Shown: piece after piece, positions 1 through 64,000 of the stretch
Layout: each line of letters opens with the position of its first letter
How positions within the stretch are numbered: the first letter of the stretch is position 1
Origin: an uncultured Clostridia bacterium
GTDB taxonomy: Bacteria > Bacillota > Clostridia > Oscillospirales > Ruminococcaceae
DNA length: 64,000 nt
Direction: 5' to 3'
Assembly (NCBI GenBank): GCA_947166275.1
Contig: CAMVDP010000002.1
Coordinates: forward strand, 1-64,000
Made by a program: the position numbers and the translations under genes
The notes under the pieces: generated by a model
Told to the model about the DNA's origin: nothing
The model's database searches: none
Seen by the model: the letters and a program-made list of their open reading frames with translations, nothing else

Positions 1-279
1 CCGAAATGTTCACATTTGTCTGCTCGTTACGAACATTCTTAACATCGGCACTTTCGGAGTTGCTGACCTCGGTCTTGTATGTCAGATCAGTGGTATCATA
101 GCGGTTATCAACGTTTCCGGCATTCGCTACAACATTCGACACGTTCGACACATTCGAAATATTCGCCGTGTCGTCGCCCGAAACGTTCACGTTTGTCTGC
201 TCGTTACGAACATTCTTAACATCGGCACTTTCAGTATTGCTGACCTCGGTCTTGTATGTCAGATCAGTGGTATCATAGT
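1..279 (-). repeat. In-frame tandem repeat, 177-bp period
   Basis: Bases 1-102 and 178-279 are the same block with about five mismatches. The period is 177 bp, or exactly 59 codons, so repeat number can change without breaking the frame. The spacer between blocks encodes short Asn-Val-Ser repeats (NVSNVSNV). More copies may continue beyond the left edge. Confidence 0.9.
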
Positions 280-934
280 GCCGCTCTATATCTCCGGCGT
301 TTATGACCGACACCTGACCGCCATCGCCGGACACGGCAGACGACACACTTTCAATAAGCTCCCGCTTGAAAACAAACCTCGGGTAGTTATTATATGTGTA
401 ATTTCCGGCAGAAAAAACACTCTCACCGGCAGCATTCAGAAAAAGCCTGCTGACAGCAGCGACATCAACGGACGATACGCGATAAGAGCGCTCGCCCTCA
501 TGTATCTCCGAGAGGTAGAAAGTATCGTTCAGCTCCTCGGTATTATCGATAAACGACAGCGCTTTGAGCACACCGCTGTACGATGTTCCGTCGGAAATAC
601 GCAGATGATCAATGGTGTGCTCTATGCGCTCCGAGACCAGCGGCAGAAGCTGCTTTGTCACAGTCGGATCGCCGAGCCTGCCATCAACTATGAGACGACG
701 CAGTATCATCAGCCGCAGGGAATAGCCTACATCGCCATGCCGTTTCTTCTCTTCCTCAAGCCGCTCCCTCATCGCATTGAAATAGATCAGGGTCTCACCG
801 GCAAAGGGGAAGGACTCGGTACCGCTGTATTTTTCTATGATCGCCGCAGCAAAGGCACTCGCTCCCGATAGAGCGAATAAGTTCGTCCGCATAGGCGAGA
901 TCAGGGCTATGTTACGTGCAGTCATACGATACAT
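1..934 (-). CDS. Unrecognised repeat-containing protein of a contractile injection system operon (partial, C-terminus beyond left edge)
   Basis: The reading frame is open from an ATG at 934 through the left edge, giving 311 visible residues. A GAGGTG ribosome binding site lies just upstream, and the start is 13 bases after the tail-tube stop codon, so it is co-transcribed with the tube gene. Residues 1-210 look globular and mixed helical, with a charged helix near residues 55-65 (ERLEEEKKR). From about residue 215 the protein turns into Asn/Val/Ser/Asp-rich repeats, one 34-residue block (DTTDLTYKTEVSN and following) occurring twice with a 59-residue period. I do not recognise the family. Its position after the tube gene suggests a structural, tail-length or effector-related part of the injection particle; that is inference from context only. 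Confidence 0.75.
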   Translation of the reverse strand, partial: MYRMTARNIALISPMRTNLFALSGASAFAAAIIEKYSGTESFPFAGETLIYFNAMRERLEEEKKRHGDVGYSLRLMILRRLIVDGRLGDPTVTKQLLPLVSERIEHTIDHLRISDGTSYSGVLKALSFIDNTEELNDTFYLSEIHEGERSYRVSSVDVAAVSRLFLNAAGESVFSAGNYTYNNYPRFVFKRELIESVSSAVSGDGGQVSVINAGDIERHYDTTDLTYKTEVSNTESADVKNVRNEQTNVNVSGDDTANISNVSNVSNVVANAGNVDNRYDTTDLTYKTEVSNSESADVKNVRNEQTNVNIS

Positions 935-947
935 CGGCACACCTCAA

Positions 948-1385
948 TCAGATCCCGAACGGAAGCGGAAGCTCCGTCATGCCGCTGTGCGCTATCTTGA
1001 GAGACTGCAGAAGCACCGCGCTTTCAAGCGAGTCGAGCGGAGAGAACTCACGCTGAACGATGACTCCGTTCGATATAAAGAACATTCGCACGGTCTTGCC
1101 GTCCCTCTTCACAGTTATGGTTATAGAGGCGATGCGCCTTCCCTCCTTGAAGAAAGCGAACGCGACATCGGAAACTGTCGTGTGGAGAGCACGTTCGAGT
1201 ATCAGATAATCCGGCGACCTCTTCGGCTTGCGCAGGACAACGGGCGAATCATTGTTGCCGCCCTCCTGGATAGTGTCCACATCTATCGCGCCGCCGAGAT
1301 TGGAGACCTTGCTGAAGCTGTATGACATTCCGTCAAAATTGACAGAGAACGAATACCCGGGAATATAATCAGAAGATGATGCCAT
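948..1385 (-). CDS. Tail tube protein of a contractile injection system (T4 gp19 family)
   Basis: This 145-residue protein has the layout of phage-tail inner tube proteins of the T4 gp19/Afp1-Afp5 type. The N-terminus reads IPGYSFSVNFDG, followed by a strand-turn region (FSKVSNLGGAIDVDTIQEGGN) and the conserved KRSPDYLILERAL segment near residue 57. Family members stack as hexameric rings inside a contractile sheath. The start ATG at 1385 follows a GGTGAG site. The gene lies 44 bases after the DUF6760 gene and 13 bases before the repeat protein, all on one strand. No sheath, baseplate or ATPase gene is visible here; they would be expected beyond the left edge. A defective prophage tail is possible but less likely, because the neighbours are injection-system-specific families. 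Confidence 0.85.
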   Translation of the reverse strand: MASSSDYIPGYSFSVNFDGMSYSFSKVSNLGGAIDVDTIQEGGNNDSPVVLRKPKRSPDYLILERALHTTVSDVAFAFFKEGRRIASITITVKRDGKTVRMFFISNGVIVQREFSPLDSLESAVLLQSLKIAHSGMTELPLPFGI

Positions 1386-1429
1386 AAGAATATCTCACCG
1401 CCAGACTCATATTGCTCCCGCCCGAAACG

Positions 1430-1606
1430 TCATATCTTGAAGATATTATCGGGCTCATCGTTAAGTTTGCTGTTTATTCTTGATATCTCCCTGCACCAGC
1501 GTTGCCGCTCCATGTGGCTGAAACGTTCTATCTCACTGTTTTGCCAGTGCATGTAGTAGCCGATGAAGGCCATTTCCTCATAGATCTTTTCCGCCGGATA
1601 TGTCAC
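1430..1606 (-). CDS. Small DUF6760-type protein of a contractile injection system
   Basis: A 58-residue protein starts with GTG at 1606, and its start overlaps the stop of the upstream chaperone gene in a GTGA junction, which points to translational coupling. The sequence begins TYPAEKIYEEMAFIGYYMHW and continues with an RQRWCREISRIN motif. This is the typical pattern of the short proteins (DUF6760) that sit next to tail tube genes in extracellular contractile injection system loci of Gram-positive bacteria. Its molecular role is not established. The chaperone-DUF6760-tube order supports the locus assignment. Confidence 0.8.
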   Translation of the reverse strand: MTYPAEKIYEEMAFIGYYMHWQNSEIERFSHMERQRWCREISRINSKLNDEPDNIFKI

Positions 1607-1974
1607 GATTCTCCGGCTTCCAGAAAATTTACCGGTATCTCTATCGGCTGACCGCAGTGAGGACAGATGGATTTGTACACAGGCATCTCCATAGTATTGA
1701 TCTTCGAATACAGATCCTGCAGATACGCAAGATCTATCGTGTACAGTCCCTCCACCACGCGGGTATCCACCGCGGGAAGTGTCCCGAGGCTCTTGATGAC
1801 CCTCGAAAGAATGATAATAGTAAGATATCCCGGGTTCTGCTGTACGCGGGGATCCTTGAGCGGGATTATCTCGTCTCCAGCGTTGGCGAGGCGCATAACG
1901 CCCTCGCGGTGCAAAACTCCGTTCGTATCGAGATATCCTTTCGGCAGAGTGAATTTAAATTCCGTTTCAAACAT
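1603..1974 (-). CDS. Tail assembly protein of a contractile injection system
   Basis: This 123-residue protein matches the tail assembly chaperone-like proteins of contractile injection system loci: it opens with FETEFKFTLPKGYLDTNG, continues with REGVMRLANAGDEI and PLKDPRVQQNPGYLTIIILSR, and ends with a C-terminal CPHCG. The Cys pair there could form part of a metal site, but only two cysteines are visible in that motif. The ATG at 1974 has a strong AAGGAGAG site. It is the first gene after the promoter at 2213-2241 and overlaps the DUF6760 gene by four bases. Family members are thought to help tube or sheath assembly; that role is taken from related systems. Confidence 0.85.
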   Translation of the reverse strand: MFETEFKFTLPKGYLDTNGVLHREGVMRLANAGDEIIPLKDPRVQQNPGYLTIIILSRVIKSLGTLPAVDTRVVEGLYTIDLAYLQDLYSKINTMEMPVYKSICPHCGQPIEIPVNFLEAGES

Positions 1975-2212
1975 GATAACGCTCTCCTTTTACGGTATTT
2001 GACAGGCTTTCATGCCTGTATTCATGCAAACAGCAAAAACAGACCATGCACAAGCCATGCTTACACAGAGTCTGCATAGTATACTGTGATCGCGGTATGA
2101 CAAAAACAAGCGTTATTAAGGAAGGATCGGGGGTCAGTGTGTTTCGTCATTTTAGTCAACCTCTTTTGTTGAATTTAGCCAAAAAAGCACAAATATCGAT
2201 TATTACATTAGT

Positions 2213-2241
2213 ATTATACCACACTTAATATGTATTTTCAA
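2213..2241 (-). promoter_or_regulatory. Sigma-A-type promoter for the injection-system operon
   Basis: On the minus strand TTGAAA and TATAAT are separated by exactly 17 bases, with a TG one base before the -10 (GTGGTATAAT). Predicted start is near 2206, giving a leader of about 230 bases before the ATG at 1974. The leader contains a 6-bp stem (ACAGGC/GCCTGT, 2002-2019) shortly upstream of the ribosome binding site. Bases 1975-2404 hold no convincing gene. Confidence 0.75.
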
Positions 2242-2404
2242 GTATTTTTTATATTTTTATACACACTAATCACCGGCTATTTTTTCTGACTCAACCGAAT
2301 GTATGCCACGCACTTCTGCGGTACTATATTTTGTTGGCGGACAGCCGGTCTCCTGACAGATGCGATACCGCCGAAAAAACAGTAATGATTTATGCTCTTT
2401 GGTA

Positions 2405-2433
2405 TTGAAACATTGCCTTTATTGTGCTATAAT
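2405..2433 (+). promoter_or_regulatory. Promoter of the EAL gene
   Basis: TTGAAA at 2405 and TATAAT at 2428 are 17 bases apart and preceded by an extended -10 (TGCTATAAT). Transcription would start near 2440, only about ten bases before the GTG at 2451, which argues for the downstream TTG at 2502 as the true start. Confidence 0.75.
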
Positions 2434-2501
2434 AAGTAAGATACAGACCGGTGATTACATATACGACCGACAAAGTCATCCGGCGAAAGGGGCTGACCAC
2501 G

Positions 2502-4463
2502 TTGCAGAACAATACAGTTACGGAAAAACGGGGATCGATCGGGCTCATACGGCAGGCATGCGGATTTTGCCGCAATCCTCGATACATAGAGGAAAGGCTC
2601 AAAGAAGCAGAAGTACGTGCGGCGATGTTCCTGTCCGCCATCGTGGCACTCGTAGAGGTGTGGATGATCTTCCGCTACATAGAGCAGTGGGTCATTCCCG
2701 GCAAGGTAGAATCCATCGGTGAGTTCTTCTACTACACAAAGTCATACTGGATACTGTTCGCGGTATGCACGGCTGTGTTCATCTACACGGTGCTGTATAT
2801 ACGCGGCAGGATGCGCCTTCTGAGAAAAGCCAGCCGGTTCATAATACTCCTGTTCTTCGCGATCGGAATGTATTTCGGCATCATCACCTCAATGAAGGAC
2901 TTCTCAAAGGGCAGAATGATAACCTGCTACCTCACAATGCTGATGTGGGCTACCGTTATCTGCATTTGGAGGCCTTTCACCTCTGTGCTGCTCACCGTTA
3001 TCTGCGGCTATGGCTTCATTTGGCTGGTCAACACCTTCACATTCACCAAAACCGGTGAACAGCTCCAGATGAGCGAGGGCGACACGATAAACTATATCAC
3101 GTTCCTTATCATAATCATCATACTCCAGCTCGCAGTGTACTTCCAGAGATACGGCGACGCGTCAAAGTCATACCAGATCAGGCTTGCCTCGGTGACCGAC
3201 GATCTCACCGGCATGCCCAACATGAGAAAGTTCTCCGAGGACGCACATGCGTACTGTGCAGAGTGTCTTGCCAGAGACAGACACCCGATGTACCTCGTGT
3301 TCGACATCGGCAGCTTCCGCACCTTCAATGATCGCTTCGGCTACGCAGGAGGCGACGCGCTGCTCATCAGAACGGGACAGCTGATAACCGAGGCTTTCCC
3401 CGGTGAGCCGGTGGCAAGAGAGACCGCAGACCGCTTCTGCGTGCTCACCGATGCCGACGACTGTCGCGAGCGCGCCGGGAAAGTGCGTGAGACGCTTCTC
3501 GCGGAGTACCCGGAGGAGACATACCTCGACCTGCTGGTGGGCGCTTACGCAGCTGCCGAAGTCGCGTCGGACGTTCGCCATGACGTCGACCGCGCAGACT
3601 ACGCGCTCAACACTATAAGCGACAACGACTACTTCCGCGTGTACGACGAAAAAATGAGCAAGGACCACCAGTTAAGGCAGTACGTGCTCAACAACCTCGA
3701 AAAAGCTATCCGGGAAGGCTATATCAAAGTTTACCGTCAGCCCGTCATGGACGCGAAGGACGGCACTATCTGCGGCTGTGAGGCTCTCGCAAGGTGGATA
3801 GACCCGGAGTTCGGATTTCTGTCACCCGGACTGTTCATACCGGTGCTCGAAGAGGAGCACCGTATACACAAGCTCGACCTGTGCATATACGAACAGGTGT
3901 GCAGACAGATACGCGAGTGCCTTGACAACGGCATTCCCGCACTCCCTACGTCGATGAACTTCTCACGGCTGGACTTTGAGCTCATGGACGCGGTCGGAGA
4001 GCTCGAAGCGCTCGTAGCAAAATACAACATTCCGAAGGAATACCTTCACGTAGAGATAACCGAAAGCACACTCACCAACGATGTTGCAGGGCTCAAAACA
4101 GCCATGGACAGGCTGCACAGCGCAGGATATGTGATCTGGCTCGACGATTTCGGTTCGGGTTACTCTTCGCTCAACGTACTGAAGGATTTCAAATTTGATC
4201 TGCTCAAGATAGACATGGAGTTTCTGAAGAATTTCAGTGGCAACGACAACGCCCGTAGGATCATCGGAAGCATCATCGACCTTGCAGACAAGCTCGGTAT
4301 GCAGACACTCTGTGAGGGCGTGGAGACGCAGGATGCCGTTGATTTCCTGCGTGAAGCCGGCTGCGGCAGACTTCAGGGCTACTTCTACGGCAAGCCCATG
4401 CCGTACGAGGAGATCCTCGAAAAGATCAAAGACGGCACCTACAAGCTCGGCGACCTGCACTGA
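2502..4463 (+). CDS. Membrane EAL-domain c-di-GMP phosphodiesterase with degenerate GGDEF
   Basis: The protein has an N-terminal membrane region of about five to six segments (through about residue 225), a degenerate GGDEF domain, and a C-terminal EAL domain. In the GGDEF domain the signature is replaced by ETADRF, so cyclase activity is unlikely. The EAL domain keeps the catalytic pattern: EALARW, NFSRLD, EITES, DDFGSGYSSL, LLKID, EGVET and LQGYFYGKP. It should therefore hydrolyse c-di-GMP to pGpG, perhaps under control of the membrane region or GTP binding by the degenerate domain. I chose TTG at 2502 because GAAAGGGG precedes it by eight bases; the longer frame from GTG at 2451 begins almost at the predicted transcription start. 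It is a single-gene unit with its own promoter and terminator. Confidence 0.9.
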   Translation: MQNNTVTEKRGSIGLIRQACGFCRNPRYIEERLKEAEVRAAMFLSAIVALVEVWMIFRYIEQWVIPGKVESIGEFFYYTKSYWILFAVCTAVFIYTVLYIRGRMRLLRKASRFIILLFFAIGMYFGIITSMKDFSKGRMITCYLTMLMWATVICIWRPFTSVLLTVICGYGFIWLVNTFTFTKTGEQLQMSEGDTINYITFLIIIIILQLAVYFQRYGDASKSYQIRLASVTDDLTGMPNMRKFSEDAHAYCAECLARDRHPMYLVFDIGSFRTFNDRFGYAGGDALLIRTGQLITEAFPGEPVARETADRFCVLTDADDCRERAGKVRETLLAEYPEETYLDLLVGAYAAAEVASDVRHDVDRADYALNTISDNDYFRVYDEKMSKDHQLRQYVLNNLEKAIREGYIKVYRQPVMDAKDGTICGCEALARWIDPEFGFLSPGLFIPVLEEEHRIHKLDLCIYEQVCRQIRECLDNGIPALPTSMNFSRLDFELMDAVGELEALVAKYNIPKEYLHVEITESTLTNDVAGLKTAMDRLHSAGYVIWLDDFGSGYSSLNVLKDFKFDLLKIDMEFLKNFSGNDNARRIIGSIIDLADKLGMQTLCEGVETQDAVDFLREAGCGRLQGYFYGKPMPYEEILEKIKDGTYKLGDLH

Positions 4464-4470
4464 CAAAAAC

Positions 4471-4505
4471 AGCTCCGAAGCGGCTCTCCCGCTTCGGAGC
4501 TTTTG
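4471..4505. terminator. Bidirectional intrinsic terminator
   Basis: A 12-13 bp GC-rich stem (AGCTCCGAAGCGG and its complement) with a short loop is flanked by A and T runs. It lies between the convergent EAL and ABC genes and could serve both. Confidence 0.85.
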
Positions 4506-4509
4506 TATT

Positions 4510-5610
4510 TCACACAAAATCCACTTTTATCCGGTTCCTGCCGTCGAAGCTGTAGCTTCTGCCGGCAGCGAGCTTATCTATAAGCATCACGGAAAGCTCA
4601 TCACCGTCTTCGAACGGATCGTAGCGTTCACCGCCATAGGCTATCGTCATCATTGTAGTCTCATCGGCATCAGAATGCTCAACACAGACATTTATCGGGA
4701 AACCGCTGCCGCTGTGCTCAAGCGACCCTATTATGTTCTGCGCCACCAGCTCCTCAAACGCGAGCTCAAGGTCACGCACGCGCTTCGGGGCAAGCATGTT
4801 GTCTCTGCCGAACTGCGCTATCTGCGAATCAAAGCCGATAAAATCATAATCCATCGTTTTTATCTCAAGGTCGAGCCGCTTCAGGCGCTTGATGAATATG
4901 CGTGTCTTTTCACGAAGCGGAGCATTGAATATCTGGTCCGGCGTGCCTTCCTCATAGACGCCGCCCTCGTCCATGTAGAATATACGATTGGAAACATCAT
5001 GCGCGAACTTCATTTCGTGCGTGACTATCATCATGGTCATGCCTTCCTTTGCAAGGTTCCTGATGACCGCGAGCACCTCGCCCACCATCGTCGGGTCGAG
5101 CGCAGATGTAGGCTCGTCAAACAGCAGTATCTCCGGGCGCATGGCTATTGCGCGTGCTATTGCCACACGCTGCTTCTGACCGCCGGAAAGCTGGTCGGGA
5201 TAGTTGTTCGCTTTCTCCGCGAGGCCGACGCGCTTGAGAAGCTCCATCGCTTCCCTGTACGCCTGTTCCTTCGGCGTTTTGAGCAGGTTTATCGGAGCTG
5301 AAGCTACATTTTCTATGATAGAAAGGTTTGAAAACAGGTTGAAGGACTGGAACACCATTCCCATTTTGCGGCGAACAAGCGTTATATCGCATTTCGGGTC
5401 TGTAATGACCTTGCCGTCCACCGTGACAGTGCCGGAGGTAGGCTCCTCAAGCTGGTTGAGACAGCGCAGCAGCGTGGACTTTCCCGTTCCGGACGGACCG
5501 ATCACCGATATAACGTCGCCCTTGTTTATCTCAACAGTCACATCCTTGAGCGGGGTAACATTCGGGTACTCCTTACGCAGATGATCGATCTTTATCATAC
5601 ATTCTGACAT
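4510..5610 (-). CDS. Amino-acid-type ABC transporter ATPase fused to an RsbW-like histidine-kinase-type ATPase domain
   Basis: Residues 1-240 are a polar amino acid transporter ATPase of the GlnQ type: Walker A GPSGTGKST, Q-loop VFQSFNLF, signature LSGGQKQR, Walker B ILLFDEP and the H-loop VTHEM. GlnQ proteins usually end near residue 245. Here about 120 further residues follow and look like an RsbW/anti-sigma type GHKL domain: N-box-like FEELVAQNI, a G1-like YGGERYDPF, and a G2-like FDGRNRI. The Asp that normally opens the G1 box is Tyr, so nucleotide binding there is doubtful. No permease or binding protein lies nearby. The ATG at 5610 has AGAAAGAAG upstream; ATG at 5598 and GTG at 5619 are alternatives. 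A weak TTGCGC-17-TAGAAT promoter precedes it. Confidence 0.85.
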   Translation of the reverse strand: MSECMIKIDHLRKEYPNVTPLKDVTVEINKGDVISVIGPSGTGKSTLLRCLNQLEEPTSGTVTVDGKVITDPKCDITLVRRKMGMVFQSFNLFSNLSIIENVASAPINLLKTPKEQAYREAMELLKRVGLAEKANNYPDQLSGGQKQRVAIARAIAMRPEILLFDEPTSALDPTMVGEVLAVIRNLAKEGMTMMIVTHEMKFAHDVSNRIFYMDEGGVYEEGTPDQIFNAPLREKTRIFIKRLKRLDLEIKTMDYDFIGFDSQIAQFGRDNMLAPKRVRDLELAFEELVAQNIIGSLEHSGSGFPINVCVEHSDADETTMMTIAYGGERYDPFEDGDELSVMLIDKLAAGRSYSFDGRNRIKVDFV

Positions 5611-5716
5611 TGATATCACTTCTTTCTTACGGGTATCAGTTTTACTTTCTTATTCTACCACAAAATCGTCCGCCGCGCAATAGCCTTACGTAAAAAACTG
5701 CATAGAGAATGATATA

Positions 5717-5745
5717 TTGACAGTACCGCCATTGTGTGGTATAAT
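5717..5745 (+). promoter_or_regulatory. Promoter of the small conserved gene
   Basis: A near-consensus TTGACA and TATAAT pair with a 17-base spacer and TGG before the -10. The start codon at 5786 is about 35 bases past the predicted transcription start. Confidence 0.85.
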
Positions 5746-5785
5746 CATTTCAGTAAAGCTTTTACAGCAAGGAGGAGATATTACC

Positions 5786-6337
5786 GTGGGACTTTTTGAC
5801 AACATCGGAAAACCCGCCGCACAGTCGCAGCAGACAGGCGGCAACAGAAGCGTGGACGTTGTGTTCACAACACTTCCCGACACGTTCGAGCAGTTCAAAG
5901 CCCTGCCGCAGGCCGCACTTTCCACACCGTTCGAGACAGCAGCCATGACGGTGCTCGCACTGTGCTTCTACCCGCAGGATCCAGAGCTCTCAATGGAGAT
6001 GTTCCGCTTCGTGAGCGGACCGCGCACCATAAACCCCGCCGAGTACAGCTTCATCAAGGACAGGTTCCGTGACGCGGATTACGTTCCGCGCTCCTACTTC
6101 AAGGGAGCCGTTCCTGCCAACGACTACAAGCCGTCTGAACCGTACACGGTCACTGTAAGCGAAAACCCCTACACCTACCAGAACGAGGGCTACGCAAAGA
6201 TGTTCCTCAATTCCGGCGGCGCCGACAGTCCGCGATTCGTCATGCTGCGAAAGGCAAAGGACGATAAGTGGTATCTCTGGGAGCAGTTCATCCTCGTAGG
6301 TATCCGCGAGCCTTCCAGCGCGAGCCCCTGGGCATAA
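5786..6337 (+). CDS. Conserved protein of unknown function (possibly DUF6935)
   Basis: A 183-residue cytoplasmic-looking protein starts with GTG at 5786 behind a strong AAGGAGGAG site. The longer frame to 5717 is rejected because it would begin inside the promoter -35 box. The sequence starts GLFDNIGKP, has a low-complexity Gln/Gly stretch near residue 15, then a compact domain with a FKALPQAAL segment and a C-terminal DDKWYLWEQFILVGIREP. It resembles a conserved clostridial family I recall as DUF6935, but I am not certain of that assignment. It has its own promoter and terminator, so neighbours give no clue to function. Confidence 0.7.
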   Translation: MGLFDNIGKPAAQSQQTGGNRSVDVVFTTLPDTFEQFKALPQAALSTPFETAAMTVLALCFYPQDPELSMEMFRFVSGPRTINPAEYSFIKDRFRDADYVPRSYFKGAVPANDYKPSEPYTVTVSENPYTYQNEGYAKMFLNSGGADSPRFVMLRKAKDDKWYLWEQFILVGIREPSSASPWA

Positions 6338-6355
6338 GCAGAGCATAACAGCATT

Positions 6356-6389
6356 AAAGGCAGAGTGCTTACCGGCACCCTGCCTTTTC
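6356..6389. terminator. Intrinsic terminator
   Basis: AAGGCAG-GTGC pairs with GCAC-CTGCCTT around a short loop, followed by TTTT. It ends the 5786-6337 gene and lies just beyond the minus-strand gene ending at 6394, so it may work in both directions. Confidence 0.7.
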
Positions 6390-6393
6390 CTTG

Positions 6394-6720
6394 TCACTCG
6401 CAGCCGCGGGAGAAGAACTCATTTATGCTCTCAAGCACTCTGCTGTTCTCGGTGATGAAGCCGAACCCGCGCAGCCTGTACAGCTGGCGCTCGTCGCTTA
6501 TCTCAAACACCGCTCTGTCGATGCCGCGCACGTTCGCGTACGCGAGCACTGTGCGGCACAAACCGTCATAGTACAGCTCCTGCTCGCTGTCGAGCTCGCT
6601 GATGATCACATCGCCGCTGTCGGATAGCTTCGCGGTGATGCCGCCTATGCGCCTTCCGTCTTCTTCCATGTTGAAAACGAGCTTGTCCGCTATCTCGGTG
6701 TTTCTCAGGATCGTTATCAT
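6394..6720 (-). CDS. Small GNAT-like protein
   Basis: The 108-residue protein has a strand-helix pattern like the core of GNAT acyltransferases: a GGITAKLSDSGDVIISEL strand region, then YDGLCRTVLAYANVRGID and a C-terminal LYRLRGFGF segment, comparable to the usual Y-x-GF ending. The acetyl-CoA loop (R/Q-x-x-G-x-G/A) is not clearly present, so activity is uncertain. It is short for the family. Its ATG overlaps the rluB stop by four bases (ATGA), placing it last in the scpA-scpB-ytfJ-dac-rluB operon. Confidence 0.6.
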   Translation of the reverse strand: MITILRNTEIADKLVFNMEEDGRRIGGITAKLSDSGDVIISELDSEQELYYDGLCRTVLAYANVRGIDRAVFEISDERQLYRLRGFGFITENSRVLESINEFFSRGCE

Positions 6721-7481
6721 TTTCCCCGTCTGCCTCCCCTGCCGGTGTTATCGGGCTTTCCCATGGCACTGCGGAGTACGCGCAGTTCCTCCTTCGTAAG
6801 GTCGGTATATTCACCCGGCTTCAGCATACCGAGCTTCACGCCCCCGACGCTTGTGCGGCGCAGACGCTTTACCGTGAGCCCTACCGCCTCACACATCTTA
6901 CGTATCTGGCGGTTCTTGCCCTCATATATCGTGAACTCAAGCACTGTGCGGTCATCCTCCTCGGTGAGCACCGTGACCACGCAGGATGCCGTCATGACTC
7001 CCTCTTCGATCTCCACGCCCGTCATAAGCGTGTTTATCATGTCCTCGGTCACCTTCTGCGCCACCGTCACACGATACACCTTCGCGATATGCTTGCGCGG
7101 GTGCATGATGTCATTGGCGAAGGCTCCGTCATTCGTGAGCAGCAGCAGCCCCTCGGAGTTCTTGTCCAGCCGTCCGATAGGGTATACTCTCTCCTCCACA
7201 TCCTCGAGCAGCTCGGTCACTCCGCGCCGTCCGAGCTCGTCCGACATCGTGGTCACGTAGCCGCGCGGCTTGTACATCTTTATGTAGCGCAGGGTCACTC
7301 CCCCTGCCTTTATGCGCTCACCGCCCACGGTGATGATGTCGTTCCTCGGGTCAGCCTTGTCACCGAGGCTCACCGGTCTGCCATTCACCTTTACCATGCC
7401 GTCCGCTATTAGCTTCTCGGCGGCGCGGCGTGAGCAATAGCCGCTGTCCGCGATTATCTTCTGTATTCTTATCTCTTCCAT
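6717..7481 (-). CDS. rluB: 23S rRNA pseudouridine synthase (RsuA/RluB family)
   Basis: The 254-residue protein has an N-terminal S4 RNA-binding domain (IQKIIADSGYCSRRAAEKLI, residues 5-60) followed by the RsuA/RluB/RluE catalytic domain. The catalytic Asp sits in GRLDKNSEGLLLLTNDG near residue 105, and the family signature GKNRQIRKMC is near residue 190. These enzymes convert a specific uridine in rRNA to pseudouridine; RluB is the usual assignment for this gene next to scpAB and dac genes in Firmicutes. Its start codon overlaps the upstream dac stop (TAATG) and its end overlaps the small GNAT-like gene. The Gly/Arg-rich tail (RGGRRGK) is common in this family. Confidence 0.92.
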   Translation of the reverse strand: MEEIRIQKIIADSGYCSRRAAEKLIADGMVKVNGRPVSLGDKADPRNDIITVGGERIKAGGVTLRYIKMYKPRGYVTTMSDELGRRGVTELLEDVEERVYPIGRLDKNSEGLLLLTNDGAFANDIMHPRKHIAKVYRVTVAQKVTEDMINTLMTGVEIEEGVMTASCVVTVLTEEDDRTVLEFTIYEGKNRQIRKMCEAVGLTVKRLRRTSVGGVKLGMLKPGEYTDLTKEELRVLRSAMGKPDNTGRGGRRGK

Positions 7482-8620
7482 TATAAACCCCTTATACTCA
7501 CCGCGCCGCCCGTAAAAAGCCTGATGAACTGACCGAACGGGCCCTCCGGCGGGATCACGCGCTCTATGCTCTCGTACGCGACCATAGGCAAGCGCTTCAC
7601 ATTCCGACCGTCAAGGTATATCTCCGCGAAGCCCAGTGTCTCACCGGCCTCCACGCCGGCGTACACGAACTCCGGTATGCTGTATCGTACCGACAGGCTC
7701 CTGCGTTCAGTCTCGGTGAGCCCGAGCGTCACGCTCCCTTCCGGTACGATGCTCACGTTATCGGACACTCCGCCGACTACTTCCGCCGAATGTGCTTCAA
7801 TGCGTACGCCGTAAGGCTTCACCTGTCCGAAGCCGCAGTCCAGCAGCTTTCTGTGGTCATTCCAGTCATCCGGCGCGTCCAGCGTCACCGCTATTATCGT
7901 ACAGCCCCCGCGCTCCGCCGCCGACACAAGGCATCTGCGTGCGCTGTCGGTAAAGCCCGTCTTTACGCCGATGCAGCCGTCGTACATCGCGAGCAGCTTG
8001 TTCGAATTATACAGTGTGCGCGGTTCAGGCGGTCTGCCGAACTCCACCGTTGCGGAGCGCTTGCCGCATATCTCGCGGAACTCCGGATTTTTCAGCGCCT
8101 CGGCAGTGAGAAGCGCCATGTCGTACGCCGTAGTGTAATGCCCTTGTGCGTCCAGCCCCGACGGGGTGACGAAGTGGGTATCTTTCATACCTATGCGCTC
8201 CGCACGGCGGTTCATCAGCTCCGCGAACGCGGGTATGCTCCCCGCCACGCTCACCGCGGCAGCGTTTGCGGCATCATTTCCCGACGGGAGCAGCATTCCG
8301 TACGCCAGTGCTCTGCGGGTGACGATGTCACCCTCGCGAAGCCCCATTGAAGTGCCTTCGACACGTATCGCCAAGCTGTCGACCGTGAAGCGGCTGTCAA
8401 GATCGCCCGCCTCCAGCGTGAGCAGAGCTGTCATGATCTTTGTCGTGCTCGCCATCGCGTGACGGGTCGTGCCGTTCTTCTCGTACAGCACTCCGAGCGT
8501 GTCGGCGTTGATTACCGCCGCGCACTTCGCTGACAGAGTAAGCTGCGTCTGTGCGCACGCGCTGACGCTCAATGCCGATAATGCGATGACAAGCGCCGTA
8601 AAAACGGATAAAAGCTTCAT
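7481..8620 (-). CDS. D-alanyl-D-alanine carboxypeptidase (peptidase S11)
   Basis: This 379-residue penicillin-binding carboxypeptidase trims the terminal D-Ala of peptidoglycan stem peptides. All three active-site motifs are visible: STTK near residue 58, SGN near residue 113, and KTG near residue 215. It has an N-terminal export signal; the segment LSVSAC resembles a lipobox, so the mature form could be lipid-anchored rather than simply secreted. The C-terminal part carries the beta-rich domain typical of DacA/DacF proteins. It lies between ytfJ and rluB, the conserved place for dacF/dacB-like genes in Firmicutes, and overlaps the rluB start. It may be sporulation- or growth-related; the sequence does not settle which. 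Confidence 0.92.
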   Translation of the reverse strand: MKLLSVFTALVIALSALSVSACAQTQLTLSAKCAAVINADTLGVLYEKNGTTRHAMASTTKIMTALLTLEAGDLDSRFTVDSLAIRVEGTSMGLREGDIVTRRALAYGMLLPSGNDAANAAAVSVAGSIPAFAELMNRRAERIGMKDTHFVTPSGLDAQGHYTTAYDMALLTAEALKNPEFREICGKRSATVEFGRPPEPRTLYNSNKLLAMYDGCIGVKTGFTDSARRCLVSAAERGGCTIIAVTLDAPDDWNDHRKLLDCGFGQVKPYGVRIEAHSAEVVGGVSDNVSIVPEGSVTLGLTETERRSLSVRYSIPEFVYAGVEAGETLGFAEIYLDGRNVKRLPMVAYESIERVIPPEGPFGQFIRLFTGGAVSIRGL

Positions 8621-8685
8621 AAACGTTCACCTCTCCGTTAGTCTGCGCCGCAGACCCGCGGTTTATTCAGAGGCAAACGGTGATA

Positions 8686-9105
8686 TTATTCGTCCTCGCC
8701 GCTCTCGCCGTCAGCTTCCCCTTCCGCTTCTCCGCCGTCCTTCTTTTTGCCGAAGAGCTCCTTGACCTTGTTGAGCAGAGCGGGAGCGTTGTCGATGATG
8801 CCGTCGATGGGGCTCGACTTGCCGCCGAGCTCAAGGATCTTCGAGTCGCCGTCCTTGTTGATGACAATGAAAGCCTGTGGCTTGATGCTGATGCCGGCAC
8901 CCGCACCGCCAGCGAAAACGTCCTTCGGGGAGCTTGTAGGCAGGTCGGAGCCGCCGGACACGAAACCGAACGACACTTTGGATATCGGTATTATTGTCGA
9001 ACCGTCAGGCGAAGTGATCGGGTCGCCGATGATTGTGTTGACATCGACGAGATCGCGGATCTTCTCCATAGATGTGTTCATAAGTCCTTCAAGATGCTGT
9101 GCCAT
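8686..9105 (-). CDS. ytfJ: YtfJ/GerW-family sporulation protein
   Basis: The 139-residue protein matches the YtfJ family: LVDVNTIIGDPI near residue 18, IPISKVSFGFVSGGSD near residue 40, a Gly-rich FAGGAGAGISIKPQAFIVI segment, and a variable acidic tail rich in Glu, Gly and Asp. In Bacillus the homologue is a spore protein needed for normal germination, so its presence suggests a spore-forming ancestry; some non-sporulating gut Clostridia keep it. It follows the DUF2953 gene after six bases and precedes dac by 65 bases. The ytfI-ytfJ pairing is conserved across Firmicutes. Confidence 0.92.
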   Translation of the reverse strand: MAQHLEGLMNTSMEKIRDLVDVNTIIGDPITSPDGSTIIPISKVSFGFVSGGSDLPTSSPKDVFAGGAGAGISIKPQAFIVINKDGDSKILELGGKSSPIDGIIDNAPALLNKVKELFGKKKDGGEAEGEADGESGEDE

Positions 9106-9110
9106 ATCTG

Positions 9111-9902
9111 TTATCCTTTCATTCTCGCCCCTTCGGGACGCTTTCTTTTCTTTTGTCCGTTATCCTTCGGGCTGTTATGCTTCGTGTACGTTTTAAGCAC
9201 CCTCACACCAAGCCACAGCGCACACCCGAGCGCCGTGCTTATGCGAAGCTGTATCGTGCCGTACGCGAAGATATCGTCCTTTTCGGCGGAGAAATCCGCC
9301 TCAATATTCACCTCGCGGATATGCGAGTCGAAATACGTTCGTATCAGCTCTGTCAGCGAATATATCGCCGCACAGTAGCCTCCGTACTTAAGAGCAGTCA
9401 CCGCCGCATCGTCCGAGCCTACCACGCAGTCAATATACACATCGCGGAACTTTATCTTCCGGAGCAGCCGTTTTATAGGCGGCGCGGCGCTCTTTATGAG
9501 ATCGGTCATCATTCCGACGTCAAGTCCGGGTCCGCTTTTTTCCTTGCCATGAGCATGTTTCTCTGCGATGGCAGGCTTTTTGTCCGTCCCCGCGGGAGCT
9601 TTGTTTTCCGGTGCCGCGCTGTCGGATGCGGGAAGTGTCGTATTCATGCCGTCCCCGGCTTTTCCGGGCTCACGCGCCGCCTGCTTCTCCGCTTTTTTAC
9701 GCTCCTTTTCCGCCTTTCTGCGCTTCTTTTCTTCCTTTCTGCGCACTGCGGCGGGGTCGGGCGGCACCTTCACAAGCGTGATGAACAGTACCCTGACGCG
9801 AAGCTCGGGGTGCGCGTCATATACGCCCGTCACGGTGATATGCCGTGTAAACAGCCACACGAGAAAAAGCACGACAGCTCCGAATATTATCCAACCTGTC
9901 AT
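9111..9902 (-). CDS. ytfI: DUF2953 (YtfI-like) protein
   Basis: A 263-residue protein has one N-terminal membrane helix (residues 3-20), then a strongly charged Lys/Glu/Arg/Ala stretch (about residues 55-80) and an Ala/Pro/Lys linker. The DUF2953 domain follows, with KFRDVYIDCVVGSDDAA near residue 160 and YGTIQLRIS near residue 225. The domain function is unknown; its constant neighbour is ytfJ, as here. The long basic/acidic insert between helix and domain is larger than I would expect for a Bacillus YtfI. Its ATG overlaps the scpB stop by four bases. Confidence 0.88.
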   Translation of the reverse strand: MTGWIIFGAVVLFLVWLFTRHITVTGVYDAHPELRVRVLFITLVKVPPDPAAVRRKEEKKRRKAEKERKKAEKQAAREPGKAGDGMNTTLPASDSAAPENKAPAGTDKKPAIAEKHAHGKEKSGPGLDVGMMTDLIKSAAPPIKRLLRKIKFRDVYIDCVVGSDDAAVTALKYGGYCAAIYSLTELIRTYFDSHIREVNIEADFSAEKDDIFAYGTIQLRISTALGCALWLGVRVLKTYTKHNSPKDNGQKKRKRPEGARMKG

Positions 9903-10540
9903 TCTTCCGCCTCTCGGTCGTCATTGTCATCATCGTCCGCGCCGTCATATTCGTCCTGTCCGCTGTCGGGGTATTCGAGCTCACGCTCCTTCGCCATTTC
10001 CTCCAGCTCATCGAAGTCCAGCTGACCTTCCTGGTCGGGCAGCGGCGGAAGCTCCTCTATGCGCGTCAGCCCGAAGCAGCGTAAGAACGTGTCTGTCGTC
10101 CTGTACGATATCGGGCGGCCCGGAAGTTCGAGCCTTCCCGCTTCTTCAAGTAGCCCGCGCTCGACCAGACTGCGCATGACGCTGCTGCTGTCGATGCCGC
10201 GCACCTGCTCCACGAAAGCATTGGTGACAGGCTGGTTGTACGCCACTATCGCGAGCGTTTCCATCGCAGCCTGTGAAAGCGGCTGCTGGCGGCGCGTTTC
10301 GAGCGCCTTCTTTATGTTATCCGCAAACTCCGTACGTGCGGCTATCTGGAAGCCGTTGTTTATACGCAGTATGCGAAGTCCGCTCTCACGGACGTTATAC
10401 TGCTGTTCAAGGCGGTCAACGAGCTTCGCGCAGGTCTCCGCGTCAACTCCCGATGCCTCGGAAAGCTTGTCTATCGTTATCGGGTCGCCGTACGCAAACA
10501 TTACCGCTTCGATCGCCGCGATACCCTCCGCAAGTGTCAT
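9899..10540 (-). CDS. scpB: Segregation and condensation protein B
   Basis: ScpB is the winged-helix dimer that joins ScpA and Smc to form the bacterial condensin complex. The 213-residue sequence has the N-terminal hallmark IEAVMFAYGDPITIDKLS and the conserved SQAAMETLAIVAYNQPVT and RGIDSSSVMRSLVERGLL segments. The C-terminal 40 residues are very acidic (Asp/Glu), as often seen. The start overlaps the scpA stop by four bases and the stop overlaps the DUF2953 start, so the three are translationally coupled. Confidence 0.96.
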   Translation of the reverse strand: MTLAEGIAAIEAVMFAYGDPITIDKLSEASGVDAETCAKLVDRLEQQYNVRESGLRILRINNGFQIAARTEFADNIKKALETRRQQPLSQAAMETLAIVAYNQPVTNAFVEQVRGIDSSSVMRSLVERGLLEEAGRLELPGRPISYRTTDTFLRCFGLTRIEELPPLPDQEGQLDFDELEEMAKERELEYPDSGQDEYDGADDDDNDDREAEE

Positions 10541-11268
10541 TGTTCGGTCACCTCCGCCGGTGTGCCGTTATCACTGCCGGCACGCGTCATCACTATATAT
10601 TCGCTGTCATCGGAAAACTCCACTCTGCCGCGCTTTGAAAGCTCAAGCAGCGCGAGGAACACCGCTACCTGCGCCGAGCGGGTCTGACCCTTGTACAGGC
10701 TTTTCACTTCTATCCGCTCACCCGTGCGCAGCTTGCGTACCACGAGTATCAGCCGTGAAAACACACTCACGTATGTCTGGGCGACTATCGGCTTGAATAT
10801 CTGCTTCGCGTCGCGCTTGAGCTTCTCGGTCTTGCCGCTCACCGCAGTATAGCTGTCAAGCAGCTCGTAGCGGTCATGCCGCAGCCGGTAGGTCATGTCC
10901 ACGGGTATCTCCAGCGGATCCCGCACGAACACGCTGTCACCGCAGTAATGCCTGCGCAGGCGCTCGGCGGCAGCCTTGCACATCGCGTACTCGATGAGAC
11001 GCCCGGACAGCTCCTTCTTGAGCTGCTCGACCTCGTGCTTCGGCAGCAGCTCGGCAGTCTTTATGAATATGAGGTGCGCCGCCATTTCGACGAACTCACC
11101 CGCTATATCGATGTCCGCTTCCTGCATCTTGTCGAGATAATCAAGGAACTGCTCCAGCAGTACCGATATCTCGATATCGCGTATGTTCAGCTTATGCTTC
11201 GCGATAAGGCTCAGCATAAGGTCGAGCGGGCCTTCGAATATCTCCAGCCTGAAGCTTAACTCTTCCAT
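10537..11268 (-). CDS. scpA: Segregation and condensation protein A
   Basis: This is the kleisin subunit that bridges Smc heads. The 243-residue protein starts with the diagnostic LEIFEGPLDLMLSLI segment and contains EFVEMAAHLIFIKTAELLP near residue 62; the C-terminal winged-helix region includes a VAVFLALLELSKRGRVEF motif. The length is typical. It starts one base after the M50 protease stop codon and overlaps scpB, the standard arrangement in Firmicutes. Confidence 0.96.
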   Translation of the reverse strand: MEELSFRLEIFEGPLDLMLSLIAKHKLNIRDIEISVLLEQFLDYLDKMQEADIDIAGEFVEMAAHLIFIKTAELLPKHEVEQLKKELSGRLIEYAMCKAAAERLRRHYCGDSVFVRDPLEIPVDMTYRLRHDRYELLDSYTAVSGKTEKLKRDAKQIFKPIVAQTYVSVFSRLILVVRKLRTGERIEVKSLYKGQTRSAQVAVFLALLELSKRGRVEFSDDSEYIVMTRAGSDNGTPAEVTEQ

Positions 11269-11269
11269 G

Positions 11270-11935
11270 TCAGCAGATGAATTTAGTCATCAGATCCAGC
11301 AGATTGTAGATAAGATTGGAAAGCAGCGAGAACGGTATCGAGAGTATGCCCGTGTACATCAGTATCAGAAGGCCTATCATGATATACTGCTCGTACTGCA
11401 TGATCTTGAAGTAGGTGCGCTGCGGCAGGAACGCGAAAAACACGCGTGAGCCGTCGAACGGCGGTATCGGCAGCAGATTGAACACACCGTTGAACAGGTC
11501 GATCGATATTATCATCTCAAGCGCCAGAAGCACATAATACATCGTGCCTTCGGAGCCCATGGTCCTGAACAGGACCTTCTCGATTATCATGAACACGAGC
11601 GCGGAAACAATGTTTGCCAGCGGTCCCGCAGCGGCTGTTATCGCCATTGCCGCTTTCTGGCTCTTTACCTTGCGGCAGCGTGCGGTGTTCACCGGCACGG
11701 GCTTTGCCCAGCCTATCCGGAACAGCACTATGCCTATGGTACCGAACAGGTCGAGGTGCGCGAACGGATTGAGGGTTATCCTGCCCTGTCTTTCAGCAGT
11801 ATCGTCGCCAAGCAGCTTCGCGGTGACGGCATGAGCGCACTCATGCAGCGGGAACACCACAAACAGCATAACGAGTATGGAAAACGCGGAAAGCACCATT
11901 GTCACGATGTCGCCGCTCAATAACGCATTTATCAT
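11270..11935 (-). CDS. Site-2 protease family (M50) membrane metalloprotease
   Basis: A 221-residue polytopic membrane protein carries the zinc motif HECAH near residue 31 inside a transmembrane helix and the second metal-binding motif NLLPIPPFDGSRV near residue 160. These are the two signatures of small M50 peptidases (YwhC/Rip-like) that often precede scpAB in Clostridia. The substrate is unknown. It is the first gene of the scpAB-ytfJ-dac-rluB transcription unit, directly downstream of the promoter at 11975-12003. Confidence 0.9.
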   Translation of the reverse strand: MINALLSGDIVTMVLSAFSILVMLFVVFPLHECAHAVTAKLLGDDTAERQGRITLNPFAHLDLFGTIGIVLFRIGWAKPVPVNTARCRKVKSQKAAMAITAAAGPLANIVSALVFMIIEKVLFRTMGSEGTMYYVLLALEMIISIDLFNGVFNLLPIPPFDGSRVFFAFLPQRTYFKIMQYEQYIMIGLLILMYTGILSIPFSLLSNLIYNLLDLMTKFIC

Positions 11936-11974
11936 ATCTACCCTCTATTCTTTCAGACAGCAATATCTTTTTAT

Positions 11975-12003
11975 ATTATACTATAAAAAACAAATTTTTG
12001 CAA
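11975..12003 (-). promoter_or_regulatory. Promoter of the M50-scpAB operon
   Basis: TTGCAA and TATAAT on the minus strand are separated by 17 bases in an AT-rich stretch. The predicted start is about 30 bases upstream of the ATG at 11935. Confidence 0.75.
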
Positions 12004-12025
12004 GCATTTTTTTGCACACCCGCAA

Positions 12026-12063
12026 AAAAGTATCAGCAGATACCGCAGTTACGGTATCTGCTG
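12026..12063 (-). terminator. Intrinsic terminator after the sulfhydrylase gene
   Basis: A perfect 12-bp stem (CAGCAGATACCG with its complement, 6-base loop) is followed on the minus strand by ATACTTTTTT. Confidence 0.85.
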
Positions 12064-12102
12064 TGGATAGTATTGACCGCAGAGCGGCTGTAATTCAGTG
12101 TT

Positions 12103-13371
12103 TTATATCTTCTCGAACGCCTGTTTCAGGTCATCGAGGATATCCTCGACATTCTCAAGGCCAACGGAAAGACGGATCATGCCGCCATCGATGCCTGCCG
12201 CGACGAGCTGCTCTTCAGTGAGCTGGCGGTGCGTTGCAGATGCGGGATGAAGCACGCAGGTGCGGATATCAGCCACGTGCACCTCATTGGAGGCGAGCTT
12301 CAAGCTGTCCATGAACTTCACCGCGACGGGTCTGCCGCCCTTTACGGAGAACGATATAACTCCGGAGCAGCCGAGAGGCAGATACTTCCGGACCAGCGGA
12401 TAGTACTTGTTTCCCTTGAGTCCCGGATAGAATACCGACGCTACCTTGTCGTTGCCGTTCAGGTACTCCGCGACGATCTTCGCATTCTCGACATACTGCT
12501 TCATGCGCACGGGAAGCGTTTCAAGTCCGAGGTTCAGCAGGAACGACGAGTTTGCCGCCGGATAACAGCCGAAATCGCGCATCAGCTGCATCCTCGCCTT
12601 TACTATGAACGGCGCGAAGGGGTATTTCTCGGTGTACACGGTGCCGTGATAGCTCTCGTCGGGCTCGGTCATACACGGGAATTTCCCGCTTGCTGTCCAG
12701 TCAAACTTTCCGGAATCGACGATGACACCGCCGACCTGTACCGCGTGGCCGTCCATGTACTTCGATGTCGAGTGCATAACGATGTCCGCGCCCCACTCTA
12801 TCGGGCGGCAGAGGTATGGGGTGGCGAAGGTGTTGTCCACGATCAGCGGTACGCCGTGAGCATGCGCCGCTTTCGCATACTTCTCGATATCAAGCACAGT
12901 GAGCGCGGGGTTGGCGATAGTCTCGCCGAACACGAGCTTGGTGTTGTCCTTGAACGCTGCGTTCAGCTCCTCCTCGGAGCAGTCCGGGTCAACGAAGATG
13001 CACTCGATGCCGAGCCGCTTCATGGTAATGCTGAACAGGTTTATGGTGCCGCCGTATATCGCGGTGGAGGATATGAAGCTGTCTCCCGCGCTGCACAGGT
13101 TCAGTATGCAGATGAGTGTGGCAGCCTGTCCCGACGATGTGCACATCGCTGCCACGCCGCCCTCAAGTGCCGCTATCTTCTTCTCTACCGCGTCGGTGGT
13201 GGGGTTTTCAAAGCGCGAGTAGATAAGGCTCTTGGTGGGATCATCGAATACAGCCGCCACCTCGTCGGTGGAGTCGTAAACGTAAGTCGTGCTCTGTACT
13301 ATCGGCACGACGCGGGGTTCGCCGTTCTTCGGAGTGTAGCCTTCATGTAGACACTGTGTTTCGATCTTCAT
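12103..13371 (-). CDS. O-acetylhomoserine sulfhydrylase (Cys/Met metabolism PLP enzyme)
   Basis: The 422-residue enzyme belongs to the PLP-dependent Cys/Met metabolism family. The N-terminus (ETQCLHEGYTPKNGEPRVVPI) and the TVYTEKYPF insertion are typical of O-acetylhomoserine aminocarboxypropyltransferases (MetY), which make homocysteine from O-acetylhomoserine and sulfide. The PLP lysine is in HSTSKYMDGH near residue 208, with the cofactor aspartate in VDNTFATPY. ATG at 13371 has GGAAG upstream; the longer frame to 13458 overlaps the preceding gene and is rejected. It follows the Thr-rich lipoprotein gene by 31 bases and so appears co-transcribed with it. Methionine gamma-lyase is an alternative activity within this family. 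Confidence 0.88.
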   Translation of the reverse strand: MKIETQCLHEGYTPKNGEPRVVPIVQSTTYVYDSTDEVAAVFDDPTKSLIYSRFENPTTDAVEKKIAALEGGVAAMCTSSGQAATLICILNLCSAGDSFISSTAIYGGTINLFSITMKRLGIECIFVDPDCSEEELNAAFKDNTKLVFGETIANPALTVLDIEKYAKAAHAHGVPLIVDNTFATPYLCRPIEWGADIVMHSTSKYMDGHAVQVGGVIVDSGKFDWTASGKFPCMTEPDESYHGTVYTEKYPFAPFIVKARMQLMRDFGCYPAANSSFLLNLGLETLPVRMKQYVENAKIVAEYLNGNDKVASVFYPGLKGNKYYPLVRKYLPLGCSGVISFSVKGGRPVAVKFMDSLKLASNEVHVADIRTCVLHPASATHRQLTEEQLVAAGIDGGMIRLSVGLENVEDILDDLKQAFEKI

Positions 13372-13402
13372 TGTTTTTCTTCCTTTCGCTTTCTGTTTAT
13401 AT

Positions 13403-14050
13403 TCAGTCGGACTCTTCGACAAACGTGAATACCGACGGGGAGCTCCAGTCGAAATCATCGTCTGTCGTTTTGTAGTAAAGCGTGATGGCGCTGTCCGAAT
13501 ATTTCATGTATACCCTTGTGAGATCGGGCTCCGAACCGTCGGCATTCATGAAATCCTGTATCCAGTATGCTCCGTCGATCGGCACGAGATCTGCGCTGTC
13601 CACCGACATGAACGCGTTCACGCCAATGAAGAACATCGTCATGGCAACGTAGTTTTTCTTCTGATTGTACTCCACGAGTATCGTATCCTCGGGACGCGCA
13701 TACTCGTCATCGCTCCCGACCCAGCGGTACGTTCTGTACCATACATCACGGGTCTTGTGTTCGGACGGGGTATCGGCTGTTTCGTACGATGACTCCTGTA
13801 CTGTTTCTTCCGGAGGCATCGTCTCCAGAGAAAGAAGGTATTCCTCGGAAGGTTCGATATAGATCTGCTCCTCTGTGGTGGTGGTCGTCGTGGTGGTCGT
13901 CTTTGCGGCAGCAGTGGTGGCAGCAGCATCGGCGGTCTCGGTCGAGGTCATTGCTGCTGCGACAGTCGTCGCGGCCGGAGCGGGTGCCGCACACGCAGAC
14001 ATCATCAACGTCACCGCAGTAAGCATCGTTACGGTCTTTTTTCCTGTCAT
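13403..14050 (-). CDS. Thr-rich lipoprotein of unknown function
   Basis: A 215-residue protein has a signal peptide with a lipobox-like segment (LMMSACA, Cys near residue 20), an Ala/Thr linker with a run of nine Thr residues near 51-59, and a compact domain from about residue 95 (RTYRWVGSDDEYARP to the C-terminus). The domain looks like a small beta-barrel or lipocalin-like fold in hydrophobic pattern, but I recognise no family. It is the first gene after the promoter at 14087-14115 and precedes the sulfhydrylase gene. The pairing of a surface lipoprotein with a sulfur-metabolism enzyme is unexplained. Confidence 0.75.
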   Translation of the reverse strand: MTGKKTVTMLTAVTLMMSACAAPAPAATTVAAAMTSTETADAAATTAAAKTTTTTTTTTEEQIYIEPSEEYLLSLETMPPEETVQESSYETADTPSEHKTRDVWYRTYRWVGSDDEYARPEDTILVEYNQKKNYVAMTMFFIGVNAFMSVDSADLVPIDGAYWIQDFMNADGSEPDLTRVYMKYSDSAITLYYKTTDDDFDWSSPSVFTFVEESD

Positions 14051-14086
14051 GGCATATCCTTTCAGCTGAAAATGTTTTACTTACGC

Positions 14087-14115
14087 ATTATAACATATCC
14101 TGCTGTATATGTCAA
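14087..14115 (-). promoter_or_regulatory. Promoter of the lipoprotein-sulfhydrylase operon
   Basis: Consensus TTGACA and TATAAT with a 17-base spacer and TGT before the -10. No S-box or T-box-like leader is seen downstream. Confidence 0.85.
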
Positions 14116-14160
14116 CTGCCGCCCCGTTATGTCAAAATACACAATTCTGCCAAGGAATTG

Positions 14161-14189
14161 TTGACTTTTTTTCAAAAATGATGTATAAT
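14161..14189 (+). promoter_or_regulatory. Promoter of the second EAL gene
   Basis: TTGACT and TATAAT with a 17-base spacer. The ATG at 14194 falls at the predicted transcription start, so translation must begin at the ATG at 14233, which has a GAGG site. Confidence 0.8.
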
Positions 14190-14232
14190 TCTAATGTATA
14201 GTTTTATATCACAGATCTTACGAGGTACAGAT

Positions 14233-16134
14233 ATGACTGTCTCATATATCGAAAAAGGCTACTCGCCGGTATGTGATGTAGCCGTGCTCGCACTGTGCAT
14301 CGTCATCGGCGTAGTGCTTTTCATCAACAGAATACAAAGGGGTACAGGCCAGCGCCTTATGATCGCCATGACCATCTCGCTCTATTTTGCCGCTGTGGCG
14401 AGCCTTTTGTACCATGTTTTCCTCGGCACGCAGGACATCGACCCGATGCTCATTTACATAACGCGTATTTCAAACCACATATTCCTGAGTCTTGTGCAGA
14501 TGGTCTACGTCTTGTATCTGCGTGAACCTCTGTGGATGAAGGACGAGGGATACAACCGGTTCCTGCTCCTGATTAGTTTCGTGGCTATCGCGCCAATTAT
14601 CGTTGACATTCTCGGTATAGTCTTCCGCTTCGGCTATTACATCGAAAGCGGCATCGAGCACTCGGATTTCTCGATCTACCCCTATGCGTACATCGCGTTC
14701 GAAGCTATCGTATTCTTCCTGATAATCAAGTACCGGAGCAGGATCATCAAGCAGGTATTCTACTGCCTTATCGCGGTGAACGTCATCTCGTTCTCGATAT
14801 CCACCGTACAGGGCATGAACTACCAGACATCATTCACCACGCTTGAGTATCTCCTGCCCGTTTTCGGACTTCTCTTCATGTTCCACTCCAACCCCTATGA
14901 CCGCGATACCGGCGCAGCCAACGACCTGTTCTTCATACAGGAGGTCACGGGCAGCATCGAGAAAAAATCGCCCATCATAATGATATGCTGTATCATGCCG
15001 GACTTCATGGATATGCTCAAGAACTCCAAAGAAGTCAAGACCGAGTTTTTCAGATTTATACGACAGACTGTAAAACGCGGTGTTCTGTACCGCTTCTCGA
15101 ACGGTATGCTGATGCTCACGGTCAAGAAGGGCAGCCGCGGCAACTTTGACCGCTCCATAGGCAAGCTGCTCGATGAGTTCTACAGCAGCTATGAGGTGCT
15201 CGGCATCGACTACAAGCTCATCATAGCCGAGACCGTCCCCGAGATCACGCTCGCGGCGGATTATGTGAAGCTCTTCGATCTCATAGAGAGCGACATGAAG
15301 CCAAACGAGACAAGGCGTATCACCGACGGCGATATCAAGCGCTTTCTCAGCACCAAGTATATTCTCGGCGAGCTTGAGGATATCGCGAAGAGAAAAGACC
15401 TGGAAGATGATCGCGTTCTCGTGTACTGCCAACCTGTGTTTAACCTTCTCACCGGCACATACGACACCGCGGAGGCTCTGATGCGACTCACGCTCCCGGA
15501 TACCGGACTCGTATTCCCGGATAAGTTCATTCCGATCGCGGAGAAATACGGACTGATCCACCAGCTGAGCCTTGTCATAATGAACAAGACCTGTGCGGAG
15601 ATAGGCAGGCTGATAGCCGACGGATATCTGATAAAACGCATTTCAATAAACTTCTCGACCCTCGACCTCAAACATGAGTACTTCTGCGACGAGATACAGG
15701 ACATTATCATCAGGAACGATATCCCGTATGACAAGGTGGCGATCGAGATAACCGAGAGCCGCAGTGAGAGCGAGTTCAACCGTCTGAAATCAAAGATGAC
15801 GGAGCTTCAGGGGCTTGGCATCAAGTTCTATCTCGATGACTTCGGAACAGGCTACTCCAACTTCGAGCGTATCATGGAACTGCCGTTCGATATCATCAAA
15901 TTCGACCGCTCACTGCTTATCGAGTCCAACAAGAACGACTCCTCGAACTACATGGTGTCAACCTTCGCAAGCATGTTCAACGACCTCAATTATTCAGTGC
16001 TCTTCGAGGGCGTTGAGAACGATGACGACGAGCAGCACTGTCGCGCGATGTACGCAAAGTATCTGCAGGGATACAAATACTCGAAGCCGATCCCTATCCG
16101 CGACCTTCGGAATTTCCTCGAAAAAGCCGTATAA
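14233..16134 (+). CDS. Multi-spanning membrane EAL-domain c-di-GMP phosphodiesterase
   Basis: The 633-residue protein has about seven hydrophobic segments in residues 15-230, a central region (about 235-370) that looks like a strongly decayed GGDEF domain without a recognisable signature, and a C-terminal EAL domain. The EAL domain has AEALMRL, SINFSTLDL, EITES, DDFGTGYSNF, IKFDRS, EGVEN and LQGYKYSKP, so the metal- and substrate-binding residues are present and hydrolysis of c-di-GMP is expected. The seven-segment sensor is of the general type found in front of histidine kinases and cyclases; its ligand is unknown. The start at 14233 is set by the GAGG site and the promoter. It is monocistronic, ending in a strong terminator. 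Confidence 0.9.
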   Translation: MTVSYIEKGYSPVCDVAVLALCIVIGVVLFINRIQRGTGQRLMIAMTISLYFAAVASLLYHVFLGTQDIDPMLIYITRISNHIFLSLVQMVYVLYLREPLWMKDEGYNRFLLLISFVAIAPIIVDILGIVFRFGYYIESGIEHSDFSIYPYAYIAFEAIVFFLIIKYRSRIIKQVFYCLIAVNVISFSISTVQGMNYQTSFTTLEYLLPVFGLLFMFHSNPYDRDTGAANDLFFIQEVTGSIEKKSPIIMICCIMPDFMDMLKNSKEVKTEFFRFIRQTVKRGVLYRFSNGMLMLTVKKGSRGNFDRSIGKLLDEFYSSYEVLGIDYKLIIAETVPEITLAADYVKLFDLIESDMKPNETRRITDGDIKRFLSTKYILGELEDIAKRKDLEDDRVLVYCQPVFNLLTGTYDTAEALMRLTLPDTGLVFPDKFIPIAEKYGLIHQLSLVIMNKTCAEIGRLIADGYLIKRISINFSTLDLKHEYFCDEIQDIIIRNDIPYDKVAIEITESRSESEFNRLKSKMTELQGLGIKFYLDDFGTGYSNFERIMELPFDIIKFDRSLLIESNKNDSSNYMVSTFASMFNDLNYSVLFEGVENDDDEQHCRAMYAKYLQGYKYSKPIPIRDLRNFLEKAV

Positions 16135-16144
16135 GAATCTAAAA

Positions 16145-16181
16145 CACCCCGGTACGACCTTATCGTACCGGGGTGCTTTTT
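16145..16181. terminator. Bidirectional intrinsic terminator
   Basis: A 13-bp stem (CACCCCGGTACGA and complement) is followed by CTTTTTT on the plus strand and preceded by AAAA for the minus-strand putP gene. It separates convergent genes. Confidence 0.85.
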
Positions 16182-16188
16182 TACTGTC

Positions 16189-17718
16189 TTATTTTTCCTT
16201 GACATCCGCGAGATAACCGTCGAAATCTTCGGTCACTTTCTTATCGGGAGCCTTGGTGACAAGCGATACCACGATATCAGCAATAAGCGCCACGACGAAA
16301 GCGGGAAGCAGCTCGTAGATATTGAACGCGCCGCCGAGAGGTCTTACGACAAACTTCCAGACGAATATCACGATCCCGCCGCCGAGAAGTCCCGCAATAG
16401 CACCATATTTGTTTGAGCGCTTCCAGAGAAGTGCAAGCAGCATGATCGGACCGAATGTCGCTCCGAAGCCTGCCCACGCGAAGGATACTACACCGAATAT
16501 CGAGCTGTCCTTGTCCCACGCGATGATGATCGCGACTAACGCTATAACAAACAGCACAAGTCTCGCAACGAGCATCGAAGCGCGCTCCGAAAGCTTCAGC
16601 TTGAACACGCCTTTGAGGATATTCTCGGACATACTCGAAGAAGCCGCAAGAAGCTGGGAGTCCGCTGTGGACATCGTGCAGGCGAGTATGCCGGCGAAGA
16701 TGAGCCCCGCGAATACCGCCATCAGCGCGCCGTTGTCATTCATAAGGAACGCAAGCTTGATTATCGCGGTCTCGGATTCCGAGCTGGTAGTGAGAGCCTC
16801 GATAGAGCCCTGCGATGTGAGTGTGTTCGCGATAATGCCGATGAATGCCGCAACGCCCATGGAAAGGACTACCCATACCGTCGCGATACGGCGTGATGTC
16901 TTGATCTTGTTGTGGTCGCCTATCGCCATAAAGCGAAGCAGGATGTGCGGCATGCCGAAGTAGCCGAGTCCCCACGCGAGCGTGGAGATGATGTCAAGGA
17001 AGCCGAAGGGTGAAGCGCTGCCGTCACCGTTATGGTTCTCAAAGAGCGTGAGGTAGCCGTTAAGACCCTTGGCGTTCTCGATAACGTTGTCAATGCCGCC
17101 CGCGCTGCTCACACCGAAGATCAGCACAACGATCAGAGCGGTGGTCATTACGATGCTCTGGATAAGGTCGGTGGTGCTCGCCGCGAGGAAGCCGCCGATG
17201 CTGGTATAGAGAATGATAATAAGCGCGCTTATTATCATCGCGAGGTGGTAATCCCAGCCGAAGAGCTGCTCAAACAGCTTGCCGCACGCCGAGAAGCCGG
17301 ATGCAGTGTACGGAATGAAGAACACGAGGATTATCAGTGCCGAGATGCCGAGGATCACGTTCTTGTTCTCGCCATAACGCTTCGAGAAAAAGTCCGGTAT
17401 AGTGATAGCATTTATCCTGTGCGAGTACACACGAAGCCTTCTCGCGACGATGAGCCAGTTGAGGTAGGTGCCTACCGCGAGACCGATAGCCGTCCAGCCA
17501 ACCTCCGCGCAGCCGCAGAGATACGCAAGTCCGGGCAGACCCATGAGCAGGTAGCTGCTCATATCCGATGCCTCGGCACTCATCGCGGTGACAATGGGAC
17601 CGAGCTTTCTTCCGCCGAGGTAAAAGTCCCCGACGTCGTTGTTCTTTCGTGAGAATATCACGCCTATTATTACCATGAGAGCGAGATACGCTACGATAGT
17701 AATGATAATTACTGTCAT
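16189..17718 (-). CDS. putP: Sodium/proline symporter family (PutP-like)
   Basis: A 509-residue sodium:solute symporter with about 13 hydrophobic segments. The N-terminal FYLGGRKLGPIVTAMSAEASDMSSYLLMGLPG block and the MSTADSQLLAASSS block near residue 345 (Na+ site) are characteristic of PutP proline symporters. On homology it imports proline with sodium. The gene starts inside the stop of the GH13 gene (ATGA), so the two are co-transcribed. This neighbour is a glycosidase rather than a proline enzyme, which leaves some doubt about the real substrate. Confidence 0.88.
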   Translation of the reverse strand: MTVIIITIVAYLALMVIIGVIFSRKNNDVGDFYLGGRKLGPIVTAMSAEASDMSSYLLMGLPGLAYLCGCAEVGWTAIGLAVGTYLNWLIVARRLRVYSHRINAITIPDFFSKRYGENKNVILGISALIILVFFIPYTASGFSACGKLFEQLFGWDYHLAMIISALIIILYTSIGGFLAASTTDLIQSIVMTTALIVVLIFGVSSAGGIDNVIENAKGLNGYLTLFENHNGDGSASPFGFLDIISTLAWGLGYFGMPHILLRFMAIGDHNKIKTSRRIATVWVVLSMGVAAFIGIIANTLTSQGSIEALTTSSESETAIIKLAFLMNDNGALMAVFAGLIFAGILACTMSTADSQLLAASSSMSENILKGVFKLKLSERASMLVARLVLFVIALVAIIIAWDKDSSIFGVVSFAWAGFGATFGPIMLLALLWKRSNKYGAIAGLLGGGIVIFVWKFVVRPLGGAFNIYELLPAFVVALIADIVVSLVTKAPDKKVTEDFDGYLADVKEK

Positions 17719-19286
17719 TTTTTCTTCTCCTTGCTTGTTTTCAGTTCATATATGCCAGCAGAGCGAGGCTTTATCGTGACTTTTGAGCCGTTGATGTCAA
17801 CAGCGCCCTGGTTGAGCCGGTATACCAGATTTTCAGGTTTTCCCTTGAAAGTGAAGGCAGCTTCCTTATCCGTAGGGTTGAGGATGACGAGCATGCTCTT
17901 ATTCTTGAAGCTTCGCACATATACGAGCGGTTCGCCGGGCTTGCCGTCGCAGATGAACTCGATGTCTCCGCGACTCTGCAGAGCCTTGTGTTCCGCACGC
18001 AGCTCCAGGAGCTTCTTTACCTCGCTGTACAGCGATCTGTCATCATTTATCTGCGCACTGACCGTCGGGCGGTCGTCAGCGGGGTCTATGGGGATATACA
18101 GTCTGTCGCGGGGCGCAGCACTGAAGCCGGCGTTCACGGAGCTGTCCCACTGCATCGGCGATCGTGAGCCTGTACGCTCATAGCCGCCCTCGACCGACGG
18201 GATATCCTCCACGTATCTCATGCCTATCTCGTCGCCGTAGTAGATGAACGGCGCTCCGGGCATCGTCAGCAGGAACGCGAACGCCATTTTCAGTTCGTCT
18301 CCGTGCAGGTACTTCGCAAGCCTTGTCATGTCGTGGTTGCCCGAGGGAATGCAGATAAGGCCTTCCTTACCGGCTTTTCTCCGGCTTTCGAGATAGCGCT
18401 CCACGAACTTCGACGCGTCGCCTTTACCGCCGAAGAACGGGGCATCGCACCTGAACAGGTCGTTATAGTGCGAAGGTCCGAAGTGCAGCAGAAAGTCCAT
18501 GTGGAACCCGCCGAGCAGCGATTTGTCCGGCTCACCCCACTCGGATACCATCGCGGCATCAGGGAACTCTTTGTCGAGGAACGCTCTCACGTTCTGCCAG
18601 AGCTTTATCGTGCCCTTGCCGTCCTCGTCGCACTTGACGAGCGAGTGCGCCATGTCGACTCTGAACCCGTCGCAGCCCATACCGAGCCAGAAACGCATGA
18701 TGTCCTTCATCGCTTCGAGTGTAGCCTTCGCGCCTTCGGAGTCCATTGACTGCTGCCACGGCTTGTCCGGGTCGGGCTTGTAGCAGCCGTAGTTGAGCGC
18801 GGGCTGATGCGAGAAGAAGTTCACGCCGCAGGCTCCCACGCGCTCGGAAATACCGATGAGTCCGTTCATGCCGTATGGCGTTTCCCAGGTGTTGTCCGTC
18901 CATATATAGCGGTCGGTGTATTCATTTTTCGCAGCCTTGCAGGACTCCCTGAACCACTTGTGCTCCCATGATGTGTGACCGGGAACGAGATCGAGCAGGA
19001 TGTGCATACCGCGCTTGTGAGCTTCACCGAACAGCCGTTTGAGATCGTCATTCGTACCGTAGCGGGGTGCCGCGAGATAATAGTCACGCACATCATAGCC
19101 CGCGTCAAGGAACGGCGAGTCAAAGCATGGATTCATCCATATCGCGTTGCAGCCGAGACCGCGGATATAATCGAGTTTTTCGGTAATACCGGAAAAGTCT
19201 CCGATTCCGTCCGAGTTGGTGTCATTGAAGGATTGGGGGTATATTTCATAGAATACGGCTTCGTCAAGCCAGCCGACTTTGTTCAT
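17715..19286 (-). CDS. GH13 alpha-glucosidase/alpha-amylase family enzyme
   Basis: A 523-residue intracellular (no signal peptide) GH13 enzyme. The catalytic residues are visible: nucleophile Asp in GCDGFRVDMAH, acid/base Glu in VSEWGE, and the transition-state Asp in SGNHDMTR. The N-terminal VFYEIYPQSFNDTNSDGIGDFSGI is common to oligo-1,6-glucosidase and alpha-glucosidase subfamilies, so short alpha-glucans are likely substrates. The C-terminal 80 residues form the usual beta-sandwich domain C. ATG at 19286 has GGAGGT; the longer frame to 19334 has no ribosome binding site. It leads the putP operon. Confidence 0.9.
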   Translation of the reverse strand: MNKVGWLDEAVFYEIYPQSFNDTNSDGIGDFSGITEKLDYIRGLGCNAIWMNPCFDSPFLDAGYDVRDYYLAAPRYGTNDDLKRLFGEAHKRGMHILLDLVPGHTSWEHKWFRESCKAAKNEYTDRYIWTDNTWETPYGMNGLIGISERVGACGVNFFSHQPALNYGCYKPDPDKPWQQSMDSEGAKATLEAMKDIMRFWLGMGCDGFRVDMAHSLVKCDEDGKGTIKLWQNVRAFLDKEFPDAAMVSEWGEPDKSLLGGFHMDFLLHFGPSHYNDLFRCDAPFFGGKGDASKFVERYLESRRKAGKEGLICIPSGNHDMTRLAKYLHGDELKMAFAFLLTMPGAPFIYYGDEIGMRYVEDIPSVEGGYERTGSRSPMQWDSSVNAGFSAAPRDRLYIPIDPADDRPTVSAQINDDRSLYSEVKKLLELRAEHKALQSRGDIEFICDGKPGEPLVYVRSFKNKSMLVILNPTDKEAAFTFKGKPENLVYRLNQGAVDINGSKVTIKPRSAGIYELKTSKEKKK

Positions 19287-19343
19287 AGCGTTACCTCCGT
19301 TCATGTTTTGAGCTCCGCAATGCCGGGAGCACATGATATATTG

Positions 19344-19373
19344 ATTTTACTACATTCCGGGGCATAAAATCAA
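19344..19373 (-). promoter_or_regulatory. Putative promoter of the GH13-putP operon
   Basis: TTGATT and TAAAAT on the minus strand separated by 18 bases, about 50 bases ahead of the GH13 start. Weaker match than the other promoters here. Confidence 0.5.
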
Positions 19374-19478
19374 TTAACAATAGCAACAAATATACTATCT
19401 CCGATTTGTTACGAATGACGATACAGAGCCCTGTCCGGCAGCCGTTTGGCCATAATGCACAAATTTTGGAGCCTTCCG

Positions 19479-19507
19479 TTGAAATATACTTTTGTTTGTG
19501 ATATAAT
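19479..19507 (+). promoter_or_regulatory. Promoter of the third EAL gene
   Basis: TTGAAA and TATAAT with a 17-base spacer and TGA before the -10; predicted transcription start about 30 bases upstream of the ATG at 19548. Confidence 0.8.
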
Positions 19508-19547
19508 ATAATCATGTTATTATATCGATTTTGCGCGGAGGTTCAAA

Positions 19548-21251
19548 ATGTACATGAACGACAGTACGGCGGAAACACTTAAAATGCTTCTGAAATTTGC
19601 AGCAGCCGGAACAATTACTAACGAAGTATATAAAAACGCATGTGAGAAGGTAAAGGTCGAAAAGCTGTACTATGACATGGATCTCGGAGACTCCGGACGT
19701 TACCGCGACAAACGCACACGGGAAGTCGTGATACACGGCACCAAAGTTGGCAATAACATAGTGTTGTACAACAGCGGCAGAAAGACCGGCATTAAACTCA
19801 TGTTCCCGTATTATTACGACGGACGCGAGTTTGTTCACGCTTTTATAGAGTTCTCGGAAGACGTCAGCGGATCCGATATCGATAAGGATCAGTATGCTGT
19901 TCTCGCAGACGCGATATATGTCATCGCGAGCCGCGAAAATATGCGAAGCATGCTGGATTTCGCGGAAGCCACCGACGCACAGTCCGGCATCCCGAATGTC
20001 ATCCATATCACCAAACGCTTCGACAATGAAATAATGAAGACCGGCAAGGGTGAGGAATACGCCGTTCTGTACATAAACCTCCAGAACTTCAAATACATCA
20101 ACGAGACCGCTACCTCAAAGTGCGGCGATGAAGCGATAATCAAGTATTCGTGGATAGTCCACGGGTTCGTTGAGCCGTACGAGAGCCTTGCCAGAATGGG
20201 CGGCGACAACTTTACCGCGTTCGTAAGGAAGGAGAATCTCCAGAGCATCCTCGAAAAGCTGCACAGCGTAACGCTGAACAAGCTCGAAAACGCACCCGGA
20301 AGGACCTTCGAGATATCCTCGTGGATAGGTGTGTCGCAAGGTATACCACATGACCCGAGACCGTTCAACGCACGCCTTAACGAAGCATCTACCGCCTGCG
20401 GCATAGGCAAGACGAAGCTGAAACAGAATGTCGTTTTCTTCTCCGAAGAACTGAAAATGATGATGAACCGCGGCCGCGAGATAATGTCGATGTTCTACCC
20501 CGCTATCAAAAACCGTGAATTTCACCCGTTCTTCCAGCCCAAGGTGAACATGGAAACGGGTGCGCTCGTAGGCTTTGAGGCGCTCTGCCGCTGGATCCAC
20601 GAGGGACGGTTCATCTTCCCCGACCAGTTCATACCGGTACTCGACAAGGAGGGTCTGATACACGACCTCGACATGGCAATATTCCGCGAGACATGCAGGA
20701 TCATAAAGGAATGGAAGGATATGGGGCTCAAGCCGCCGCGCGTATCCTCCAACTTCTCACGTAAGAACCTGTTTATCCCCAACATCGAGGAGATGATCTA
20801 CGACACGATACTTGAGACCGGCATCTCGACCGACGATGTTGAGGTGGAGATAACCGAGAGCGTGCAGGAGTCCGAGACCGAGCGGCTCTTCGGCTTCGTC
20901 CGCAGGCTCAAGGAGTTCGGCATCCACATCTCGATAGATGACTTCGGAACGGGATACTCTTCGCTTATGCTGATACACAATATCGACGCGGATATACTCA
21001 AGATCGACAAGAGCTTCGTTGACGCTCTGCCCGGCGACCACAAGTCGGAGGTGCTTATCGAAAGCATTATCGGGATCGCGAAAAACCTCAATATGGCGCT
21101 GATCGCGGAAGGTGTCGAAACTGCCGAACAGGGCAGAGAGCTCGTGCGTCTCGGCTGCCCTATCGCACAGGGCTACTTTTACAGCAAGCCGGTGGAGAAA
21201 GATGCCGCCTGCGAGATGATAAAAAGCGATCCGTTCAAGCCTGTGATATAA
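19548..21251 (+). CDS. Cytoplasmic GGDEF-EAL protein, likely c-di-GMP phosphodiesterase
   Basis: A 567-residue soluble protein. Residues 1-125 are an unrecognised N-terminal sensor-like domain without membrane segments. The GGDEF domain (about 135-300) has GGDNF in place of GGDEF, losing the Glu that helps bind metal, so cyclase activity is unlikely. The EAL domain (about 320-560) is complete: FEALCRW, SSNFSRKNL, EITES, DDFGTGYSSL, LKIDKSF, EGVET and AQGYFYSKP. It should degrade c-di-GMP, possibly with GTP as a regulator at the GGDNF site. ATG at 19548 has GCGGAGG. It has its own promoter and terminator. Confidence 0.9.
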   Translation: MYMNDSTAETLKMLLKFAAAGTITNEVYKNACEKVKVEKLYYDMDLGDSGRYRDKRTREVVIHGTKVGNNIVLYNSGRKTGIKLMFPYYYDGREFVHAFIEFSEDVSGSDIDKDQYAVLADAIYVIASRENMRSMLDFAEATDAQSGIPNVIHITKRFDNEIMKTGKGEEYAVLYINLQNFKYINETATSKCGDEAIIKYSWIVHGFVEPYESLARMGGDNFTAFVRKENLQSILEKLHSVTLNKLENAPGRTFEISSWIGVSQGIPHDPRPFNARLNEASTACGIGKTKLKQNVVFFSEELKMMMNRGREIMSMFYPAIKNREFHPFFQPKVNMETGALVGFEALCRWIHEGRFIFPDQFIPVLDKEGLIHDLDMAIFRETCRIIKEWKDMGLKPPRVSSNFSRKNLFIPNIEEMIYDTILETGISTDDVEVEITESVQESETERLFGFVRRLKEFGIHISIDDFGTGYSSLMLIHNIDADILKIDKSFVDALPGDHKSEVLIESIIGIAKNLNMALIAEGVETAEQGRELVRLGCPIAQGYFYSKPVEKDAACEMIKSDPFKPVI

Positions 21252-21255
21252 ACCG

Positions 21256-21291
21256 AAAGCCCGGAAGCTTCCGCTTCCGGGCTTGCTTTTA
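21256..21291. terminator. Bidirectional intrinsic terminator
   Basis: An 11-12 bp stem (AAGCCCGGAAG and its complement) with a short loop is followed by TGCTTTT. It lies between the convergent EAL and diguanylate cyclase genes. Confidence 0.8.
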
Positions 21292-22632
21292 TGATATCGA
21301 TGCCTTGAACATCTTCTTGTTCTCGTACATTGCGGTATCGGCACGTTCAAACACATCGCGGACGCACCTGTCATTCCTGCTGTCGAAGCAGGAAACTCCG
21401 CCGGCCACCGTGACGAGCCTCGTGCGGCGGTGCTCCTTCACCATGCCGTCGATCTGTCCCATGAGCACTCCGCGGTCTTTATAGTCGCTGCCCATGAGTA
21501 TCACAGTGAACTCATCGCCGCCTATGCGGAACACCGGGCTGTGCTTGAAGGTCTTGCAGATCATATCGCACGCGCTCTTGATGAACTCATCGCCCGCAAT
21601 ATGACCAAGCTTGTCGTTGATCTCCTTGAGTCCGTTTATATCGAACACCGCGATAGCAAAGTCATGTACATCGCCGTCCATTATCTTGCGGTTGAGCTCC
21701 TCCTCCATCGCGGTATACGCGTGCTTGTTGCGCACCGATGTGAGCGAGTCGTGGTTCGCGACCTCTATCGCGTTTCCGAGCGCCTCACGGAACGCTGTCT
21801 CACGACGCTTGTCCGCGTCAATGTTGATAACGCCGATGACGATATGATTCGGGTCGTGCTTCGGCTTTACCGCAAGCATCGAAACGTACTGCAAACGTCC
21901 GCCGAGAAGCTGGCGGTAAGTGATCGTTAGGGTGCCGTTCATGTTCAGGTTTCCGATGAAGCGCTCACACTCAAGCTCGCTGAGCACGCGTGAACAGTCT
22001 GCCGGATCGACAAACTCCTTGATATCCGCCTGCGCGGAATCAAAGAAATTGTCGCCCTTTTTGTTCACGCCGAGCTTTGCATACTGCTCGCTGGAGCTGT
22101 ATTCTATAAAGCTGTAGTTGCGTGAATCTATGTAGTAGATCACCTCGTAACGGCTGGCAAGTGCCATCGCGATATGCGAGTACACCTCGATAGCCTCACG
22201 TTCTGCCTGCTCACGCTTTACCTGCGCGTCCACATTGCGCACGCCGATGATGATATACCCGTCATCTGCACCGGTGCCGCGGATGGTCTTGAGGTGGTAG
22301 TGACACGGCTCGCCGTCTGTCATCAAACGGTAGTCAAGCGTAAACGAGCTGCCGTTCTTCACTGCTTCGAGGACGTTTTCCTTGCTGAATACCTTGAGGA
22401 ACCTGTCCTGGTCTGCGGGAAAAATAAGCTTCTTGCAGTTCACGATCGTATCTCCGAAAAAGTCATCACCGCGCGACAGCTCGGAAAGCACCTTTTCCTC
22501 ACCCGTGGCTTTATATTCCACATAGTGGTCATTCCGGGTATTGATATAATACACGCTTTCATAGTCATTTGCAAGCGCCAAAGCAAGCCGTGAAAAGGTC
22601 AGGCTATCTTTATCCGTAAGTATTTCACCCAT
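21289..22632 (-). CDS. Diguanylate cyclase with two PAS-like sensor modules
   Basis: The 447-residue soluble protein has two related modules (about residues 5-140 and 145-285), each opening with a LALA-x2-YE-x3-YYI segment, carrying a GD[DN]FF motif, and closing with an IIIGV/IVIGV-x-N-[VI]-D strand. A GGDEF domain follows (about 290-447) with intact FRIGGDEF and NDKLGH-type metal region (DINGLKEINDKLGH), so it should make c-di-GMP from two GTP. The RxxD inhibitory site that normally lies five residues before the GGDEF motif is absent (FKHS instead). ATG at 22632 follows AGGAGAG; the longer frame lacks a site. The same module occurs three times in the protein at 29115-30875. Confidence 0.9.
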   Translation of the reverse strand: MGEILTDKDSLTFSRLALALANDYESVYYINTRNDHYVEYKATGEEKVLSELSRGDDFFGDTIVNCKKLIFPADQDRFLKVFSKENVLEAVKNGSSFTLDYRLMTDGEPCHYHLKTIRGTGADDGYIIIGVRNVDAQVKREQAEREAIEVYSHIAMALASRYEVIYYIDSRNYSFIEYSSSEQYAKLGVNKKGDNFFDSAQADIKEFVDPADCSRVLSELECERFIGNLNMNGTLTITYRQLLGGRLQYVSMLAVKPKHDPNHIVIGVINIDADKRRETAFREALGNAIEVANHDSLTSVRNKHAYTAMEEELNRKIMDGDVHDFAIAVFDINGLKEINDKLGHIAGDEFIKSACDMICKTFKHSPVFRIGGDEFTVILMGSDYKDRGVLMGQIDGMVKEHRRTRLVTVAGGVSCFDSRNDRCVRDVFERADTAMYENKKMFKASIS

Positions 22633-22764
22633 GCTGACTCTCCTGTTCTCGGTAATGCAAAACACAGCTGTTTTACGAAAAAAATTACTTAATTATTTTA
22701 CCACATTTTTAGGGAAATGTCAAGTAATATGATATCATTGATATACGTTCTCCGCCGTCAGAAC

Positions 22765-22797
22765 AAAAAACGGGCGGTGCACTGCTGCACCGCCCGG
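22765..22797 (-). terminator. Intrinsic terminator after tspO
   Basis: A stem of CGGGCGGTGCA and its complement is followed on the minus strand by TTTTTTG. Confidence 0.85.
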
Positions 22798-22807
22798 ACT
22801 GCCGCGC

Positions 22808-23293
22808 TTACCCGTTCAGTATGAAAAATCCAACGGACAGATACGCCGCAAACAGCGTCCACGCAAGATACGGGAGCATCAGATATGCCGCGCTCCTGCG
22901 CACCCTGAAGAACACGACCGCCGTGAGCGATATCAGCACGATCATCATAATGACTACCGCGACCGCAACACTGTTGGAGCGCAGCCCGAAGAACGCGGGC
23001 GACCACAGCACATTGGCAACGAGCTGCAGCCAGTACAGGTCGAGTGCCTGCTTCTTTACCGCGCTCACGGACTCGTTCACCTGATACGCAGCGAAGCCCA
23101 TGAGAGCATACATTATCCCCCATACTACCGGGAATATCCACCCCGGCGGAGCAAGCGGCGGCTTGACGAGTGTATCGTAATATGCGCTGAAGCCCTCTCC
23201 TGCCATCGCGCTCGCAACAGCTGCGGAAAGCGCTCCTGCCAGCTCCGCGGAGAGCACGAATATCAGCAGGTCGGACACCTTTACCTTTGTCAA
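22808..23293 (-). CDS. TspO/MBR family membrane protein
   Basis: A 161-residue protein with five hydrophobic segments. It has the TspO hallmark PPLAPPGWIFPVVWGIMYALMG near residues 42-63 and the WSPAFFG motif near residue 95. Bacterial TspO proteins bind porphyrins and are linked to stress and redox responses. TTG at 23293 is the chosen start because GGGAGG lies just upstream and the resulting length is normal for the family; an ATG at 23362 would add 23 untypical residues and has no ribosome binding site. The Shine-Dalgarno bases are part of the hairpin at 23295-23349. It follows tgt on the same strand. Confidence 0.88.
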   Translation of the reverse strand: MTKVKVSDLLIFVLSAELAGALSAAVASAMAGEGFSAYYDTLVKPPLAPPGWIFPVVWGIMYALMGFAAYQVNESVSAVKKQALDLYWLQLVANVLWSPAFFGLRSNSVAVAVVIMMIVLISLTAVVFFRVRRSAAYLMLPYLAWTLFAAYLSVGFFILNG

Positions 23294-23294
23294 G

Positions 23295-23349
23295 AAAAAA
23301 CCTCCCTTCGGAAAAGACCTGTTTCGGTACAAGTTTATTCCGAAGGGAG
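23295..23349 (-). promoter_or_regulatory. Terminator-like hairpin overlapping the tspO ribosome binding site
   Basis: Two perfect 12-base arms (23338-23349 and 23302-23313, CTCCCTTCGGAA and its complement) enclose 24 bases. On the minus strand the second arm ends in GGGAG and is followed by GTTTTTTC and then the TTG start. The structure would both terminate the tgt transcript and hide the tspO Shine-Dalgarno. A TATAAT lies at 23354-23359 but has no good -35. Confidence 0.7.
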
Positions 23350-23382
23350 CGGAATTATACATAAGATGTCACAGCCGGCGCA

Positions 23383-25093
<1,711 letters not shown>

Positions 25094-25107
25094 ATATTAT
25101 CCCTTTC

Positions 25108-26142
25108 TTATGAAATGAACATACTGTCGCCGAACGAGAAGAACCGGTAGCGCTCCTCTATCGCGGTGCGGTACGCGGCAAGCGTCTTTTCCCGCCCGAG
25201 GAACGCACTGACAAGCATTATCAGCGTGCTTTCCGGCAGGTGGAAATTCGTTATCAGCCCGTCGATGACTCTGAACTCATAGCCGGGGTAGATGAATATT
25301 CCCGTGCTCTCGGAGCAGGCACACACCTCGCCGTACTTCTGTGCGCAGGCTTCGAGCGTGCGGCAGCTTGTTGTTCCGACTGCGATGACACGCCCGCCGT
25401 TTTTTCTGTGCTCCGCTATCTTCTGCGCGGTCACATCGGGTATCGAAAAATGCTCAACGTGCATCTTGTGGTCGAGGATATTGTCCTCCTTGACCGGACG
25501 GAAAGTCCCAAGCCCGACATGAAGCGTCACGAACGCTGTGTCCACGCCCTTTTCGCGTATGGCTTCAAACACCCTGTCCGTGAAGTGCAGCCCCGCCGTG
25601 GGAGCTGCCGCGGAGCCGGTCTCACGGCAGTATATCGTGTTATATCTGTCCTTGTTTTTAAGCTTCTCGGTGATGTATGGCGGAAGCGGCATCTGACCAA
25701 TACGGTCAAGGATATCGAAGAACACCCCGTCGAACTCGAAACGCACTATGCGATTTCCGTCGGGGAGCACGCTCTGCACCTCACCGGTAAGCTCGTCCGA
25801 AAACCTGACGCGCGCGCCCTTTTTCAGTCTCCTGCCCGGACGCACTATCGCTTCCCATTCATTGTTTCCGTGCTGCTCAAGCAGCAGAAACTCGCACACG
25901 ACTCCGGTCTGCTCCTTCACGCCGATGATGCGTGCCGGGAACACCTTTGAATCGTTCATCACCAGCAGGTCGCCCTTCCGAAGGTACTTCGCGAGATCAT
26001 AGAAATGATCGTGGGTCATCTCCCCGCTTTCGCGGTCTATCTTCATCAGCCGGGAGCTGTCACGCGGTTCAAGCGGGGTCTGCGCGATAAGCTCCTGCGG
26101 CAGGTCATAATAAAAATCCGATCTTAACAATTGTTCCTGCAT
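25108..26142 (-). CDS. queA: S-adenosylmethionine:tRNA ribosyltransferase-isomerase
   Basis: A 344-residue enzyme that adds the ribosyl group of AdoMet to preQ1 in tRNA to make epoxyqueuosine. It has the family start RSDFYYDLPQELIAQTPLEPRDSSRLM, the KGDLLVMNDSKVFPARI segment near residue 54, and TAGLHFTDRVF near residue 187. Its first 19 bases overlap the upstream hydrolase gene, so the two are likely translationally coupled. tgt follows one gene later. Confidence 0.97.
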   Translation of the reverse strand: MQEQLLRSDFYYDLPQELIAQTPLEPRDSSRLMKIDRESGEMTHDHFYDLAKYLRKGDLLVMNDSKVFPARIIGVKEQTGVVCEFLLLEQHGNNEWEAIVRPGRRLKKGARVRFSDELTGEVQSVLPDGNRIVRFEFDGVFFDILDRIGQMPLPPYITEKLKNKDRYNTIYCRETGSAAAPTAGLHFTDRVFEAIREKGVDTAFVTLHVGLGTFRPVKEDNILDHKMHVEHFSIPDVTAQKIAEHRKNGGRVIAVGTTSCRTLEACAQKYGEVCACSESTGIFIYPGYEFRVIDGLITNFHLPESTLIMLVSAFLGREKTLAAYRTAIEERYRFFSFGDSMFIS

Positions 26143-26930
26143 TTTTCGAAAAATCCCATTACCCTGTCCTTGTAGTCCGACTCCTCGTCGTATGACGCAT
26201 GGCAGCCGTTCTCATAAATATACAGCTCGCAGCCGAGCCTTCCGGCTATCTCACGCGAGCTTTCAGCGCCGAGTATCATGTCCTTCCCGCCGCCGATGAC
26301 CAGCGTCGGGCAAGTGATACCGCCTGTACGGTCACGGATATCAAAGCTCTCTGAGCTGCCGGCAAGGATCACGAACCTGTCGAGCTGTTCTCTCGTGAGT
26401 ATCTTTGCGAGCGTTTCAAATGCCTTGCGATTCTTCCTGAAGTATTGCTCCGAATACACCGCGCCGGCAAAGCCCATGACCATGTTGTGTGCGTCACCGT
26501 GCTCCGCGGCATCCACCCAGCTCATTATCTGCGCTCTGTGCGAGCCTGATATGCTTGCCGCCGTCGAACCGAGCACAAGCGCGCTCACGAGCTCCGGACG
26601 CTGAGCGGCGATAAGCTGGGCTATCATGCCGCCCTGCGATATTGCAAGCACATACGCTCCGCGTATCCCGAGCTCGTCGAACACCGCTGCGGTGTCGCGC
26701 GCCATGTCTTCGACACTGTACACCGACGGGAGCTTTTTGCGACGGTCGATAAGATACACCGTGTACTCCTCCGCAAACACAGAGTAAGCCGAAGCCACAG
26801 CATCTGCGTTCTCACATACGCTCAACAGGCTAAGCCCCGGCAGTATCACCATCGTTCTGCTGCCCGAACCGAATTTGAACCAGTCCGTTTCAGCACCGTC
26901 CGCGCACGCGGTCTGTATCTGTATCTTCAT
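26124..26930 (-). CDS. Alpha/beta hydrolase
   Basis: A 268-residue alpha/beta-fold hydrolase. The oxyanion/N-terminal strand region is MVILPGLSLLS, the nucleophile Ser is in AISQGGMIAQ near residue 99, a likely Asp lies in GGGKDMI near residue 217, and a His in NGCHASYDEE near residue 246. The exact substrate is unknown; the layout is like small esterases and C-C bond hydrolases. Its start overlaps the hslO stop by four bases (ATGA) and its end overlaps queA by 19 bases. Confidence 0.85.
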   Translation of the reverse strand: MKIQIQTACADGAETDWFKFGSGSRTMVILPGLSLLSVCENADAVASAYSVFAEEYTVYLIDRRKKLPSVYSVEDMARDTAAVFDELGIRGAYVLAISQGGMIAQLIAAQRPELVSALVLGSTAASISGSHRAQIMSWVDAAEHGDAHNMVMGFAGAVYSEQYFRKNRKAFETLAKILTREQLDRFVILAGSSESFDIRDRTGGITCPTLVIGGGKDMILGAESSREIAGRLGCELYIYENGCHASYDEESDYKDRVMGFFEKCRNNC

Positions 26931-27820
26931 ACCGCGCCGCCTGCCTCGCCTTCGATAAGAAGCTTCTTCAGCTCCGCAGACGTAAACCTGTACTTTTTAT
27001 CGCAGAAGTGGCAGCACACCTCGGTCTCGTCCTGCTCCTCCGCAAGTCTTTTCAGCTCGTCATGTCCGAGGCTCAGCAGTATCTGCTCCGTGCGCTCACG
27101 GCTGCAGTTGCAGTGATAACCGCACTCCCACTCGTCGAGCACTTCGCCGTTCAGTCCGGCGAGCCCCATCAGAGCTATCTCTTCGGGAGTTTTGCCCTGC
27201 TCCATAAGTTCAGTCACAGACTGCATCGTCCTGATATTGTTCTCGACAACGTCGATCGCCTTTTCGTTTATCGGCGGTACCAGCTGTATCAGGAATCCGC
27301 CCGCGTGCTTCACAGTCCAGTCGCGGTCTACCAGCACTCCCAGCGCGCACACTGTCGGTATCTGCTCACTTATGGCGTAGTAGCTCGTGATGTCCTCGGC
27401 GATCTCGCCGGATACGATAGGCACCTGCGTCGCGTACGGCTCCTTGAGCCCGAGATCCTTGATCACTCCGAGAAAACCGTCCTGTCCCACATATCCCGAC
27501 ACATCGAGCTTGCCGTTGGGTTTGAGCGGCATGTCTACCCTGACATTGTCGGCGTAGCACTTGACATTGCCCATATAATCCGCGGCGACCACGATATTTC
27601 CGGCGGGACCTCCACCGTTCATGCGAAGGGTCAGGCGGTCATCCTCGGCTTTAAGCATGGCACCCATGATCGAGCCCGCGGTCGCGAGCCTGCCGAGTGC
27701 AGCTGTGGCGACGGGCGAAGTCCCATGCAGTCTGAATATCTCATTGGCGATATCGGTGGAATCTATCGCGGAGCATAACACGCTCCCGTCCGCCGACAGC
27801 GCTCTGACTATCTTTGCCAA
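26927..27820 (-). CDS. hslO: Hsp33 redox-regulated chaperone
   Basis: A 297-residue Hsp33 homologue, a holdase activated by oxidation. The zinc-binding, redox-sensing cysteines are present near the C-terminus: CNC in HCNCSRE near residue 238 and CHFC near residue 268. The N-terminal ATSPVA/LGRLATAGSIMGAMLK region and GGGPAGNIVVAADYMGNVKCY match the family. It lies between a methyltransferase gene (11 bases upstream) and the alpha/beta hydrolase (overlapping). Confidence 0.96.
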   Translation of the reverse strand: MAKIVRALSADGSVLCSAIDSTDIANEIFRLHGTSPVATAALGRLATAGSIMGAMLKAEDDRLTLRMNGGGPAGNIVVAADYMGNVKCYADNVRVDMPLKPNGKLDVSGYVGQDGFLGVIKDLGLKEPYATQVPIVSGEIAEDITSYYAISEQIPTVCALGVLVDRDWTVKHAGGFLIQLVPPINEKAIDVVENNIRTMQSVTELMEQGKTPEEIALMGLAGLNGEVLDEWECGYHCNCSRERTEQILLSLGHDELKRLAEEQDETEVCCHFCDKKYRFTSAELKKLLIEGEAGGAV

Positions 27821-27831
27821 TGTATTGTCTC

Positions 27832-28584
27832 CTATATCTCTCTGTTTTTTGAGTTTACGATACGCGCCGCGAAGGTGAGCTTTTCGCTGGTCTCCTTCGG
27901 TGCGCCGAGCGTCGGGTAATCATACACCGCACACAGCTCAAAGCCCGCGTCGGCAAGCAGCCGCTCGATGACGGACCGCTCCCAGGCAGTCTCGCTGAAA
28001 TCGTCACTGCTTCGGGTGTAGGTATCGTTATCGCCGCGCTCGAAGAAATCGAGCTGAATGTCTGTGACGCCGCTGCCCGCATACTCATTTTCCCAGACGC
28101 AGAACACCTTCTCGGTCTCGTACACGAAGGTACTGTCGGCGAGCACATGTTCATGCTTATACGGCGTATTGACATCGAACGCAAAAACTCCGCCGGAGTT
28201 CATGAACAGCGCTACGCGCCCGAACACATCGCGCAGCTCTTCCTCGCTCCCGAGGTGATTAAGGCTGTCGAGAGCGCAGACTGCCGCGTCTATCGTGCCG
28301 AACATATCGAGCTCCGTCATATCCTGGCAGAGGTACTGTATGCCCTCGTGCGGCTTGGACATCGCGACATCAAGCATCTCCGGCGATGCGTCTGTGCCTA
28401 TCACATCATAACCGAGACCGGCGAGAGGCACCGAGAGACTTCCGGTGCCGCAGGCAAGATCGAGCAGTATGCCGCGTCTGCCGCCGCAGGCTGCTATGAT
28501 GCTGTCGTAATACCGTGCGAGGGCGGGGTAATCTATGTTGGCTGTAAGCTCATCGTAATAACGAGCAAATGCGTCATAGCTCAT
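27832..28584 (-). CDS. Class I SAM-dependent methyltransferase
   Basis: A 250-residue methyltransferase. Motif I is LLDLACGTGSLSVPLA near residue 42, followed by the acidic GTDASPEML and the CALDSLNHL motif near residue 107. Members of this type (often placed after yerC-like regulators in Clostridia) act on small molecules or proteins; the substrate is unknown. Its start overlaps the yerC-like gene by four bases. Confidence 0.87.
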   Translation of the reverse strand: MSYDAFARYYDELTANIDYPALARYYDSIIAACGGRRGILLDLACGTGSLSVPLAGLGYDVIGTDASPEMLDVAMSKPHEGIQYLCQDMTELDMFGTIDAAVCALDSLNHLGSEEELRDVFGRVALFMNSGGVFAFDVNTPYKHEHVLADSTFVYETEKVFCVWENEYAGSGVTDIQLDFFERGDNDTYTRSSDDFSETAWERSVIERLLADAGFELCAVYDYPTLGAPKETSEKLTFAARIVNSKNREI

Positions 28585-28886
28585 CCCATCTTGCCCTGCT
28601 TGCGCAGACGGTCGAATACGACGCCGTAGCCGTCCTTTCCTGTCTGGAGAGTACGGTTCACGCGGCTTATGGTAGCTGTGCTCGCGCTTGTGATATCAAC
28701 GATATCGGCGTACACCTTATCCTCGGTGAGGTACTTGGCGACTACAAGTCTCTGTGATATGGAAGCGAGCTCCTGAACAGTGCAGAGGTCTTCGAAGAAC
28801 GCAGCGCACTCATCTATGTTTTTCAGCTGGAGCACTGCTTCATAGAGAAACTCACGGTTTTCATAGTTTATCTGACGCTTTTTCAT
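28581..28886 (-). CDS. YerC/YecD-type TrpR-related DNA-binding protein
   Basis: A 101-residue protein of the TrpR/YerC family. The helix-turn-helix region is visible in CTVQELASISQRLVVAKYL and DIVDITSASTATISRVNRTL. The ATG at 28886 follows GGAAAGGAA; a longer frame to 28922 lacks support. It is the first gene of the run that includes hslO, queA and tgt and could regulate it or itself, which is inference only. Confidence 0.9.
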   Translation of the reverse strand: MKKRQINYENREFLYEAVLQLKNIDECAAFFEDLCTVQELASISQRLVVAKYLTEDKVYADIVDITSASTATISRVNRTLQTGKDGYGVVFDRLRKQGKMG

Positions 28887-28957
28887 GGTATGTTCCTTTC
28901 CGGCGGGCATCATACCCGCCAAGCGGCGCTTTACCGCTTAACGTATTACTACATTAC

Positions 28958-28986
28958 AGTTTATCACTCGAAAGCCAAAAAGTCAA
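28958..28986 (-). promoter_or_regulatory. Promoter of the yerC-hslO-queA-tgt operon
   Basis: TTGACT and TAAACT on the minus strand with a 17-base spacer and TGA before the -10. A short inverted repeat (AAGCGG/CCGCTT, 28921-28939) lies in the leader. Confidence 0.65.
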
Positions 28987-29053
28987 GCGTTTTTTTGAAT
29001 TTCATTTCCGTCTCCGGTTTTACATGATTTTTACTTTATTAGCAAAAAAGCGG

Positions 29054-29082
29054 TTGTAATTTTCACAAAAATATGCTATAAT
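29054..29082 (+). promoter_or_regulatory. Promoter of the second diguanylate cyclase gene
   Basis: TTGTAA and TATAAT with a 17-base spacer and extended -10 TGCTATAAT. Confidence 0.75.
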
Positions 29083-29114
29083 AATATGAAAATACACATT
29101 CGGAGGATCGGATA

Positions 29115-30875
29115 ATGATAGATATAGCCCCATTATACGATATGCTTGCCGAGTCAACGATATCGGATTACACAGGAGTATACTGCGTTGATTCAAAGAC
29201 CGGAGAATTCCGCTGTTTCACTTCAGATCCGGGGTTCTCCTCTCTTCACATAGACTTTGAAGGTCCCGATTTTTATACCAGTCTCGCCCGCGACACAGCC
29301 AAAGTAGTGCTCCGCGAGGATCTTGGCTGCTTTTCCGACGAAATGATCCGCAGGAACATCGCCGATCATATCGGTACCGGTAAGCTCCCGTACATCCGCT
29401 TCCGCATCATCATCAACAGCAGACCGATCTACCACACTCTCCGCATGATCCGTGACATCAGCGAAAACAACAGCTGCTTCATCATCGGACTGCTCAATAT
29501 CGATGCCGAAGTACGCATAAAGCAGGAATCCGACAAGCTCCGCAGTGAGCGCGAGATCTACAGTCAGATCGCGGAAAGCCTCGCCGGCAACTATGACACG
29601 CTGTACTACGTGGACACAGAAAGCGGAAAGTACTTCGAATTTTCTGCGGCGGATTCGTACAGATCACTGCACGTTCCGGTAATAGGACAGGACTTCTTCG
29701 CAGAAACAAGAGAGAACGTCGTGCGTTATGTCTGTCCCGAAGACAGAGATTTCGCCGAAGGATGGTACTATCGTGAGAATATGATGAAAGCGCTGCGCGA
29801 AAAGCGCTCGTTCTCGTACAAATACAGACTCCTTATCAAGGGCGAGAAGATCTACTACCGCTTCACCGTCATCCTGGCGGAGGACGACAAGCATATCATC
29901 GTATGCGTGAAAAATATTGCCGACGAGATCGCGGCGGCGCAGGAACGACTCGACACACACATGCGGACCATAACCTACAATCAGATAGCCGAAACGCTTG
30001 CGTCGAAATACGACGTCATTTATTACGTCGATATGGTAAACGGCAGTTATGTGCAGTTTATGGCAAATCCCATATACGGCAGCCTCGAGATCAAGGAAGA
30101 GGGTGACGATTTCTTCGCCGATACGATCGAGAACATCAAAAAGATCGTACACCCGCACGACGCGGACAGGCTCCTCACTCTGATCGGAAAGGATCACCTT
30201 ATCACCCAGCTCGACGAGAAGAAACAGTTCAGGATCGAATACAGGCTCGTCATCAACGGCACCCAGCAGTACACCCGCCTTACAGCTATGTGGTCGAGCG
30301 ACAAGATACATGTGATAATCGGCGTCGAGAACATCGACGAGGAAGTACGCCGTGAGACCGAACAGATACACGCGCTCAACGAAGCCAATGAGATGGCGCG
30401 GCGCGATTCGCTCACCGGCACCAAGAACAAGAACGCTTACGATGAGCTCGAAAGATCGGTGCAGTCCAACCTTGACAACGGTATAGACTACCTGCCGTTC
30501 GCTATCGTCGTGTGCGACCTCAACGACCTGAAGACAGTCAATGACTCCGAAGGACACAGAGCCGGTGACGATTACATACGCTCGGCATCACAGCTTATCT
30601 GCGGCATCTTCACTCACAGCCCCGTGTTCCGCATCGGCGGAGACGAGTTCGCGGTATTCATCAGAGGCAGTGATTATCCCCACCGTGACGAGCTATTCCT
30701 GACTCTGCACAATACTGTCGCAAAGAACATCAAGCGCGGCTCCGGACCGGTCATAGCGGCAGGCATGGCTGTGTACGACAAAAATACCGACAGGCGGATG
30801 TCGGATGTGTTCGAGCGCGCCGACGGCATGATGTACGGCGACAAGCGGAAGCTTAAAGAATCCGGAGCGCTGTGA
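29115..30875 (+). CDS. Diguanylate cyclase with three PAS-like sensor modules
   Basis: A 586-residue soluble protein with three related sensor modules (about residues 1-135, 145-275, 285-415) and a C-terminal GGDEF domain (about 420-586). Modules two and three start with an IAE[ST]LA-x2-YD-x3-YYVD segment; the modules close with a strand such as VIIGVENIDEEV. The GGDEF domain has FRIGGDEF and DLNDLKTVNDSEGH, with all catalytic positions present, so it should synthesise c-di-GMP. The inhibitory RxxD site is missing (FTHS). The ATG follows CGGAGGATCGG. It is monocistronic and shares both module and catalytic domain with the protein at 21289-22632, pointing to duplication. Confidence 0.9.
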   Translation: MIDIAPLYDMLAESTISDYTGVYCVDSKTGEFRCFTSDPGFSSLHIDFEGPDFYTSLARDTAKVVLREDLGCFSDEMIRRNIADHIGTGKLPYIRFRIIINSRPIYHTLRMIRDISENNSCFIIGLLNIDAEVRIKQESDKLRSEREIYSQIAESLAGNYDTLYYVDTESGKYFEFSAADSYRSLHVPVIGQDFFAETRENVVRYVCPEDRDFAEGWYYRENMMKALREKRSFSYKYRLLIKGEKIYYRFTVILAEDDKHIIVCVKNIADEIAAAQERLDTHMRTITYNQIAETLASKYDVIYYVDMVNGSYVQFMANPIYGSLEIKEEGDDFFADTIENIKKIVHPHDADRLLTLIGKDHLITQLDEKKQFRIEYRLVINGTQQYTRLTAMWSSDKIHVIIGVENIDEEVRRETEQIHALNEANEMARRDSLTGTKNKNAYDELERSVQSNLDNGIDYLPFAIVVCDLNDLKTVNDSEGHRAGDDYIRSASQLICGIFTHSPVFRIGGDEFAVFIRGSDYPHRDELFLTLHNTVAKNIKRGSGPVIAAGMAVYDKNTDRRMSDVFERADGMMYGDKRKLKESGAL

Positions 30876-30900
30876 CAGCACCGACTGAAAACATACATTT

Positions 30901-30932
30901 TAAGCAGACTCGGCTTACCGCCGGGTCTGTTT
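30901..30932 (+). terminator. Intrinsic terminator
   Basis: CAGACTCGGC pairs with GCCGGGTCTG around a short loop, followed by TTTTG. Bases 30933-31041 hold no gene. Confidence 0.8.
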
Positions 30933-31041
30933 TGCATACTGCCGCTTTACCGGTCAATAATAGAACAGTACGTTATTTTGTAACATATCACAAATATGCC
31001 TGTTGAAATATGGTGACATTCATATTTTTTCACAAAAAGTA

Positions 31042-31070
31042 TTGCAACCTTTGGTAAATTGTGCTATAAT
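31042..31070 (+). promoter_or_regulatory. Promoter of the glgBCD operon
   Basis: TTGCAA and TATAAT with a 17-base spacer and extended -10 TGCTATAAT. The leader of about 110 bases contains a perfect 9-bp inverted repeat (GAAGTTTTC at 31099-31107 and its complement at 31132-31140) that could form a stem. Confidence 0.8.
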
Positions 31071-31189
31071 TGTAAAAACTAAATAGGTATATATTTGTGA
31101 AGTTTTCTTTTCCAGAACTGCTCAACACCGTGAAAACTTCCCATTTCATGCGGTCTGAACGCCGCTCACCACGAAAGGAGTAATGCACA

Positions 31190-33409
31190 ATGGGATATCA
31201 GATACCCGAGGAGTACAAACTTCCCCTGCACCTCTTCCATGAGGGAAACATTACAAAAGGATACGATTTCTTCGGTTCTCATTTGACGGAACAGAAAGGC
31301 AAAAAGGGAGTTATCTTCAGAGTATGGGCTCCCCACGCCGCAAGTGTGAGTGTTGTCGGAGATTTCAATAAGTGGGACAGATACAAGAGCCCCATGAACA
31401 AGATCAGCGACGGAGGTATCTGGGAGCTGTTCATCCCCGGACTCAAACAGTATGACGCATACAAGTACAGTATCGAGAGCAGTTACGGTCAGATAAGACT
31501 CAAAGCCGACCCCTACGGCTTCCACATGGAGACCAGACCGAACACCGCTACAAAGATCTACGACATAGAAGGCTATAAGTGGAAAGACGCCAAGTGGCTC
31601 GAAGAACGCAACAACAAGAACGTCTACGAGTCCCCGATGAATATCTACGAGGTGCACCTCAACTCGTGGCAGCACAAGAATTCGGAGGACGAGCTGTTCA
31701 ACTACATGGAGTGCGCCAGAGAACTCGTGCCCTACGTCAAGAAGATGGGCTACACCCACATAGAGATGATGCCCGTCGCAGAATTCCCGTTCGACGGCTC
31801 CTGGGGATACCAGGGCATCGGTTACTTTGCCCCCACATCCCGCTTCGGTACGCCGCATGACTTCATGGAATTCATCGACTACTGCCACAAGAACGGCATC
31901 GGTGTCATCCTCGACTGGGTACCTGCTCACTTCCCGAAGGACGAGCCCGGTCTGTATGAATTCGACGGCTCCTGCTGCTACGAATATTCAGACCCGCTCA
32001 AGATGGAACACCGTAACTGGGGCACCCGCGTGTTCGACTGGGGCAAGCCCGAGGTCCAGAGCTTCCTTATCTCCAACGCGACCTACTGGTTCGATAAATA
32101 CCATATCGACGGACTTCGTGTTGACGCGGTAGCTTCGATGCTATATCTCGATTATGACAGAAAAGAGTGGAGACCGAACTGCTACGGCGGCAACGAGAAC
32201 CTCGAAGCAGTTGCGTTCTTCAAGAAGCTCAACTCGTCTTTGTTTGCTGAATTCAAGAACATCCTGATGATCGCGGAGGAATCCACCGCGTGGCCGATGG
32301 TAACAAAGCCCGCCGATGTCGGAGGACTCGGCTTCAACTTCAAGTGGAACATGGGCTGGATGAACGATATGCTCGCATATATGTCCATGAACCCCGAGTG
32401 GAGACATGACCACCACAACCTCGTTACATTCTCGTTCTACTACGCGTTCTCCGAGAACTACATCCTGCCTATCTCGCATGACGAGGTAGTTCACGGAAAG
32501 TGCTCGATGCTCGATAAGATGAGCGGGCCGAGAGAACTGCGATTTGCGTCGTTCAGGACTTTCCTTGCATATATGATGGCTCACCCCGGAAAGAAGCTCA
32601 TGTTCATGGGACAGGAGTTCGCACAGTTCAAGGAGTGGAACTATAAGACCGGACTTGACTGGGATGTTCTTGAGTTCCCCGAGCACAAAAACCTCTGGGA
32701 GTACGAAAAAGCACTCAACGAGTTCTACCTCGAAAACAGCGAGCTCTGGGAGGTCGATAACGACTGGACCGGCTTTAAGTGGATCGTAAGCGACGACAAC
32801 GAGAACAGCGTCATCGTGTTCCGCCGCTTCAACAAGAAGGGCGATGAGCTCATAGGCGTGTTCAACTTCCAGCCCAAGACCCACGAAAGCTACAGCTTCG
32901 GCGTTCCGTTCTACGGCGATTACACCGAGGTATTCTCCACGGAAGATCCCGCGAAAGGAGTGCATAACGAAAAGGTAAGCTCCTTCAGAGCAGATATGCA
33001 CGGTGAAAAGTTCGCGATCTCCATAAAGATAGCACCCATGTCCGCTATGTTTTTCAGAGTCACAAATAAGAAGGACTATGAAGCCGAGATGGAAGCAAAG
33101 CGCATAGCCGAGGAAAAGGAAGCCAAGAAACGTGAAGCCGCGGCAAAGAGAGCCGAGAAGAAACGTCTCGAGGAAGAAGCCGCAAAGCAGAAAGCAAAGG
33201 AAGAAGCCGCAGCCAGGAAAAAGACTGAAAAGAAGGCTGTAAAGAAGACAGCAGCTCCAAAGAAGAGCGCCAAGAAGCCCGCTGAAAAAGCTGCACCCGC
33301 AAAGACCGCCGAAGTGAAAAAAACGGCAGCTAAAAAAGCTCCCGCAAAAACAGCGGCAAAGCCTGCGGCTAAAAAGTCCGCCGGCAAAAAGAGCGGCACA
33401 AAAAAATAA
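31190..33409 (+). CDS. glgB: 1,4-alpha-glucan branching enzyme with Lys/Ala-rich tail
   Basis: A 739-residue GH13 branching enzyme that makes alpha-1,6 branches in glycogen. An N-terminal CBM48-like domain ([21 protein letters not shown] near residue 36) precedes the catalytic barrel. Catalytic residues: nucleophile Asp in [11 protein letters not shown], acid/base Glu in IAEESTAWP, and Asp in SHDEVVHGK. Family members usually stop near residue 630-640. Here about 110 extra residues follow: a coiled-coil-like stretch rich in Glu/Lys/Ala (about 625-680), then repeated Lys-Lys-Ala-Pro-type units like histone H1 tails. The ATG follows AAAGGAG. The gene starts the glgB-glgC-glgD operon. Confidence 0.95.
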
Positions 33410-33441
33410 TTTGAGCAAATAATAATTCGGAGGAAAACATT

Positions 33442-34647
33442 ATGAATCATGTCAAAAAAGAATGTGTAGCTATGCTGCTCGCAGGCGGCCAGGGAAGCAG
33501 ACTTTATGCTCTTACCCAGAACATGGCCAAGCCCGCGGTGCCTTACGGCGGAAAATACAGGATCATTGACTTCCCGCTTTCCAACTGCGTAAACTCCGGT
33601 ATCGACACCGTAGGCGTGCTCACACAGTACCAGCCCCTCGTGCTCAATGAGTACATCGGCAACGGTCACCCGTGGGGACTCGACCGCGTCCATGGAGGAG
33701 TCCATGTGCTCCCGCCCTATGAGACCGCTTCCGGCAAGTCCTGGTACACCGGAACCGCAAACGCTATCTACCAGAACATAAGCTTCATCGACAGATACAA
33801 CCCCGAGTACGTCGCTGTACTCTCGGGCGACCATATCTACAAGATGGACTATTCGAAAATGCTCGACTTCCATAAGAAGAAAAATGCAGAAGCTACTATC
33901 GCGGTGCTCGAAGTGCCGTGGGAGGAGGCTCCCCGCTTCGGCATCATGACCGCCGACGAGGAAGGCACGATCACAGAGTTCGCCGAAAAGCCGAAAGAGC
34001 CTAAATCCAACCTCGCTTCCATGGGCGTGTACATCTTCACATGGTCGACCCTGAAGCGCCACCTGATTGCGAACGAAAACGATGAGGGAGCTACCAAGGA
34101 TTTCGGTAAGAACATAATCCCCGCAATGCTCGATGAAGGCAGCAAGCTCGTGGCTTACCACTTCGATGCTTACTGGAAGGATGTCGGAACTATCGACTCG
34201 CTCTGGGAAGCAAACATGGACTGCCTTGACCCGAATGTTCCGCTCGACCTGTACGATCCCAAGTGGAAGATCTACTCCCGCAACCCCGTTATGCCCCCGC
34301 ATTACGCAGGCGCAAACAGCAAGATCGAGAACTCCATGGTAGCGGAAGGCTGTGATATCGAGGGTGAGACCGACTTCTCCGTGCTGTTCGACGGAGTAGT
34401 TATCGAAGAGGGCGCAAAAGTACGGTACAGCATCGTGATGCCGAACACCGTCATCAAGAAGGGCGCGGTCGTTGAGTACTCTATCATCGGTGAGGAGTGC
34501 ACGATCGGTGAGGGCGCTCACATAGGCGAGAGACCCGAGAACGTTGAAAACAGAGACGAATGGGGCGTAGCGGTAATCGGCAACCACATCAACATCTCCG
34601 ATAAGGTGGTCATCTCCCCGAAGGCTATGATCTCACAGGACGTATAA
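33442..34647 (+). CDS. glgC: Glucose-1-phosphate adenylyltransferase, catalytic subunit
   Basis: A 401-residue enzyme that forms ADP-glucose, the glycogen precursor. The nucleotide-binding loop [14 protein letters not shown] near residue 12 and the [19 protein letters not shown] block are intact, with GHPWGLDR and [12 protein letters not shown] for substrate binding. The C-terminal third has hexapeptide-type repeats of a left-handed beta-helix. The gene lies 32 bases after glgB and 61 bases before glgD. Confidence 0.96.
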
Positions 34648-34708
34648 ACCGTCACTAAACGCATATCCGGATAAACCAAAATAGATAATCTGAAAGGAAA
34701 TATTGAAA

Positions 34709-35833
34709 ATGGCTAATATGTCAAATGTACTCGGTCTTATCTTCGCTAATATGCACGAGCTCGTAGTGACGGATCTCACCAAGAACCGCGCTATGGCTTC
34801 GGTGCCCTTCGGCGCAAGATACAGACTTATCGACTTCCCGCTCTCCAACATGGTGAACTCGGGCATCAATACTATCGGTATCGTTACCAAATCCAACTAT
34901 CAGTCGCTGCTCGACCATGTCGGCTCCGGCGATGAATGGGATCTTTCGAGAAAGAACGGAGGTCTTCACTTCCTCCCGCCGTACAGCAACGAGATCACCG
35001 GCCTTTACAGAGGCAGACTCGAAGCTCTTGTAGGAGTACGCAACTTCATCGAGAAGGCTGACGCAAACTATGTGGTGATGTCCGACTGCGACTGCGTTGC
35101 TAACCTCGACTTCAAGAAGCTTGTGGACTTCCATGAGGAGAAGGGCGCGGATATCACCGTGGTATACGGCAAGAAGGATTTCACAGCGGAACAGACAAAG
35201 ACAAGAACTATCTTCAAAGTTGACGATAACAATGAGGTCTACGATGTCCTCGTTCGTCCCGAGATCTCCGGCACCTTCGATGCGAGCATGAACATATTCG
35301 TTATGTCCAAGGATTTCGTGCTCAACATCATAAACAGCGCAGCAAGCCGCAACCTGTACAGCTTCGAGGTGGACGTTCTCCAGCACAGACTCAAGGAATT
35401 CAAGGTCTACGGCTATGAATTCACCAGCTACTACGCACAGATCGACGGCATCCGCGCTTACTATCAGGCAAATATGGAACTCATGGACAGAAACAACCGC
35501 AAGGCTCTGTTCAATTTCGATGACCCGATCTACACCAAAGTACGTGACGAGGCTCCCGCAAAGTACGGACTCGAAGCGGCAGTCAAGAACAGCATGATCG
35601 CCGACGGCTGCATAATCGAAGGCACAGTCGAGAACTCCGTACTGTTCAGAGGCGTTAAGATCGGCAAGGGCGCGGTAGTCAAGAACTGTATCCTGATGCA
35701 GGATACCGAGGTCGGCGACAAGTGCGAGCTCAACTACGTGATCTCCGACAAAAACGTTATCGTCGGCAATTACAGAAGCATCGGCGGAACGATCGACTAT
35801 CCCGTATTTGTCAACAAGGGTTCAACTGTATAA
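34709..35833 (+). CDS. glgD: Glucose-1-phosphate adenylyltransferase regulatory subunit
   Basis: A 374-residue GlgC paralogue. The N-terminal GGxGxRL loop is replaced (LIFANMHELV), the usual GlgD condition, so it probably regulates GlgC rather than acting alone; GlgC/GlgD heteromers are known in Firmicutes. The conserved GARYRLIDFPLSNMVNSG block and a C-terminal beta-helix are present. ATG at 34709 follows AAGGAAA; the TTG six bases upstream is less likely. A terminator follows. Confidence 0.95.
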   Translation: MANMSNVLGLIFANMHELVVTDLTKNRAMASVPFGARYRLIDFPLSNMVNSGINTIGIVTKSNYQSLLDHVGSGDEWDLSRKNGGLHFLPPYSNEITGLYRGRLEALVGVRNFIEKADANYVVMSDCDCVANLDFKKLVDFHEEKGADITVVYGKKDFTAEQTKTRTIFKVDDNNEVYDVLVRPEISGTFDASMNIFVMSKDFVLNIINSAASRNLYSFEVDVLQHRLKEFKVYGYEFTSYYAQIDGIRAYYQANMELMDRNNRKALFNFDDPIYTKVRDEAPAKYGLEAAVKNSMIADGCIIEGTVENSVLFRGVKIGKGAVVKNCILMQDTEVGDKCELNYVISDKNVIVGNYRSIGGTIDYPVFVNKGSTV

Positions 35834-35867
35834 GATACCTACAGACGAGGAATTAAGGAATATATGC

Positions 35868-35904
35868 AAAAGCCGCGGAAGCACTGTGCTCCTGCGGTTT
35901 TTGC
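35868..35904 (+). terminator. Intrinsic terminator of the glgBCD operon
   Basis: An imperfect stem (AAAGCCGC...GCGGTTTTT with GGAAGCAC/GTGCTCC inside) ends in a T run. Confidence 0.7.
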
Positions 35905-35912
35905 CGTTTTTC

Positions 35913-35941
35913 TTGACTAATCGCTCAAATGCTGATATAAT
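35913..35941 (+). promoter_or_regulatory. Promoter of the VanY-like gene
   Basis: TTGACT and TATAAT with a 17-base spacer and TGA before the -10, about 30 bases upstream of the GTG start at 35972. Confidence 0.8.
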
Positions 35942-35971
35942 GGAGATACCGATAGAAAGGAGGCGGAAGCA

Positions 35972-36715
35972 GTGAAACAAAAGGCAGGAATGAGCCCGGC
36001 AGCTATCATGGCTCTTACCATGTTCATGTACATACTGTTCATCGGCTTCCGCCATACGACTGCCCACTTTCCGAGCAGCACCGAAAAGCTCCGCATGGCA
36101 CAGGAAAGCATTCCGTCCGCCGAAGGTCAGCGCGTGGACAACCTCTGGGCGTACTATCTGATAAACGCGGAAAACCCGTTGAGTACAGACTTCACTGTCG
36201 GGCTCGACTACGTACAGGGAAGCTTCATGCTCGATGAGCGCTGCGCCGGGTACGCGAGAGATATGATAGAAGCAGCACGCGCTGACGGCGTGGAGCTTAC
36301 GGTAGTGTCCGCGTACCGAAGCGCGCTTAAGCAGCAGGAAAACCTCGACAACTACATAGAACGGCTGAAGCAGAAAGGCTACAACAGCTCCGACGCTCGC
36401 AGGATCGCGGAAAAGGAGATAGCTCTGCCCTACATGAGCGAGCACAACGCCGGCCTCGCGGTCGACATACTTACGCCGGACTGGTGGGAGACTCACGATG
36501 ATGTGACGGATGAATTCGATCAGACCGAGCAGTTCCGCTGGCTGGACGAGAACGCGCACAAATACGGCTTCATCATGCGCTACCCGAAGGAATACGAAAA
36601 CGTGACCGGCATAATCTATGAACCATGGCACTATCGGTTCGTAGGAGTGTACTACGCGGGAAAGATAAAGGAATCCGGACTCCCGCTTGAGTATTTCTAC
36701 AAGACGAATTTCTGA
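35972..36715 (+). CDS. VanY-type D-alanyl-D-alanine carboxypeptidase (M15B)
   Basis: A 247-residue membrane-anchored metallopeptidase with one N-terminal transmembrane segment (about residues 8-25) and an extracellular M15B domain. The zinc motif SEHNAGLAVDI near residue 164 and the EPWHYRFVG motif near residue 215 carry the metal and catalytic residues. It should cleave the terminal D-Ala from peptidoglycan peptides in wall remodelling. The GTG start at 35972 follows AGGAGGCGG. There is no van resistance gene nearby, so glycopeptide resistance should not be inferred. Confidence 0.9.
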   Translation: MKQKAGMSPAAIMALTMFMYILFIGFRHTTAHFPSSTEKLRMAQESIPSAEGQRVDNLWAYYLINAENPLSTDFTVGLDYVQGSFMLDERCAGYARDMIEAARADGVELTVVSAYRSALKQQENLDNYIERLKQKGYNSSDARRIAEKEIALPYMSEHNAGLAVDILTPDWWETHDDVTDEFDQTEQFRWLDENAHKYGFIMRYPKEYENVTGIIYEPWHYRFVGVYYAGKIKESGLPLEYFYKTNF

Positions 36716-36727
36716 GGCGCAGCATCC

Positions 36728-36760
36728 GCGGAAAAAGGAAAAAGCCCCGCTTTTGCAGAG
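36728..36760. terminator. Intrinsic terminator between convergent genes
   Basis: AGCTCTGC and GCGGGGCT pair with G-U pairs around AAAA, followed on the minus strand by TTTTTCC, so it fits the HPr-like gene pair best. Confidence 0.65.
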
Positions 36761-36807
36761 CTTCATCCTTTACTTTTGTTCGACAACTCAATAATGAGAA
36801 TGGTGGC

Positions 36808-37038
36808 TTACTTTACGATGAACGGCTCGATAGCTTTTTCAAGCTCGGCGGTATCATCGGTGTGGGCAACAAGCCTGAGCTCCTTGGAGAGATCAACGCT
36901 GAAAATGCCCATAATCGACTTCGCGTCAACGGCGTATCTGCCGGATATGAGGTCGATGTCAAAATCAAATTTCATCATGGTCGATACGAATTTCTTTACG
37001 TCTTCGATCGTAACGATGCTGACTGCAAATTCCTTCAT
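36808..37038 (-). CDS. HPr-like protein without the phosphorylatable histidine (copy 2)
   Basis: A 76-residue protein with HPr-fold sequence. The region around HPr Ser46 is conserved (DAKSIMGIFSVDLSKEL), but the N-terminal His15 loop (G-x-HARPA) is replaced by a TIEDVKKFVS segment with no His. It therefore cannot take phosphate from Enzyme I in the normal way. Retention of the Ser46 region would allow HPr-kinase-type regulation as in Crh, or the protein may have another role. It is 46 bases downstream of a close paralogue. Confidence 0.85.
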   Translation of the reverse strand: MKEFAVSIVTIEDVKKFVSTMMKFDFDIDLISGRYAVDAKSIMGIFSVDLSKELRLVAHTDDTAELEKAIEPFIVK

Positions 37039-37084
37039 GTCATTCTTTCCTTTCTCTTAATGTCTACACACATAAAGCGGGCGT

Positions 37085-37312
37085 TTATTTAACTATATGC
37101 TCCGCTATCTTATCAAGGAAATCCGCACTGTCACTATGGATCGTAAGTTCAAGCTCGCGGCTCAAGTCAAGGCTGAAAATGCCCATTATGGACTTTGCGT
37201 CAACGGTGTATTTGCCAAGCGAGAGGTCGATATCGAAATCACATTCATTTGCTTTCTTTACAAAATCCTTTACATCGTCAATGCTTACGAACTTGATTAC
37301 TGCCTTTGTCAT
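37085..37312 (-). CDS. HPr-like protein without the phosphorylatable histidine (copy 1)
   Basis: A 75-residue HPr-fold protein close to the one at 36808-37038. The Ser46-type region is DAKSIMGIFSLDLSREL, and the His15 loop is again missing (SIDDVKDFVKKA). Both are followed by a similar strand (LELTIHSD) and a C-terminal helix. It is promoter-proximal in the two-gene unit. The tandem pair, both without His, suggests a conserved function other than PTS phosphotransfer; no PTS Enzyme I or EII is seen in this window. Confidence 0.85.
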   Translation of the reverse strand: MTKAVIKFVSIDDVKDFVKKANECDFDIDLSLGKYTVDAKSIMGIFSLDLSRELELTIHSDSADFLDKIAEHIVK

Positions 37313-37368
37313 GTCGGTACGTTCCCTTTCTCTATATAAACGGTGCTTCTGTTCCGCACCTTATGTAT

Positions 37369-37396
37369 ATAATAGCAGAAAAAAAACTAAAGTCAA
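37369..37396 (-). promoter_or_regulatory. Promoter of the HPr-like gene pair
   Basis: TTGACT and TATTAT on the minus strand with a 16-base spacer and extended TGC. The -35 forms half of an inverted repeat AGTCAA-GTCT-TTGACT at 37391-37406 that could be an operator. Confidence 0.6.
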
Positions 37397-37488
37397 GTCT
37401 TTGACTGAATTTTCGGAGATTTGAGTTATATTAGTTCATTTGCATTCTTAATTTTGTGCAACATTCACTACAACAGGAGTGTCGATTT

Positions 37489-38760
37489 ATGAAATATGCT
37501 ATAACAACATTCGGATGCAAGGTCAATCAATACGAAAGCAACATCATCGACAATGCTATGAATGACGCGGGCTTTGAGCGCTGTGAGCCTGACGGCGAGC
37601 CTGATATCTTCATAATAAACTCCTGCACGGTCACGGAAAACGGTGACAGCAAAGCAAGATACGCCATACGAAAAGCGGCGTCACACGGTGCGATCACTGT
37701 GCTCACGGGCTGCTATCCGCAGGCATTCCCCGATGAAGCCGCAAATTGCGGCGCTGATATCGTCACCGGATCCGCTCACAGGACCGAGATACCAAAGCTG
37801 ATACAAAGCTTTCTCGCCAAAGAGACCGTGACACCCGATATGTCGCTGCCAAGAGAGTACGAGGACACCGAGATCCGCACCACTGCCGACAAGACGCGCG
37901 CATTCATAAAGATCGAGGACGGGTGCAACCGCTACTGCTCGTACTGTGCGATACCCTACGCCCGCGGGAACGTTCGTTCGCGCAGCATAGGCTCGCTTGC
38001 TCGTGAGGCGCAGCTGTGCGCTGATGCCGGGCATCGTGAGATAGTGCTGGTCGGCATAAACCTGTCGCTGTACGGAAGTGATATCGGCTGCAGTCTCGCT
38101 GACGCTGTAAAGGCAGCATCACAGCCCGAAAGCATCGTAAGGGTAAGGCTGTCGTCACTGGAGCCGGAGCTGCTCGATGAAAACACTGTCGCGGCTCTCG
38201 CGGAGTGCGGTAAGCTCTGCCCACACTTCCACCTCTCATTGCAAAGCGGCTGTGATGCAACGCTCAGGCGCATGAACCGGCACTATGACACCAAAGGGTA
38301 CATGGAGATCGTCGAGAGACTGCGCAGGCACTTCCCCGACTGTTCGATAACCACCGATGTCATCGTGGGCTTCCAGGGGGAAACGGACGAGGAGTTCGCA
38401 CGATCGCTCGCCTTCGTTGAAAAAGCCGGTTTTGCACGTGTGCACGTATTTATATATTCAGTGCGCCCCGGTACAGCGGCTGCAAGGCTCGAAGGAGCCG
38501 TGCCGGATACCGTCAAAGAGGAACGCCGGATGCAAATGTCGCAGGCTGCGGAACGTGCTTACACGGACTTTCTGAACTCGCATGCCGGCAGAACTGCCGA
38601 GATCATTGTGCAAAAGCGCACTTCCCCGCTGTATGCCGAAGGGCTGACCGCAGATTATGTACCTGTCAGGGTATATGGTTCCGATGCTCAAAGACACAGC
38701 ATACTGAAAGTGCGGATCGACAAACCGGGCGGCAAATTCTGCATAGGAAGCGAGATCTGA
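37489..38760 (+). CDS. mtaB: tRNA t6A37 methylthiotransferase
   Basis: A 423-residue radical SAM enzyme that adds a methylthio group to t6A37 of tRNA. The N-terminal UPF0004 domain begins TFGCKVNQYES with further Cys in INSCTVTENGD and LTGCYPQ for one cluster; the radical SAM CxxxCxxC is CNRYCSYCAIPYARG near residue 145; a C-terminal TRAM-like stretch follows. CKVNQYES favours MtaB over MiaB or RimO. ATG at 37489 follows AGGAG; the GTG at 37456 lacks support. Confidence 0.93.
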   Translation: MKYAITTFGCKVNQYESNIIDNAMNDAGFERCEPDGEPDIFIINSCTVTENGDSKARYAIRKAASHGAITVLTGCYPQAFPDEAANCGADIVTGSAHRTEIPKLIQSFLAKETVTPDMSLPREYEDTEIRTTADKTRAFIKIEDGCNRYCSYCAIPYARGNVRSRSIGSLAREAQLCADAGHREIVLVGINLSLYGSDIGCSLADAVKAASQPESIVRVRLSSLEPELLDENTVAALAECGKLCPHFHLSLQSGCDATLRRMNRHYDTKGYMEIVERLRRHFPDCSITTDVIVGFQGETDEEFARSLAFVEKAGFARVHVFIYSVRPGTAAARLEGAVPDTVKEERRMQMSQAAERAYTDFLNSHAGRTAEIIVQKRTSPLYAEGLTADYVPVRVYGSDAQRHSILKVRIDKPGGKFCIGSEI

Positions 38761-38846
38761 CTGTTATGCCGAATTATAACAATCAGCAGACTCGATAATT
38801 TTCAAAAAGTTTTTTGTGCATAATAACCAAACACACTTTTTTTCCG

Positions 38847-38875
38847 TTGACGGCATAACTAAAAAGTGGTATACT
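38847..38875 (+). promoter_or_regulatory. Promoter of the cohesin-like surface protein gene
   Basis: TTGACG and TATACT with a 17-base spacer and TGG before the -10. The rest of 38761-38945 shows no gene. Confidence 0.7.
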
Positions 38876-38945
38876 GTACTATAGTATATTGTGAGAAAAA
38901 CTGTGCTTTTTAGATGAATTTTAGCTTGAAGAGGATGCCAGAATT

Positions 38946-40397
38946 ATGAAAAAAACGTTGAGATGTATGATCCTGCTTTTATGCTGTGTTATGGTGTCAT
39001 GCTTTTTGCCGGTCGTTTCGTCGGCAGCTTCCGTAAACGGTATAAGCGTATCAAAAAGCGAGCTTACTCCGGATGATGTTTTCGACCTCATCATAAGCGT
39101 GCCGCCTGCCGCTAACGCAGATACAGCGTTCATACGGGTCGAGTTCGATGCCTCCGCATTTGATGCTGTATCATGGGCGCCCAACGTACATAACTGTATA
39201 TACAACTGCGGCGCAGGATTTCTCGTACTTACATCCGCCAACGCCGCAAGAGATATCGACCTTTCCCATGGCCTTGAGATAAGCGCGACCATGCACGTGC
39301 ACAGAAACGCTTCCTCCGGAAATTATAACTTCAGGCTTACCGAGCACAGCCTGTCATACGTTGCCGATAACGGCTACGAGTACATAGAGCTCTGGCAGCC
39401 TGCCGCGGAATACGCTTCCGTGAACATAACATCTTCCGTGACGCCTTCTGTCGGAAATACCGTGACAGAAAATACTTCAACACAGTCGCAGAACAATACT
39501 TCCACACAGTCACAGAACAATACCTCAACTTCCGATCTTAACCCCGCGGATTATTCTTCCAATGACGATGTCACCACGCCCTCGATCACCGGGAGCGGCA
39601 ATACCACCACGGAAAGCACGAACAATTCCGGTGATCATACTTCCGTGAATAACCAGACCAACGTCGAAGACGAAGAGGTTGAAGTTATTGAGAATGATAA
39701 CGACGACGCTCCCGCTTCCGCTGCCTCGACCGGCACCGTTACTACTCCCACAGCCGGTAAAACTGACACTGCGACCGTATCCATGACATCCTCGCTCAAG
39801 AGCATCACAGGTACGATAAAGATATCTACTGACCCGAAGTTCTTTAACAGTGACGCAGAGATCCGCTTCACCTGCACACCCACTACCGAGAGTGAAGCAA
39901 AAGCCGCTATCAACAGCACCGGTCAAAAATTTTCAGCTTATTATCCCTTTGATATCAGTATTTATGACGCTTCAAGCAATGGAAAGCTCGTACTTCCGAC
40001 CAATGGGTACATCGACTTTTCGTTCCCGATCCCTTCCGTTATCAAGAGTAAAAACATCTGCGTTTTCCACGTAAACCAAGGCGTTCCCGAGCTTTTGAGC
40101 TCAACCGTTTCATCCGTTGACGGGTCCGATACCGTAAACTTCAGAGCAAAATCGTTCTCCACATATATCATTGCAGAGCTCGATACCGGTTATACCGAAC
40201 CCGCGGCAGGCACCCTGAACAATAACAACAGTACCAACAACACTCCTGCCGTTTCATCAGGCAATACCGTTGGTACACCCGCTAATCCCCGTACGGGCGT
40301 TACTGCTGCAGTGACAGTACCTACACTGTTGGTAGGCTGTGTCGTGCTTTCCAGAAAGGTATTCAAGAGAAAACGCACAAAGAAGTACGTAGAATGA
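38946..40397 (+). CDS. Cell-wall-anchored protein with one cohesin-like module
   Basis: A 483-residue secreted protein. It has a signal peptide (to about residue 27), one cohesin-like beta-sandwich module (about 30-165; ISVSKSELTPDDVFDLIISVP to LEISATMHVHRNASSGNYNF), a Ser/Thr/Asn/Gln-rich linker containing a short tandem repeat (STQSQNNT), and a C-terminal module (about 290-425) also present in the 1,214-residue protein at 41227-44871. It ends with NPRTG, a hydrophobic stretch (VTVPTLLVGCVVLS) and RKRTKK, a sortase-type wall anchor with NPxTG instead of LPxTG. It may display the module to bind dockerins or polysaccharide; binding partner unknown. Confidence 0.85.
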   Translation: MKKTLRCMILLLCCVMVSCFLPVVSSAASVNGISVSKSELTPDDVFDLIISVPPAANADTAFIRVEFDASAFDAVSWAPNVHNCIYNCGAGFLVLTSANAARDIDLSHGLEISATMHVHRNASSGNYNFRLTEHSLSYVADNGYEYIELWQPAAEYASVNITSSVTPSVGNTVTENTSTQSQNNTSTQSQNNTSTSDLNPADYSSNDDVTTPSITGSGNTTTESTNNSGDHTSVNNQTNVEDEEVEVIENDNDDAPASAASTGTVTTPTAGKTDTATVSMTSSLKSITGTIKISTDPKFFNSDAEIRFTCTPTTESEAKAAINSTGQKFSAYYPFDISIYDASSNGKLVLPTNGYIDFSFPIPSVIKSKNICVFHVNQGVPELLSSTVSSVDGSDTVNFRAKSFSTYIIAELDTGYTEPAAGTLNNNNSTNNTPAVSSGNTVGTPANPRTGVTAAVTVPTLLVGCVVLSRKVFKRKRTKKYVE

Positions 40398-40403
40398 CAG
40401 ATC

Positions 40404-40437
40404 AAAAAGCCCTGCCGATCCGGCAGGGCTTTTTTTA
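40404..40437. terminator. Bidirectional intrinsic terminator
   Basis: AAAAAGCCCTGCCG pairs with CGGCAGGGCTTTTTTT around a 3-4 base loop, between two convergent surface-protein genes. Confidence 0.9.
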
Positions 40438-41151
40438 TTTGCTTTTCTTATTTCCCATAAGTACGATCGCTATTATGACTGCCACAACAACTACCGAAGC
40501 TGCCGCTATAATTATTATCAGCATGGTGGTCTTCTGTGAGCCTTGATCGGATCTGCTGCTGTCAGTCTGTAATGGCTGCGCCGTGGTCGTTACTGCGGCT
40601 TCCGTTACAGGCGGATCTATAAGCTCCTCCTGCTCGTCTGCGGACTGTGTTTCCGCAGCACCGTTCACTACCGTCATCGTGACGTCATTCACTTCACTCT
40701 CCCACAGCTCGACAAATTCGAAGGTGCTCTCATTAAAGTAGCATATACTTCCTTCGATCAGAGTGAATGTATACTCGCCGTTTGCCGCAGAGTCCCTGAC
40801 CTTCATTCGTGCTGTGAGTGTAAGACCTTTCGAAAGGTCTATATCACGGTCTGCGTTCGCCGCGCTTATTGCTATCAGACCGTTTTCAGCGTTTGAATAA
40901 CTCCCGGGAAGCTGCGGGTCCCATTCTATCGGCTCGAAAGCAGAATCATCATACACTACCTTTATCGACGCGGTATCAGCATCCTCCGTCGGCGGTACCG
41001 TTAAAGTGAGCGTGAACTCCTCGCCCGGCTCTGCGGACTTTGATGACAATGACAGACCGTTGACACTTTCGGAGAATGCCGCACCGGTCATAGAAACCGC
41101 TGCAGCCAACGTGAGCAGTGCCGCGGCAAGACGCTTTGCTAAAGATCTCAT
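40435..41151 (-). CDS. Membrane-anchored protein with one cohesin-like module
   Basis: A 238-residue protein with a signal peptide (to about residue 27), one cohesin-like module (LSLSSKSAEPGEEFTLTLTVPP to LTLTARMKVRDSAANGEYTFTL), a Gln/Thr/Ser linker and a C-terminal transmembrane helix followed by a short positive tail (GNKKSK). No NPxTG motif is present, so it is held by the membrane rather than the wall. ATG at 41151 has CGGAG five bases upstream; the longer frame to 41217 is rejected. It lies 75 bases after the six-module gene and may be in the same operon, with an imperfect stem (GTACCGA/TCGGTAC) between. Confidence 0.8.
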   Translation of the reverse strand: MRSLAKRLAAALLTLAAAVSMTGAAFSESVNGLSLSSKSAEPGEEFTLTLTVPPTEDADTASIKVVYDDSAFEPIEWDPQLPGSYSNAENGLIAISAANADRDIDLSKGLTLTARMKVRDSAANGEYTFTLIEGSICYFNESTFEFVELWESEVNDVTMTVVNGAAETQSADEQEELIDPPVTEAAVTTTAQPLQTDSSRSDQGSQKTTMLIIIIAAASVVVVAVIIAIVLMGNKKSK

Positions 41152-41226
41152 AAAAACTCCGTTATTCATAAATCGTACCGACGATACATGCTGACATATA
41201 TCATCGGTACTGATCATTTTATTATT

Positions 41227-44200
41227 TTATCTTCTGTTGCTTCTCTTGCGTTTGCCCTTCTTCGAGAGCACTACGCATCCGAGGGTAGCTGCGGGGATGA
41301 CCACTATCAGGATAGCAGAACCGGTATTCGGGTTCGCGGGTCTTCCCGTACCGCTGCCCGAGCCGCTGCCGGAATTTTCTCCGTTGCTTCCGCCGTTGCC
41401 TGAACCGGTGTAACTGCTGTAGTTGTTACTGTTGTTACCGCCGGTAGTGGGGGTGTTATAGCTGCTCTGATCGCTGCTGCCGCCCGGTGATGCCGCGCTT
41501 GCCGTATCAACGAACATATACGGCGAGAACGATGTCGCACGGAAGTGGATCTTCTTTATACCGTTGTCAGTAATAATGGAACTCGGGATATATTCGGGAT
41601 AGCCGTTATCGGTATGATACACAACGATGCCGTCGGACAGCGACGAGAAATTGTTGGGTATCGGGATATCGATGTCGATATAGCCGTCATCTTCAAGCGT
41701 GTGTATATACTTTCCTGTGGTCAGATCATACACGCTGATATCAAAAGCATATCTCTTGCGGTCCGACATAAAGAGATTTCTCAACGCAATATCCGCGCTC
41801 TTTTCGGCAAGGTCGGTATTTCTGATATATACTATCGTATCGCCGTTGAAGAAACGATACTTCGTATTGATAACAAACGCGTGGCGGATAACATTGTTCA
41901 GCTTCGCGTCAAGGCGGATATTAGGCTTCTCCTTGTTTCCGCCTGTGTTTATAACTACGTAGTCTTCTCCGTCATCTCCGTCATCGCTGTCGATAGGATC
42001 ATCATCGTAGATGTACTGCGTGTTTGAACCTGATGAACTGCCGGTCCCTGGACCGACGGTATTTCCGTTGCCGTTGTTGCTGTTACTATTATTATTGCTC
42101 GGCGGTGTCGGTAACGGTTTCCACCAGGGATCATAGTACGGAGTATTGTTGTACCAGTTATTGCCGTTATTATTGTTGTTATTCGGATTGTAATTGGAGG
42201 AGTTAACGTATACGTCCAACGCATATGAGCTCGGTATCCATATCGCACGCTGGATGCCGAGTGCCGTGATATTGCTGTCGGTAAGATCGATATAAGTGTA
42301 TCCTCGCTGTGCGGTACTCTTTACTCGCATGTTCGCACTTACCGATATACCTCTTGAAAGGTCGACATATCGGTTCTGACCGGCTCCGGTAAGAGTTATG
42401 TATCCGTTATAGGCTGTCGCGTTGCAGTTCTGTACCCTCGGGGTCCATGATACTACCTCAAGCACGTTGGGGTCGAAATCGACTCTTATCGACAGGCTGT
42501 CGGCGAGCTCATTTATCGCAGGAACATTGATATACAGCGTGAATGTACCGCCTGCGGTCACATCACTGCGCGATACGGTTATACCGCCGCCGGTTATCGG
42601 GTACGCGCTCTCTTTTGAGTTGACCTTCAAAGAAGCTGATCTCTGTGCCGAACCGGGATTCCAGAGCTGTTTTAACTCGGATGTTGTTATTGTTCCGTAA
42701 AGTTCAGCTGTATCAAGTCTGAAAGTGCCGTACTGATCGGTGGGAGCAGTCGATTTCACCCTCATACTTGCTGTTATTGTCAGAGGAGTGCCGTTCAGAT
42801 TGAGGTTGGCATTGGTCAATGTGCCGCTGAAAGATTGTGTGGTTTGTTCGGTATGGATAGCGCTGTTGCTCGGTGTCACCGATATTATTTCGAAGAAGTT
42901 GCTGTCGAAAAACACGACTGTCGTCATATTTTTCGCAAAAGCACGCATCGCAGGGATCGTAACCACAGCGTTAAAAGTCTCTCCGGGCAATGCTTCATAC
43001 TTTGAAAGTGAGATGCCTCCGCTTGTTTTCGGGAAATCCGTCACATCGCTTAATATGTTCACCTTTGCCGTGATCAAGGAAGGAGAAGGTGTCCATACCG
43101 TGACATACTCGCCGTTCAGTTTTCTGTACGACATATGACTGCTGTCGCTTGAGAGCGTAAAGGTCTTGTTACTGCCCTTTGTCGCTGTATCCTTGACTCT
43201 GAATGTCGCTCTGTATTCCTTGCCGGAAGTCAGATCGATCGGAGTTGTGAGACCTGTGCCTTTTACCCCGAATATTCCGGGCTCATTGATGATCGTAGCA
43301 CCGATACCCGGTTCCCATTTAGTAAGCTCAAAATCTCTGTCATCGTAGGTAATTTTGAAGTCAACGGCATCTGCTTTGATATCCTCTGCGGGTACCGATA
43401 CTATGATGTCAAAGACGCTGCCGGGGTCAAGCTGGGTATCAGAAGCGCTTATTCCGCCTCCCGCCTTGAAATCATCGTACACCTCGACCTCGATCGACGT
43501 AGATGTCGCCGTAGGTCTCCAGACTGTCTGCGTTCTGCCGGCGATAGTCTTTGTAGCATAACCCTCGTCGATCACGAATGAGTAGCTGCGCAGGTCGGCT
43601 TCCTTCTTTGCCCTGAACACTGCGACATATTCGTGTTTAGCTGAAAGATCCACATCTGTGCGATCGATGGTAAAACAGCCGTCGCCTAACGCTTCTCCCG
43701 GCGCCTTACCGTCGATCGTGACAAGATCAAACGCGCTCTTGGCAAACGTTGTTTTCAGATGAAGCGCGTCGGCTGTGACCGCTTCCGCTGTTATGCTTTC
43801 TGTGGTCAGAATGATATTGACTGTATCTCCGCGCTTGACCCGGGTCGCCGAACTGCTGATGCCGCCGTTGACGTAGGGGTAGCCTGTGGAAATGACTTCT
43901 AACTCAATTTTGTCAGGATCGGGCTTCCATATAGCCGTCGTACCATCATAGATGTTTGGGGTAAGGGAAAACTTTGTCGTTTTAGACGGAGCATTATCCT
44001 TTACTTTAAGCACTGCTTCATAATGAAGCGGTGTGTCAAGATCTTTCCTTTCGTTGGAAAAGCGTGCTCCGAACTTTCCATCAGAGATTATTTTGTCTCC
44101 GACCGTCGGATTCCATGTCTGGAGAGTGTATACTTCAGTGTCATAATCTACTGTGAACTCTGACGGGGAAGCGTCCCACGCGATCGCGGGAATGTCGATA

Positions 44201-44871
44201 TCAACCTTTACGGTGTCGCCGCGGTCAACTTTGGTCTTGTCCACTGTCAAACCACCGCCGGTAACGGGTGAATCGGACGGCAGATTGGAGATAGTAACGG
44301 GTATATTGCTAACTGTAGGCTTATCTGCACCCCACATTTCCTCGTAAGCGTTGGCAGTTACTCCGGTAGAATACCAGACATCATGTGTTGTAAAAGTAAG
44401 TTCGCTGTTTTTTATCCTCGTGTTTTCCTTGACACGCAATGTGACCGTAAGCTTGAAAGGATTGTTTTTTACACTCATTCCTCCGGTTCTGGACGCTATG
44501 TCGAATGTACCGGAAGCGGCAACGATAGTAAAATAGGTATTACCCGAAACGGTGGTGACAGAGGATGAATATGCTGAATATTCAGGACTTCCGTCCATGC
44601 GGACATCCCATTCCGAACTAATCACTTCAAAAACACGCGGGTCAAAGCCAATGCTAAGCTTGATATTATCCGCATCACACTCAAAGTCGGCGGGAGACAG
44701 AATAATCAGCTCGACATAATCGCCGCGCTCCAGAATCGTTTTTCCGTTTCTCGGGACCAAATTAAGACCTACCTGAAGGCCTTCAGCACTTGCAGGTATG
44801 CAAAGTGATGAGAATACAAGCATCGCCGCCAAGATTAAAAATAGAATTTTTAATCCTTTTACCCTTGCCAT
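41227..44871 (-). CDS. Large wall-anchored scaffoldin-like protein with six cohesin-like modules
   Basis: A 1,214-residue secreted protein: signal peptide (to about residue 28), then six cohesin-like modules of about 140-165 residues. Modules two to six open with a GG[IL][ST]-x-S type start and an R/P-G-D/E-T-F strand (for example GGGISASDTQLDPGSVFDIIVSVP), and contain a conserved V-D-L-S and MRVK/FRVK strand. After residue about 900 comes an Asn/Gly/Ser-rich linker and a shared C-terminal module (PYMFVD end), a second Gly/Ser linker, then NPNTG, a hydrophobic stretch and KKGKRKRSNRR. This fits a surface scaffold anchored by sortase. The modules diverge strongly from one another. Whether they bind dockerins is not shown. 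Confidence 0.85.
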   Translation of the reverse strand: MARVKGLKILFLILAAMLVFSSLCIPASAEGLQVGLNLVPRNGKTILERGDYVELIILSPADFECDADNIKLSIGFDPRVFEVISSEWDVRMDGSPEYSAYSSSVTTVSGNTYFTIVAASGTFDIASRTGGMSVKNNPFKLTVTLRVKENTRIKNSELTFTTHDVWYSTGVTANAYEEMWGADKPTVSNIPVTISNLPSDSPVTGGGLTVDKTKVDRGDTVKVDIDIPAIAWDASPSEFTVDYDTEVYTLQTWNPTVGDKIISDGKFGARFSNERKDLDTPLHYEAVLKVKDNAPSKTTKFSLTPNIYDGTTAIWKPDPDKIELEVISTGYPYVNGGISSSATRVKRGDTVNIILTTESITAEAVTADALHLKTTFAKSAFDLVTIDGKAPGEALGDGCFTIDRTDVDLSAKHEYVAVFRAKKEADLRSYSFVIDEGYATKTIAGRTQTVWRPTATSTSIEVEVYDDFKAGGGISASDTQLDPGSVFDIIVSVPAEDIKADAVDFKITYDDRDFELTKWEPGIGATIINEPGIFGVKGTGLTTPIDLTSGKEYRATFRVKDTATKGSNKTFTLSSDSSHMSYRKLNGEYVTVWTPSPSLITAKVNILSDVTDFPKTSGGISLSKYEALPGETFNAVVTIPAMRAFAKNMTTVVFFDSNFFEIISVTPSNSAIHTEQTTQSFSGTLTNANLNLNGTPLTITASMRVKSTAPTDQYGTFRLDTAELYGTITTSELKQLWNPGSAQRSASLKVNSKESAYPITGGGITVSRSDVTAGGTFTLYINVPAINELADSLSIRVDFDPNVLEVVSWTPRVQNCNATAYNGYITLTGAGQNRYVDLSRGISVSANMRVKSTAQRGYTYIDLTDSNITALGIQRAIWIPSSYALDVYVNSSNYNPNNNNNNGNNWYNNTPYYDPWWKPLPTPPSNNNSNSNNGNGNTVGPGTGSSSGSNTQYIYDDDPIDSDDGDDGEDYVVINTGGNKEKPNIRLDAKLNNVIRHAFVINTKYRFFNGDTIVYIRNTDLAEKSADIALRNLFMSDRKRYAFDISVYDLTTGKYIHTLEDDGYIDIDIPIPNNFSSLSDGIVVYHTDNGYPEYIPSSIITDNGIKKIHFRATSFSPYMFVDTASAASPGGSSDQSSYNTPTTGGNNSNNYSSYTGSGNGGSNGENSGSGSGSGTGRPANPNTGSAILIVVIPAATLGCVVLSKKGKRKRSNRR

Positions 44872-44921
44872 AGTAAAAATCCTTTCTTATGCTTCTCTAT
44901 TTGCTTATGCTTCTCTGTCTA

Positions 44922-46313
44922 TTACGCAAAAGGAGCTCTGTTATCAAATACGGAAGCTAAAGAGGCCGCTTTTCTGAGTATCTGTGTGGCATCTCTTGCA
45001 TTCAGATTATCCGTGTCAAATACATTAGCTATTGTGTACTGATTGTTACCCACACCGTCAGTGTAAGAAATGACTGATGTTCTTCCGACAATGAACTTGA
45101 GAATGAGTGTAGCGTCTGTAGCACCGATCACTTTGTTTCCGTCCACATCACCGAACATCCAAAATGTGAGTGTACTTCCGGTCTCGTTCATAACAGGATT
45201 TCCACCCGCATTGCCTTTTGTGGTTATCTTTGCTTTATCACTCAAAGTCACAACACTGTTGTTAGTCGTTGTGAATTTGCCCCAGTAGTTGAGCGCAATA
45301 TAGTAATCAGTACCTGCATCAAGACCTCTTATCTCGAACTTTCCGTCCGAAGATGTCCCGTCACGTGTTACCGGGATATTGTCCTCGACCATAACATATC
45401 TCGACGTATCAGGACCTTCGCCCCATGTGGTGCTTGTGTCTCCGCCCAGCTTCTTGTACAGTGTCAGATGAATAGGATGAGCCGCAAGCTCTGCCGAATA
45501 CGCGTTGAAGTCGATACCTGTCAGCTTTCCTGTATAGATGTTTGTGATGCTGCCCGTGATAAGTCTGTTTGCGGGCTCCCATACAGGTTCATAATCAGCG
45601 GGATCACTCGCGCCGTCGGGAGCATACTCAAACGCGGTATAGCCTCTTCCGTCATCGGTGAACACATCGTGGAATGTATTTGTCGCGGGATCCATATCCG
45701 CTTCCCAAATTATGAAAAACTTGAAGTCTGTGGGTCTGGAAACTGTGCTGTTGACCTTAAGTGTCGCTTTCAGGTTAACAAAATCAACAGCAGGATCGTT
45801 GAATGCTGTTATGACATTCTCATGAGGAGTTGACGTAGGCTCGCCGCTACACGCAAGGCTAAGCACGCCGACAGAGGGTGTATAATCGGTCTTATAGTGC
45901 ACATCACCGTCTGTACCCGAAACGATGGATCTCGGTGCAGGCCATGCGTTCGCCGCAGCGACTTTATCCTGACCGTGTTCGGGATCATCCGTTTTAGCAT
46001 ACCATTTGGTAACGGTGAACAGGTCTATATCATAGTATATTCTCAACACCATATTTGCAAGATTTGTGTTAAGTCTCGGTATTCTTACGTTGAGCTGAAC
46101 ATTGTCTCCCGGCTTCAGCGAATTTACAAAAGGAGTGTCTGTTGTGTCAATATTCGTAGCATCAACTTTTGTAAGTGTTATCCCGCCGTCATTAACTACA
46201 GCTGCTGCACTAACAGGAACATTGAACCCTCTCCCCATTTCTGGAGATACAATAATACATGATAATGCGATTGCTACGGCTGCAAAAATAGATATAATCT
46301 TTCTTTTTTTCAT
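44922..46313 (-). CDS. Secreted protein with cohesin-like module and C-terminal dockerin
   Basis: A 463-residue secreted protein: signal peptide (to about residue 37), a cohesin-like module (LKPGDNVQLNVRIPRL to LKATLKVNS, about 60-215), a carboxypeptidase-regulatory-like domain (about 245-375) and a dockerin (about 380-463). The first dockerin repeat has the calcium loop FGDVDGNKVIGATDATLILKF; the second is shortened to DTDNLNARDATQIL, missing about three loop residues, so its calcium site may be damaged. ATG at 46313 has AAGGA upstream. It is the middle gene of a three-gene unit from 47385 to 41227. Confidence 0.85.
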   Translation of the reverse strand: MKKRKIISIFAAVAIALSCIIVSPEMGRGFNVPVSAAAVVNDGGITLTKVDATNIDTTDTPFVNSLKPGDNVQLNVRIPRLNTNLANMVLRIYYDIDLFTVTKWYAKTDDPEHGQDKVAAANAWPAPRSIVSGTDGDVHYKTDYTPSVGVLSLACSGEPTSTPHENVITAFNDPAVDFVNLKATLKVNSTVSRPTDFKFFIIWEADMDPATNTFHDVFTDDGRGYTAFEYAPDGASDPADYEPVWEPANRLITGSITNIYTGKLTGIDFNAYSAELAAHPIHLTLYKKLGGDTSTTWGEGPDTSRYVMVEDNIPVTRDGTSSDGKFEIRGLDAGTDYYIALNYWGKFTTTNNSVVTLSDKAKITTKGNAGGNPVMNETGSTLTFWMFGDVDGNKVIGATDATLILKFIVGRTSVISYTDGVGNNQYTIANVFDTDNLNARDATQILRKAASLASVFDNRAPFA

Positions 46314-46356
46314 GATCTCAAATCCTTTCATTTTTGATTACATTCATCCCTAAATG

Positions 46357-47385
46357 TTAGCTTATATTGTCAAACACCGACGTGAACCCCGCCAAGTGCC
46401 GCAATATTTGTGTTGCATCTCTTTCTGTCAATGTTGCGCCGCCGCCTACACGTGCAACCGAGAAGAGATATTCATCTACGACTCCATTCTCATTCTTTAT
46501 CGAACACGGAAGTCCGACTACATACTTAAGAATATGTGTCGCATCCGCGGCACTTAATCTTCCGTTGCCATCAACATCACCAAACAGATTTACAGAAAGA
46601 TTCGATGTGAAGTTATTCCGGGTCGCGTTTATTGTTTCAGTCCGCGTCTTGCATCCCGGCATCGATATCTGTAGCGTATATGTCTCATCGGTTTCGCCAC
46701 CGTCGAAACGATACTCACCCTCAAAAAGTCCGGTAACATCGTTCTTTAAAAACTCTACTGTCGTATTTTGTACATTACCTTTACTGTCTGTAAGTTTAAT
46801 AGTTGCTGTTCCGGTAAATGTATCGCTGGCTTTTAGAGAAAGATGTCCTGATATAGGAATCAGTCTGTCAACTACTTTTATCGGAAGTGTCAGCGTTCTT
46901 GGCGTCCAACTATACCCGGTATCTGTATTGCTTACATCGACCATTTTAAGCTCAAAGTTATGATTCCCTAAAGCTGCTGCATTTTTTGTCTTGAATCTTG
47001 CTGTAATTGTAAGTCCACGACTCAAGTCAACATTCGCAAAAGCCGAAACATAAGCAACAAATCCATTGATATTATCGCAATTCGGCAGCGCTGTGCCCGA
47101 ACCGACATTCGGATTCCATGAAGTAGCCTCAAACGCATTGGGATCAAACTCGATCCTTACCTGTACTGTGTCTGCATACGCACTCACAGCTGGGACATTT
47201 ACGCTAACATCGAAAGTCTCTCCTCGTCGTACTCTTGTCACTGATGAGCCGATCCCGTCGACCTCACCCTCCGCGTATGCAGCATGAGACAGACCGGGCG
47301 CTGCACGCGTACTTCCGAGCACGCCCGTGCTTGACACAGAGACGGCAAGTGCCACGATCAATGACAAAATCCTTTTTTTTCTCAT
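46357..47385 (-). CDS. Secreted protein with cohesin-like module and C-terminal dockerin
   Basis: A 342-residue secreted protein: signal peptide (to about residue 38), a cohesin-like module (about 45-175; VRRGETFDVSVNVPAVSAYAD to LTITARFKTK), a short Thr-rich beta domain (about 180-262) and a dockerin (about 265-335). The first dockerin repeat is typical (FGDVDGNGRLSAADATHILKYVVG); the second (VARVGGGATLTERDATQIL) has lost the acidic calcium ligands at the start of the loop. Carrying both module types in one chain is unusual and would allow self-association or linear chaining. ATG at 47385 has AAAGGA upstream. First gene after the promoter at 47495-47523. Confidence 0.85.
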   Translation of the reverse strand: MRKKRILSLIVALAVSVSSTGVLGSTRAAPGLSHAAYAEGEVDGIGSSVTRVRRGETFDVSVNVPAVSAYADTVQVRIEFDPNAFEATSWNPNVGSGTALPNCDNINGFVAYVSAFANVDLSRGLTITARFKTKNAAALGNHNFELKMVDVSNTDTGYSWTPRTLTLPIKVVDRLIPISGHLSLKASDTFTGTATIKLTDSKGNVQNTTVEFLKNDVTGLFEGEYRFDGGETDETYTLQISMPGCKTRTETINATRNNFTSNLSVNLFGDVDGNGRLSAADATHILKYVVGLPCSIKNENGVVDEYLFSVARVGGGATLTERDATQILRHLAGFTSVFDNIS

Positions 47386-47494
47386 TAAAAATCCATTCCT
47401 TTCTGCTGCGATTCCTGATCACCGCGTTTTTATTATAGTATGTAATGTCCGGTTTGACCGGAAGCGACTCTTACCCATACTATATTGTTCTATT

Positions 47495-47523
47495 ATTATA
47501 GCACCGTTTTAACGTAACGTCAA
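47495..47523 (-). promoter_or_regulatory. Promoter of the dockerin/cohesin operon
   Basis: TTGACG and TATAAT on the minus strand with a 17-base spacer and extended TGC. The 47524-47750 stretch beyond it is AT-rich with no gene seen. Confidence 0.85.
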
Positions 47524-47750
47524 CCAAAATTTCACCTATTTGTTAATTTTGTACAAGCAATTTTTATTTTTTTATCAATACCAACAATAAAAGCAACACT
47601 TTTTCGACAAATAATGATTTTTTGTACTGTAGTTTCAGAGAAATATTGGCTGAAATCGTAATAATTTTACTGCACTCACACGCAAGCACCGCCATTTGAC
47701 GCTCACGGATCTGCAAAGTCATCGTTACTGTTCCGTTTATTCAGGCAAAC

Positions 47751-47786
47751 AAAAAACGGCCGGAGAACACAAGTCTCCGACCGTAA
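47751..47786 (-). terminator. Intrinsic terminator after the clostripain-family gene
   Basis: ACGGTCGGAGA pairs with TCTCCGGCCGT, followed by TTTTTTG on the minus strand. Confidence 0.85.
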
Positions 47787-47799
47787 GCTTATTTATTTA

Positions 47800-49959
47800 T
47801 CAACCAAATGTTATATTTCCCTCTTCGTCGATGCCGAAGTCTGCGAAATCGGTATAGTAGTAATCGCCGTAGACATCCTCGATCTGGAAGCAGTATTCGT
47901 AATCTCCTTCATACAGCTCATCATAAATAATGCTGTCGCCTTCCGAATACTTGTACTCGTCGCCTTCATACATATCGCCATCGTCAGAATCCGTATAGTA
48001 CAGGGGAACGATCACATCGCCGCTCTTAAGCTTCTTTATTTCACGTGATGCAGCTCCGCATTCGTCGATACCGTCCCATGCGCCGTCGATAACTACCGAG
48101 TAGTCGCTGTATACTCTCAGACGCAGATTGGTCTCCTTGCCGTTGAGCAGTATCGGGGAGGTATATACCATACAATCATCGTCACAGCCAACTATATACG
48201 TAGCAAGTATCTGTCTGTCGGGAAGCGCGAGCCAGTAACCGTCGAAGTTATCAACGAACAGTCCCTGATTCCAGTCTGCTATGACATCGTAGGTCTCACC
48301 GATCTCGACCGCTTCCCCGCCGTCGATATCATAGTAGATGAACGCCGAAACGCTCGATGTATTGTCAAGGCTGTCGGCGGTGAGCTGGAAGCCGTATGAA
48401 CCTTCATCCGTCATGGTAGGTTCGATAGTGAAATGTATAAGGCTGCTCTCTCCGCCGCCCTCGGTGTAATCATCAAAGTATGTATCTTCAACATAATCCG
48501 CGGAGCAATCTTCACATGACCAATCGCCGTCTTCGGTAAAGAACACCTCATTCGTGTAACCGTTGTCGGAATAACCCTTCGCTACTCTGTCCACAAGCGA
48601 GAGGTAATAAGGGCTTACGCATACACCGGAGAATGTGGTGAGCTCGGAGGAACCCTGCAGCTGCAGCGGATAGTAGATCGAAAGTCCGGACGCCTTCTTA
48701 TGGTCTTTGCCGTTGATGTTGTAAACGATGCAGTCCTTGAGAGCCTTCTTGACTGCGCTTCCGTCTGCGTAAGCGGAGCACTCGTCAATGATGCCGCCGA
48801 GGTCGACCATGTTGGTGTAGCCCTCGGACTTATTGTTGCCGCCGAAATTGTCTGCATTGGAAACGCCGCGGACTATGCCGGAAAGGTTCGAATCGGAAGC
48901 TTCATACAGCTCCTTGGCATAATCATTGAACGCAATTACAAGCTCGTCCAGCTTTTCAAGGTCGATTATCGTGAATGTGCACTCATTCTCATGCCGGCTC
49001 TCTTCGCACTCGGCATAGAAGCTGTCGGATATCACTTTTCCGAGCTCTCCGCCGTTCGCGGAAGGATTCTGGGCAAGGAATGTGCCAAACGTTGTGTAAT
49101 CCCATCCCGTACCGGGTTCGGATTCCTGCGAGCCATAGAAATATCTTGCGTATGTAGCAAGGATATTCGCGGTCTCGATCGTTCCCATAAGGCAGCAGTC
49201 AAAACCGATAAACTCGAACTTGTCCGTCATGTTGGGATACACCTTTGAAAAACCGGTATTGATCTCTGCAAGAGAGAGCGAATCGTCCGAATTGAGCTCA
49301 TCGAAGCATGCTCCCGAGATGCTTCCGCCGCCGTGGTTCCAGAATACTACGCCCATTTTCTCTGCCGGATAATTCTGAATACCCCAGTTAAGGAAATCGC
49401 TCAATGTATCCGGTGAGCCCATGCTCTTGAGCGCGACCGAATCAACAAGTTCTATTTTTCCGTGTTGTACTACGTAGCGCTCGGCAGTATCTGCGCTGAA
49501 TGTCTCGTTCATCCACTCGCTTGTACCGCCTGTCTGAAATACGAACTTCACGTTGTCGCTCCCCTGAGCATCAAGCATCTGCATGACGTCCGAGGTAGCG
49601 GAGCCCTGTCCGCTGCTCTCGAGGTCGGTACCGCAGAGATAAACAAATATCGTCCATGTATCGGGGGAGCCCATCGAGGTGCTCTTATTTTTGCCGCGGG
49701 TGATGCTCATTTTGCCGTCACTGCCGCGTACCGACATACGGAAGTTTGCGCCTGACACTGTGTTATCGTCCGGTTCGCTGTCGGTATCGGATGTGCTTTC
49801 GGCAGCTTCAGTATCCGAAGACTGCTTATCAGCCTGAACCTCTGTCGTCTGCTGTGTCTCGCTCTGGGGCGCTGCAGTCTGTGCAGGCTCACCGCCAGAG
49901 CATGAACAAGCTGTGACAAGCAGCGAAAGTGCGGTTATTGCCGCTGTAACTTTTTTCAT
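47800..49959 (-). CDS. Clostripain-family (C11) cysteine peptidase lipoprotein
   Basis: A 719-residue lipoprotein with lipobox VTACSC (Cys near residue 18), an acidic Ser/Thr/Asp linker, and a C11 peptidase domain (about 105-470). Visible motifs are WTIFVYLCGTDLESSG, the catalytic His in VFWNHGGGS near residue 205, and the catalytic Cys in IGFDCCLMGTIE near residue 250. The C-terminal 250 residues form an acidic beta-rich region. C11 peptidases cleave after Arg or Lys, often self-activating; the substrate here is unknown. ATG at 49959 is spaced better from GGAGA than the one at 49965. Monocistronic. Confidence 0.9.
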   Translation of the reverse strand: MKKVTAAITALSLLVTACSCSGGEPAQTAAPQSETQQTTEVQADKQSSDTEAAESTSDTDSEPDDNTVSGANFRMSVRGSDGKMSITRGKNKSTSMGSPDTWTIFVYLCGTDLESSGQGSATSDVMQMLDAQGSDNVKFVFQTGGTSEWMNETFSADTAERYVVQHGKIELVDSVALKSMGSPDTLSDFLNWGIQNYPAEKMGVVFWNHGGGSISGACFDELNSDDSLSLAEINTGFSKVYPNMTDKFEFIGFDCCLMGTIETANILATYARYFYGSQESEPGTGWDYTTFGTFLAQNPSANGGELGKVISDSFYAECEESRHENECTFTIIDLEKLDELVIAFNDYAKELYEASDSNLSGIVRGVSNADNFGGNNKSEGYTNMVDLGGIIDECSAYADGSAVKKALKDCIVYNINGKDHKKASGLSIYYPLQLQGSSELTTFSGVCVSPYYLSLVDRVAKGYSDNGYTNEVFFTEDGDWSCEDCSADYVEDTYFDDYTEGGGESSLIHFTIEPTMTDEGSYGFQLTADSLDNTSSVSAFIYYDIDGGEAVEIGETYDVIADWNQGLFVDNFDGYWLALPDRQILATYIVGCDDDCMVYTSPILLNGKETNLRLRVYSDYSVVIDGAWDGIDECGAASREIKKLKSGDVIVPLYYTDSDDGDMYEGDEYKYSEGDSIIYDELYEGDYEYCFQIEDVYGDYYYTDFADFGIDEEGNITFG

Positions 49960-49981
49960 GTTCATTCTCCTTTAAATAATC

Positions 49982-49999
49982 ATAACGTCCAAACGTTAT
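49982..49999 (-). promoter_or_regulatory. Palindrome at the 5' end of the clostripain-family transcript
   Basis: ATAACGT-CCAA-ACGTTAT is a perfect inverted repeat located just after the predicted transcription start of the promoter at 50012-50040. It could be an operator or a 5' stem. Confidence 0.5.
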
Positions 50000-50011
50000 T
50001 GTCGCTATAAT

Positions 50012-50040
50012 ATTATACCACCTTGCCGGCGATTTGTCAA
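50012..50040 (-). promoter_or_regulatory. Promoter of the clostripain-family gene
   Basis: Consensus TTGACA and TATAAT on the minus strand with a 17-base spacer and TGG before the -10. Confidence 0.85.
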
Positions 50041-50048
50041 CACGGTTG

Positions 50049-51566
50049 TCAGAGCTTTACCGTTCTGTCCGCAATACTCTCGCGGAACCGCGCATCATGC
50101 TCCACAAACAGCAGCGTGGGCTTGTATTCAAGCAGGAGCTTCTCAAGCTGCATACGCGAAAAAACATCGATGTAGTTGAGCGGCTCGTCCCAGACATACA
50201 GATGCGCGGGCGTACAAAGGCTCGCAGCGAGAAGCACCTTTTTCTTCTGCCCCTCCGAGTATTCTGAAAGCTCCTTGTCGAACTGCTCACGCTCAAGTCC
50301 GAGCTGGCGCAGTATCGTACAGAACAGGCTGCGGTCGATGCCGTTGTTCTCACAGAACACGGGAACGCTGCCCCTCACGCGTGTAGAGTCCTGGTCGGCG
50401 TACGAGACCTTAAGACCCGACGCGCACTCGCAGATCCCGCTCTCATCGTGCTCCGGCATTTCCGTGACGTTTAAATCCGCGAGTATCCGCTTTATCAGCG
50501 TGGACTTGCCGCAGCCGTTGTTGCCTTCGAGCGCTATGCGCTCTCCCTGCTCCACCGCGAATGTCACGCCGTTAAGCACTGTCTTTCCCGGATATGAGAA
50601 GCAGAAATCCCGTACATTCACCAGCACCCTGCTGTGATGCGTAAGCTGCGTGAGCTTCAGCTCCTTGACCCGCTCGATGTCATTCAGCAGGCCTTCCTTT
50701 TCCTCGATCTCATTTTCGATGCGGCGTTCGAGATTTGATACGCGGCTCTGCATTTTCTTCGTTTTAGCGCCGATGTAGGAGCGCGTGTTCAGTGAGCGGT
50801 CATGCTCCTTCACCGGGTCGAAGCCTATCTTCGTGCGCTCGTTCTTATCTGCCCAATCCGCAGCGCGCCGTGCCGCCGACTTAAGCTTCTTTATCTCCTT
50901 ATACCGCTTTTCGTCCTCCGCCTCCGCGAATTTGTCGGCACGCTGTTTATTCTCCCACCAGCTTGAGAAATTTCCGCTCTGCACCTCGATGCTCTGACGG
51001 TTCAGCACGAGCACATGGTCTGTACAGGCATCCAGCAGTTCGCGGTCATGGGACACAAGTATGAACCCGCTCTTCCCCGCGAGATACTCTTTCACCTTCT
51101 CACGGGCACCGTTGTCAAGGTGATCTGTGGGCTCGTCTATCAGCAGGAACTCATTCTCCCCCGCAAACAGCACCGCGAGCAGTATCTTGGTACGCTGACC
51201 ATGGCTCAACGTGCCGAACGGGCGATACAGCACCTCAGCGTCCTCGCCGAGCAGCGACAGCTCGCAGATCACTCTCCAGCTCTCGCAGTCAGGGCGCAGG
51301 CGCTCGATCATGTCCGACGCGTTGAGCTGCAGCTCCTCGTCATTTATCCGGTACGGGAAATACGCGAAACGCACCGAAGCGCTTATCGAACCGCCATGCT
51401 CATACTCTCCGAGCAGCAGGTGCAGGAACGTCGTTTTACCCTTTCCGTTACGCCCGATGAATCCGAGCCGCCAGTTTGTATCTATCGAGAATGACACATT
51501 CTCAAATATATTGTCGGCGCTCCCGTCGTAACCGAACGTGAGCCCGCTTACACTTATCTGTGCCAT
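50049..51566 (-). CDS. Lsa-like ABC-F ribosomal protection protein
   Basis: A 505-residue soluble ABC-F protein with two ATPase domains and no membrane region. The first has GRNGKGKTT, an LSHGQRTK signature (normal LSGGQ altered) and LLIDEPTDHLD; the second has GNNGCGKST, EYSEGQKKK and VWDEPLNYIDV. The N-terminal LTFGYDGS-x5-FENVSFSIDTNWRLGFIGRNG, HGFILVSHDR-like and final FVEHDARF segments closely resemble the Lsa group, which protects ribosomes from lincosamides, pleuromutilins and streptogramin A. Start ATG at 51566 follows AGGAGG; the frame continues upstream only through the leader. Regulation appears to be by an attenuator (51636-51761). Resistance itself is inferred from family. Confidence 0.87.
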   Translation of the reverse strand: MAQISVSGLTFGYDGSADNIFENVSFSIDTNWRLGFIGRNGKGKTTFLHLLLGEYEHGGSISASVRFAYFPYRINDEELQLNASDMIERLRPDCESWRVICELSLLGEDAEVLYRPFGTLSHGQRTKILLAVLFAGENEFLLIDEPTDHLDNGAREKVKEYLAGKSGFILVSHDRELLDACTDHVLVLNRQSIEVQSGNFSSWWENKQRADKFAEAEDEKRYKEIKKLKSAARRAADWADKNERTKIGFDPVKEHDRSLNTRSYIGAKTKKMQSRVSNLERRIENEIEEKEGLLNDIERVKELKLTQLTHHSRVLVNVRDFCFSYPGKTVLNGVTFAVEQGERIALEGNNGCGKSTLIKRILADLNVTEMPEHDESGICECASGLKVSYADQDSTRVRGSVPVFCENNGIDRSLFCTILRQLGLEREQFDKELSEYSEGQKKKVLLAASLCTPAHLYVWDEPLNYIDVFSRMQLEKLLLEYKPTLLFVEHDARFRESIADRTVKL

Positions 51567-51635
51567 ATACACATTCCTCCTTCGGTGCTGCCGCGCGCGA
51601 AGGTATCCTCCCCCGCTCCCGAAGAAAAAGCAAAC

Positions 51636-51761
51636 AAAAAAGAGAGGGGAAATGAGAATACAGACCCGCTTCCGGCAGCATGACAACACCGACCGCAGAT
51701 GCGGCCGCACAATTATCGATGCTTTCAGGATTCGGTCATATTCTCATTTTTTCACCTCTCT
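51636..51761 (-). promoter_or_regulatory. Transcription attenuator ahead of the ABC-F gene
   Basis: On the minus strand an upstream arm at 51739-51761 pairs with a downstream arm at 51641-51660: 7 bp (AGAGAGG) plus 11 bp (AAATGAGAATA) with a small internal loop. The downstream arm is followed by TTTTTTG. The upstream arm contains the ribosome binding site and start codon of the leader ORF at 51736-51747, so a ribosome on the leader would prevent the stem and allow read-through. The 78-base loop holds a smaller GC-rich stem. Confidence 0.8.
51736..51747 (-). CDS. Three-codon leader peptide (Met-Arg-Ile) in the attenuator
   Basis: ATG AGA ATA TGA on the minus strand, preceded by a strong AGAGAGGTGA site at good spacing and about 40 bases after the predicted transcription start. 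The ORF is too short to encode a normal peptide; its use is expected to be ribosome placement or drug-dependent stalling. Met-Arg-Leu-type peptides are known to cause macrolide stalling in erm leaders; similarity is only suggestive. Confidence 0.65.
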   Translation of the reverse strand: MRI

Positions 51762-51793
51762 CAAAGAAATAGGCTATTATTTACGCCAGTGCA

Positions 51794-51822
51794 ATGATAT
51801 CACATTTTTTTCGTTTTGTCAA
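51794..51822 (-). promoter_or_regulatory. Promoter of the ABC-F gene
   Basis: TTGACA and TATCAT on the minus strand with a 17-base spacer and TGA before the -10. The -35 lies within the last codons of the upstream WYL gene. Confidence 0.8.
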
Positions 51823-52891
51823 GTACTTTTTTAAGCGTCTCGGCATATTCCGTTCGAAGATGCTCGGGTTCAAGCAGCTCCGCCTTTGTGCCGAAGCCGA
51901 ACAGCCAGCCGAAGAACGGTCCGGGAGCATCCGTCTTCACCTCTACGCTCACCGTGAAGCTCTCACCGTCATCGTTCGGGACGATGTATGTGCTGTCATG
52001 TCCGAACTTGTCAAGCACGGTACCTACCAGCGACTTATCGAACCGCAGCTTCACACGTTCCACGGTGTTCCCGCCGAACATCGAGAATGTCGAGCGCAGA
52101 TACTTCGGCAGATCGAACTTCATCTGGTCACCGTTCTGCGGGACATACATCTTCGGTATGCGCTCCGCGGACAGCACCCTGCCCTTTTTGTCGGTGGGTA
52201 TGCCGAGCTTCTTCATGTGATCGACGCGATAGTTGGCAATACCGTACTCCGGGTGGCTCGCCACGAGGTAATACCGGTCATCCGACCACACAAGCGCGTA
52301 GGGAGTGCAGATACGATGCTCACCGCGCTGTACGAGCTCCTTTTTCATGTTGTACTGGTAGTAATCGAACTCCAGCCGCGAGTGCTCCGATATGGCGTGG
52401 TGTATCCAGTCCACATTGTTCTTGATGTTCACTACGCTGCGGTTGGCAGTGCGGGGTCTGCCGTTTATGAAGACCGAGCGGTTGAGCTGCTTGCTCTGTT
52501 CGTCACTTACGAGCGTGCGGAGCTTCTTTATCAGCGCGTCCGCCTCATTGGCGGGAATGAACTTCGCGCCGGACACCGCGTCCACCAACAGCTTCACCTC
52601 CGACAGGTCGAACTCGCGGCTTGTCATGCGGTATCCTCCGCGGCCGCCCTGACCGGGACACTGGATCTCGAACCCGAATCCTTCATACTCCGTGAGCAGC
52701 TCAATGTACCGCCGCACAGTGACAGGCTTCAGTGAAATGCGGTACTTCGCGAGGAGCTCGCTTATCTTCCCCGATGTAAGTCCATGATCCTCATCGGTGT
52801 TCTCGTACAGTATCCTGAATATGTGCATTATCGCGAGGGGCTGTTCGTAGCTCTTGTCGTTCATCGGATCTCCATCATTTTTCCTTGGCAT
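51800..52891 (-). CDS. WYL-domain transcriptional regulator
   Basis: A 363-residue regulator with an N-terminal winged helix (about 12-85; HIFRILYENTDEDHGLTSGKISELL, VTVRRYIELLTEYEGFGFEI) and a WYL domain (about 165-255; HRICTPYALVWSDDRYYLVASHP), followed by a WCX-like C-terminal domain. WYL proteins sense small ligands or nucleic acids and control transcription. The ATG at 52891 follows AAAGGAG. It lies directly upstream of the ABC-F gene on the same strand, but that gene has its own promoter, so control of it is not shown. Confidence 0.9.
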   Translation of the reverse strand: MPRKNDGDPMNDKSYEQPLAIMHIFRILYENTDEDHGLTSGKISELLAKYRISLKPVTVRRYIELLTEYEGFGFEIQCPGQGGRGGYRMTSREFDLSEVKLLVDAVSGAKFIPANEADALIKKLRTLVSDEQSKQLNRSVFINGRPRTANRSVVNIKNNVDWIHHAISEHSRLEFDYYQYNMKKELVQRGEHRICTPYALVWSDDRYYLVASHPEYGIANYRVDHMKKLGIPTDKKGRVLSAERIPKMYVPQNGDQMKFDLPKYLRSTFSMFGGNTVERVKLRFDKSLVGTVLDKFGHDSTYIVPNDDGESFTVSVEVKTDAPGPFFGWLFGFGTKAELLEPEHLRTEYAETLKKVLDKTKKM

Positions 52892-52934
52892 TGTGTGCTC
52901 CTTTCACCGAAATTTCACATTTATCTTGTTTTTC

Positions 52935-52963
52935 ATTATAGCACAGAAATCACCGTCCGTCAA
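52935..52963 (-). promoter_or_regulatory. Promoter of the WYL regulator gene
   Basis: TTGACG and TATAAT on the minus strand with a 17-base spacer and extended -10 TGCTATAAT. Confidence 0.85.
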
Positions 52964-53029
52964 GACTGTGAGCAGCTTTGTACGTGCTGCGCGAACGCGG
53001 GGCAAATTTCATAAAAATCGGGAATACTA

Positions 53030-53058
53030 TTGAAAAACAGCACCGTTTCTGCTATAAT
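53030..53058 (+). promoter_or_regulatory. Promoter of the GH5-AKR-HD-GYP operon
   Basis: TTGAAA and TATAAT with a 17-base spacer and extended -10 TGCTATAAT. The GH5 start codon lies about 25 bases after the predicted transcription start. Confidence 0.8.
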
Positions 53059-53088
53059 AACAGAAAGTCTATATAAAGGAGATTCGCC

Positions 53089-54282
53089 ATGAAAAATGCT
53101 AAAAAGCTCTGCTCATTGTCATTATTCTGCACAATGCTGCTTTGCGGCTGCGGTGGCGGCGGTACTGTGAACAGTACGGAAAGCACCGAACAGACATCTG
53201 CGCCCGCAGATACCACTGCCGCGACTGAAGCCGAGCCATCCCGCAATTACGGCGATATGCGCGATATGACGATACAGGAGCTCGTCGGTGAGATGAAGAC
53301 CGGCTGGAACCTCGGTAACACGCTTGACGCGGAGGGCGGCGAGACCGCCTGGGGAAACCCCGTTACCACACATGAGATGATAGATACCGTTGCGGCAGCG
53401 GGCTTCAACGTTATACGTCTTCCCACGACCTGGGGAGAAAAAATGGACGAGGAGTTCAAAGTCCGCGAGGACTGGATGAAACGCGTCCATGAGGTCGTTG
53501 ACTATGCCATGGACAACGACATGTACGTCATACTCAACACCCACCATGAGACATCGTGGATAAAGCCCGATCCGACAAAGCTTGATGATGTGCTGCCGAA
53601 ATTCACCTCTCTGTGGAAGCAGATCGCGGAGGAATTCGAGCCGTACGGTGACCACCTGCTGTTCGAAGGTCTCAATGAGCCGCGTATAATCGGCGGCGAG
53701 GGAGAATGGACCGGTGGTACCGCCGACGGCAGAAAAGCTATCAATACCCTCAACAAGGCGTTCGTGGATACGGTAAGAGCGACAGGCGGCAATAACGAAA
53801 AACGCGCGCTGCTCATCACCACGTTCGGCGCACAGGTGACAAAGGCTGCGGTCGCGGATCTTGAGATACCCGATGACGGAAGAATAATAGTCTCGCTGCA
53901 CGCCTATACGCCCTACGCCTTTACTTACAACAACCACGAGAGCTGGGAGCGGTTTGAATTCGATGACTATGTTCAGGAAGAGATCGATCACATGTACCGC
54001 TATATCGACAAGTACCTCATACCCGAAAACATACCCGTGATAATCACGGAGTATGGCTCCGTAAGCAAGCTCAAGCCCGGTGAGACCGAACGCAACGACA
54101 ACGAGAATATAAAGTGGGCGGAGTACTACCTCGGACAGGCAAAAGAACGCGGTATACCCTGCGTTATATGGGATAACGGCTACTACAAGAGCGGCAACGA
54201 GCTTTTCGGACTGCTCAACAGGAAAAATCTGACCTGGTACCGCCCCGAACTAGTTGAAACGATAACAGGTATGTATAAATAA
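53089..54282 (+). CDS. GH5 cellulase/endoglucanase lipoprotein
   Basis: A 397-residue lipoprotein with lipobox LLCGCG (Cys near residue 21), a Ser/Thr/Glu linker and a GH5 barrel from about residue 60. It starts with the TGWNLGNTLDAEGGETAWGNP segment typical of GH5 endoglucanases (GH5_4-like). The acid/base Glu is in FEGLNEP near residue 200 and the nucleophile Glu in IITEYGS near residue 325. It should cut beta-1,4-glucan or a related hemicellulose such as xyloglucan. It has no dockerin, so it is membrane-tethered and outside any cellulosome. It starts an operon with an aldo/keto reductase and an HD-GYP protein. Confidence 0.9.
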   Translation: MKNAKKLCSLSLFCTMLLCGCGGGGTVNSTESTEQTSAPADTTAATEAEPSRNYGDMRDMTIQELVGEMKTGWNLGNTLDAEGGETAWGNPVTTHEMIDTVAAAGFNVIRLPTTWGEKMDEEFKVREDWMKRVHEVVDYAMDNDMYVILNTHHETSWIKPDPTKLDDVLPKFTSLWKQIAEEFEPYGDHLLFEGLNEPRIIGGEGEWTGGTADGRKAINTLNKAFVDTVRATGGNNEKRALLITTFGAQVTKAAVADLEIPDDGRIIVSLHAYTPYAFTYNNHESWERFEFDDYVQEEIDHMYRYIDKYLIPENIPVIITEYGSVSKLKPGETERNDNENIKWAEYYLGQAKERGIPCVIWDNGYYKSGNELFGLLNRKNLTWYRPELVETITGMYK

Positions 54283-54293
54283 AGGAGCTTAAT

Positions 54294-55415
54294 ATGTCGA
54301 TCGATCTTTCTTCAATGCCAAAACTGGGCTTCGGCCTTATGAGACTCCCCGAAAGGGACGGAAACATCGACCTCACGGCTGTCTGCGACATGGCGGACAG
54401 ATATATGGCAGCAGGCCTCAATTACTTCGATACCGCCTATGTTTACCATGGCGGGAAGTCAGAGGTCGCGGCGAGGGAATGTATCGTGAAGCGTTATCCC
54501 CGCGACAGCTTCTTCCTCGCGACAAAGCTTCCCGCATGGTGCATGAAGGCTCCCGAAGACCGCGACAGGATATTCGGTGAACAGCTCGAACGCACCGGCG
54601 CGGGATACTTCGACTTCTATCTGCTGCACTCCATTGAAGAGGGCAACAACTACGATACCTACGAGCGGCTTGATTGCTTTGAGTGGGGGCTGCAAAAAAA
54701 GCGCGAGAGAAAGATACGTCACTTCGGTTTTTCGTTCCACGGTACTCCCGAGCTGCTGGAACGCGTGCTCGACAAACATCCCGAGATCGAGTTCGTGCAG
54801 ATACAGCTCAACTACGCCGACTGGGACAACCCGGTAGTCTCGTCCGGCAGGCTGTACAATATACTCCACGAGCGGAACATACCCATGATCGTCATGGAAC
54901 CCGTAAAGGGCGGAACGCTCGCCAACCCATCACCCGAGATACTCGACATGTTCGGTGCCGCACGCCCCGGCAAGTCCGCCGCGTCATGGGCATTTCGGTT
55001 CGTAGGCTCGCTCGGAGGCGTGATGACGATACTTTCCGGTATGTCGAACGCCGAACAGATGGACGACAATCTCGGTACATTCAAAAACTTCGAGCCTCTT
55101 TCCGATGACGAAAGAAAGCTCATACACAAGGCTGCGGACATACTGCACGGCGCGGATATGATAGGCTGTACCGCGTGCAGATACTGCTGTGACGGCTGCC
55201 CCGCCGGGATAATGATACCGGACATATTCCGCACTCTGAATGCGGTCACGATGTACAAAGAAGACTGGCGCGCGAAAAACTACTACAACGCCAACATCGC
55301 GCCGACCGCACGAGCCTCCGGCTGCATCGGCTGCGGTCAGTGCGAGAGTGTCTGCCCGCAGCATCTTGAGATTCGCGCTCTCCTGCAGAAAGCCGCGGAG
55401 CACTTTGATAAATAA
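54294..55415 (+). CDS. Aldo/keto reductase with C-terminal 4Fe-4S ferredoxin domain
   Basis: A 373-residue protein: an aldo/keto reductase barrel (about 1-285) with GLNYFDTAYVYHGGKSE carrying the catalytic Asp and Tyr, then a ferredoxin-like domain with CTACRYCCDGCPAG near residue 287 and CIGCGQCESVCPQ near residue 342. This fused form is common in anaerobes and belongs to the COG1453-type oxidoreductases; the substrate is unknown. It lies 11 bases after the GH5 gene and has an AAAGGAG site. Confidence 0.9.
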   Translation: MSIDLSSMPKLGFGLMRLPERDGNIDLTAVCDMADRYMAAGLNYFDTAYVYHGGKSEVAARECIVKRYPRDSFFLATKLPAWCMKAPEDRDRIFGEQLERTGAGYFDFYLLHSIEEGNNYDTYERLDCFEWGLQKKRERKIRHFGFSFHGTPELLERVLDKHPEIEFVQIQLNYADWDNPVVSSGRLYNILHERNIPMIVMEPVKGGTLANPSPEILDMFGAARPGKSAASWAFRFVGSLGGVMTILSGMSNAEQMDDNLGTFKNFEPLSDDERKLIHKAADILHGADMIGCTACRYCCDGCPAGIMIPDIFRTLNAVTMYKEDWRAKNYYNANIAPTARASGCIGCGQCESVCPQHLEIRALLQKAAEHFDK

Positions 55416-55445
55416 TATATTTTTAGAGAGAAAGCCGGTTTTATC

Positions 55446-57638
55446 ATGACAAAAGAAACTATCGAAGACTATAAGATCGAACGACGGAAAAACCTGATCA
55501 CAACACTGTTTCTCATTGTCGCCGCAGTCGGTCTCAACTTCCTGCTGTTCAAGCTTGCGAGCAGCCTCGGGCTGCCGCTGTACCTCGACTCCGAAGGAAC
55601 AGTTCTCGCTTCCGTGTTCGGAGGGTACATACCGGGCATGCTGGCGGGATTTCTCACCAACATCGTCAACTCCTTCACCGATCCGACCTCGATATACTAC
55701 GGAGTGCTCAATGTGCTTATTGCCGCGGCATCGGCGTACTTTGAACACAAGGGCTGGCTCACGATAAAGAAGCCCGGGAGAGTAGTGCTGTACATACTCA
55801 CGCTCACGTTTATCGGCGGCGGGCTTGGTACTCTGCTGCCGTGGCTTCTGGACGGACTGTACTTCGACAGCGAATCCTTCGGCGCGGCACTGGTCAACGC
55901 GGGAATAACCAACCTCACCCTCGCACAGCTCCTCGGCAACATCATAATGGACGCTCTGGACAAGACTGTCATAACTGTGCTCGCGCTGGCGATAAAGGCG
56001 CTGATACCGCAGAAGATAAGAGCGAAGCTGCTCTTCACGGGCTGGATGCAAAGACCCATGAGCCGTGAAGCTGCCGACAGCATCAAGAGCATGAAATGCC
56101 GCAGCGTTTCGGTGCGAACAAAGATAATGTCAGTCATCATAACGACCCTTGTGCTGCTCGCTTCATCTGCCACAACGATAAGCTTCGTACTGTTCAGGAA
56201 CGCTGTCACGGCACAACAGGAAAAGCTCGTAAACAGCACTGCGAGTGCCGCGGCACTGGAAGTGAACGGCGACCTGGTCGATCAGTACATCCTGCATTCG
56301 TATGAGGAACCGGGCTATTACCAGACAAAACAGTCGCTGCAGCACCTGCTCGACAGTGACGAGGACATAAGGTACGTGTATGTGTACAAAGTCACCGAAG
56401 AGGGCTGCGTGGTGGTATTCGACATCGACACACCCGATCTCCCGGCAAACAAACCCGGGGAGATCATACCGATCGATGAAGCCGCGCTCCCATACAAAGA
56501 CGCGCTTATTGCAGGCGAGGCTATAGAGCCCATAGTGTCCGACGACTCGTTCGGCAGGCTCATAACCGTGTACAAGCCAATACTCGACAGCAGCGGAAAC
56601 TGCGTTGCGTACGCCGCGGCAGACGTTTCGATGTACAGTCTCGATGACCTCGAACGCAACTTCCTCACCGGCATGATCTCGCTTTACCTCGCGTTCTTCA
56701 TCGTGATCTCCGCGGTGGTCGTATGGGTGATAGAATATCATATTGTGATGCCCGTGAACTCGATGTCCATGGTGGCAAACAAATTCGCCTTCAACACTTC
56801 CGATGACAAGCTCGACGAAAATGTGGAAAAGATGCGAAGGCTCGATATACATACCGGAGACGAGATAGAGAACCTTTACTTTGCAGTGTCAAAGACAGCA
56901 AGCGACAGCGTGGCGCAGCTTGAGGATATCCGCCGCAAGAACGATACCATCAAGAAAATGCAGAACGCTCTTATACTCGTACTCGCGGACATTGTCGAGA
57001 GCCGTGACAAAAACACCGGCGACCATGTGCGCAAAACTGCCGCGTACAGCCGCGTTATCATGAAAGAGATGAAGAAGAAGGGCTATTACCCGGATATCCT
57101 CACAGACAGCTTCATCGAGAACGTGAGCAATACCGCGCCTATGCACGACATAGGAAAGATCAAGGTCTCCGATATTATACTCAACAAGCCCGGCAGGCTC
57201 ACCGACGAGGAATTCAAGATAATGCAGGATCACACCATGTATGGTCGTGAGATCATCGATGAGGTGATAGAGCTCGTACCGGAGACCGACTACCTGCGTG
57301 AAGCGCGCGATCTCGCATATTACCACCACGAAAAGTGGAACGGAAAGGGCTACCCCGAAGGCATTTCGGGCGAGGATATCCCGCTTTCGGCTCGTGTCAT
57401 GGCTGTGGCGGATGTGTTCGACGCGCTGGTCTCCAAACGAAGCTACAAGGAGCCGTTCTCATTCGAGCAAGCGCGCAGCATAATCAGAGAGGGCGCGGGT
57501 ACGCACTTTGACCCGCTCGTTGCAGACGCGTTCTTATCCGCGGAAGAAGAGGCAATGAAGATAGCGGAGTCATTCGGTGATTATCAGCACAAATACGTGG
57601 AAGACAACCATGTCGACGACAGCGGCAATCTGCGCTGA
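55446..57638 (+). CDS. Membrane HD-GYP phosphodiesterase
   Basis: A 730-residue protein. The N-terminal 205 residues have about five to six hydrophobic segments resembling integral membrane sensor or ECF-S-like domains (YLDSEGTVLASVFGGYIPGMLAGFLTN). A second membrane pair brackets an extracellular Cache-like region (about 245-410), then a HAMP-like segment and an HD-GYP domain (about 505-705). MHDIGKIKVSD holds the HD pair; HHEKWNGKGYPEG holds the GYP. HD-GYP enzymes degrade c-di-GMP. It lies 30 bases after the reductase gene and is likely in the GH5 operon. Confidence 0.9.
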   Translation: MTKETIEDYKIERRKNLITTLFLIVAAVGLNFLLFKLASSLGLPLYLDSEGTVLASVFGGYIPGMLAGFLTNIVNSFTDPTSIYYGVLNVLIAAASAYFEHKGWLTIKKPGRVVLYILTLTFIGGGLGTLLPWLLDGLYFDSESFGAALVNAGITNLTLAQLLGNIIMDALDKTVITVLALAIKALIPQKIRAKLLFTGWMQRPMSREAADSIKSMKCRSVSVRTKIMSVIITTLVLLASSATTISFVLFRNAVTAQQEKLVNSTASAAALEVNGDLVDQYILHSYEEPGYYQTKQSLQHLLDSDEDIRYVYVYKVTEEGCVVVFDIDTPDLPANKPGEIIPIDEAALPYKDALIAGEAIEPIVSDDSFGRLITVYKPILDSSGNCVAYAAADVSMYSLDDLERNFLTGMISLYLAFFIVISAVVVWVIEYHIVMPVNSMSMVANKFAFNTSDDKLDENVEKMRRLDIHTGDEIENLYFAVSKTASDSVAQLEDIRRKNDTIKKMQNALILVLADIVESRDKNTGDHVRKTAAYSRVIMKEMKKKGYYPDILTDSFIENVSNTAPMHDIGKIKVSDIILNKPGRLTDEEFKIMQDHTMYGREIIDEVIELVPETDYLREARDLAYYHHEKWNGKGYPEGISGEDIPLSARVMAVADVFDALVSKRSYKEPFSFEQARSIIREGAGTHFDPLVADAFLSAEEEAMKIAESFGDYQHKYVEDNHVDDSGNLR

Positions 57639-57653
57639 CCATACGCAAAGCAT

Positions 57654-57697
57654 AAAAAACAAGGCTGCGTGAGATCTCCTCACGCAGCCTTTTCGCT
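57654..57697. terminator. Bidirectional intrinsic terminator
   Basis: AAGGCTGCGTGAG pairs with CTCACGCAGCCTT around a short loop, with A and T runs outside. It lies between the convergent HD-GYP and ileS genes. Confidence 0.9.
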
Positions 57698-57703
57698 GTC
57701 ATT

Positions 57704-60700
57704 TTATATCTTTTCAACGCCGATGCTGATGTCTTCGCCGTTGATGTTCCAAAGCTTGCTGTTTGCGGTCTCGCCGACTGTGATGCTGTCAGCCAGAACA
57801 TCGGAGCTTATGGAAGCGGAGTTGCGGTTCACTATGTCAATAAGCTTGTCATTGCCGGAAAGCTTGACGTTGATGTGATCCATGACCTCGAAGCCGCTGT
57901 CCTTGCGCATATTCTGTATCTTGCTCACGATCTCGCGGACAAAGCCCTCCTCGATAAGCTCGGGAGTGAGCGCGGTGTCGAGCGCCACGGTAACTCCGCC
58001 GTCGAATACCGTGCAGAAGTCTTCCTTCTGCTGCGCTTCGATAAGCAGATCATCCTTGGTGAGCTCTATCTCGCCGATCGAGATGTTAAGCTTCATCACA
58101 CCGGTGTTGTTCAGCTCTGCCATAGCTTCGCCGCTGTTATTCGCAGACTTCTCCGCGAGAGCGTTCTTTATCTCGCCTAAATTCTTGCCGTACTTCGGGC
58201 CGAGGGTCTTGAGCTGCGGCTTGAAGTTGTAGGAAGCGAAGCCCGCCATATCATCGGTGAACACGACGCTCTTGACATTGAGCTCATCCTTGATGATATC
58301 CGTGAAGTACACATCGAGCTGGGACGGTGCCTTGACATACATCGTGCTGAGAGGCTGACGGTTCTTGCGGTTGGATGCGTTTCGTGCCGAGCGTCCGAGT
58401 ACAACGATATCAAGCACTTCGCCCATTTTCTTCTCAAGCTCGCTGTCTATCAATGTTTCGTCGTACTTCGGGTAATCGCACAGATGTATGCTCTCGGGAG
58501 CGTTCTTGTCAACGCTGAGCACCATGTTCTGATATATTTCCTCGGTAATGAACGGCACCATAGGAGCCGCACACTTGCAGACGTTCACGAGCGCCGTGTA
58601 CAGCGTCATGTAAGCGTTCACGGTGTCATCGGTAAGCTCCGGCGACCAGAAGCGCTCACGGCTGCGACGGACGTACCAGTTGGAAAGCTCATCTACGAAG
58701 TCCTGCATAGCCTTTGCCGCTTCGGGTATACGATAGTTCGCGAGGTTGTCATCGGTGGCCTTTATCATTGTGTTCATGCGGGAAAGCAGCCACTTGTCCA
58801 TAACGGGGAGCTTGCTAACATCGAGCGTGTACTTGGTCGGGTCGAAACCGATGATATCGGCATACATTATATAGAACGCGTAGGTGTTCCAGAGCGTTCC
58901 CATGAACTTGCGCTGACCCTCGATGACTACCTTGTCGTGGAACTTGTTCGGGAGCCACGGCTGGGAGTTCGTGTAGAAGTACCAGCGTATCGCGTCAGCG
59001 CCCAGCTTTTCAAGCGCCTCGAACGGGTCAACGGCATTGCCCTTGGACTTGGACATCTTCTGGCCGTTCTCATCCTGAACGAGACCGAGAACGATAACGT
59101 TCTTGAACGGCTCGCGGTCGAACAGAAGCGTCGATATCGCGAGCAGCGAATAGAACCAGCCGCGGGTCTGGTCAACTGCCTCGGAAATGAAGTCAGCCGG
59201 GAACTGCTGCTCGAAGAGCTCTTTGTTCTCGAAAGGATAGTGATGCTGTGCGAAAGGCATGGAGCCGCTGTCGAACCAGCAGTCGATGACCTCGGGCACG
59301 CGCTTCATCTGCTTGCCGCACTCCGGGCACTTGATAGTGACATCATCTATATAAGGTCTGTGAAGCTCTATATCATCGGGGCAGTTGTCCGACATCTCTT
59401 TCAGCTCCGCGATAGAACCGATGCTGTGGCGACAGCCGCACTCGCACTCCCAGATATTGAGCGGTGTGCCCCAGTATCTGTTTCTCGAAATGCCCCAGTC
59501 CTGGATGTTCTTGAGCCAGTCGCCGAAACGACCCTTACCTATGCTCTCGGGGATCCAGTTGACCTTGTCGTTGTTTGCTATCAGCCTGTCGCGAACCTTG
59601 GTCATCTCGATGAACCATGTTTCGCGGGCGTAGTAGATGAGCGGAGAGCTGCATCTCCAGCAGTGTGGGTATTCATGCTCGAACTTCGGAGCGTCGAAGA
59701 GCTTGCCGTCCTTGTCGAGGTCTACCAGCACCTTCGGGTCGGCATCCTTCACGAACAGTCCGGCGTAAGGAGTGTCATCGGTCATGCAGCCCTTCGCGTC
59801 AACAAGCTGAACGAACGGCAGGTCGTAGTTCTTGCCTACGCGTGAGTCGTCCTCACCGAACGCCGGCGCAATATGAACTATACCTGTACCGTCGGACATT
59901 GTAACATAGCCGTCGCATACGATGTAGTGACCCTTCTTGCCTGTCTTTGCCGCGGCATCCGCAGAGCATTTCATAAGCGGCTCATACTCGATGCGCTCAA
60001 GATCCTTGCCGACATAGCTTTCAAGCACCTCATACGCGGGCTTGCCCTCTTCGCCGAGCTTGCCGAGCACGGTGTCGAGCAGCGCTTCAGCCATGATGTA
60101 GATGTAGCCGTCGGCGGCCTTTACCTTGCAGTACTTTTCGTCGGGGTTAACGCACAGCGCCACGTTTGAGGGCAGTGTCCACGGGGTGGTCGTCCATGCG
60201 AGGAAGTACTCGTTGTCTCTGCCGGTGATCTTGAAACGCACGATGGCGGAGCGCTCCTTGACAGTCTTGTAGCCCTGTGCTACCTCGTGCGAGGACAGCG
60301 GTGTTCCGCAGCGCGGGCAGTACGGAACTATCTTGAAGCCCTTGTACAGCAGACCCTTGTTATATATCTCCTTCAGCGCCCACCATTCGGACTCGATGAA
60401 ATCATTATGGTAGGTGACATAGGGGTTGTCCATGTCTGCCCAGAAGCCTACAGTCTCGGAGAAATCCTCCCACATGCCCTTGTATTTCCAGACGGACTCC
60501 TTGCACTTGTTGATGAACGGTTCAAGTCCGTACTTCTCTATCTGATCCTTGCCGTCGATGCCGAGGAGCTTCTCCACCTCAAGCTCAACGGGAAGTCCGT
60601 GGGTGTCCCAACCGGCTTTTCTCGGTACCATCTCACCCTTCATGGTGTGGTAGCGCGGTATCATGTCCTTGATAGTTCTCGTAAGGACATGACCGATGTG

Positions 60701-60862
60701 GGGCTTACCGTTGGCTGTCGGCGGGCCGTCGTAGAATACATAGGAATGTGCCTTCGAGCGCATATCGATGCTTTTTTCGAATATTTTGTTGTCCTTCCAG
60801 AACTGCTTGGTCTGCTTTTCGCGCTGGACGAAATTCAGATCGCTTTCGACTTTCTTGTACAT
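57704..60862 (-). CDS. ileS: Isoleucyl-tRNA synthetase
   Basis: A 1,052-residue class I synthetase. HIGH motif appears as PHIGHVLTRTIKD near residue 55, the KMSKS motif as GQKMSKSKGN near residue 600, with CP1 editing domain between (TTPWTLPSN). The length and the C-terminal region without an IleS zinc ribbon match the longer type-2 IleS (eukaryote-like), which in some bacteria gives mupirocin tolerance. The ATG follows CGGAGG. It is 23 bases after the GNAT gene and sits behind the T-box leader at 61423-61672. Confidence 0.96.
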   Translation of the reverse strand: MYKKVESDLNFVQREKQTKQFWKDNKIFEKSIDMRSKAHSYVFYDGPPTANGKPHIGHVLTRTIKDMIPRYHTMKGEMVPRKAGWDTHGLPVELEVEKLLGIDGKDQIEKYGLEPFINKCKESVWKYKGMWEDFSETVGFWADMDNPYVTYHNDFIESEWWALKEIYNKGLLYKGFKIVPYCPRCGTPLSSHEVAQGYKTVKERSAIVRFKITGRDNEYFLAWTTTPWTLPSNVALCVNPDEKYCKVKAADGYIYIMAEALLDTVLGKLGEEGKPAYEVLESYVGKDLERIEYEPLMKCSADAAAKTGKKGHYIVCDGYVTMSDGTGIVHIAPAFGEDDSRVGKNYDLPFVQLVDAKGCMTDDTPYAGLFVKDADPKVLVDLDKDGKLFDAPKFEHEYPHCWRCSSPLIYYARETWFIEMTKVRDRLIANNDKVNWIPESIGKGRFGDWLKNIQDWGISRNRYWGTPLNIWECECGCRHSIGSIAELKEMSDNCPDDIELHRPYIDDVTIKCPECGKQMKRVPEVIDCWFDSGSMPFAQHHYPFENKELFEQQFPADFISEAVDQTRGWFYSLLAISTLLFDREPFKNVIVLGLVQDENGQKMSKSKGNAVDPFEALEKLGADAIRWYFYTNSQPWLPNKFHDKVVIEGQRKFMGTLWNTYAFYIMYADIIGFDPTKYTLDVSKLPVMDKWLLSRMNTMIKATDDNLANYRIPEAAKAMQDFVDELSNWYVRRSRERFWSPELTDDTVNAYMTLYTALVNVCKCAAPMVPFITEEIYQNMVLSVDKNAPESIHLCDYPKYDETLIDSELEKKMGEVLDIVVLGRSARNASNRKNRQPLSTMYVKAPSQLDVYFTDIIKDELNVKSVVFTDDMAGFASYNFKPQLKTLGPKYGKNLGEIKNALAEKSANNSGEAMAELNNTGVMKLNISIGEIELTKDDLLIEAQQKEDFCTVFDGGVTVALDTALTPELIEEGFVREIVSKIQNMRKDSGFEVMDHINVKLSGNDKLIDIVNRNSASISSDVLADSITVGETANSKLWNINGEDISIGVEKI

Positions 60863-60885
60863 TTTTTACCTCCGTATATCGAATT

Positions 60886-61338
60886 TTATTTTAACCTTTT
60901 TACATACACCCGCGACGGCTCGCCGTGGATATCGTTGAGCAGAGTGCTGAACTCGAAGCCGTACTTCTCGTACAGCCCGATGTGGTTCGTGGATATGTGA
61001 AGCTCCGGTATGCCGCGCTCGCGGGCAAGCTTCTCGATATATTTCAGCAGGATGCCGAAGGCGTGCTTTCCGCGGTACTCGGGGAACGTATACACAAAGC
61101 CTACCCATGGGGTCAGAGTTGTCGGCTGGATGTCGTCCTTTTCCGCGAACGTGCAGTATGACACGAGCCTGTCACCGTCGGTGAGCAGCAGGAGCTCGGA
61201 GCCTGCCCCGAGCATCTCACCGAACGTGCCGGTGCAGATGATATCATACAGCAGCGCGCCTGCGTCCCAGTCGCTTTTGCCTATCTCCGCGAGCCAATGC
61301 TGTCTGCGGTCGCATTTAAAATAACTGATTATTTCCAA
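60886..61338 (-). CDS. GNAT-family N-acetyltransferase
   Basis: A 150-residue GNAT protein. The acetyl-CoA loop is in YTFPEYRGKHAFGILL (RGKHAFG near residue 90), followed by a C-terminal LYEKYGFEF. The substrate is unknown. The chosen TTG start at 61338 has AGAGG seven bases upstream. It is between the T-box leader and ileS, so it would share tRNA-Ile control. Confidence 0.85.
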   Translation of the reverse strand: MEIISYFKCDRRQHWLAEIGKSDWDAGALLYDIICTGTFGEMLGAGSELLLLTDGDRLVSYCTFAEKDDIQPTTLTPWVGFVYTFPEYRGKHAFGILLKYIEKLARERGIPELHISTNHIGLYEKYGFEFSTLLNDIHGEPSRVYVKRLK

Positions 61339-61422
61339 AACAAGCCTCTTTTGGTATTATGTCCGGCCATGTCATTGTTTGTCCGGGCTGAGATGTGATA
61401 TTATTCAGAATAAGGAGAACGG

Positions 61423-61672
61423 AAAAAAAACGTCTGCCCCGAAATAGGACAGACGATGATCGTTCTGTTATACCACCCGTTTCGTATGGGCTGTCACCCA
61501 CTCTCCCGTAACGCAGGAGCTGCGTCGGCACTTACTATCCGCGAAGGAGTTCTGCGCCGCGGCTCAAGAATGATATTCGGTCAGACGTTATTCGCACCGC
61601 GCTTTCACCATCCGCGGCTCGCTGTTGCTTTCGCGTAAGACCTACTGTTTCCGTCACAGCCTTTCAGAATAC
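61423..61672 (-). promoter_or_regulatory. T-box riboswitch, isoleucine type
   Basis: Read on the minus strand, the leader has stem I elements (GATGGTGAAAGC distal loop, then GACCGAATATCATTCTTGAG with specifier ATC, Ile), the T-box GGGTGGTA (61471-61478) and a terminator stem GTCTG/CAGAC with TTTTTTTT at 61423-61455. Uncharged tRNA-Ile would pair and favour the antiterminator. This controls GNAT and ileS. Confidence 0.88.
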
Positions 61673-61678
61673 GCTCAC

Positions 61679-61707
61679 ATTATAGCAGATATACTTGTGT
61701 TTGTCAA
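61679..61707 (-). promoter_or_regulatory. Promoter of the T-box-GNAT-ileS operon
   Basis: Consensus TTGACA and TATAAT on the minus strand with a 17-base spacer and extended -10 TGCTATAAT. It starts directly after the mrp gene. Confidence 0.9.
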
Positions 61708-61730
61708 TAGTTTTATCGGATTTTTCTGCC

Positions 61731-62546
61731 TTAAACCAATATACTCTTCGCGAAATCCGCAAGGATATCCGGCGCGCTGTCGATATTGCCGCAGTCGGCA
61801 AGCTGCGCGAACGCGGGGTTTATCGGAAGCTTCGCAACGCTCTTTATGCCGTGGCGCTGCGCTATGCCGTCAATGTGGCTCTCGCCGAAGATGTAGTGCT
61901 TCTTATGGCACTCGTCGCACTCAAAATAGCTCATGTTCTCCACAAGTCCGAGCACGGGTATTTTCATCATCTCCGCCATTTTCACTGCTTTCTCGACTAT
62001 CATCTCAACAAGCTCCTGTGGGCTCGTGACAACGATGATACCGCTGACGGGGAGCGACTGGAACACTGTAAGCGGTACATCACCCGTTCCGGGAGGCATA
62101 TCCACGAACATATAGTCCACCTTATCCCAGATAACGTCCGACCAGAACTGCTTTATCACGCCGGCGATAACAGGGCCGCGCCATACTACCGGGTCGGTAT
62201 CATTCTCAAGAAGCAGATTCACGGACATGATACGAACGCCGTTTTTAGACTGCGACGGAAACAGCGCGTTCTCTGTACCCTGCGCTCTTTCACGCAGTCC
62301 GAACAGCTTCGGCACCGACGGTCCCGTTACGTCCGCGTCGAGTATCGCGGCAGTCTTTCCCGCGCGTACCGCGGCATTCGCCATAAGCGCAGTCACCAGA
62401 GACTTGCCCACGCCGCCCTTGCCAGATACTACGGCAATGACCTTCTTTACGTCCGAGAGCTCATTCTGCGGCGCAAGCAGGCTTTCCGCAGTACGTGAAG
62501 CGCAGTCCGCCCCGCAGGTCTCACAATTGTGTGTACATTCACTCAT
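61731..62546 (-). CDS. mrp: Mrp/NBP35-family Fe-S carrier ATPase
   Basis: A 271-residue P-loop ATPase. The deviant Walker A is VSGKGGVGKS near residue 41, Walker B-type region VDMPPGTGD near residue 146, and the Fe-S binding CxxC is in YFECDECHKK near residue 208. The N-terminal Cys cluster (CTHNCETCGADC) resembles that of NBP35-like members. It probably carries or inserts Fe-S clusters. It is the last gene of the dus-DUF4177-SDR-mrp group. Confidence 0.92.
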   Translation of the reverse strand: MSECTHNCETCGADCASRTAESLLAPQNELSDVKKVIAVVSGKGGVGKSLVTALMANAAVRAGKTAAILDADVTGPSVPKLFGLRERAQGTENALFPSQSKNGVRIMSVNLLLENDTDPVVWRGPVIAGVIKQFWSDVIWDKVDYMFVDMPPGTGDVPLTVFQSLPVSGIIVVTSPQELVEMIVEKAVKMAEMMKIPVLGLVENMSYFECDECHKKHYIFGESHIDGIAQRHGIKSVAKLPINPAFAQLADCGNIDSAPDILADFAKSILV

Positions 62547-62562
62547 AACTATTACCTCCTTG

Positions 62563-63459
62563 TTATTCTAAACCATTGATGTCTTTTATATCATTGTACA
62601 TTCCCGAGATCGCGTCCTCAAGCTCCTCCTCGGTGAGCCGCAGCTTCATGTCCGCACCTGTGTTCACCGGCGGCTCAAGCTCGTTCTCCGGCTCATGTAC
62701 GGTGCGCGAACGCTGCACCTTGCCAGTCGCGGCGAGAAGCATCTTCGTGGGAGCTACTCTCACAGCCGTTGACAGAAGCTTCGCGTAGAACGACGGCACG
62801 ATGATGAGCCTGCCGTCGAACATCTTCTCTATCGCGTACTCCGCCGCAGCCATCTCGTCCAGACCCTCCACCGCGAACTCCGCGCCCGCTACGGAATTGA
62901 ACTCCGTCTTGACGGGGCCCGGACAGAATGCGCCGATATACACGTTGGAGCGCTCACTGCGAAGCTCCTCATACAGCGCTTTCGTAAGCTGGAGCACGTA
63001 GTTCTTCGACGCGTAGTACGACGAGAAATACGGTCCCGCCATAAAGCCCGCGAGCGACGCTATGTTCAGAATGAAGCCGTAATTGCGCTTCACGAACTTC
63101 TTCATAAACAGCTTCGTCAGTATATGCACCGCCTTGATGTTCAGGTCTATCATTTTAAGCTCGCTGTCAAGGTCAGTCTCGGTAAACTTGCCGTAAACGC
63201 CGAAGCCCGCGTTGTTTATCAGGATATCGATGTTGGCGTGCTCGACTTCCTCGTAAAGCTGTATGCACTCGTCCGGGTCCGAAAGGTCGTGACAGAGCAC
63301 CTTGACCTTGACTCCGTATTTTTCGGTGAGCTCGGCTCTGAGCTCCTCAAGACGCTGCCTGCGCCGCGCTACAATGACAAGATTGAAGCCGCGCCGCGCA
63401 AGTATTCTCGCGAATGACCTGCCCATTCCCGAGCTCGCGCCTGTTACCATTGCTATCAT
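62563..63459 (-). CDS. Short-chain dehydrogenase/reductase
   Basis: A 298-residue SDR. The NAD(P)-binding motif is VTGASSGMGRSFA at the N-terminus, NNAG in DILINNAGFGVYG, catalytic Ser in NIASLAG and Tyr/Lys in SSYYASKNYVLQL near residue 151. The C-terminal 40 residues are an acidic extension (NELEPPVN and EEELEDAISGM). RR in VIVARRRQRL suggests NADP preference. Substrate unknown. Its ATG overlaps the upstream gene stop. Confidence 0.9.
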   Translation of the reverse strand: MIAMVTGASSGMGRSFARILARRGFNLVIVARRRQRLEELRAELTEKYGVKVKVLCHDLSDPDECIQLYEEVEHANIDILINNAGFGVYGKFTETDLDSELKMIDLNIKAVHILTKLFMKKFVKRNYGFILNIASLAGFMAGPYFSSYYASKNYVLQLTKALYEELRSERSNVYIGAFCPGPVKTEFNSVAGAEFAVEGLDEMAAAEYAIEKMFDGRLIIVPSFYAKLLSTAVRVAPTKMLLAATGKVQRSRTVHEPENELEPPVNTGADMKLRLTEEELEDAISGMYNDIKDINGLE

Positions 63460-63812
63460 TCGTCGTCCTCACTTTCTTCGTGATCGTCGTCACCTTCATA
63501 ATCCCAGATGTCATCCGGCACCGCAAATGTTACCTTATCAGCCTCGGCTTCTTCCTCGTCCGTGATCTCTGCCTCACCATCATCTTCGTCATCCTCGGTC
63601 ACTATCTCGATGCTGATCTCATCATTGTCGTCATTATACTCGATATCGGCATCATGGTCGTAAGCCTCACGCTCGTAGAATACATCAAGAAATCCCGAAT
63701 GGTGGTCAGGGGTCACCGCGATGACTCTCCAGCCTTCCTTTGCGTAGGTGTTCATCGCGTCCTCCGCGTACTTCACCTTATAGATATCCACCTTATACTC
63801 GTACATTGTCAT
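63456..63812 (-). CDS. Small acidic protein with DUF4177-like N-terminus
   Basis: A 118-residue protein. The first 50 residues (YEYKVDIYKVKYAEDAMNTYAKEGWRVIAVTPDH) fit the DUF4177 pattern. The remaining 70 residues are almost all Asp/Glu, with a final acidic DDDHEESEDDE. Function unknown. It overlaps dus by 20 bases at its start and the SDR gene by four bases at its end. Confidence 0.75.
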   Translation of the reverse strand: MTMYEYKVDIYKVKYAEDAMNTYAKEGWRVIAVTPDHHSGFLDVFYEREAYDHDADIEYNDDNDEISIEIVTEDDEDDGEAEITDEEEAEADKVTFAVPDDIWDYEGDDDHEESEDDE

Positions 63813-64000
63813 TTCCTCCGTTGCAGTTTTTATTTTCAGCCTTTATAAGTTCTGTCAGCTCGTAAAGGTCATTGAGTTCGTTCAGTTTTCCGCACATCCC
63901 GCGGTATTTCGCGGCATTCGTCATGCCCTTGAGGTAAAACGCAGCCTGTGCGCGTGCTTCCTTCATGCCGATGTATTCGCCCTTGTACTTCACGAGAAGC
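63793..64000 (-). CDS. dus: tRNA-dihydrouridine synthase, C-terminal part (runs off right edge)
   Basis: The frame is open to the right edge (69 codons). It ends in a segment typical of the Dus C-terminus: KGEYIGMKEARAQAAFYLKGM, then AAKYRGMCGKLNELNDLYEL, where the RxxAAWYxKG-like pattern recognises tRNA. The catalytic domain lies outside the window, so identity rests on about 65 residues. Confidence 0.7.
   Translation of the reverse strand, partial: LLVKYKGEYIGMKEARAQAAFYLKGMTNAAKYRGMCGKLNELNDLYELTELIKAENKNCNGGNDNVRV

Follow-up and report, generated by a model that had tools for sequence, protein, structure and literature searches.

A contractile injection system operon split between two contigs of a Ruminococcus-like genome, with a length-variable fourth gene and a candidate membrane-docking pair

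The stretch of DNA analysed here (the window) comprises positions 1 to 64,000 of contig C2 (CAMVDP010000002.1), with position 1 at the contig end, and it opens on four minus-strand genes. Which machine do these genes belong to, where is the rest of it, and how would it act? An earlier note had given their order as tail assembly chaperone, DUF6760 protein, tube and a fourth gene, running off the left edge, and this description holds. It had also proposed the start of a contractile injection system (CIS) operon. The four genes carry on in contig C11, which holds about 34 kb more of the operon (Table 1). Judging by gene content, the window almost certainly contains the 5' end of a complete CIS operon.

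The product of the first gene, P0001, carries a CPHC ribbon close to its C-terminus (identified by eye) and has no solved relative in the PDB (best match E 0.47, an unrelated protein). Its relatives at E<1e-19 occur in 16 of 149 related genomes, all among the 19 that have the sheath. The tube protein P0003 finds its best solved match in Pvc5 (6j0n; E 5.4e-4). The proposed translational coupling applies to genes 1 and 2, which overlap by 4 nt, but not to genes 2 and 3 (44 nt apart) or 3 and 4 (7 nt apart). The idea of a single promoter fared similarly: there is a good sigma-70-like match 5' of the operon, but a scan of a 600-bp stretch gave four matches against 2.0 (sd 1.5) in shuffled sequences, which is not functional evidence, and a terminator-like hairpin (2067-2047, minus strand) sits between the promoter-like match and gene 1. 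Since a divergent GGDEF/EAL gene (2451-4463, plus strand) lies upstream of gene 1, the window genes are the 5' end of the gene run. The operon is flanked by this gene and by an ABC transporter.

Table 1. Features of the operon on contigs C2 (the window; positions without prefix) and C11.
Feature	Position	Strand	Remarks
Promoter-like match (TTGAAA, 17 nt, TATAAT)	2213-2241	-	sigma-70-like, 11/12 consensus positions, 5' of operon
P0001, tail-assembly-chaperone-like	1603-1974	-	123 aa; PHROG 508 tail assembly chaperone, E 2.5e-5
P0002, DUF6760 protein	1430-1606	-	58 aa; Pfam PF20546 DUF6760, E 2.9e-14, 53.3 bits (cut-off 27)
P0003, second tube protein, Pvc5-like	948-1385	-	145 aa; PF06841 Phage_T4_gp19, E 2.6e-8, 34.2 bits (cut-off 28.2)
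P0004, first part of gene 4	2-940	-	313 codons, open at contig edge; continues at C11:1-2001
Repeat copy in gene 4	178-278	-	95% identical to 1-101, 177 bp apart
Repeat copy at contig end	1-101	-	final 124 bp (1-124, minus) match C11:1-124 at 93.5% identity
Kinase-like protein, one membrane helix (bitopic)	C11:13166-14017	+	catalytic motifs missing
MORN-repeat protein, membrane-anchored	C11:14027-16885	+	hydrophobic stretch; adjoins kinase-like gene
Sheath gene	C11:31230-32933	+	PF04984 75.7 bits, PF17482 62.9 bits, both over cut-off

The repeat of gene 4 was found in a genome-wide search only at the ends of C2 and C11, and comparison of these ends gave no exact overlap. In four relatives (G052, G068, G038, G087) the sequence is unbroken across gene 4 and leads on to the same genes downstream, and the contigs of three others (G057, G011, G050) end at the same place as here. 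We conclude that the assembly very probably broke in the repeat within gene 4, and that the operon is continuous over the C2/C11 break.

Pfam was run on all 30 proteins of the operon, four from the window and 26 from C11. The sheath, LysM, spike, baseplate and AAA+ genes that the earlier note had sought beyond the left edge are all present on C11, as are a tube and Pvc16, in agreement with its proposal of a CIS operon. The sheath is the sole PF04984 match in the genome, and for the inner tube C2 and C11 each encode one PF06841 protein that exceeds the cut-off, with no third in the genome. In the spike, baseplate and tip, Phage_base_V, gp25, the second Baseplate_J, Tail_P2_I and DUF4280 (PAAR-like) exceed their Pfam cut-offs; the first Baseplate_J protein falls just short (20.1 vs 21.1 bits). 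Pvc16_N (the Pvc16/DUF4255 terminator) is matched at 83 bits and two AAA+ proteins score over 104 bits each. The CIS_tube/LysM, spike, baseplate and AAA+ genes form one plus-strand run. The second AAA protein also matches IetA, TRIP13 and others in a defence library searched with 9 proteins, which we read as general AAA similarity.

The gene order of myophage tails resembles this one (chaperone, tube, LysM, gpD, gp25, J, I), and the locus might then be the tail cluster of a prophage or of an R-type tailocin. We regard this as very improbable and rejected it, since Pfam finds no portal, terminase or capsid families, the marks of a prophage named in the earlier note, among the 30 operon proteins, and Pvc16, DUF4280 and AAA genes lie in the operon. 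The sheath itself is far closer to CIS sheaths, with 431 bits against 9ezm (E 4.7e-128) and 177 against Pvc2, than to those of pyocin (56) or T4-type gp18 (49).

We compared the operon with the Afp, PVC and MAC extracellular CISs (eCISs) by phmmer against the PDB and with the NCBIfam CIS models. They have in common the sheath, tubes, DUF6760-type small protein, LysM/CIS_tube, spike, gp25, J, Pvc16 and AAA genes. The rumen group differs from them in placing the sheath and tube 1 at the 3' end, and its sheath scores with Pvc2 and Afp2-4 are much below that with 9ezm. The second and third best solved sheath matches, 8bky and 8bl4, are presumably those of Streptomyces CIS. No Pfam family for TssJLM or ClpV, which would indicate a canonical type VI secretion system (T6SS), occurs among the 30 operon proteins. 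The best match, 9ezm, is named in the description of the CIS of Halogeometricum borinquense, an archaeal T6SS of clade IIa (PMC11566945). As a likeness to clade IIa, this match reflects the ranking of solved sheaths. According to the same paper, the haloarchaeal CIS was seen bound to the cytoplasmic membrane, has no recognised tape measure, and has Bacillota nearest in the Cis11 tree.

The fourth gene had seemed unfamiliar from described clusters. It is in fact a regular, very length-variable member of them: a gene occupies this slot in 41 of 46 related loci and is absent from the other five, with lengths of 172-2136 aa, conserved ends, and spacers or repeats that are specific to lineages and unlike between them. 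P0004 gave nothing reaching cut-off in Pfam, PHROGs, NCBIfam or the PDB. The predicted structure of a short form (L065, 244 aa, 8 rows) is nearly all helix (pLDDT 64.8, pTM 0.27), and that of P0004 residues 1-214 (14 rows; pLDDT 55.3, pTM 0.43) rises above 70 only at about residues 61-130, which are helical. These predictions are too weak for naming a fold.

The tape measure gene of myophages occupies a comparable position, and Pfam scans of the operon recognised no Afp14-type tape measure; gene 4 has the slot, without the family. We tentatively read it as a tape-measure or tube-filling protein, a role for which the unlike spacers, the twelvefold range of lengths and the absence from 5/46 loci are awkward. 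These same features favour a role as cargo or tether, in which the ends would fix to tube 2 or to the CIS_tube/LysM protein and the middle would be carried or displayed. Antibacterial eCIS-associated genes of unexplained type are also reported in two Firmicutes including Ruminiclostridium cellulolyticum (PMC8213781), whose gene would at most be a candidate relative of gene 4. Such a role is possible but somewhat doubtful, given that gene 4 matches no toxin family and sits between tube 2 and LysM, whereas eCIS toxins are described as tending to the 3' end (PMC8213781). The available texts on the Streptomyces CIS likewise report no typical tape measure (PMC10066040, PMC12237407), and the wide range of gene 4 makes it suited to testing length control in CISs without a recognised one.

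How might the machine relate to the cell envelope? Strongly hydrophobic stretches occur in three operon proteins, and a kinase-like and a MORN-repeat protein are encoded behind the Tail_P2_I and CIS13-like genes. The kinase-like profile reaches 71% hhalign probability with 18 PrkC domains and at most 0.25% with nine other families. It lacks the motifs of an active Ser/Thr protein kinase: none of 20 rows has HRD and one has DFG, compared with 17 and 18 of 18 in the PrkC controls. The protein is found in 20/20 CIS genomes, which were picked by hand, and at E<1e-10 in 17/19 sheath-positive but 0/130 sheath-negative relatives, a co-occurrence that is not fully independent, as 5 of the 17 supplied rows to the profile. 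The association loosens in a wider sample of the class, where two of eight close-sheath genomes (G193, G498) lack the protein on the CIS contig and ten genomes without any sheath match have matches at E<1e-10. A MORN protein with a hydrophobic stretch lies directly 3' of the kinase-like gene in 18/21 cases (by script), and in L140 the two are fused in one protein. We suggest that the pair may dock the CIS to the cell envelope.

EssB/YukC, the membrane pseudokinase of type VIIb secretion, similarly combines a cytoplasmic kinase-like domain with one membrane helix. We rejected it as the identity of the kinase-like protein: its family, PF10140, has no match at E<=1 in 10 kinase-like proteins and none anywhere in genome G000, whereas a Bacillus subtilis control was positive. 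Among relatives outside CISs, the nearest found are proteins of Clostridia whose outer parts resemble PKD or LysM (by eye). In a defence library the protein has a single weak match, PD-T4-6 (E 7e-4), and none of 64 pattern matches in viral contigs is a relative.

Taken as a whole, the locus is probably best explained as a CIS operon split between contigs, whose machine may be membrane-docked. Its parts would assemble in the cytoplasm as a sheath-tube syringe, with P0001, the DUF6760 protein and tube 2 forming the tube-baseplate junction, and gene 4, with its mostly helical ends and very variable spacer, would set or fill the tube. In the most likely mode, the baseplate would dock at the inner face of the membrane via the bitopic kinase-like protein, whose outer end would meet a MORN-repeat rod extending into the cell wall. 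Production would be under the control of two further products of the operon, a SARP/BTAD regulator and a SpoIIE-type membrane phosphatase.

That the machine is docked, and neither released nor self-killing, has in our view a little less than an even chance. Two observations tilt the balance towards a system that stays with the cell: the hydrophobic stretches, and the lack of any lysis family in the scans of the 30 operon proteins. The set of core eCIS genes is nevertheless complete, and an ordinary extracellular CIS would be released by lysis and fire at a target cell via fibres, the kinase-like and MORN proteins being merely regulatory. At the expected fibre position, the CIS13-like protein has an N-terminal match to the NCBI CIS13 model (88.8 bits, below the cut-off of 370), and fibre domains are reported in Bacillota eCISs (PMC12923769). 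We think this rather unlikely in view of the two conserved bitopic proteins directly behind the baseplate and of the missing lysis families, although release genes could lie elsewhere.

Self-killing of the cell under stress by a cytoplasmic CIS, as in Streptomyces, is less likely still. It would give the pair the role of CisA, and the putative Streptomyces origin of the second and third best sheaths fits it; the closest solved sheath, however, is the membrane-bound haloarchaeal one. CisA is bitopic, essential for firing and encoded at the fibre position of other eCISs (PMC12237407), and the bitopic pair here stands likewise behind Tail_P2_I and CIS13-like genes. Going further, the docked machine could be a Gram-positive, cell-anchored counterpart of the T6SS, docked by a pseudokinase, with a MORN rod through the wall and its length given by gene 4 as a hypervariable repeat protein, but we consider this combination rather unlikely.

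The two systems with described membrane contact differ from the docked machine proposed here in their anchors. The Streptomyces CIS is likewise Gram-positive and has a bitopic membrane protein in the fibre position, but CisA is reported to have a disordered cytoplasmic part, a single helix and an outer domain of solute-binding-like type (PMC12237407), where the rumen pair would have a kinase-like part inside and MORN repeats outside. The candidate anchor of H. borinquense has six predicted helices (PMC11566945), in contrast to the bitopic kinase-like protein with its MORN partner. For contact between a CIS and the membrane of its own cell, Streptomyces needs CisA and haloarchaea perhaps use the six-helix protein.

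Many Clostridia of the rumen and gut carry CISs of this type. MAGs that bear the label Ruminiclostridium or Clostridia have sheaths 95-96% identical to this one, and sheaths 81-84% identical occur in MAGs labelled Ruminococcus, among others, which fits the Ruminococcus-like genome proposed in the earlier note. For the MAGs and isolates with close sheath relatives, the record titles name rumen, abomasum, rabbit (Lapin) and mouse-associated Clostridia, in contrast to the depletion of eCIS operons described for mammalian and avian microbiomes (PMC8213781). The available text of a metagenome survey of CISs (PMC12210884) makes no mention of Firmicutes/Bacillota, Lachnospir-, Rumino-, rumen or Clostridia, and the terms tape measure, Firmicutes and Clostridi- are likewise absent from that of the AlgoCIS paper (PMC8894135). 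The kinase-like protein is present in named isolates such as Sporofaciens musculi (L060) and Petralouisia muris (L063), where the conserved candidate pair would make the question of membrane contact directly approachable.

A run of four minus-strand genes crosses the window's left edge, as the earlier note had read it: a tail-assembly-chaperone-like gene, DUF6760, a Pvc5-like second tube gene (tube 2) and a fourth gene (gene 4). This edge is also the end of contig C2 of the genome (G000: 49 contigs, 1.88 Mb, 81% complete). The putative promoter of the run is plausible, and the proposed translational coupling stands for the first two genes, which overlap, but not for the others, which do not. 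The sheath gene that the note expected beyond position 1 is the only PF04984 sheath of G000 and lies on contig C11 (55,784 bases; see the table), which starts inside the repeat that ends the window. Identity between the terminal 124 bp of C2 and the initial 124 bp of C11 is 93.5%, and the repeat copies are spaced by 177 bp (C2) and 168 bp (C11). Searched for at DNA level throughout G000, the repeat occurs at these two ends only. Since the ends have no exact overlap, we infer the join: the two contigs would belong to one operon, joined inside gene 4. The run is unbroken through gene 4 in four relatives, reaching the MORN gene in G052 and G068, Pvc16 in G087, and the first J gene in G038, where its stretch ends. 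In three further MAGs (G057, G011, G050) the chaperone lies 1.8-2.2 kb from the contig start and gene 4 leaves the contig (first 2.6 kb of each). The 30 operon proteins (26 on C11, four in the window) had no match to portal, terminase or capsid families, the prophage signs that the note had named.

Features of the operon on C11 and of its surroundings
Feature	Coordinates	Strand	Remark
Gene 4 remainder	C11:1-2001	+	
CIS_tube	C11:2029-2766	+	weak LysM
VgrG-like hub	C11:2794-3873	+	NCBIfam match below cut-off; no Pfam
Phage_base_V spike	C11:3904-4680	+	
gp25	C11:4704-5120	+	
First J protein	C11:5144-8116	+	20.1 bits, cut-off 21.1
Second J protein	C11:8143-10203	+	
Tail_P2_I	C11:10253-11413	+	
Protein with CIS13-like start	C11:11410-13119	+	below cut-off
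Kinase-like protein	C11:13166-14017	+	
MORN protein	C11:14027-16885	+	
Pvc16_N	C11:16899-17498	+	
Carboxypeptidase-regulatory	C11:17504-18274	+	weak match
DUF4280	C11:18290-18676	+	
268-aa protein	C11:18700-19506	+	no family
SpoIIE	C11:19531-21252	+	weak HAMP and Cache
AAA with WHD	end at C11:23485	+	
Two small YbjN-like proteins	C11:23439-24512	+	weak, E 0.003-0.005, below cut-off
558-aa Lys/Ala-rich protein	C11:24530-26206	+	no family
BTAD regulator	C11:26210-28339	+	
Second AAA	C11:28336-30267	+	
277-aa protein	C11:30264-31097	+	no family
Sheath	C11:31230-32933	+	
Tube 1	C11:32955-33377	+	
SH3 protein	C11:33420-33896	+	
ABC ATPase	C11:33968-35062	-	
GGDEF/EAL	window 2451-4463	+	divergent to operon start
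ABC ATPase	window 4510-5607	-	

An ABC transporter gene on the opposite strand follows the SH3 gene. The two ends of the operon, on its two contigs, are each bordered by an ABC ATPase; the two are paralogues with 46% identity over 345 aa and have an extra C-terminal part in common. In C11 this part has a weak match to the histidine-kinase-like ATPase HATPase_c_2 (E 4e-4). The divergent GGDEF/EAL gene may possibly be linked to control of the contractile injection system (CIS). The YbjN-like pair precedes the 558-aa protein, conceivably as chaperones and cargo; loci L011, L012 and L014 have another match to this protein 3' of the SH3 gene.

From one scan of genome contigs, the best 80 of 204 sheath relatives were retained. 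Sheath identity was 81-96% in 22 of these 80 loci (L009-L029, L050; many ruminant by record title) and 71-77% in 58 (by title mainly Lachnospiraceae and Oscillospiraceae). Tube 1 is followed by the chaperone in 51 and by tube 2 without chaperone in four; neither occurs within 2.5 kb in 15 loci, each with at least 1.5 kb of sequence, and ten are too short for a gene-order call. Sheath identity is 81% or more in each of these 15, and among the best 80 the usual order is absent from every such locus with enough sequence. The permuted operon of G000, which starts with the chaperone and has sheath and tube 1 at its 3' end, is therefore a trait of this group. The system also occurs in a further arrangement, with the AAA2-like and SARP-like genes on the strand opposite to the sheath gene (eight loci: L060, L063, L066, L068, L069, L076, L078, L079).

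Immediately 3' of the CIS13-like gene lies the gene of a 283-aa kinase-like protein, with a single strong hydrophobic stretch near its C-terminus (best window 2.32; MORN 3.03, SpoIIE 2.84, remaining operon proteins at most 1.85). It matches no Pfam family at cut-off. Aligned to its 23-member profile, a set of 18 PrkC kinase domains reached a probability of 71% (P 3.7e-5), against at most 0.25% for nine other families, and weak PDB matches comprise the kinases NEK1, titin, PAK1 and PAK2 (E 0.04-1.4) and unrelated helical chains. The catalytic motifs HRD and DFG occur in 0/20 and 1/20 of its rows, against 17/18 and 18/18 in the PrkC controls; it is most likely a pseudokinase.

The protein is present in 20/20 genomes hand-picked from the best 80 sheath loci (G159 and G160 give the weakest matches). 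Of 149 relatives, 19 carry a sheath, and kinase-like matches with E<1e-10 occur in 17 of these 19 (not G044, G145) against 0/130 without sheath (Fisher P 1.8e-20), five of the 17 having contributed profile rows. Counting weak matches in two sheath-negative genomes, of which the G014 match falls within a true kinase gene, gives P = 3e-18. The sheath loci and these genomes are not independent sets, because some share coordinates and are probably identical records. In a sample of 391 genomes of the class, some sheath match occurs in 24. Eight have sheaths at least 52% identical (G000, G035, G193, G254, G325, G365, G386, G498), six of them with the kinase-like protein on the sheath contig (not G193, G498); in the 16 whose sheaths are more distant, a kinase-like match occurs in G362 alone, on a different contig. 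Matches with E<1e-10 also occur in ten class genomes without any sheath match, and weaker ones in more; in five of the ten, inspected by eye, the kinase-like domain is combined with a helix and with outer parts resembling PKD or LysM. Loci L164, L165, L166, L167 and L168 show this bitopic architecture in Clostridia that have no CIS sheath. The CIS protein is therefore one branch of a larger family of bitopic proteins. G193 has two different CIS-type sheaths on one contig (C1:3188740-3190284 and 3570393-3572672), about 46% and 52-58% identical, in pieces, to that of G000.

Directly downstream, 18/21 kinase-like loci encode a MORN protein that has a hydrophobic stretch (by script). Of the remaining three, L140 encodes a single fused protein (kinase-like domain, helix, MORN), L128 a helix and MORN-like start when read in another frame, and at L121, whose coordinates are those of the G087 locus, the MORN ORF overlaps the kinase-like gene end. 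Lys and Arg are richer before than after the helix in 18/20 rows. From the fusion and this bias we infer that the kinase-like domain would lie inside and MORN outside.

The best solved match of the sheath is 9ezm (431 bits), followed by 8bky (367), 8bl4 (358), 9qgl (190) and Pvc2 (177). We linked 9ezm to PMC11566945, the only paper naming 9EZM among the open-access papers searched; it describes a haloarchaeal CIS attached to the cytoplasmic membrane, states that no member of clade IIa, to which this CIS belongs, had been characterised before, and finds Bacillota nearest in a Cis11 tree. The Streptomyces CIS needs bitopic CisA, whose gene occupies the fibre position of other eCISs (extracellular CISs; PMC12237407). 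Because of the membrane-bound haloarchaeal sheath relative and CisA, membrane docking of the G000 CIS is a fair guess by analogy. Firmicutes CIS clusters are already known from surveys: PMC8213781 lists genes from Paenibacillus and Ruminiclostridium as well as BTAD regulators, and PMC12923769 mentions Bacillota fibres. Among the open-access papers searched, none joins contractile injection with a pseudokinase or MORN repeat, or a CIS with Ruminococcus; the one paper that mentions both Lachnospir- and CIS does no more than cite a CIS paper, and rumen occurs beside CIS in three, this one and two that by title are on other subjects.

PMC10066040 (Streptomyces) and PMC11566945 (haloarchaea) report no recognised tape measure in these CISs. 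The gene 4 comparison covered 46 loci that have both tube 2 and CIS_tube/LysM as neighbours (41 from the best 80 sheath loci, plus L110, L111, L112, L113, L120). Gene 4 is present in 41 of the 46 and absent, like DUF6760, from L034, L038, L041, L061 and L084. It encodes 172-2136 aa (median 1159; coefficient of variation 0.50, against 0.03-0.24 in eight other families), single lengths being liable to error in the few loci with a split ORF, N or an uncertain start. Its slot is the tape measure position of myophages such as PBSX, and a tape-measure or tube-filling protein is a tentative reading of it. Its ends are alike across loci (FA..I..KY near the start, E.L.LER.RRG at the end), and its middle is rich in repeats and lineage-dependent.
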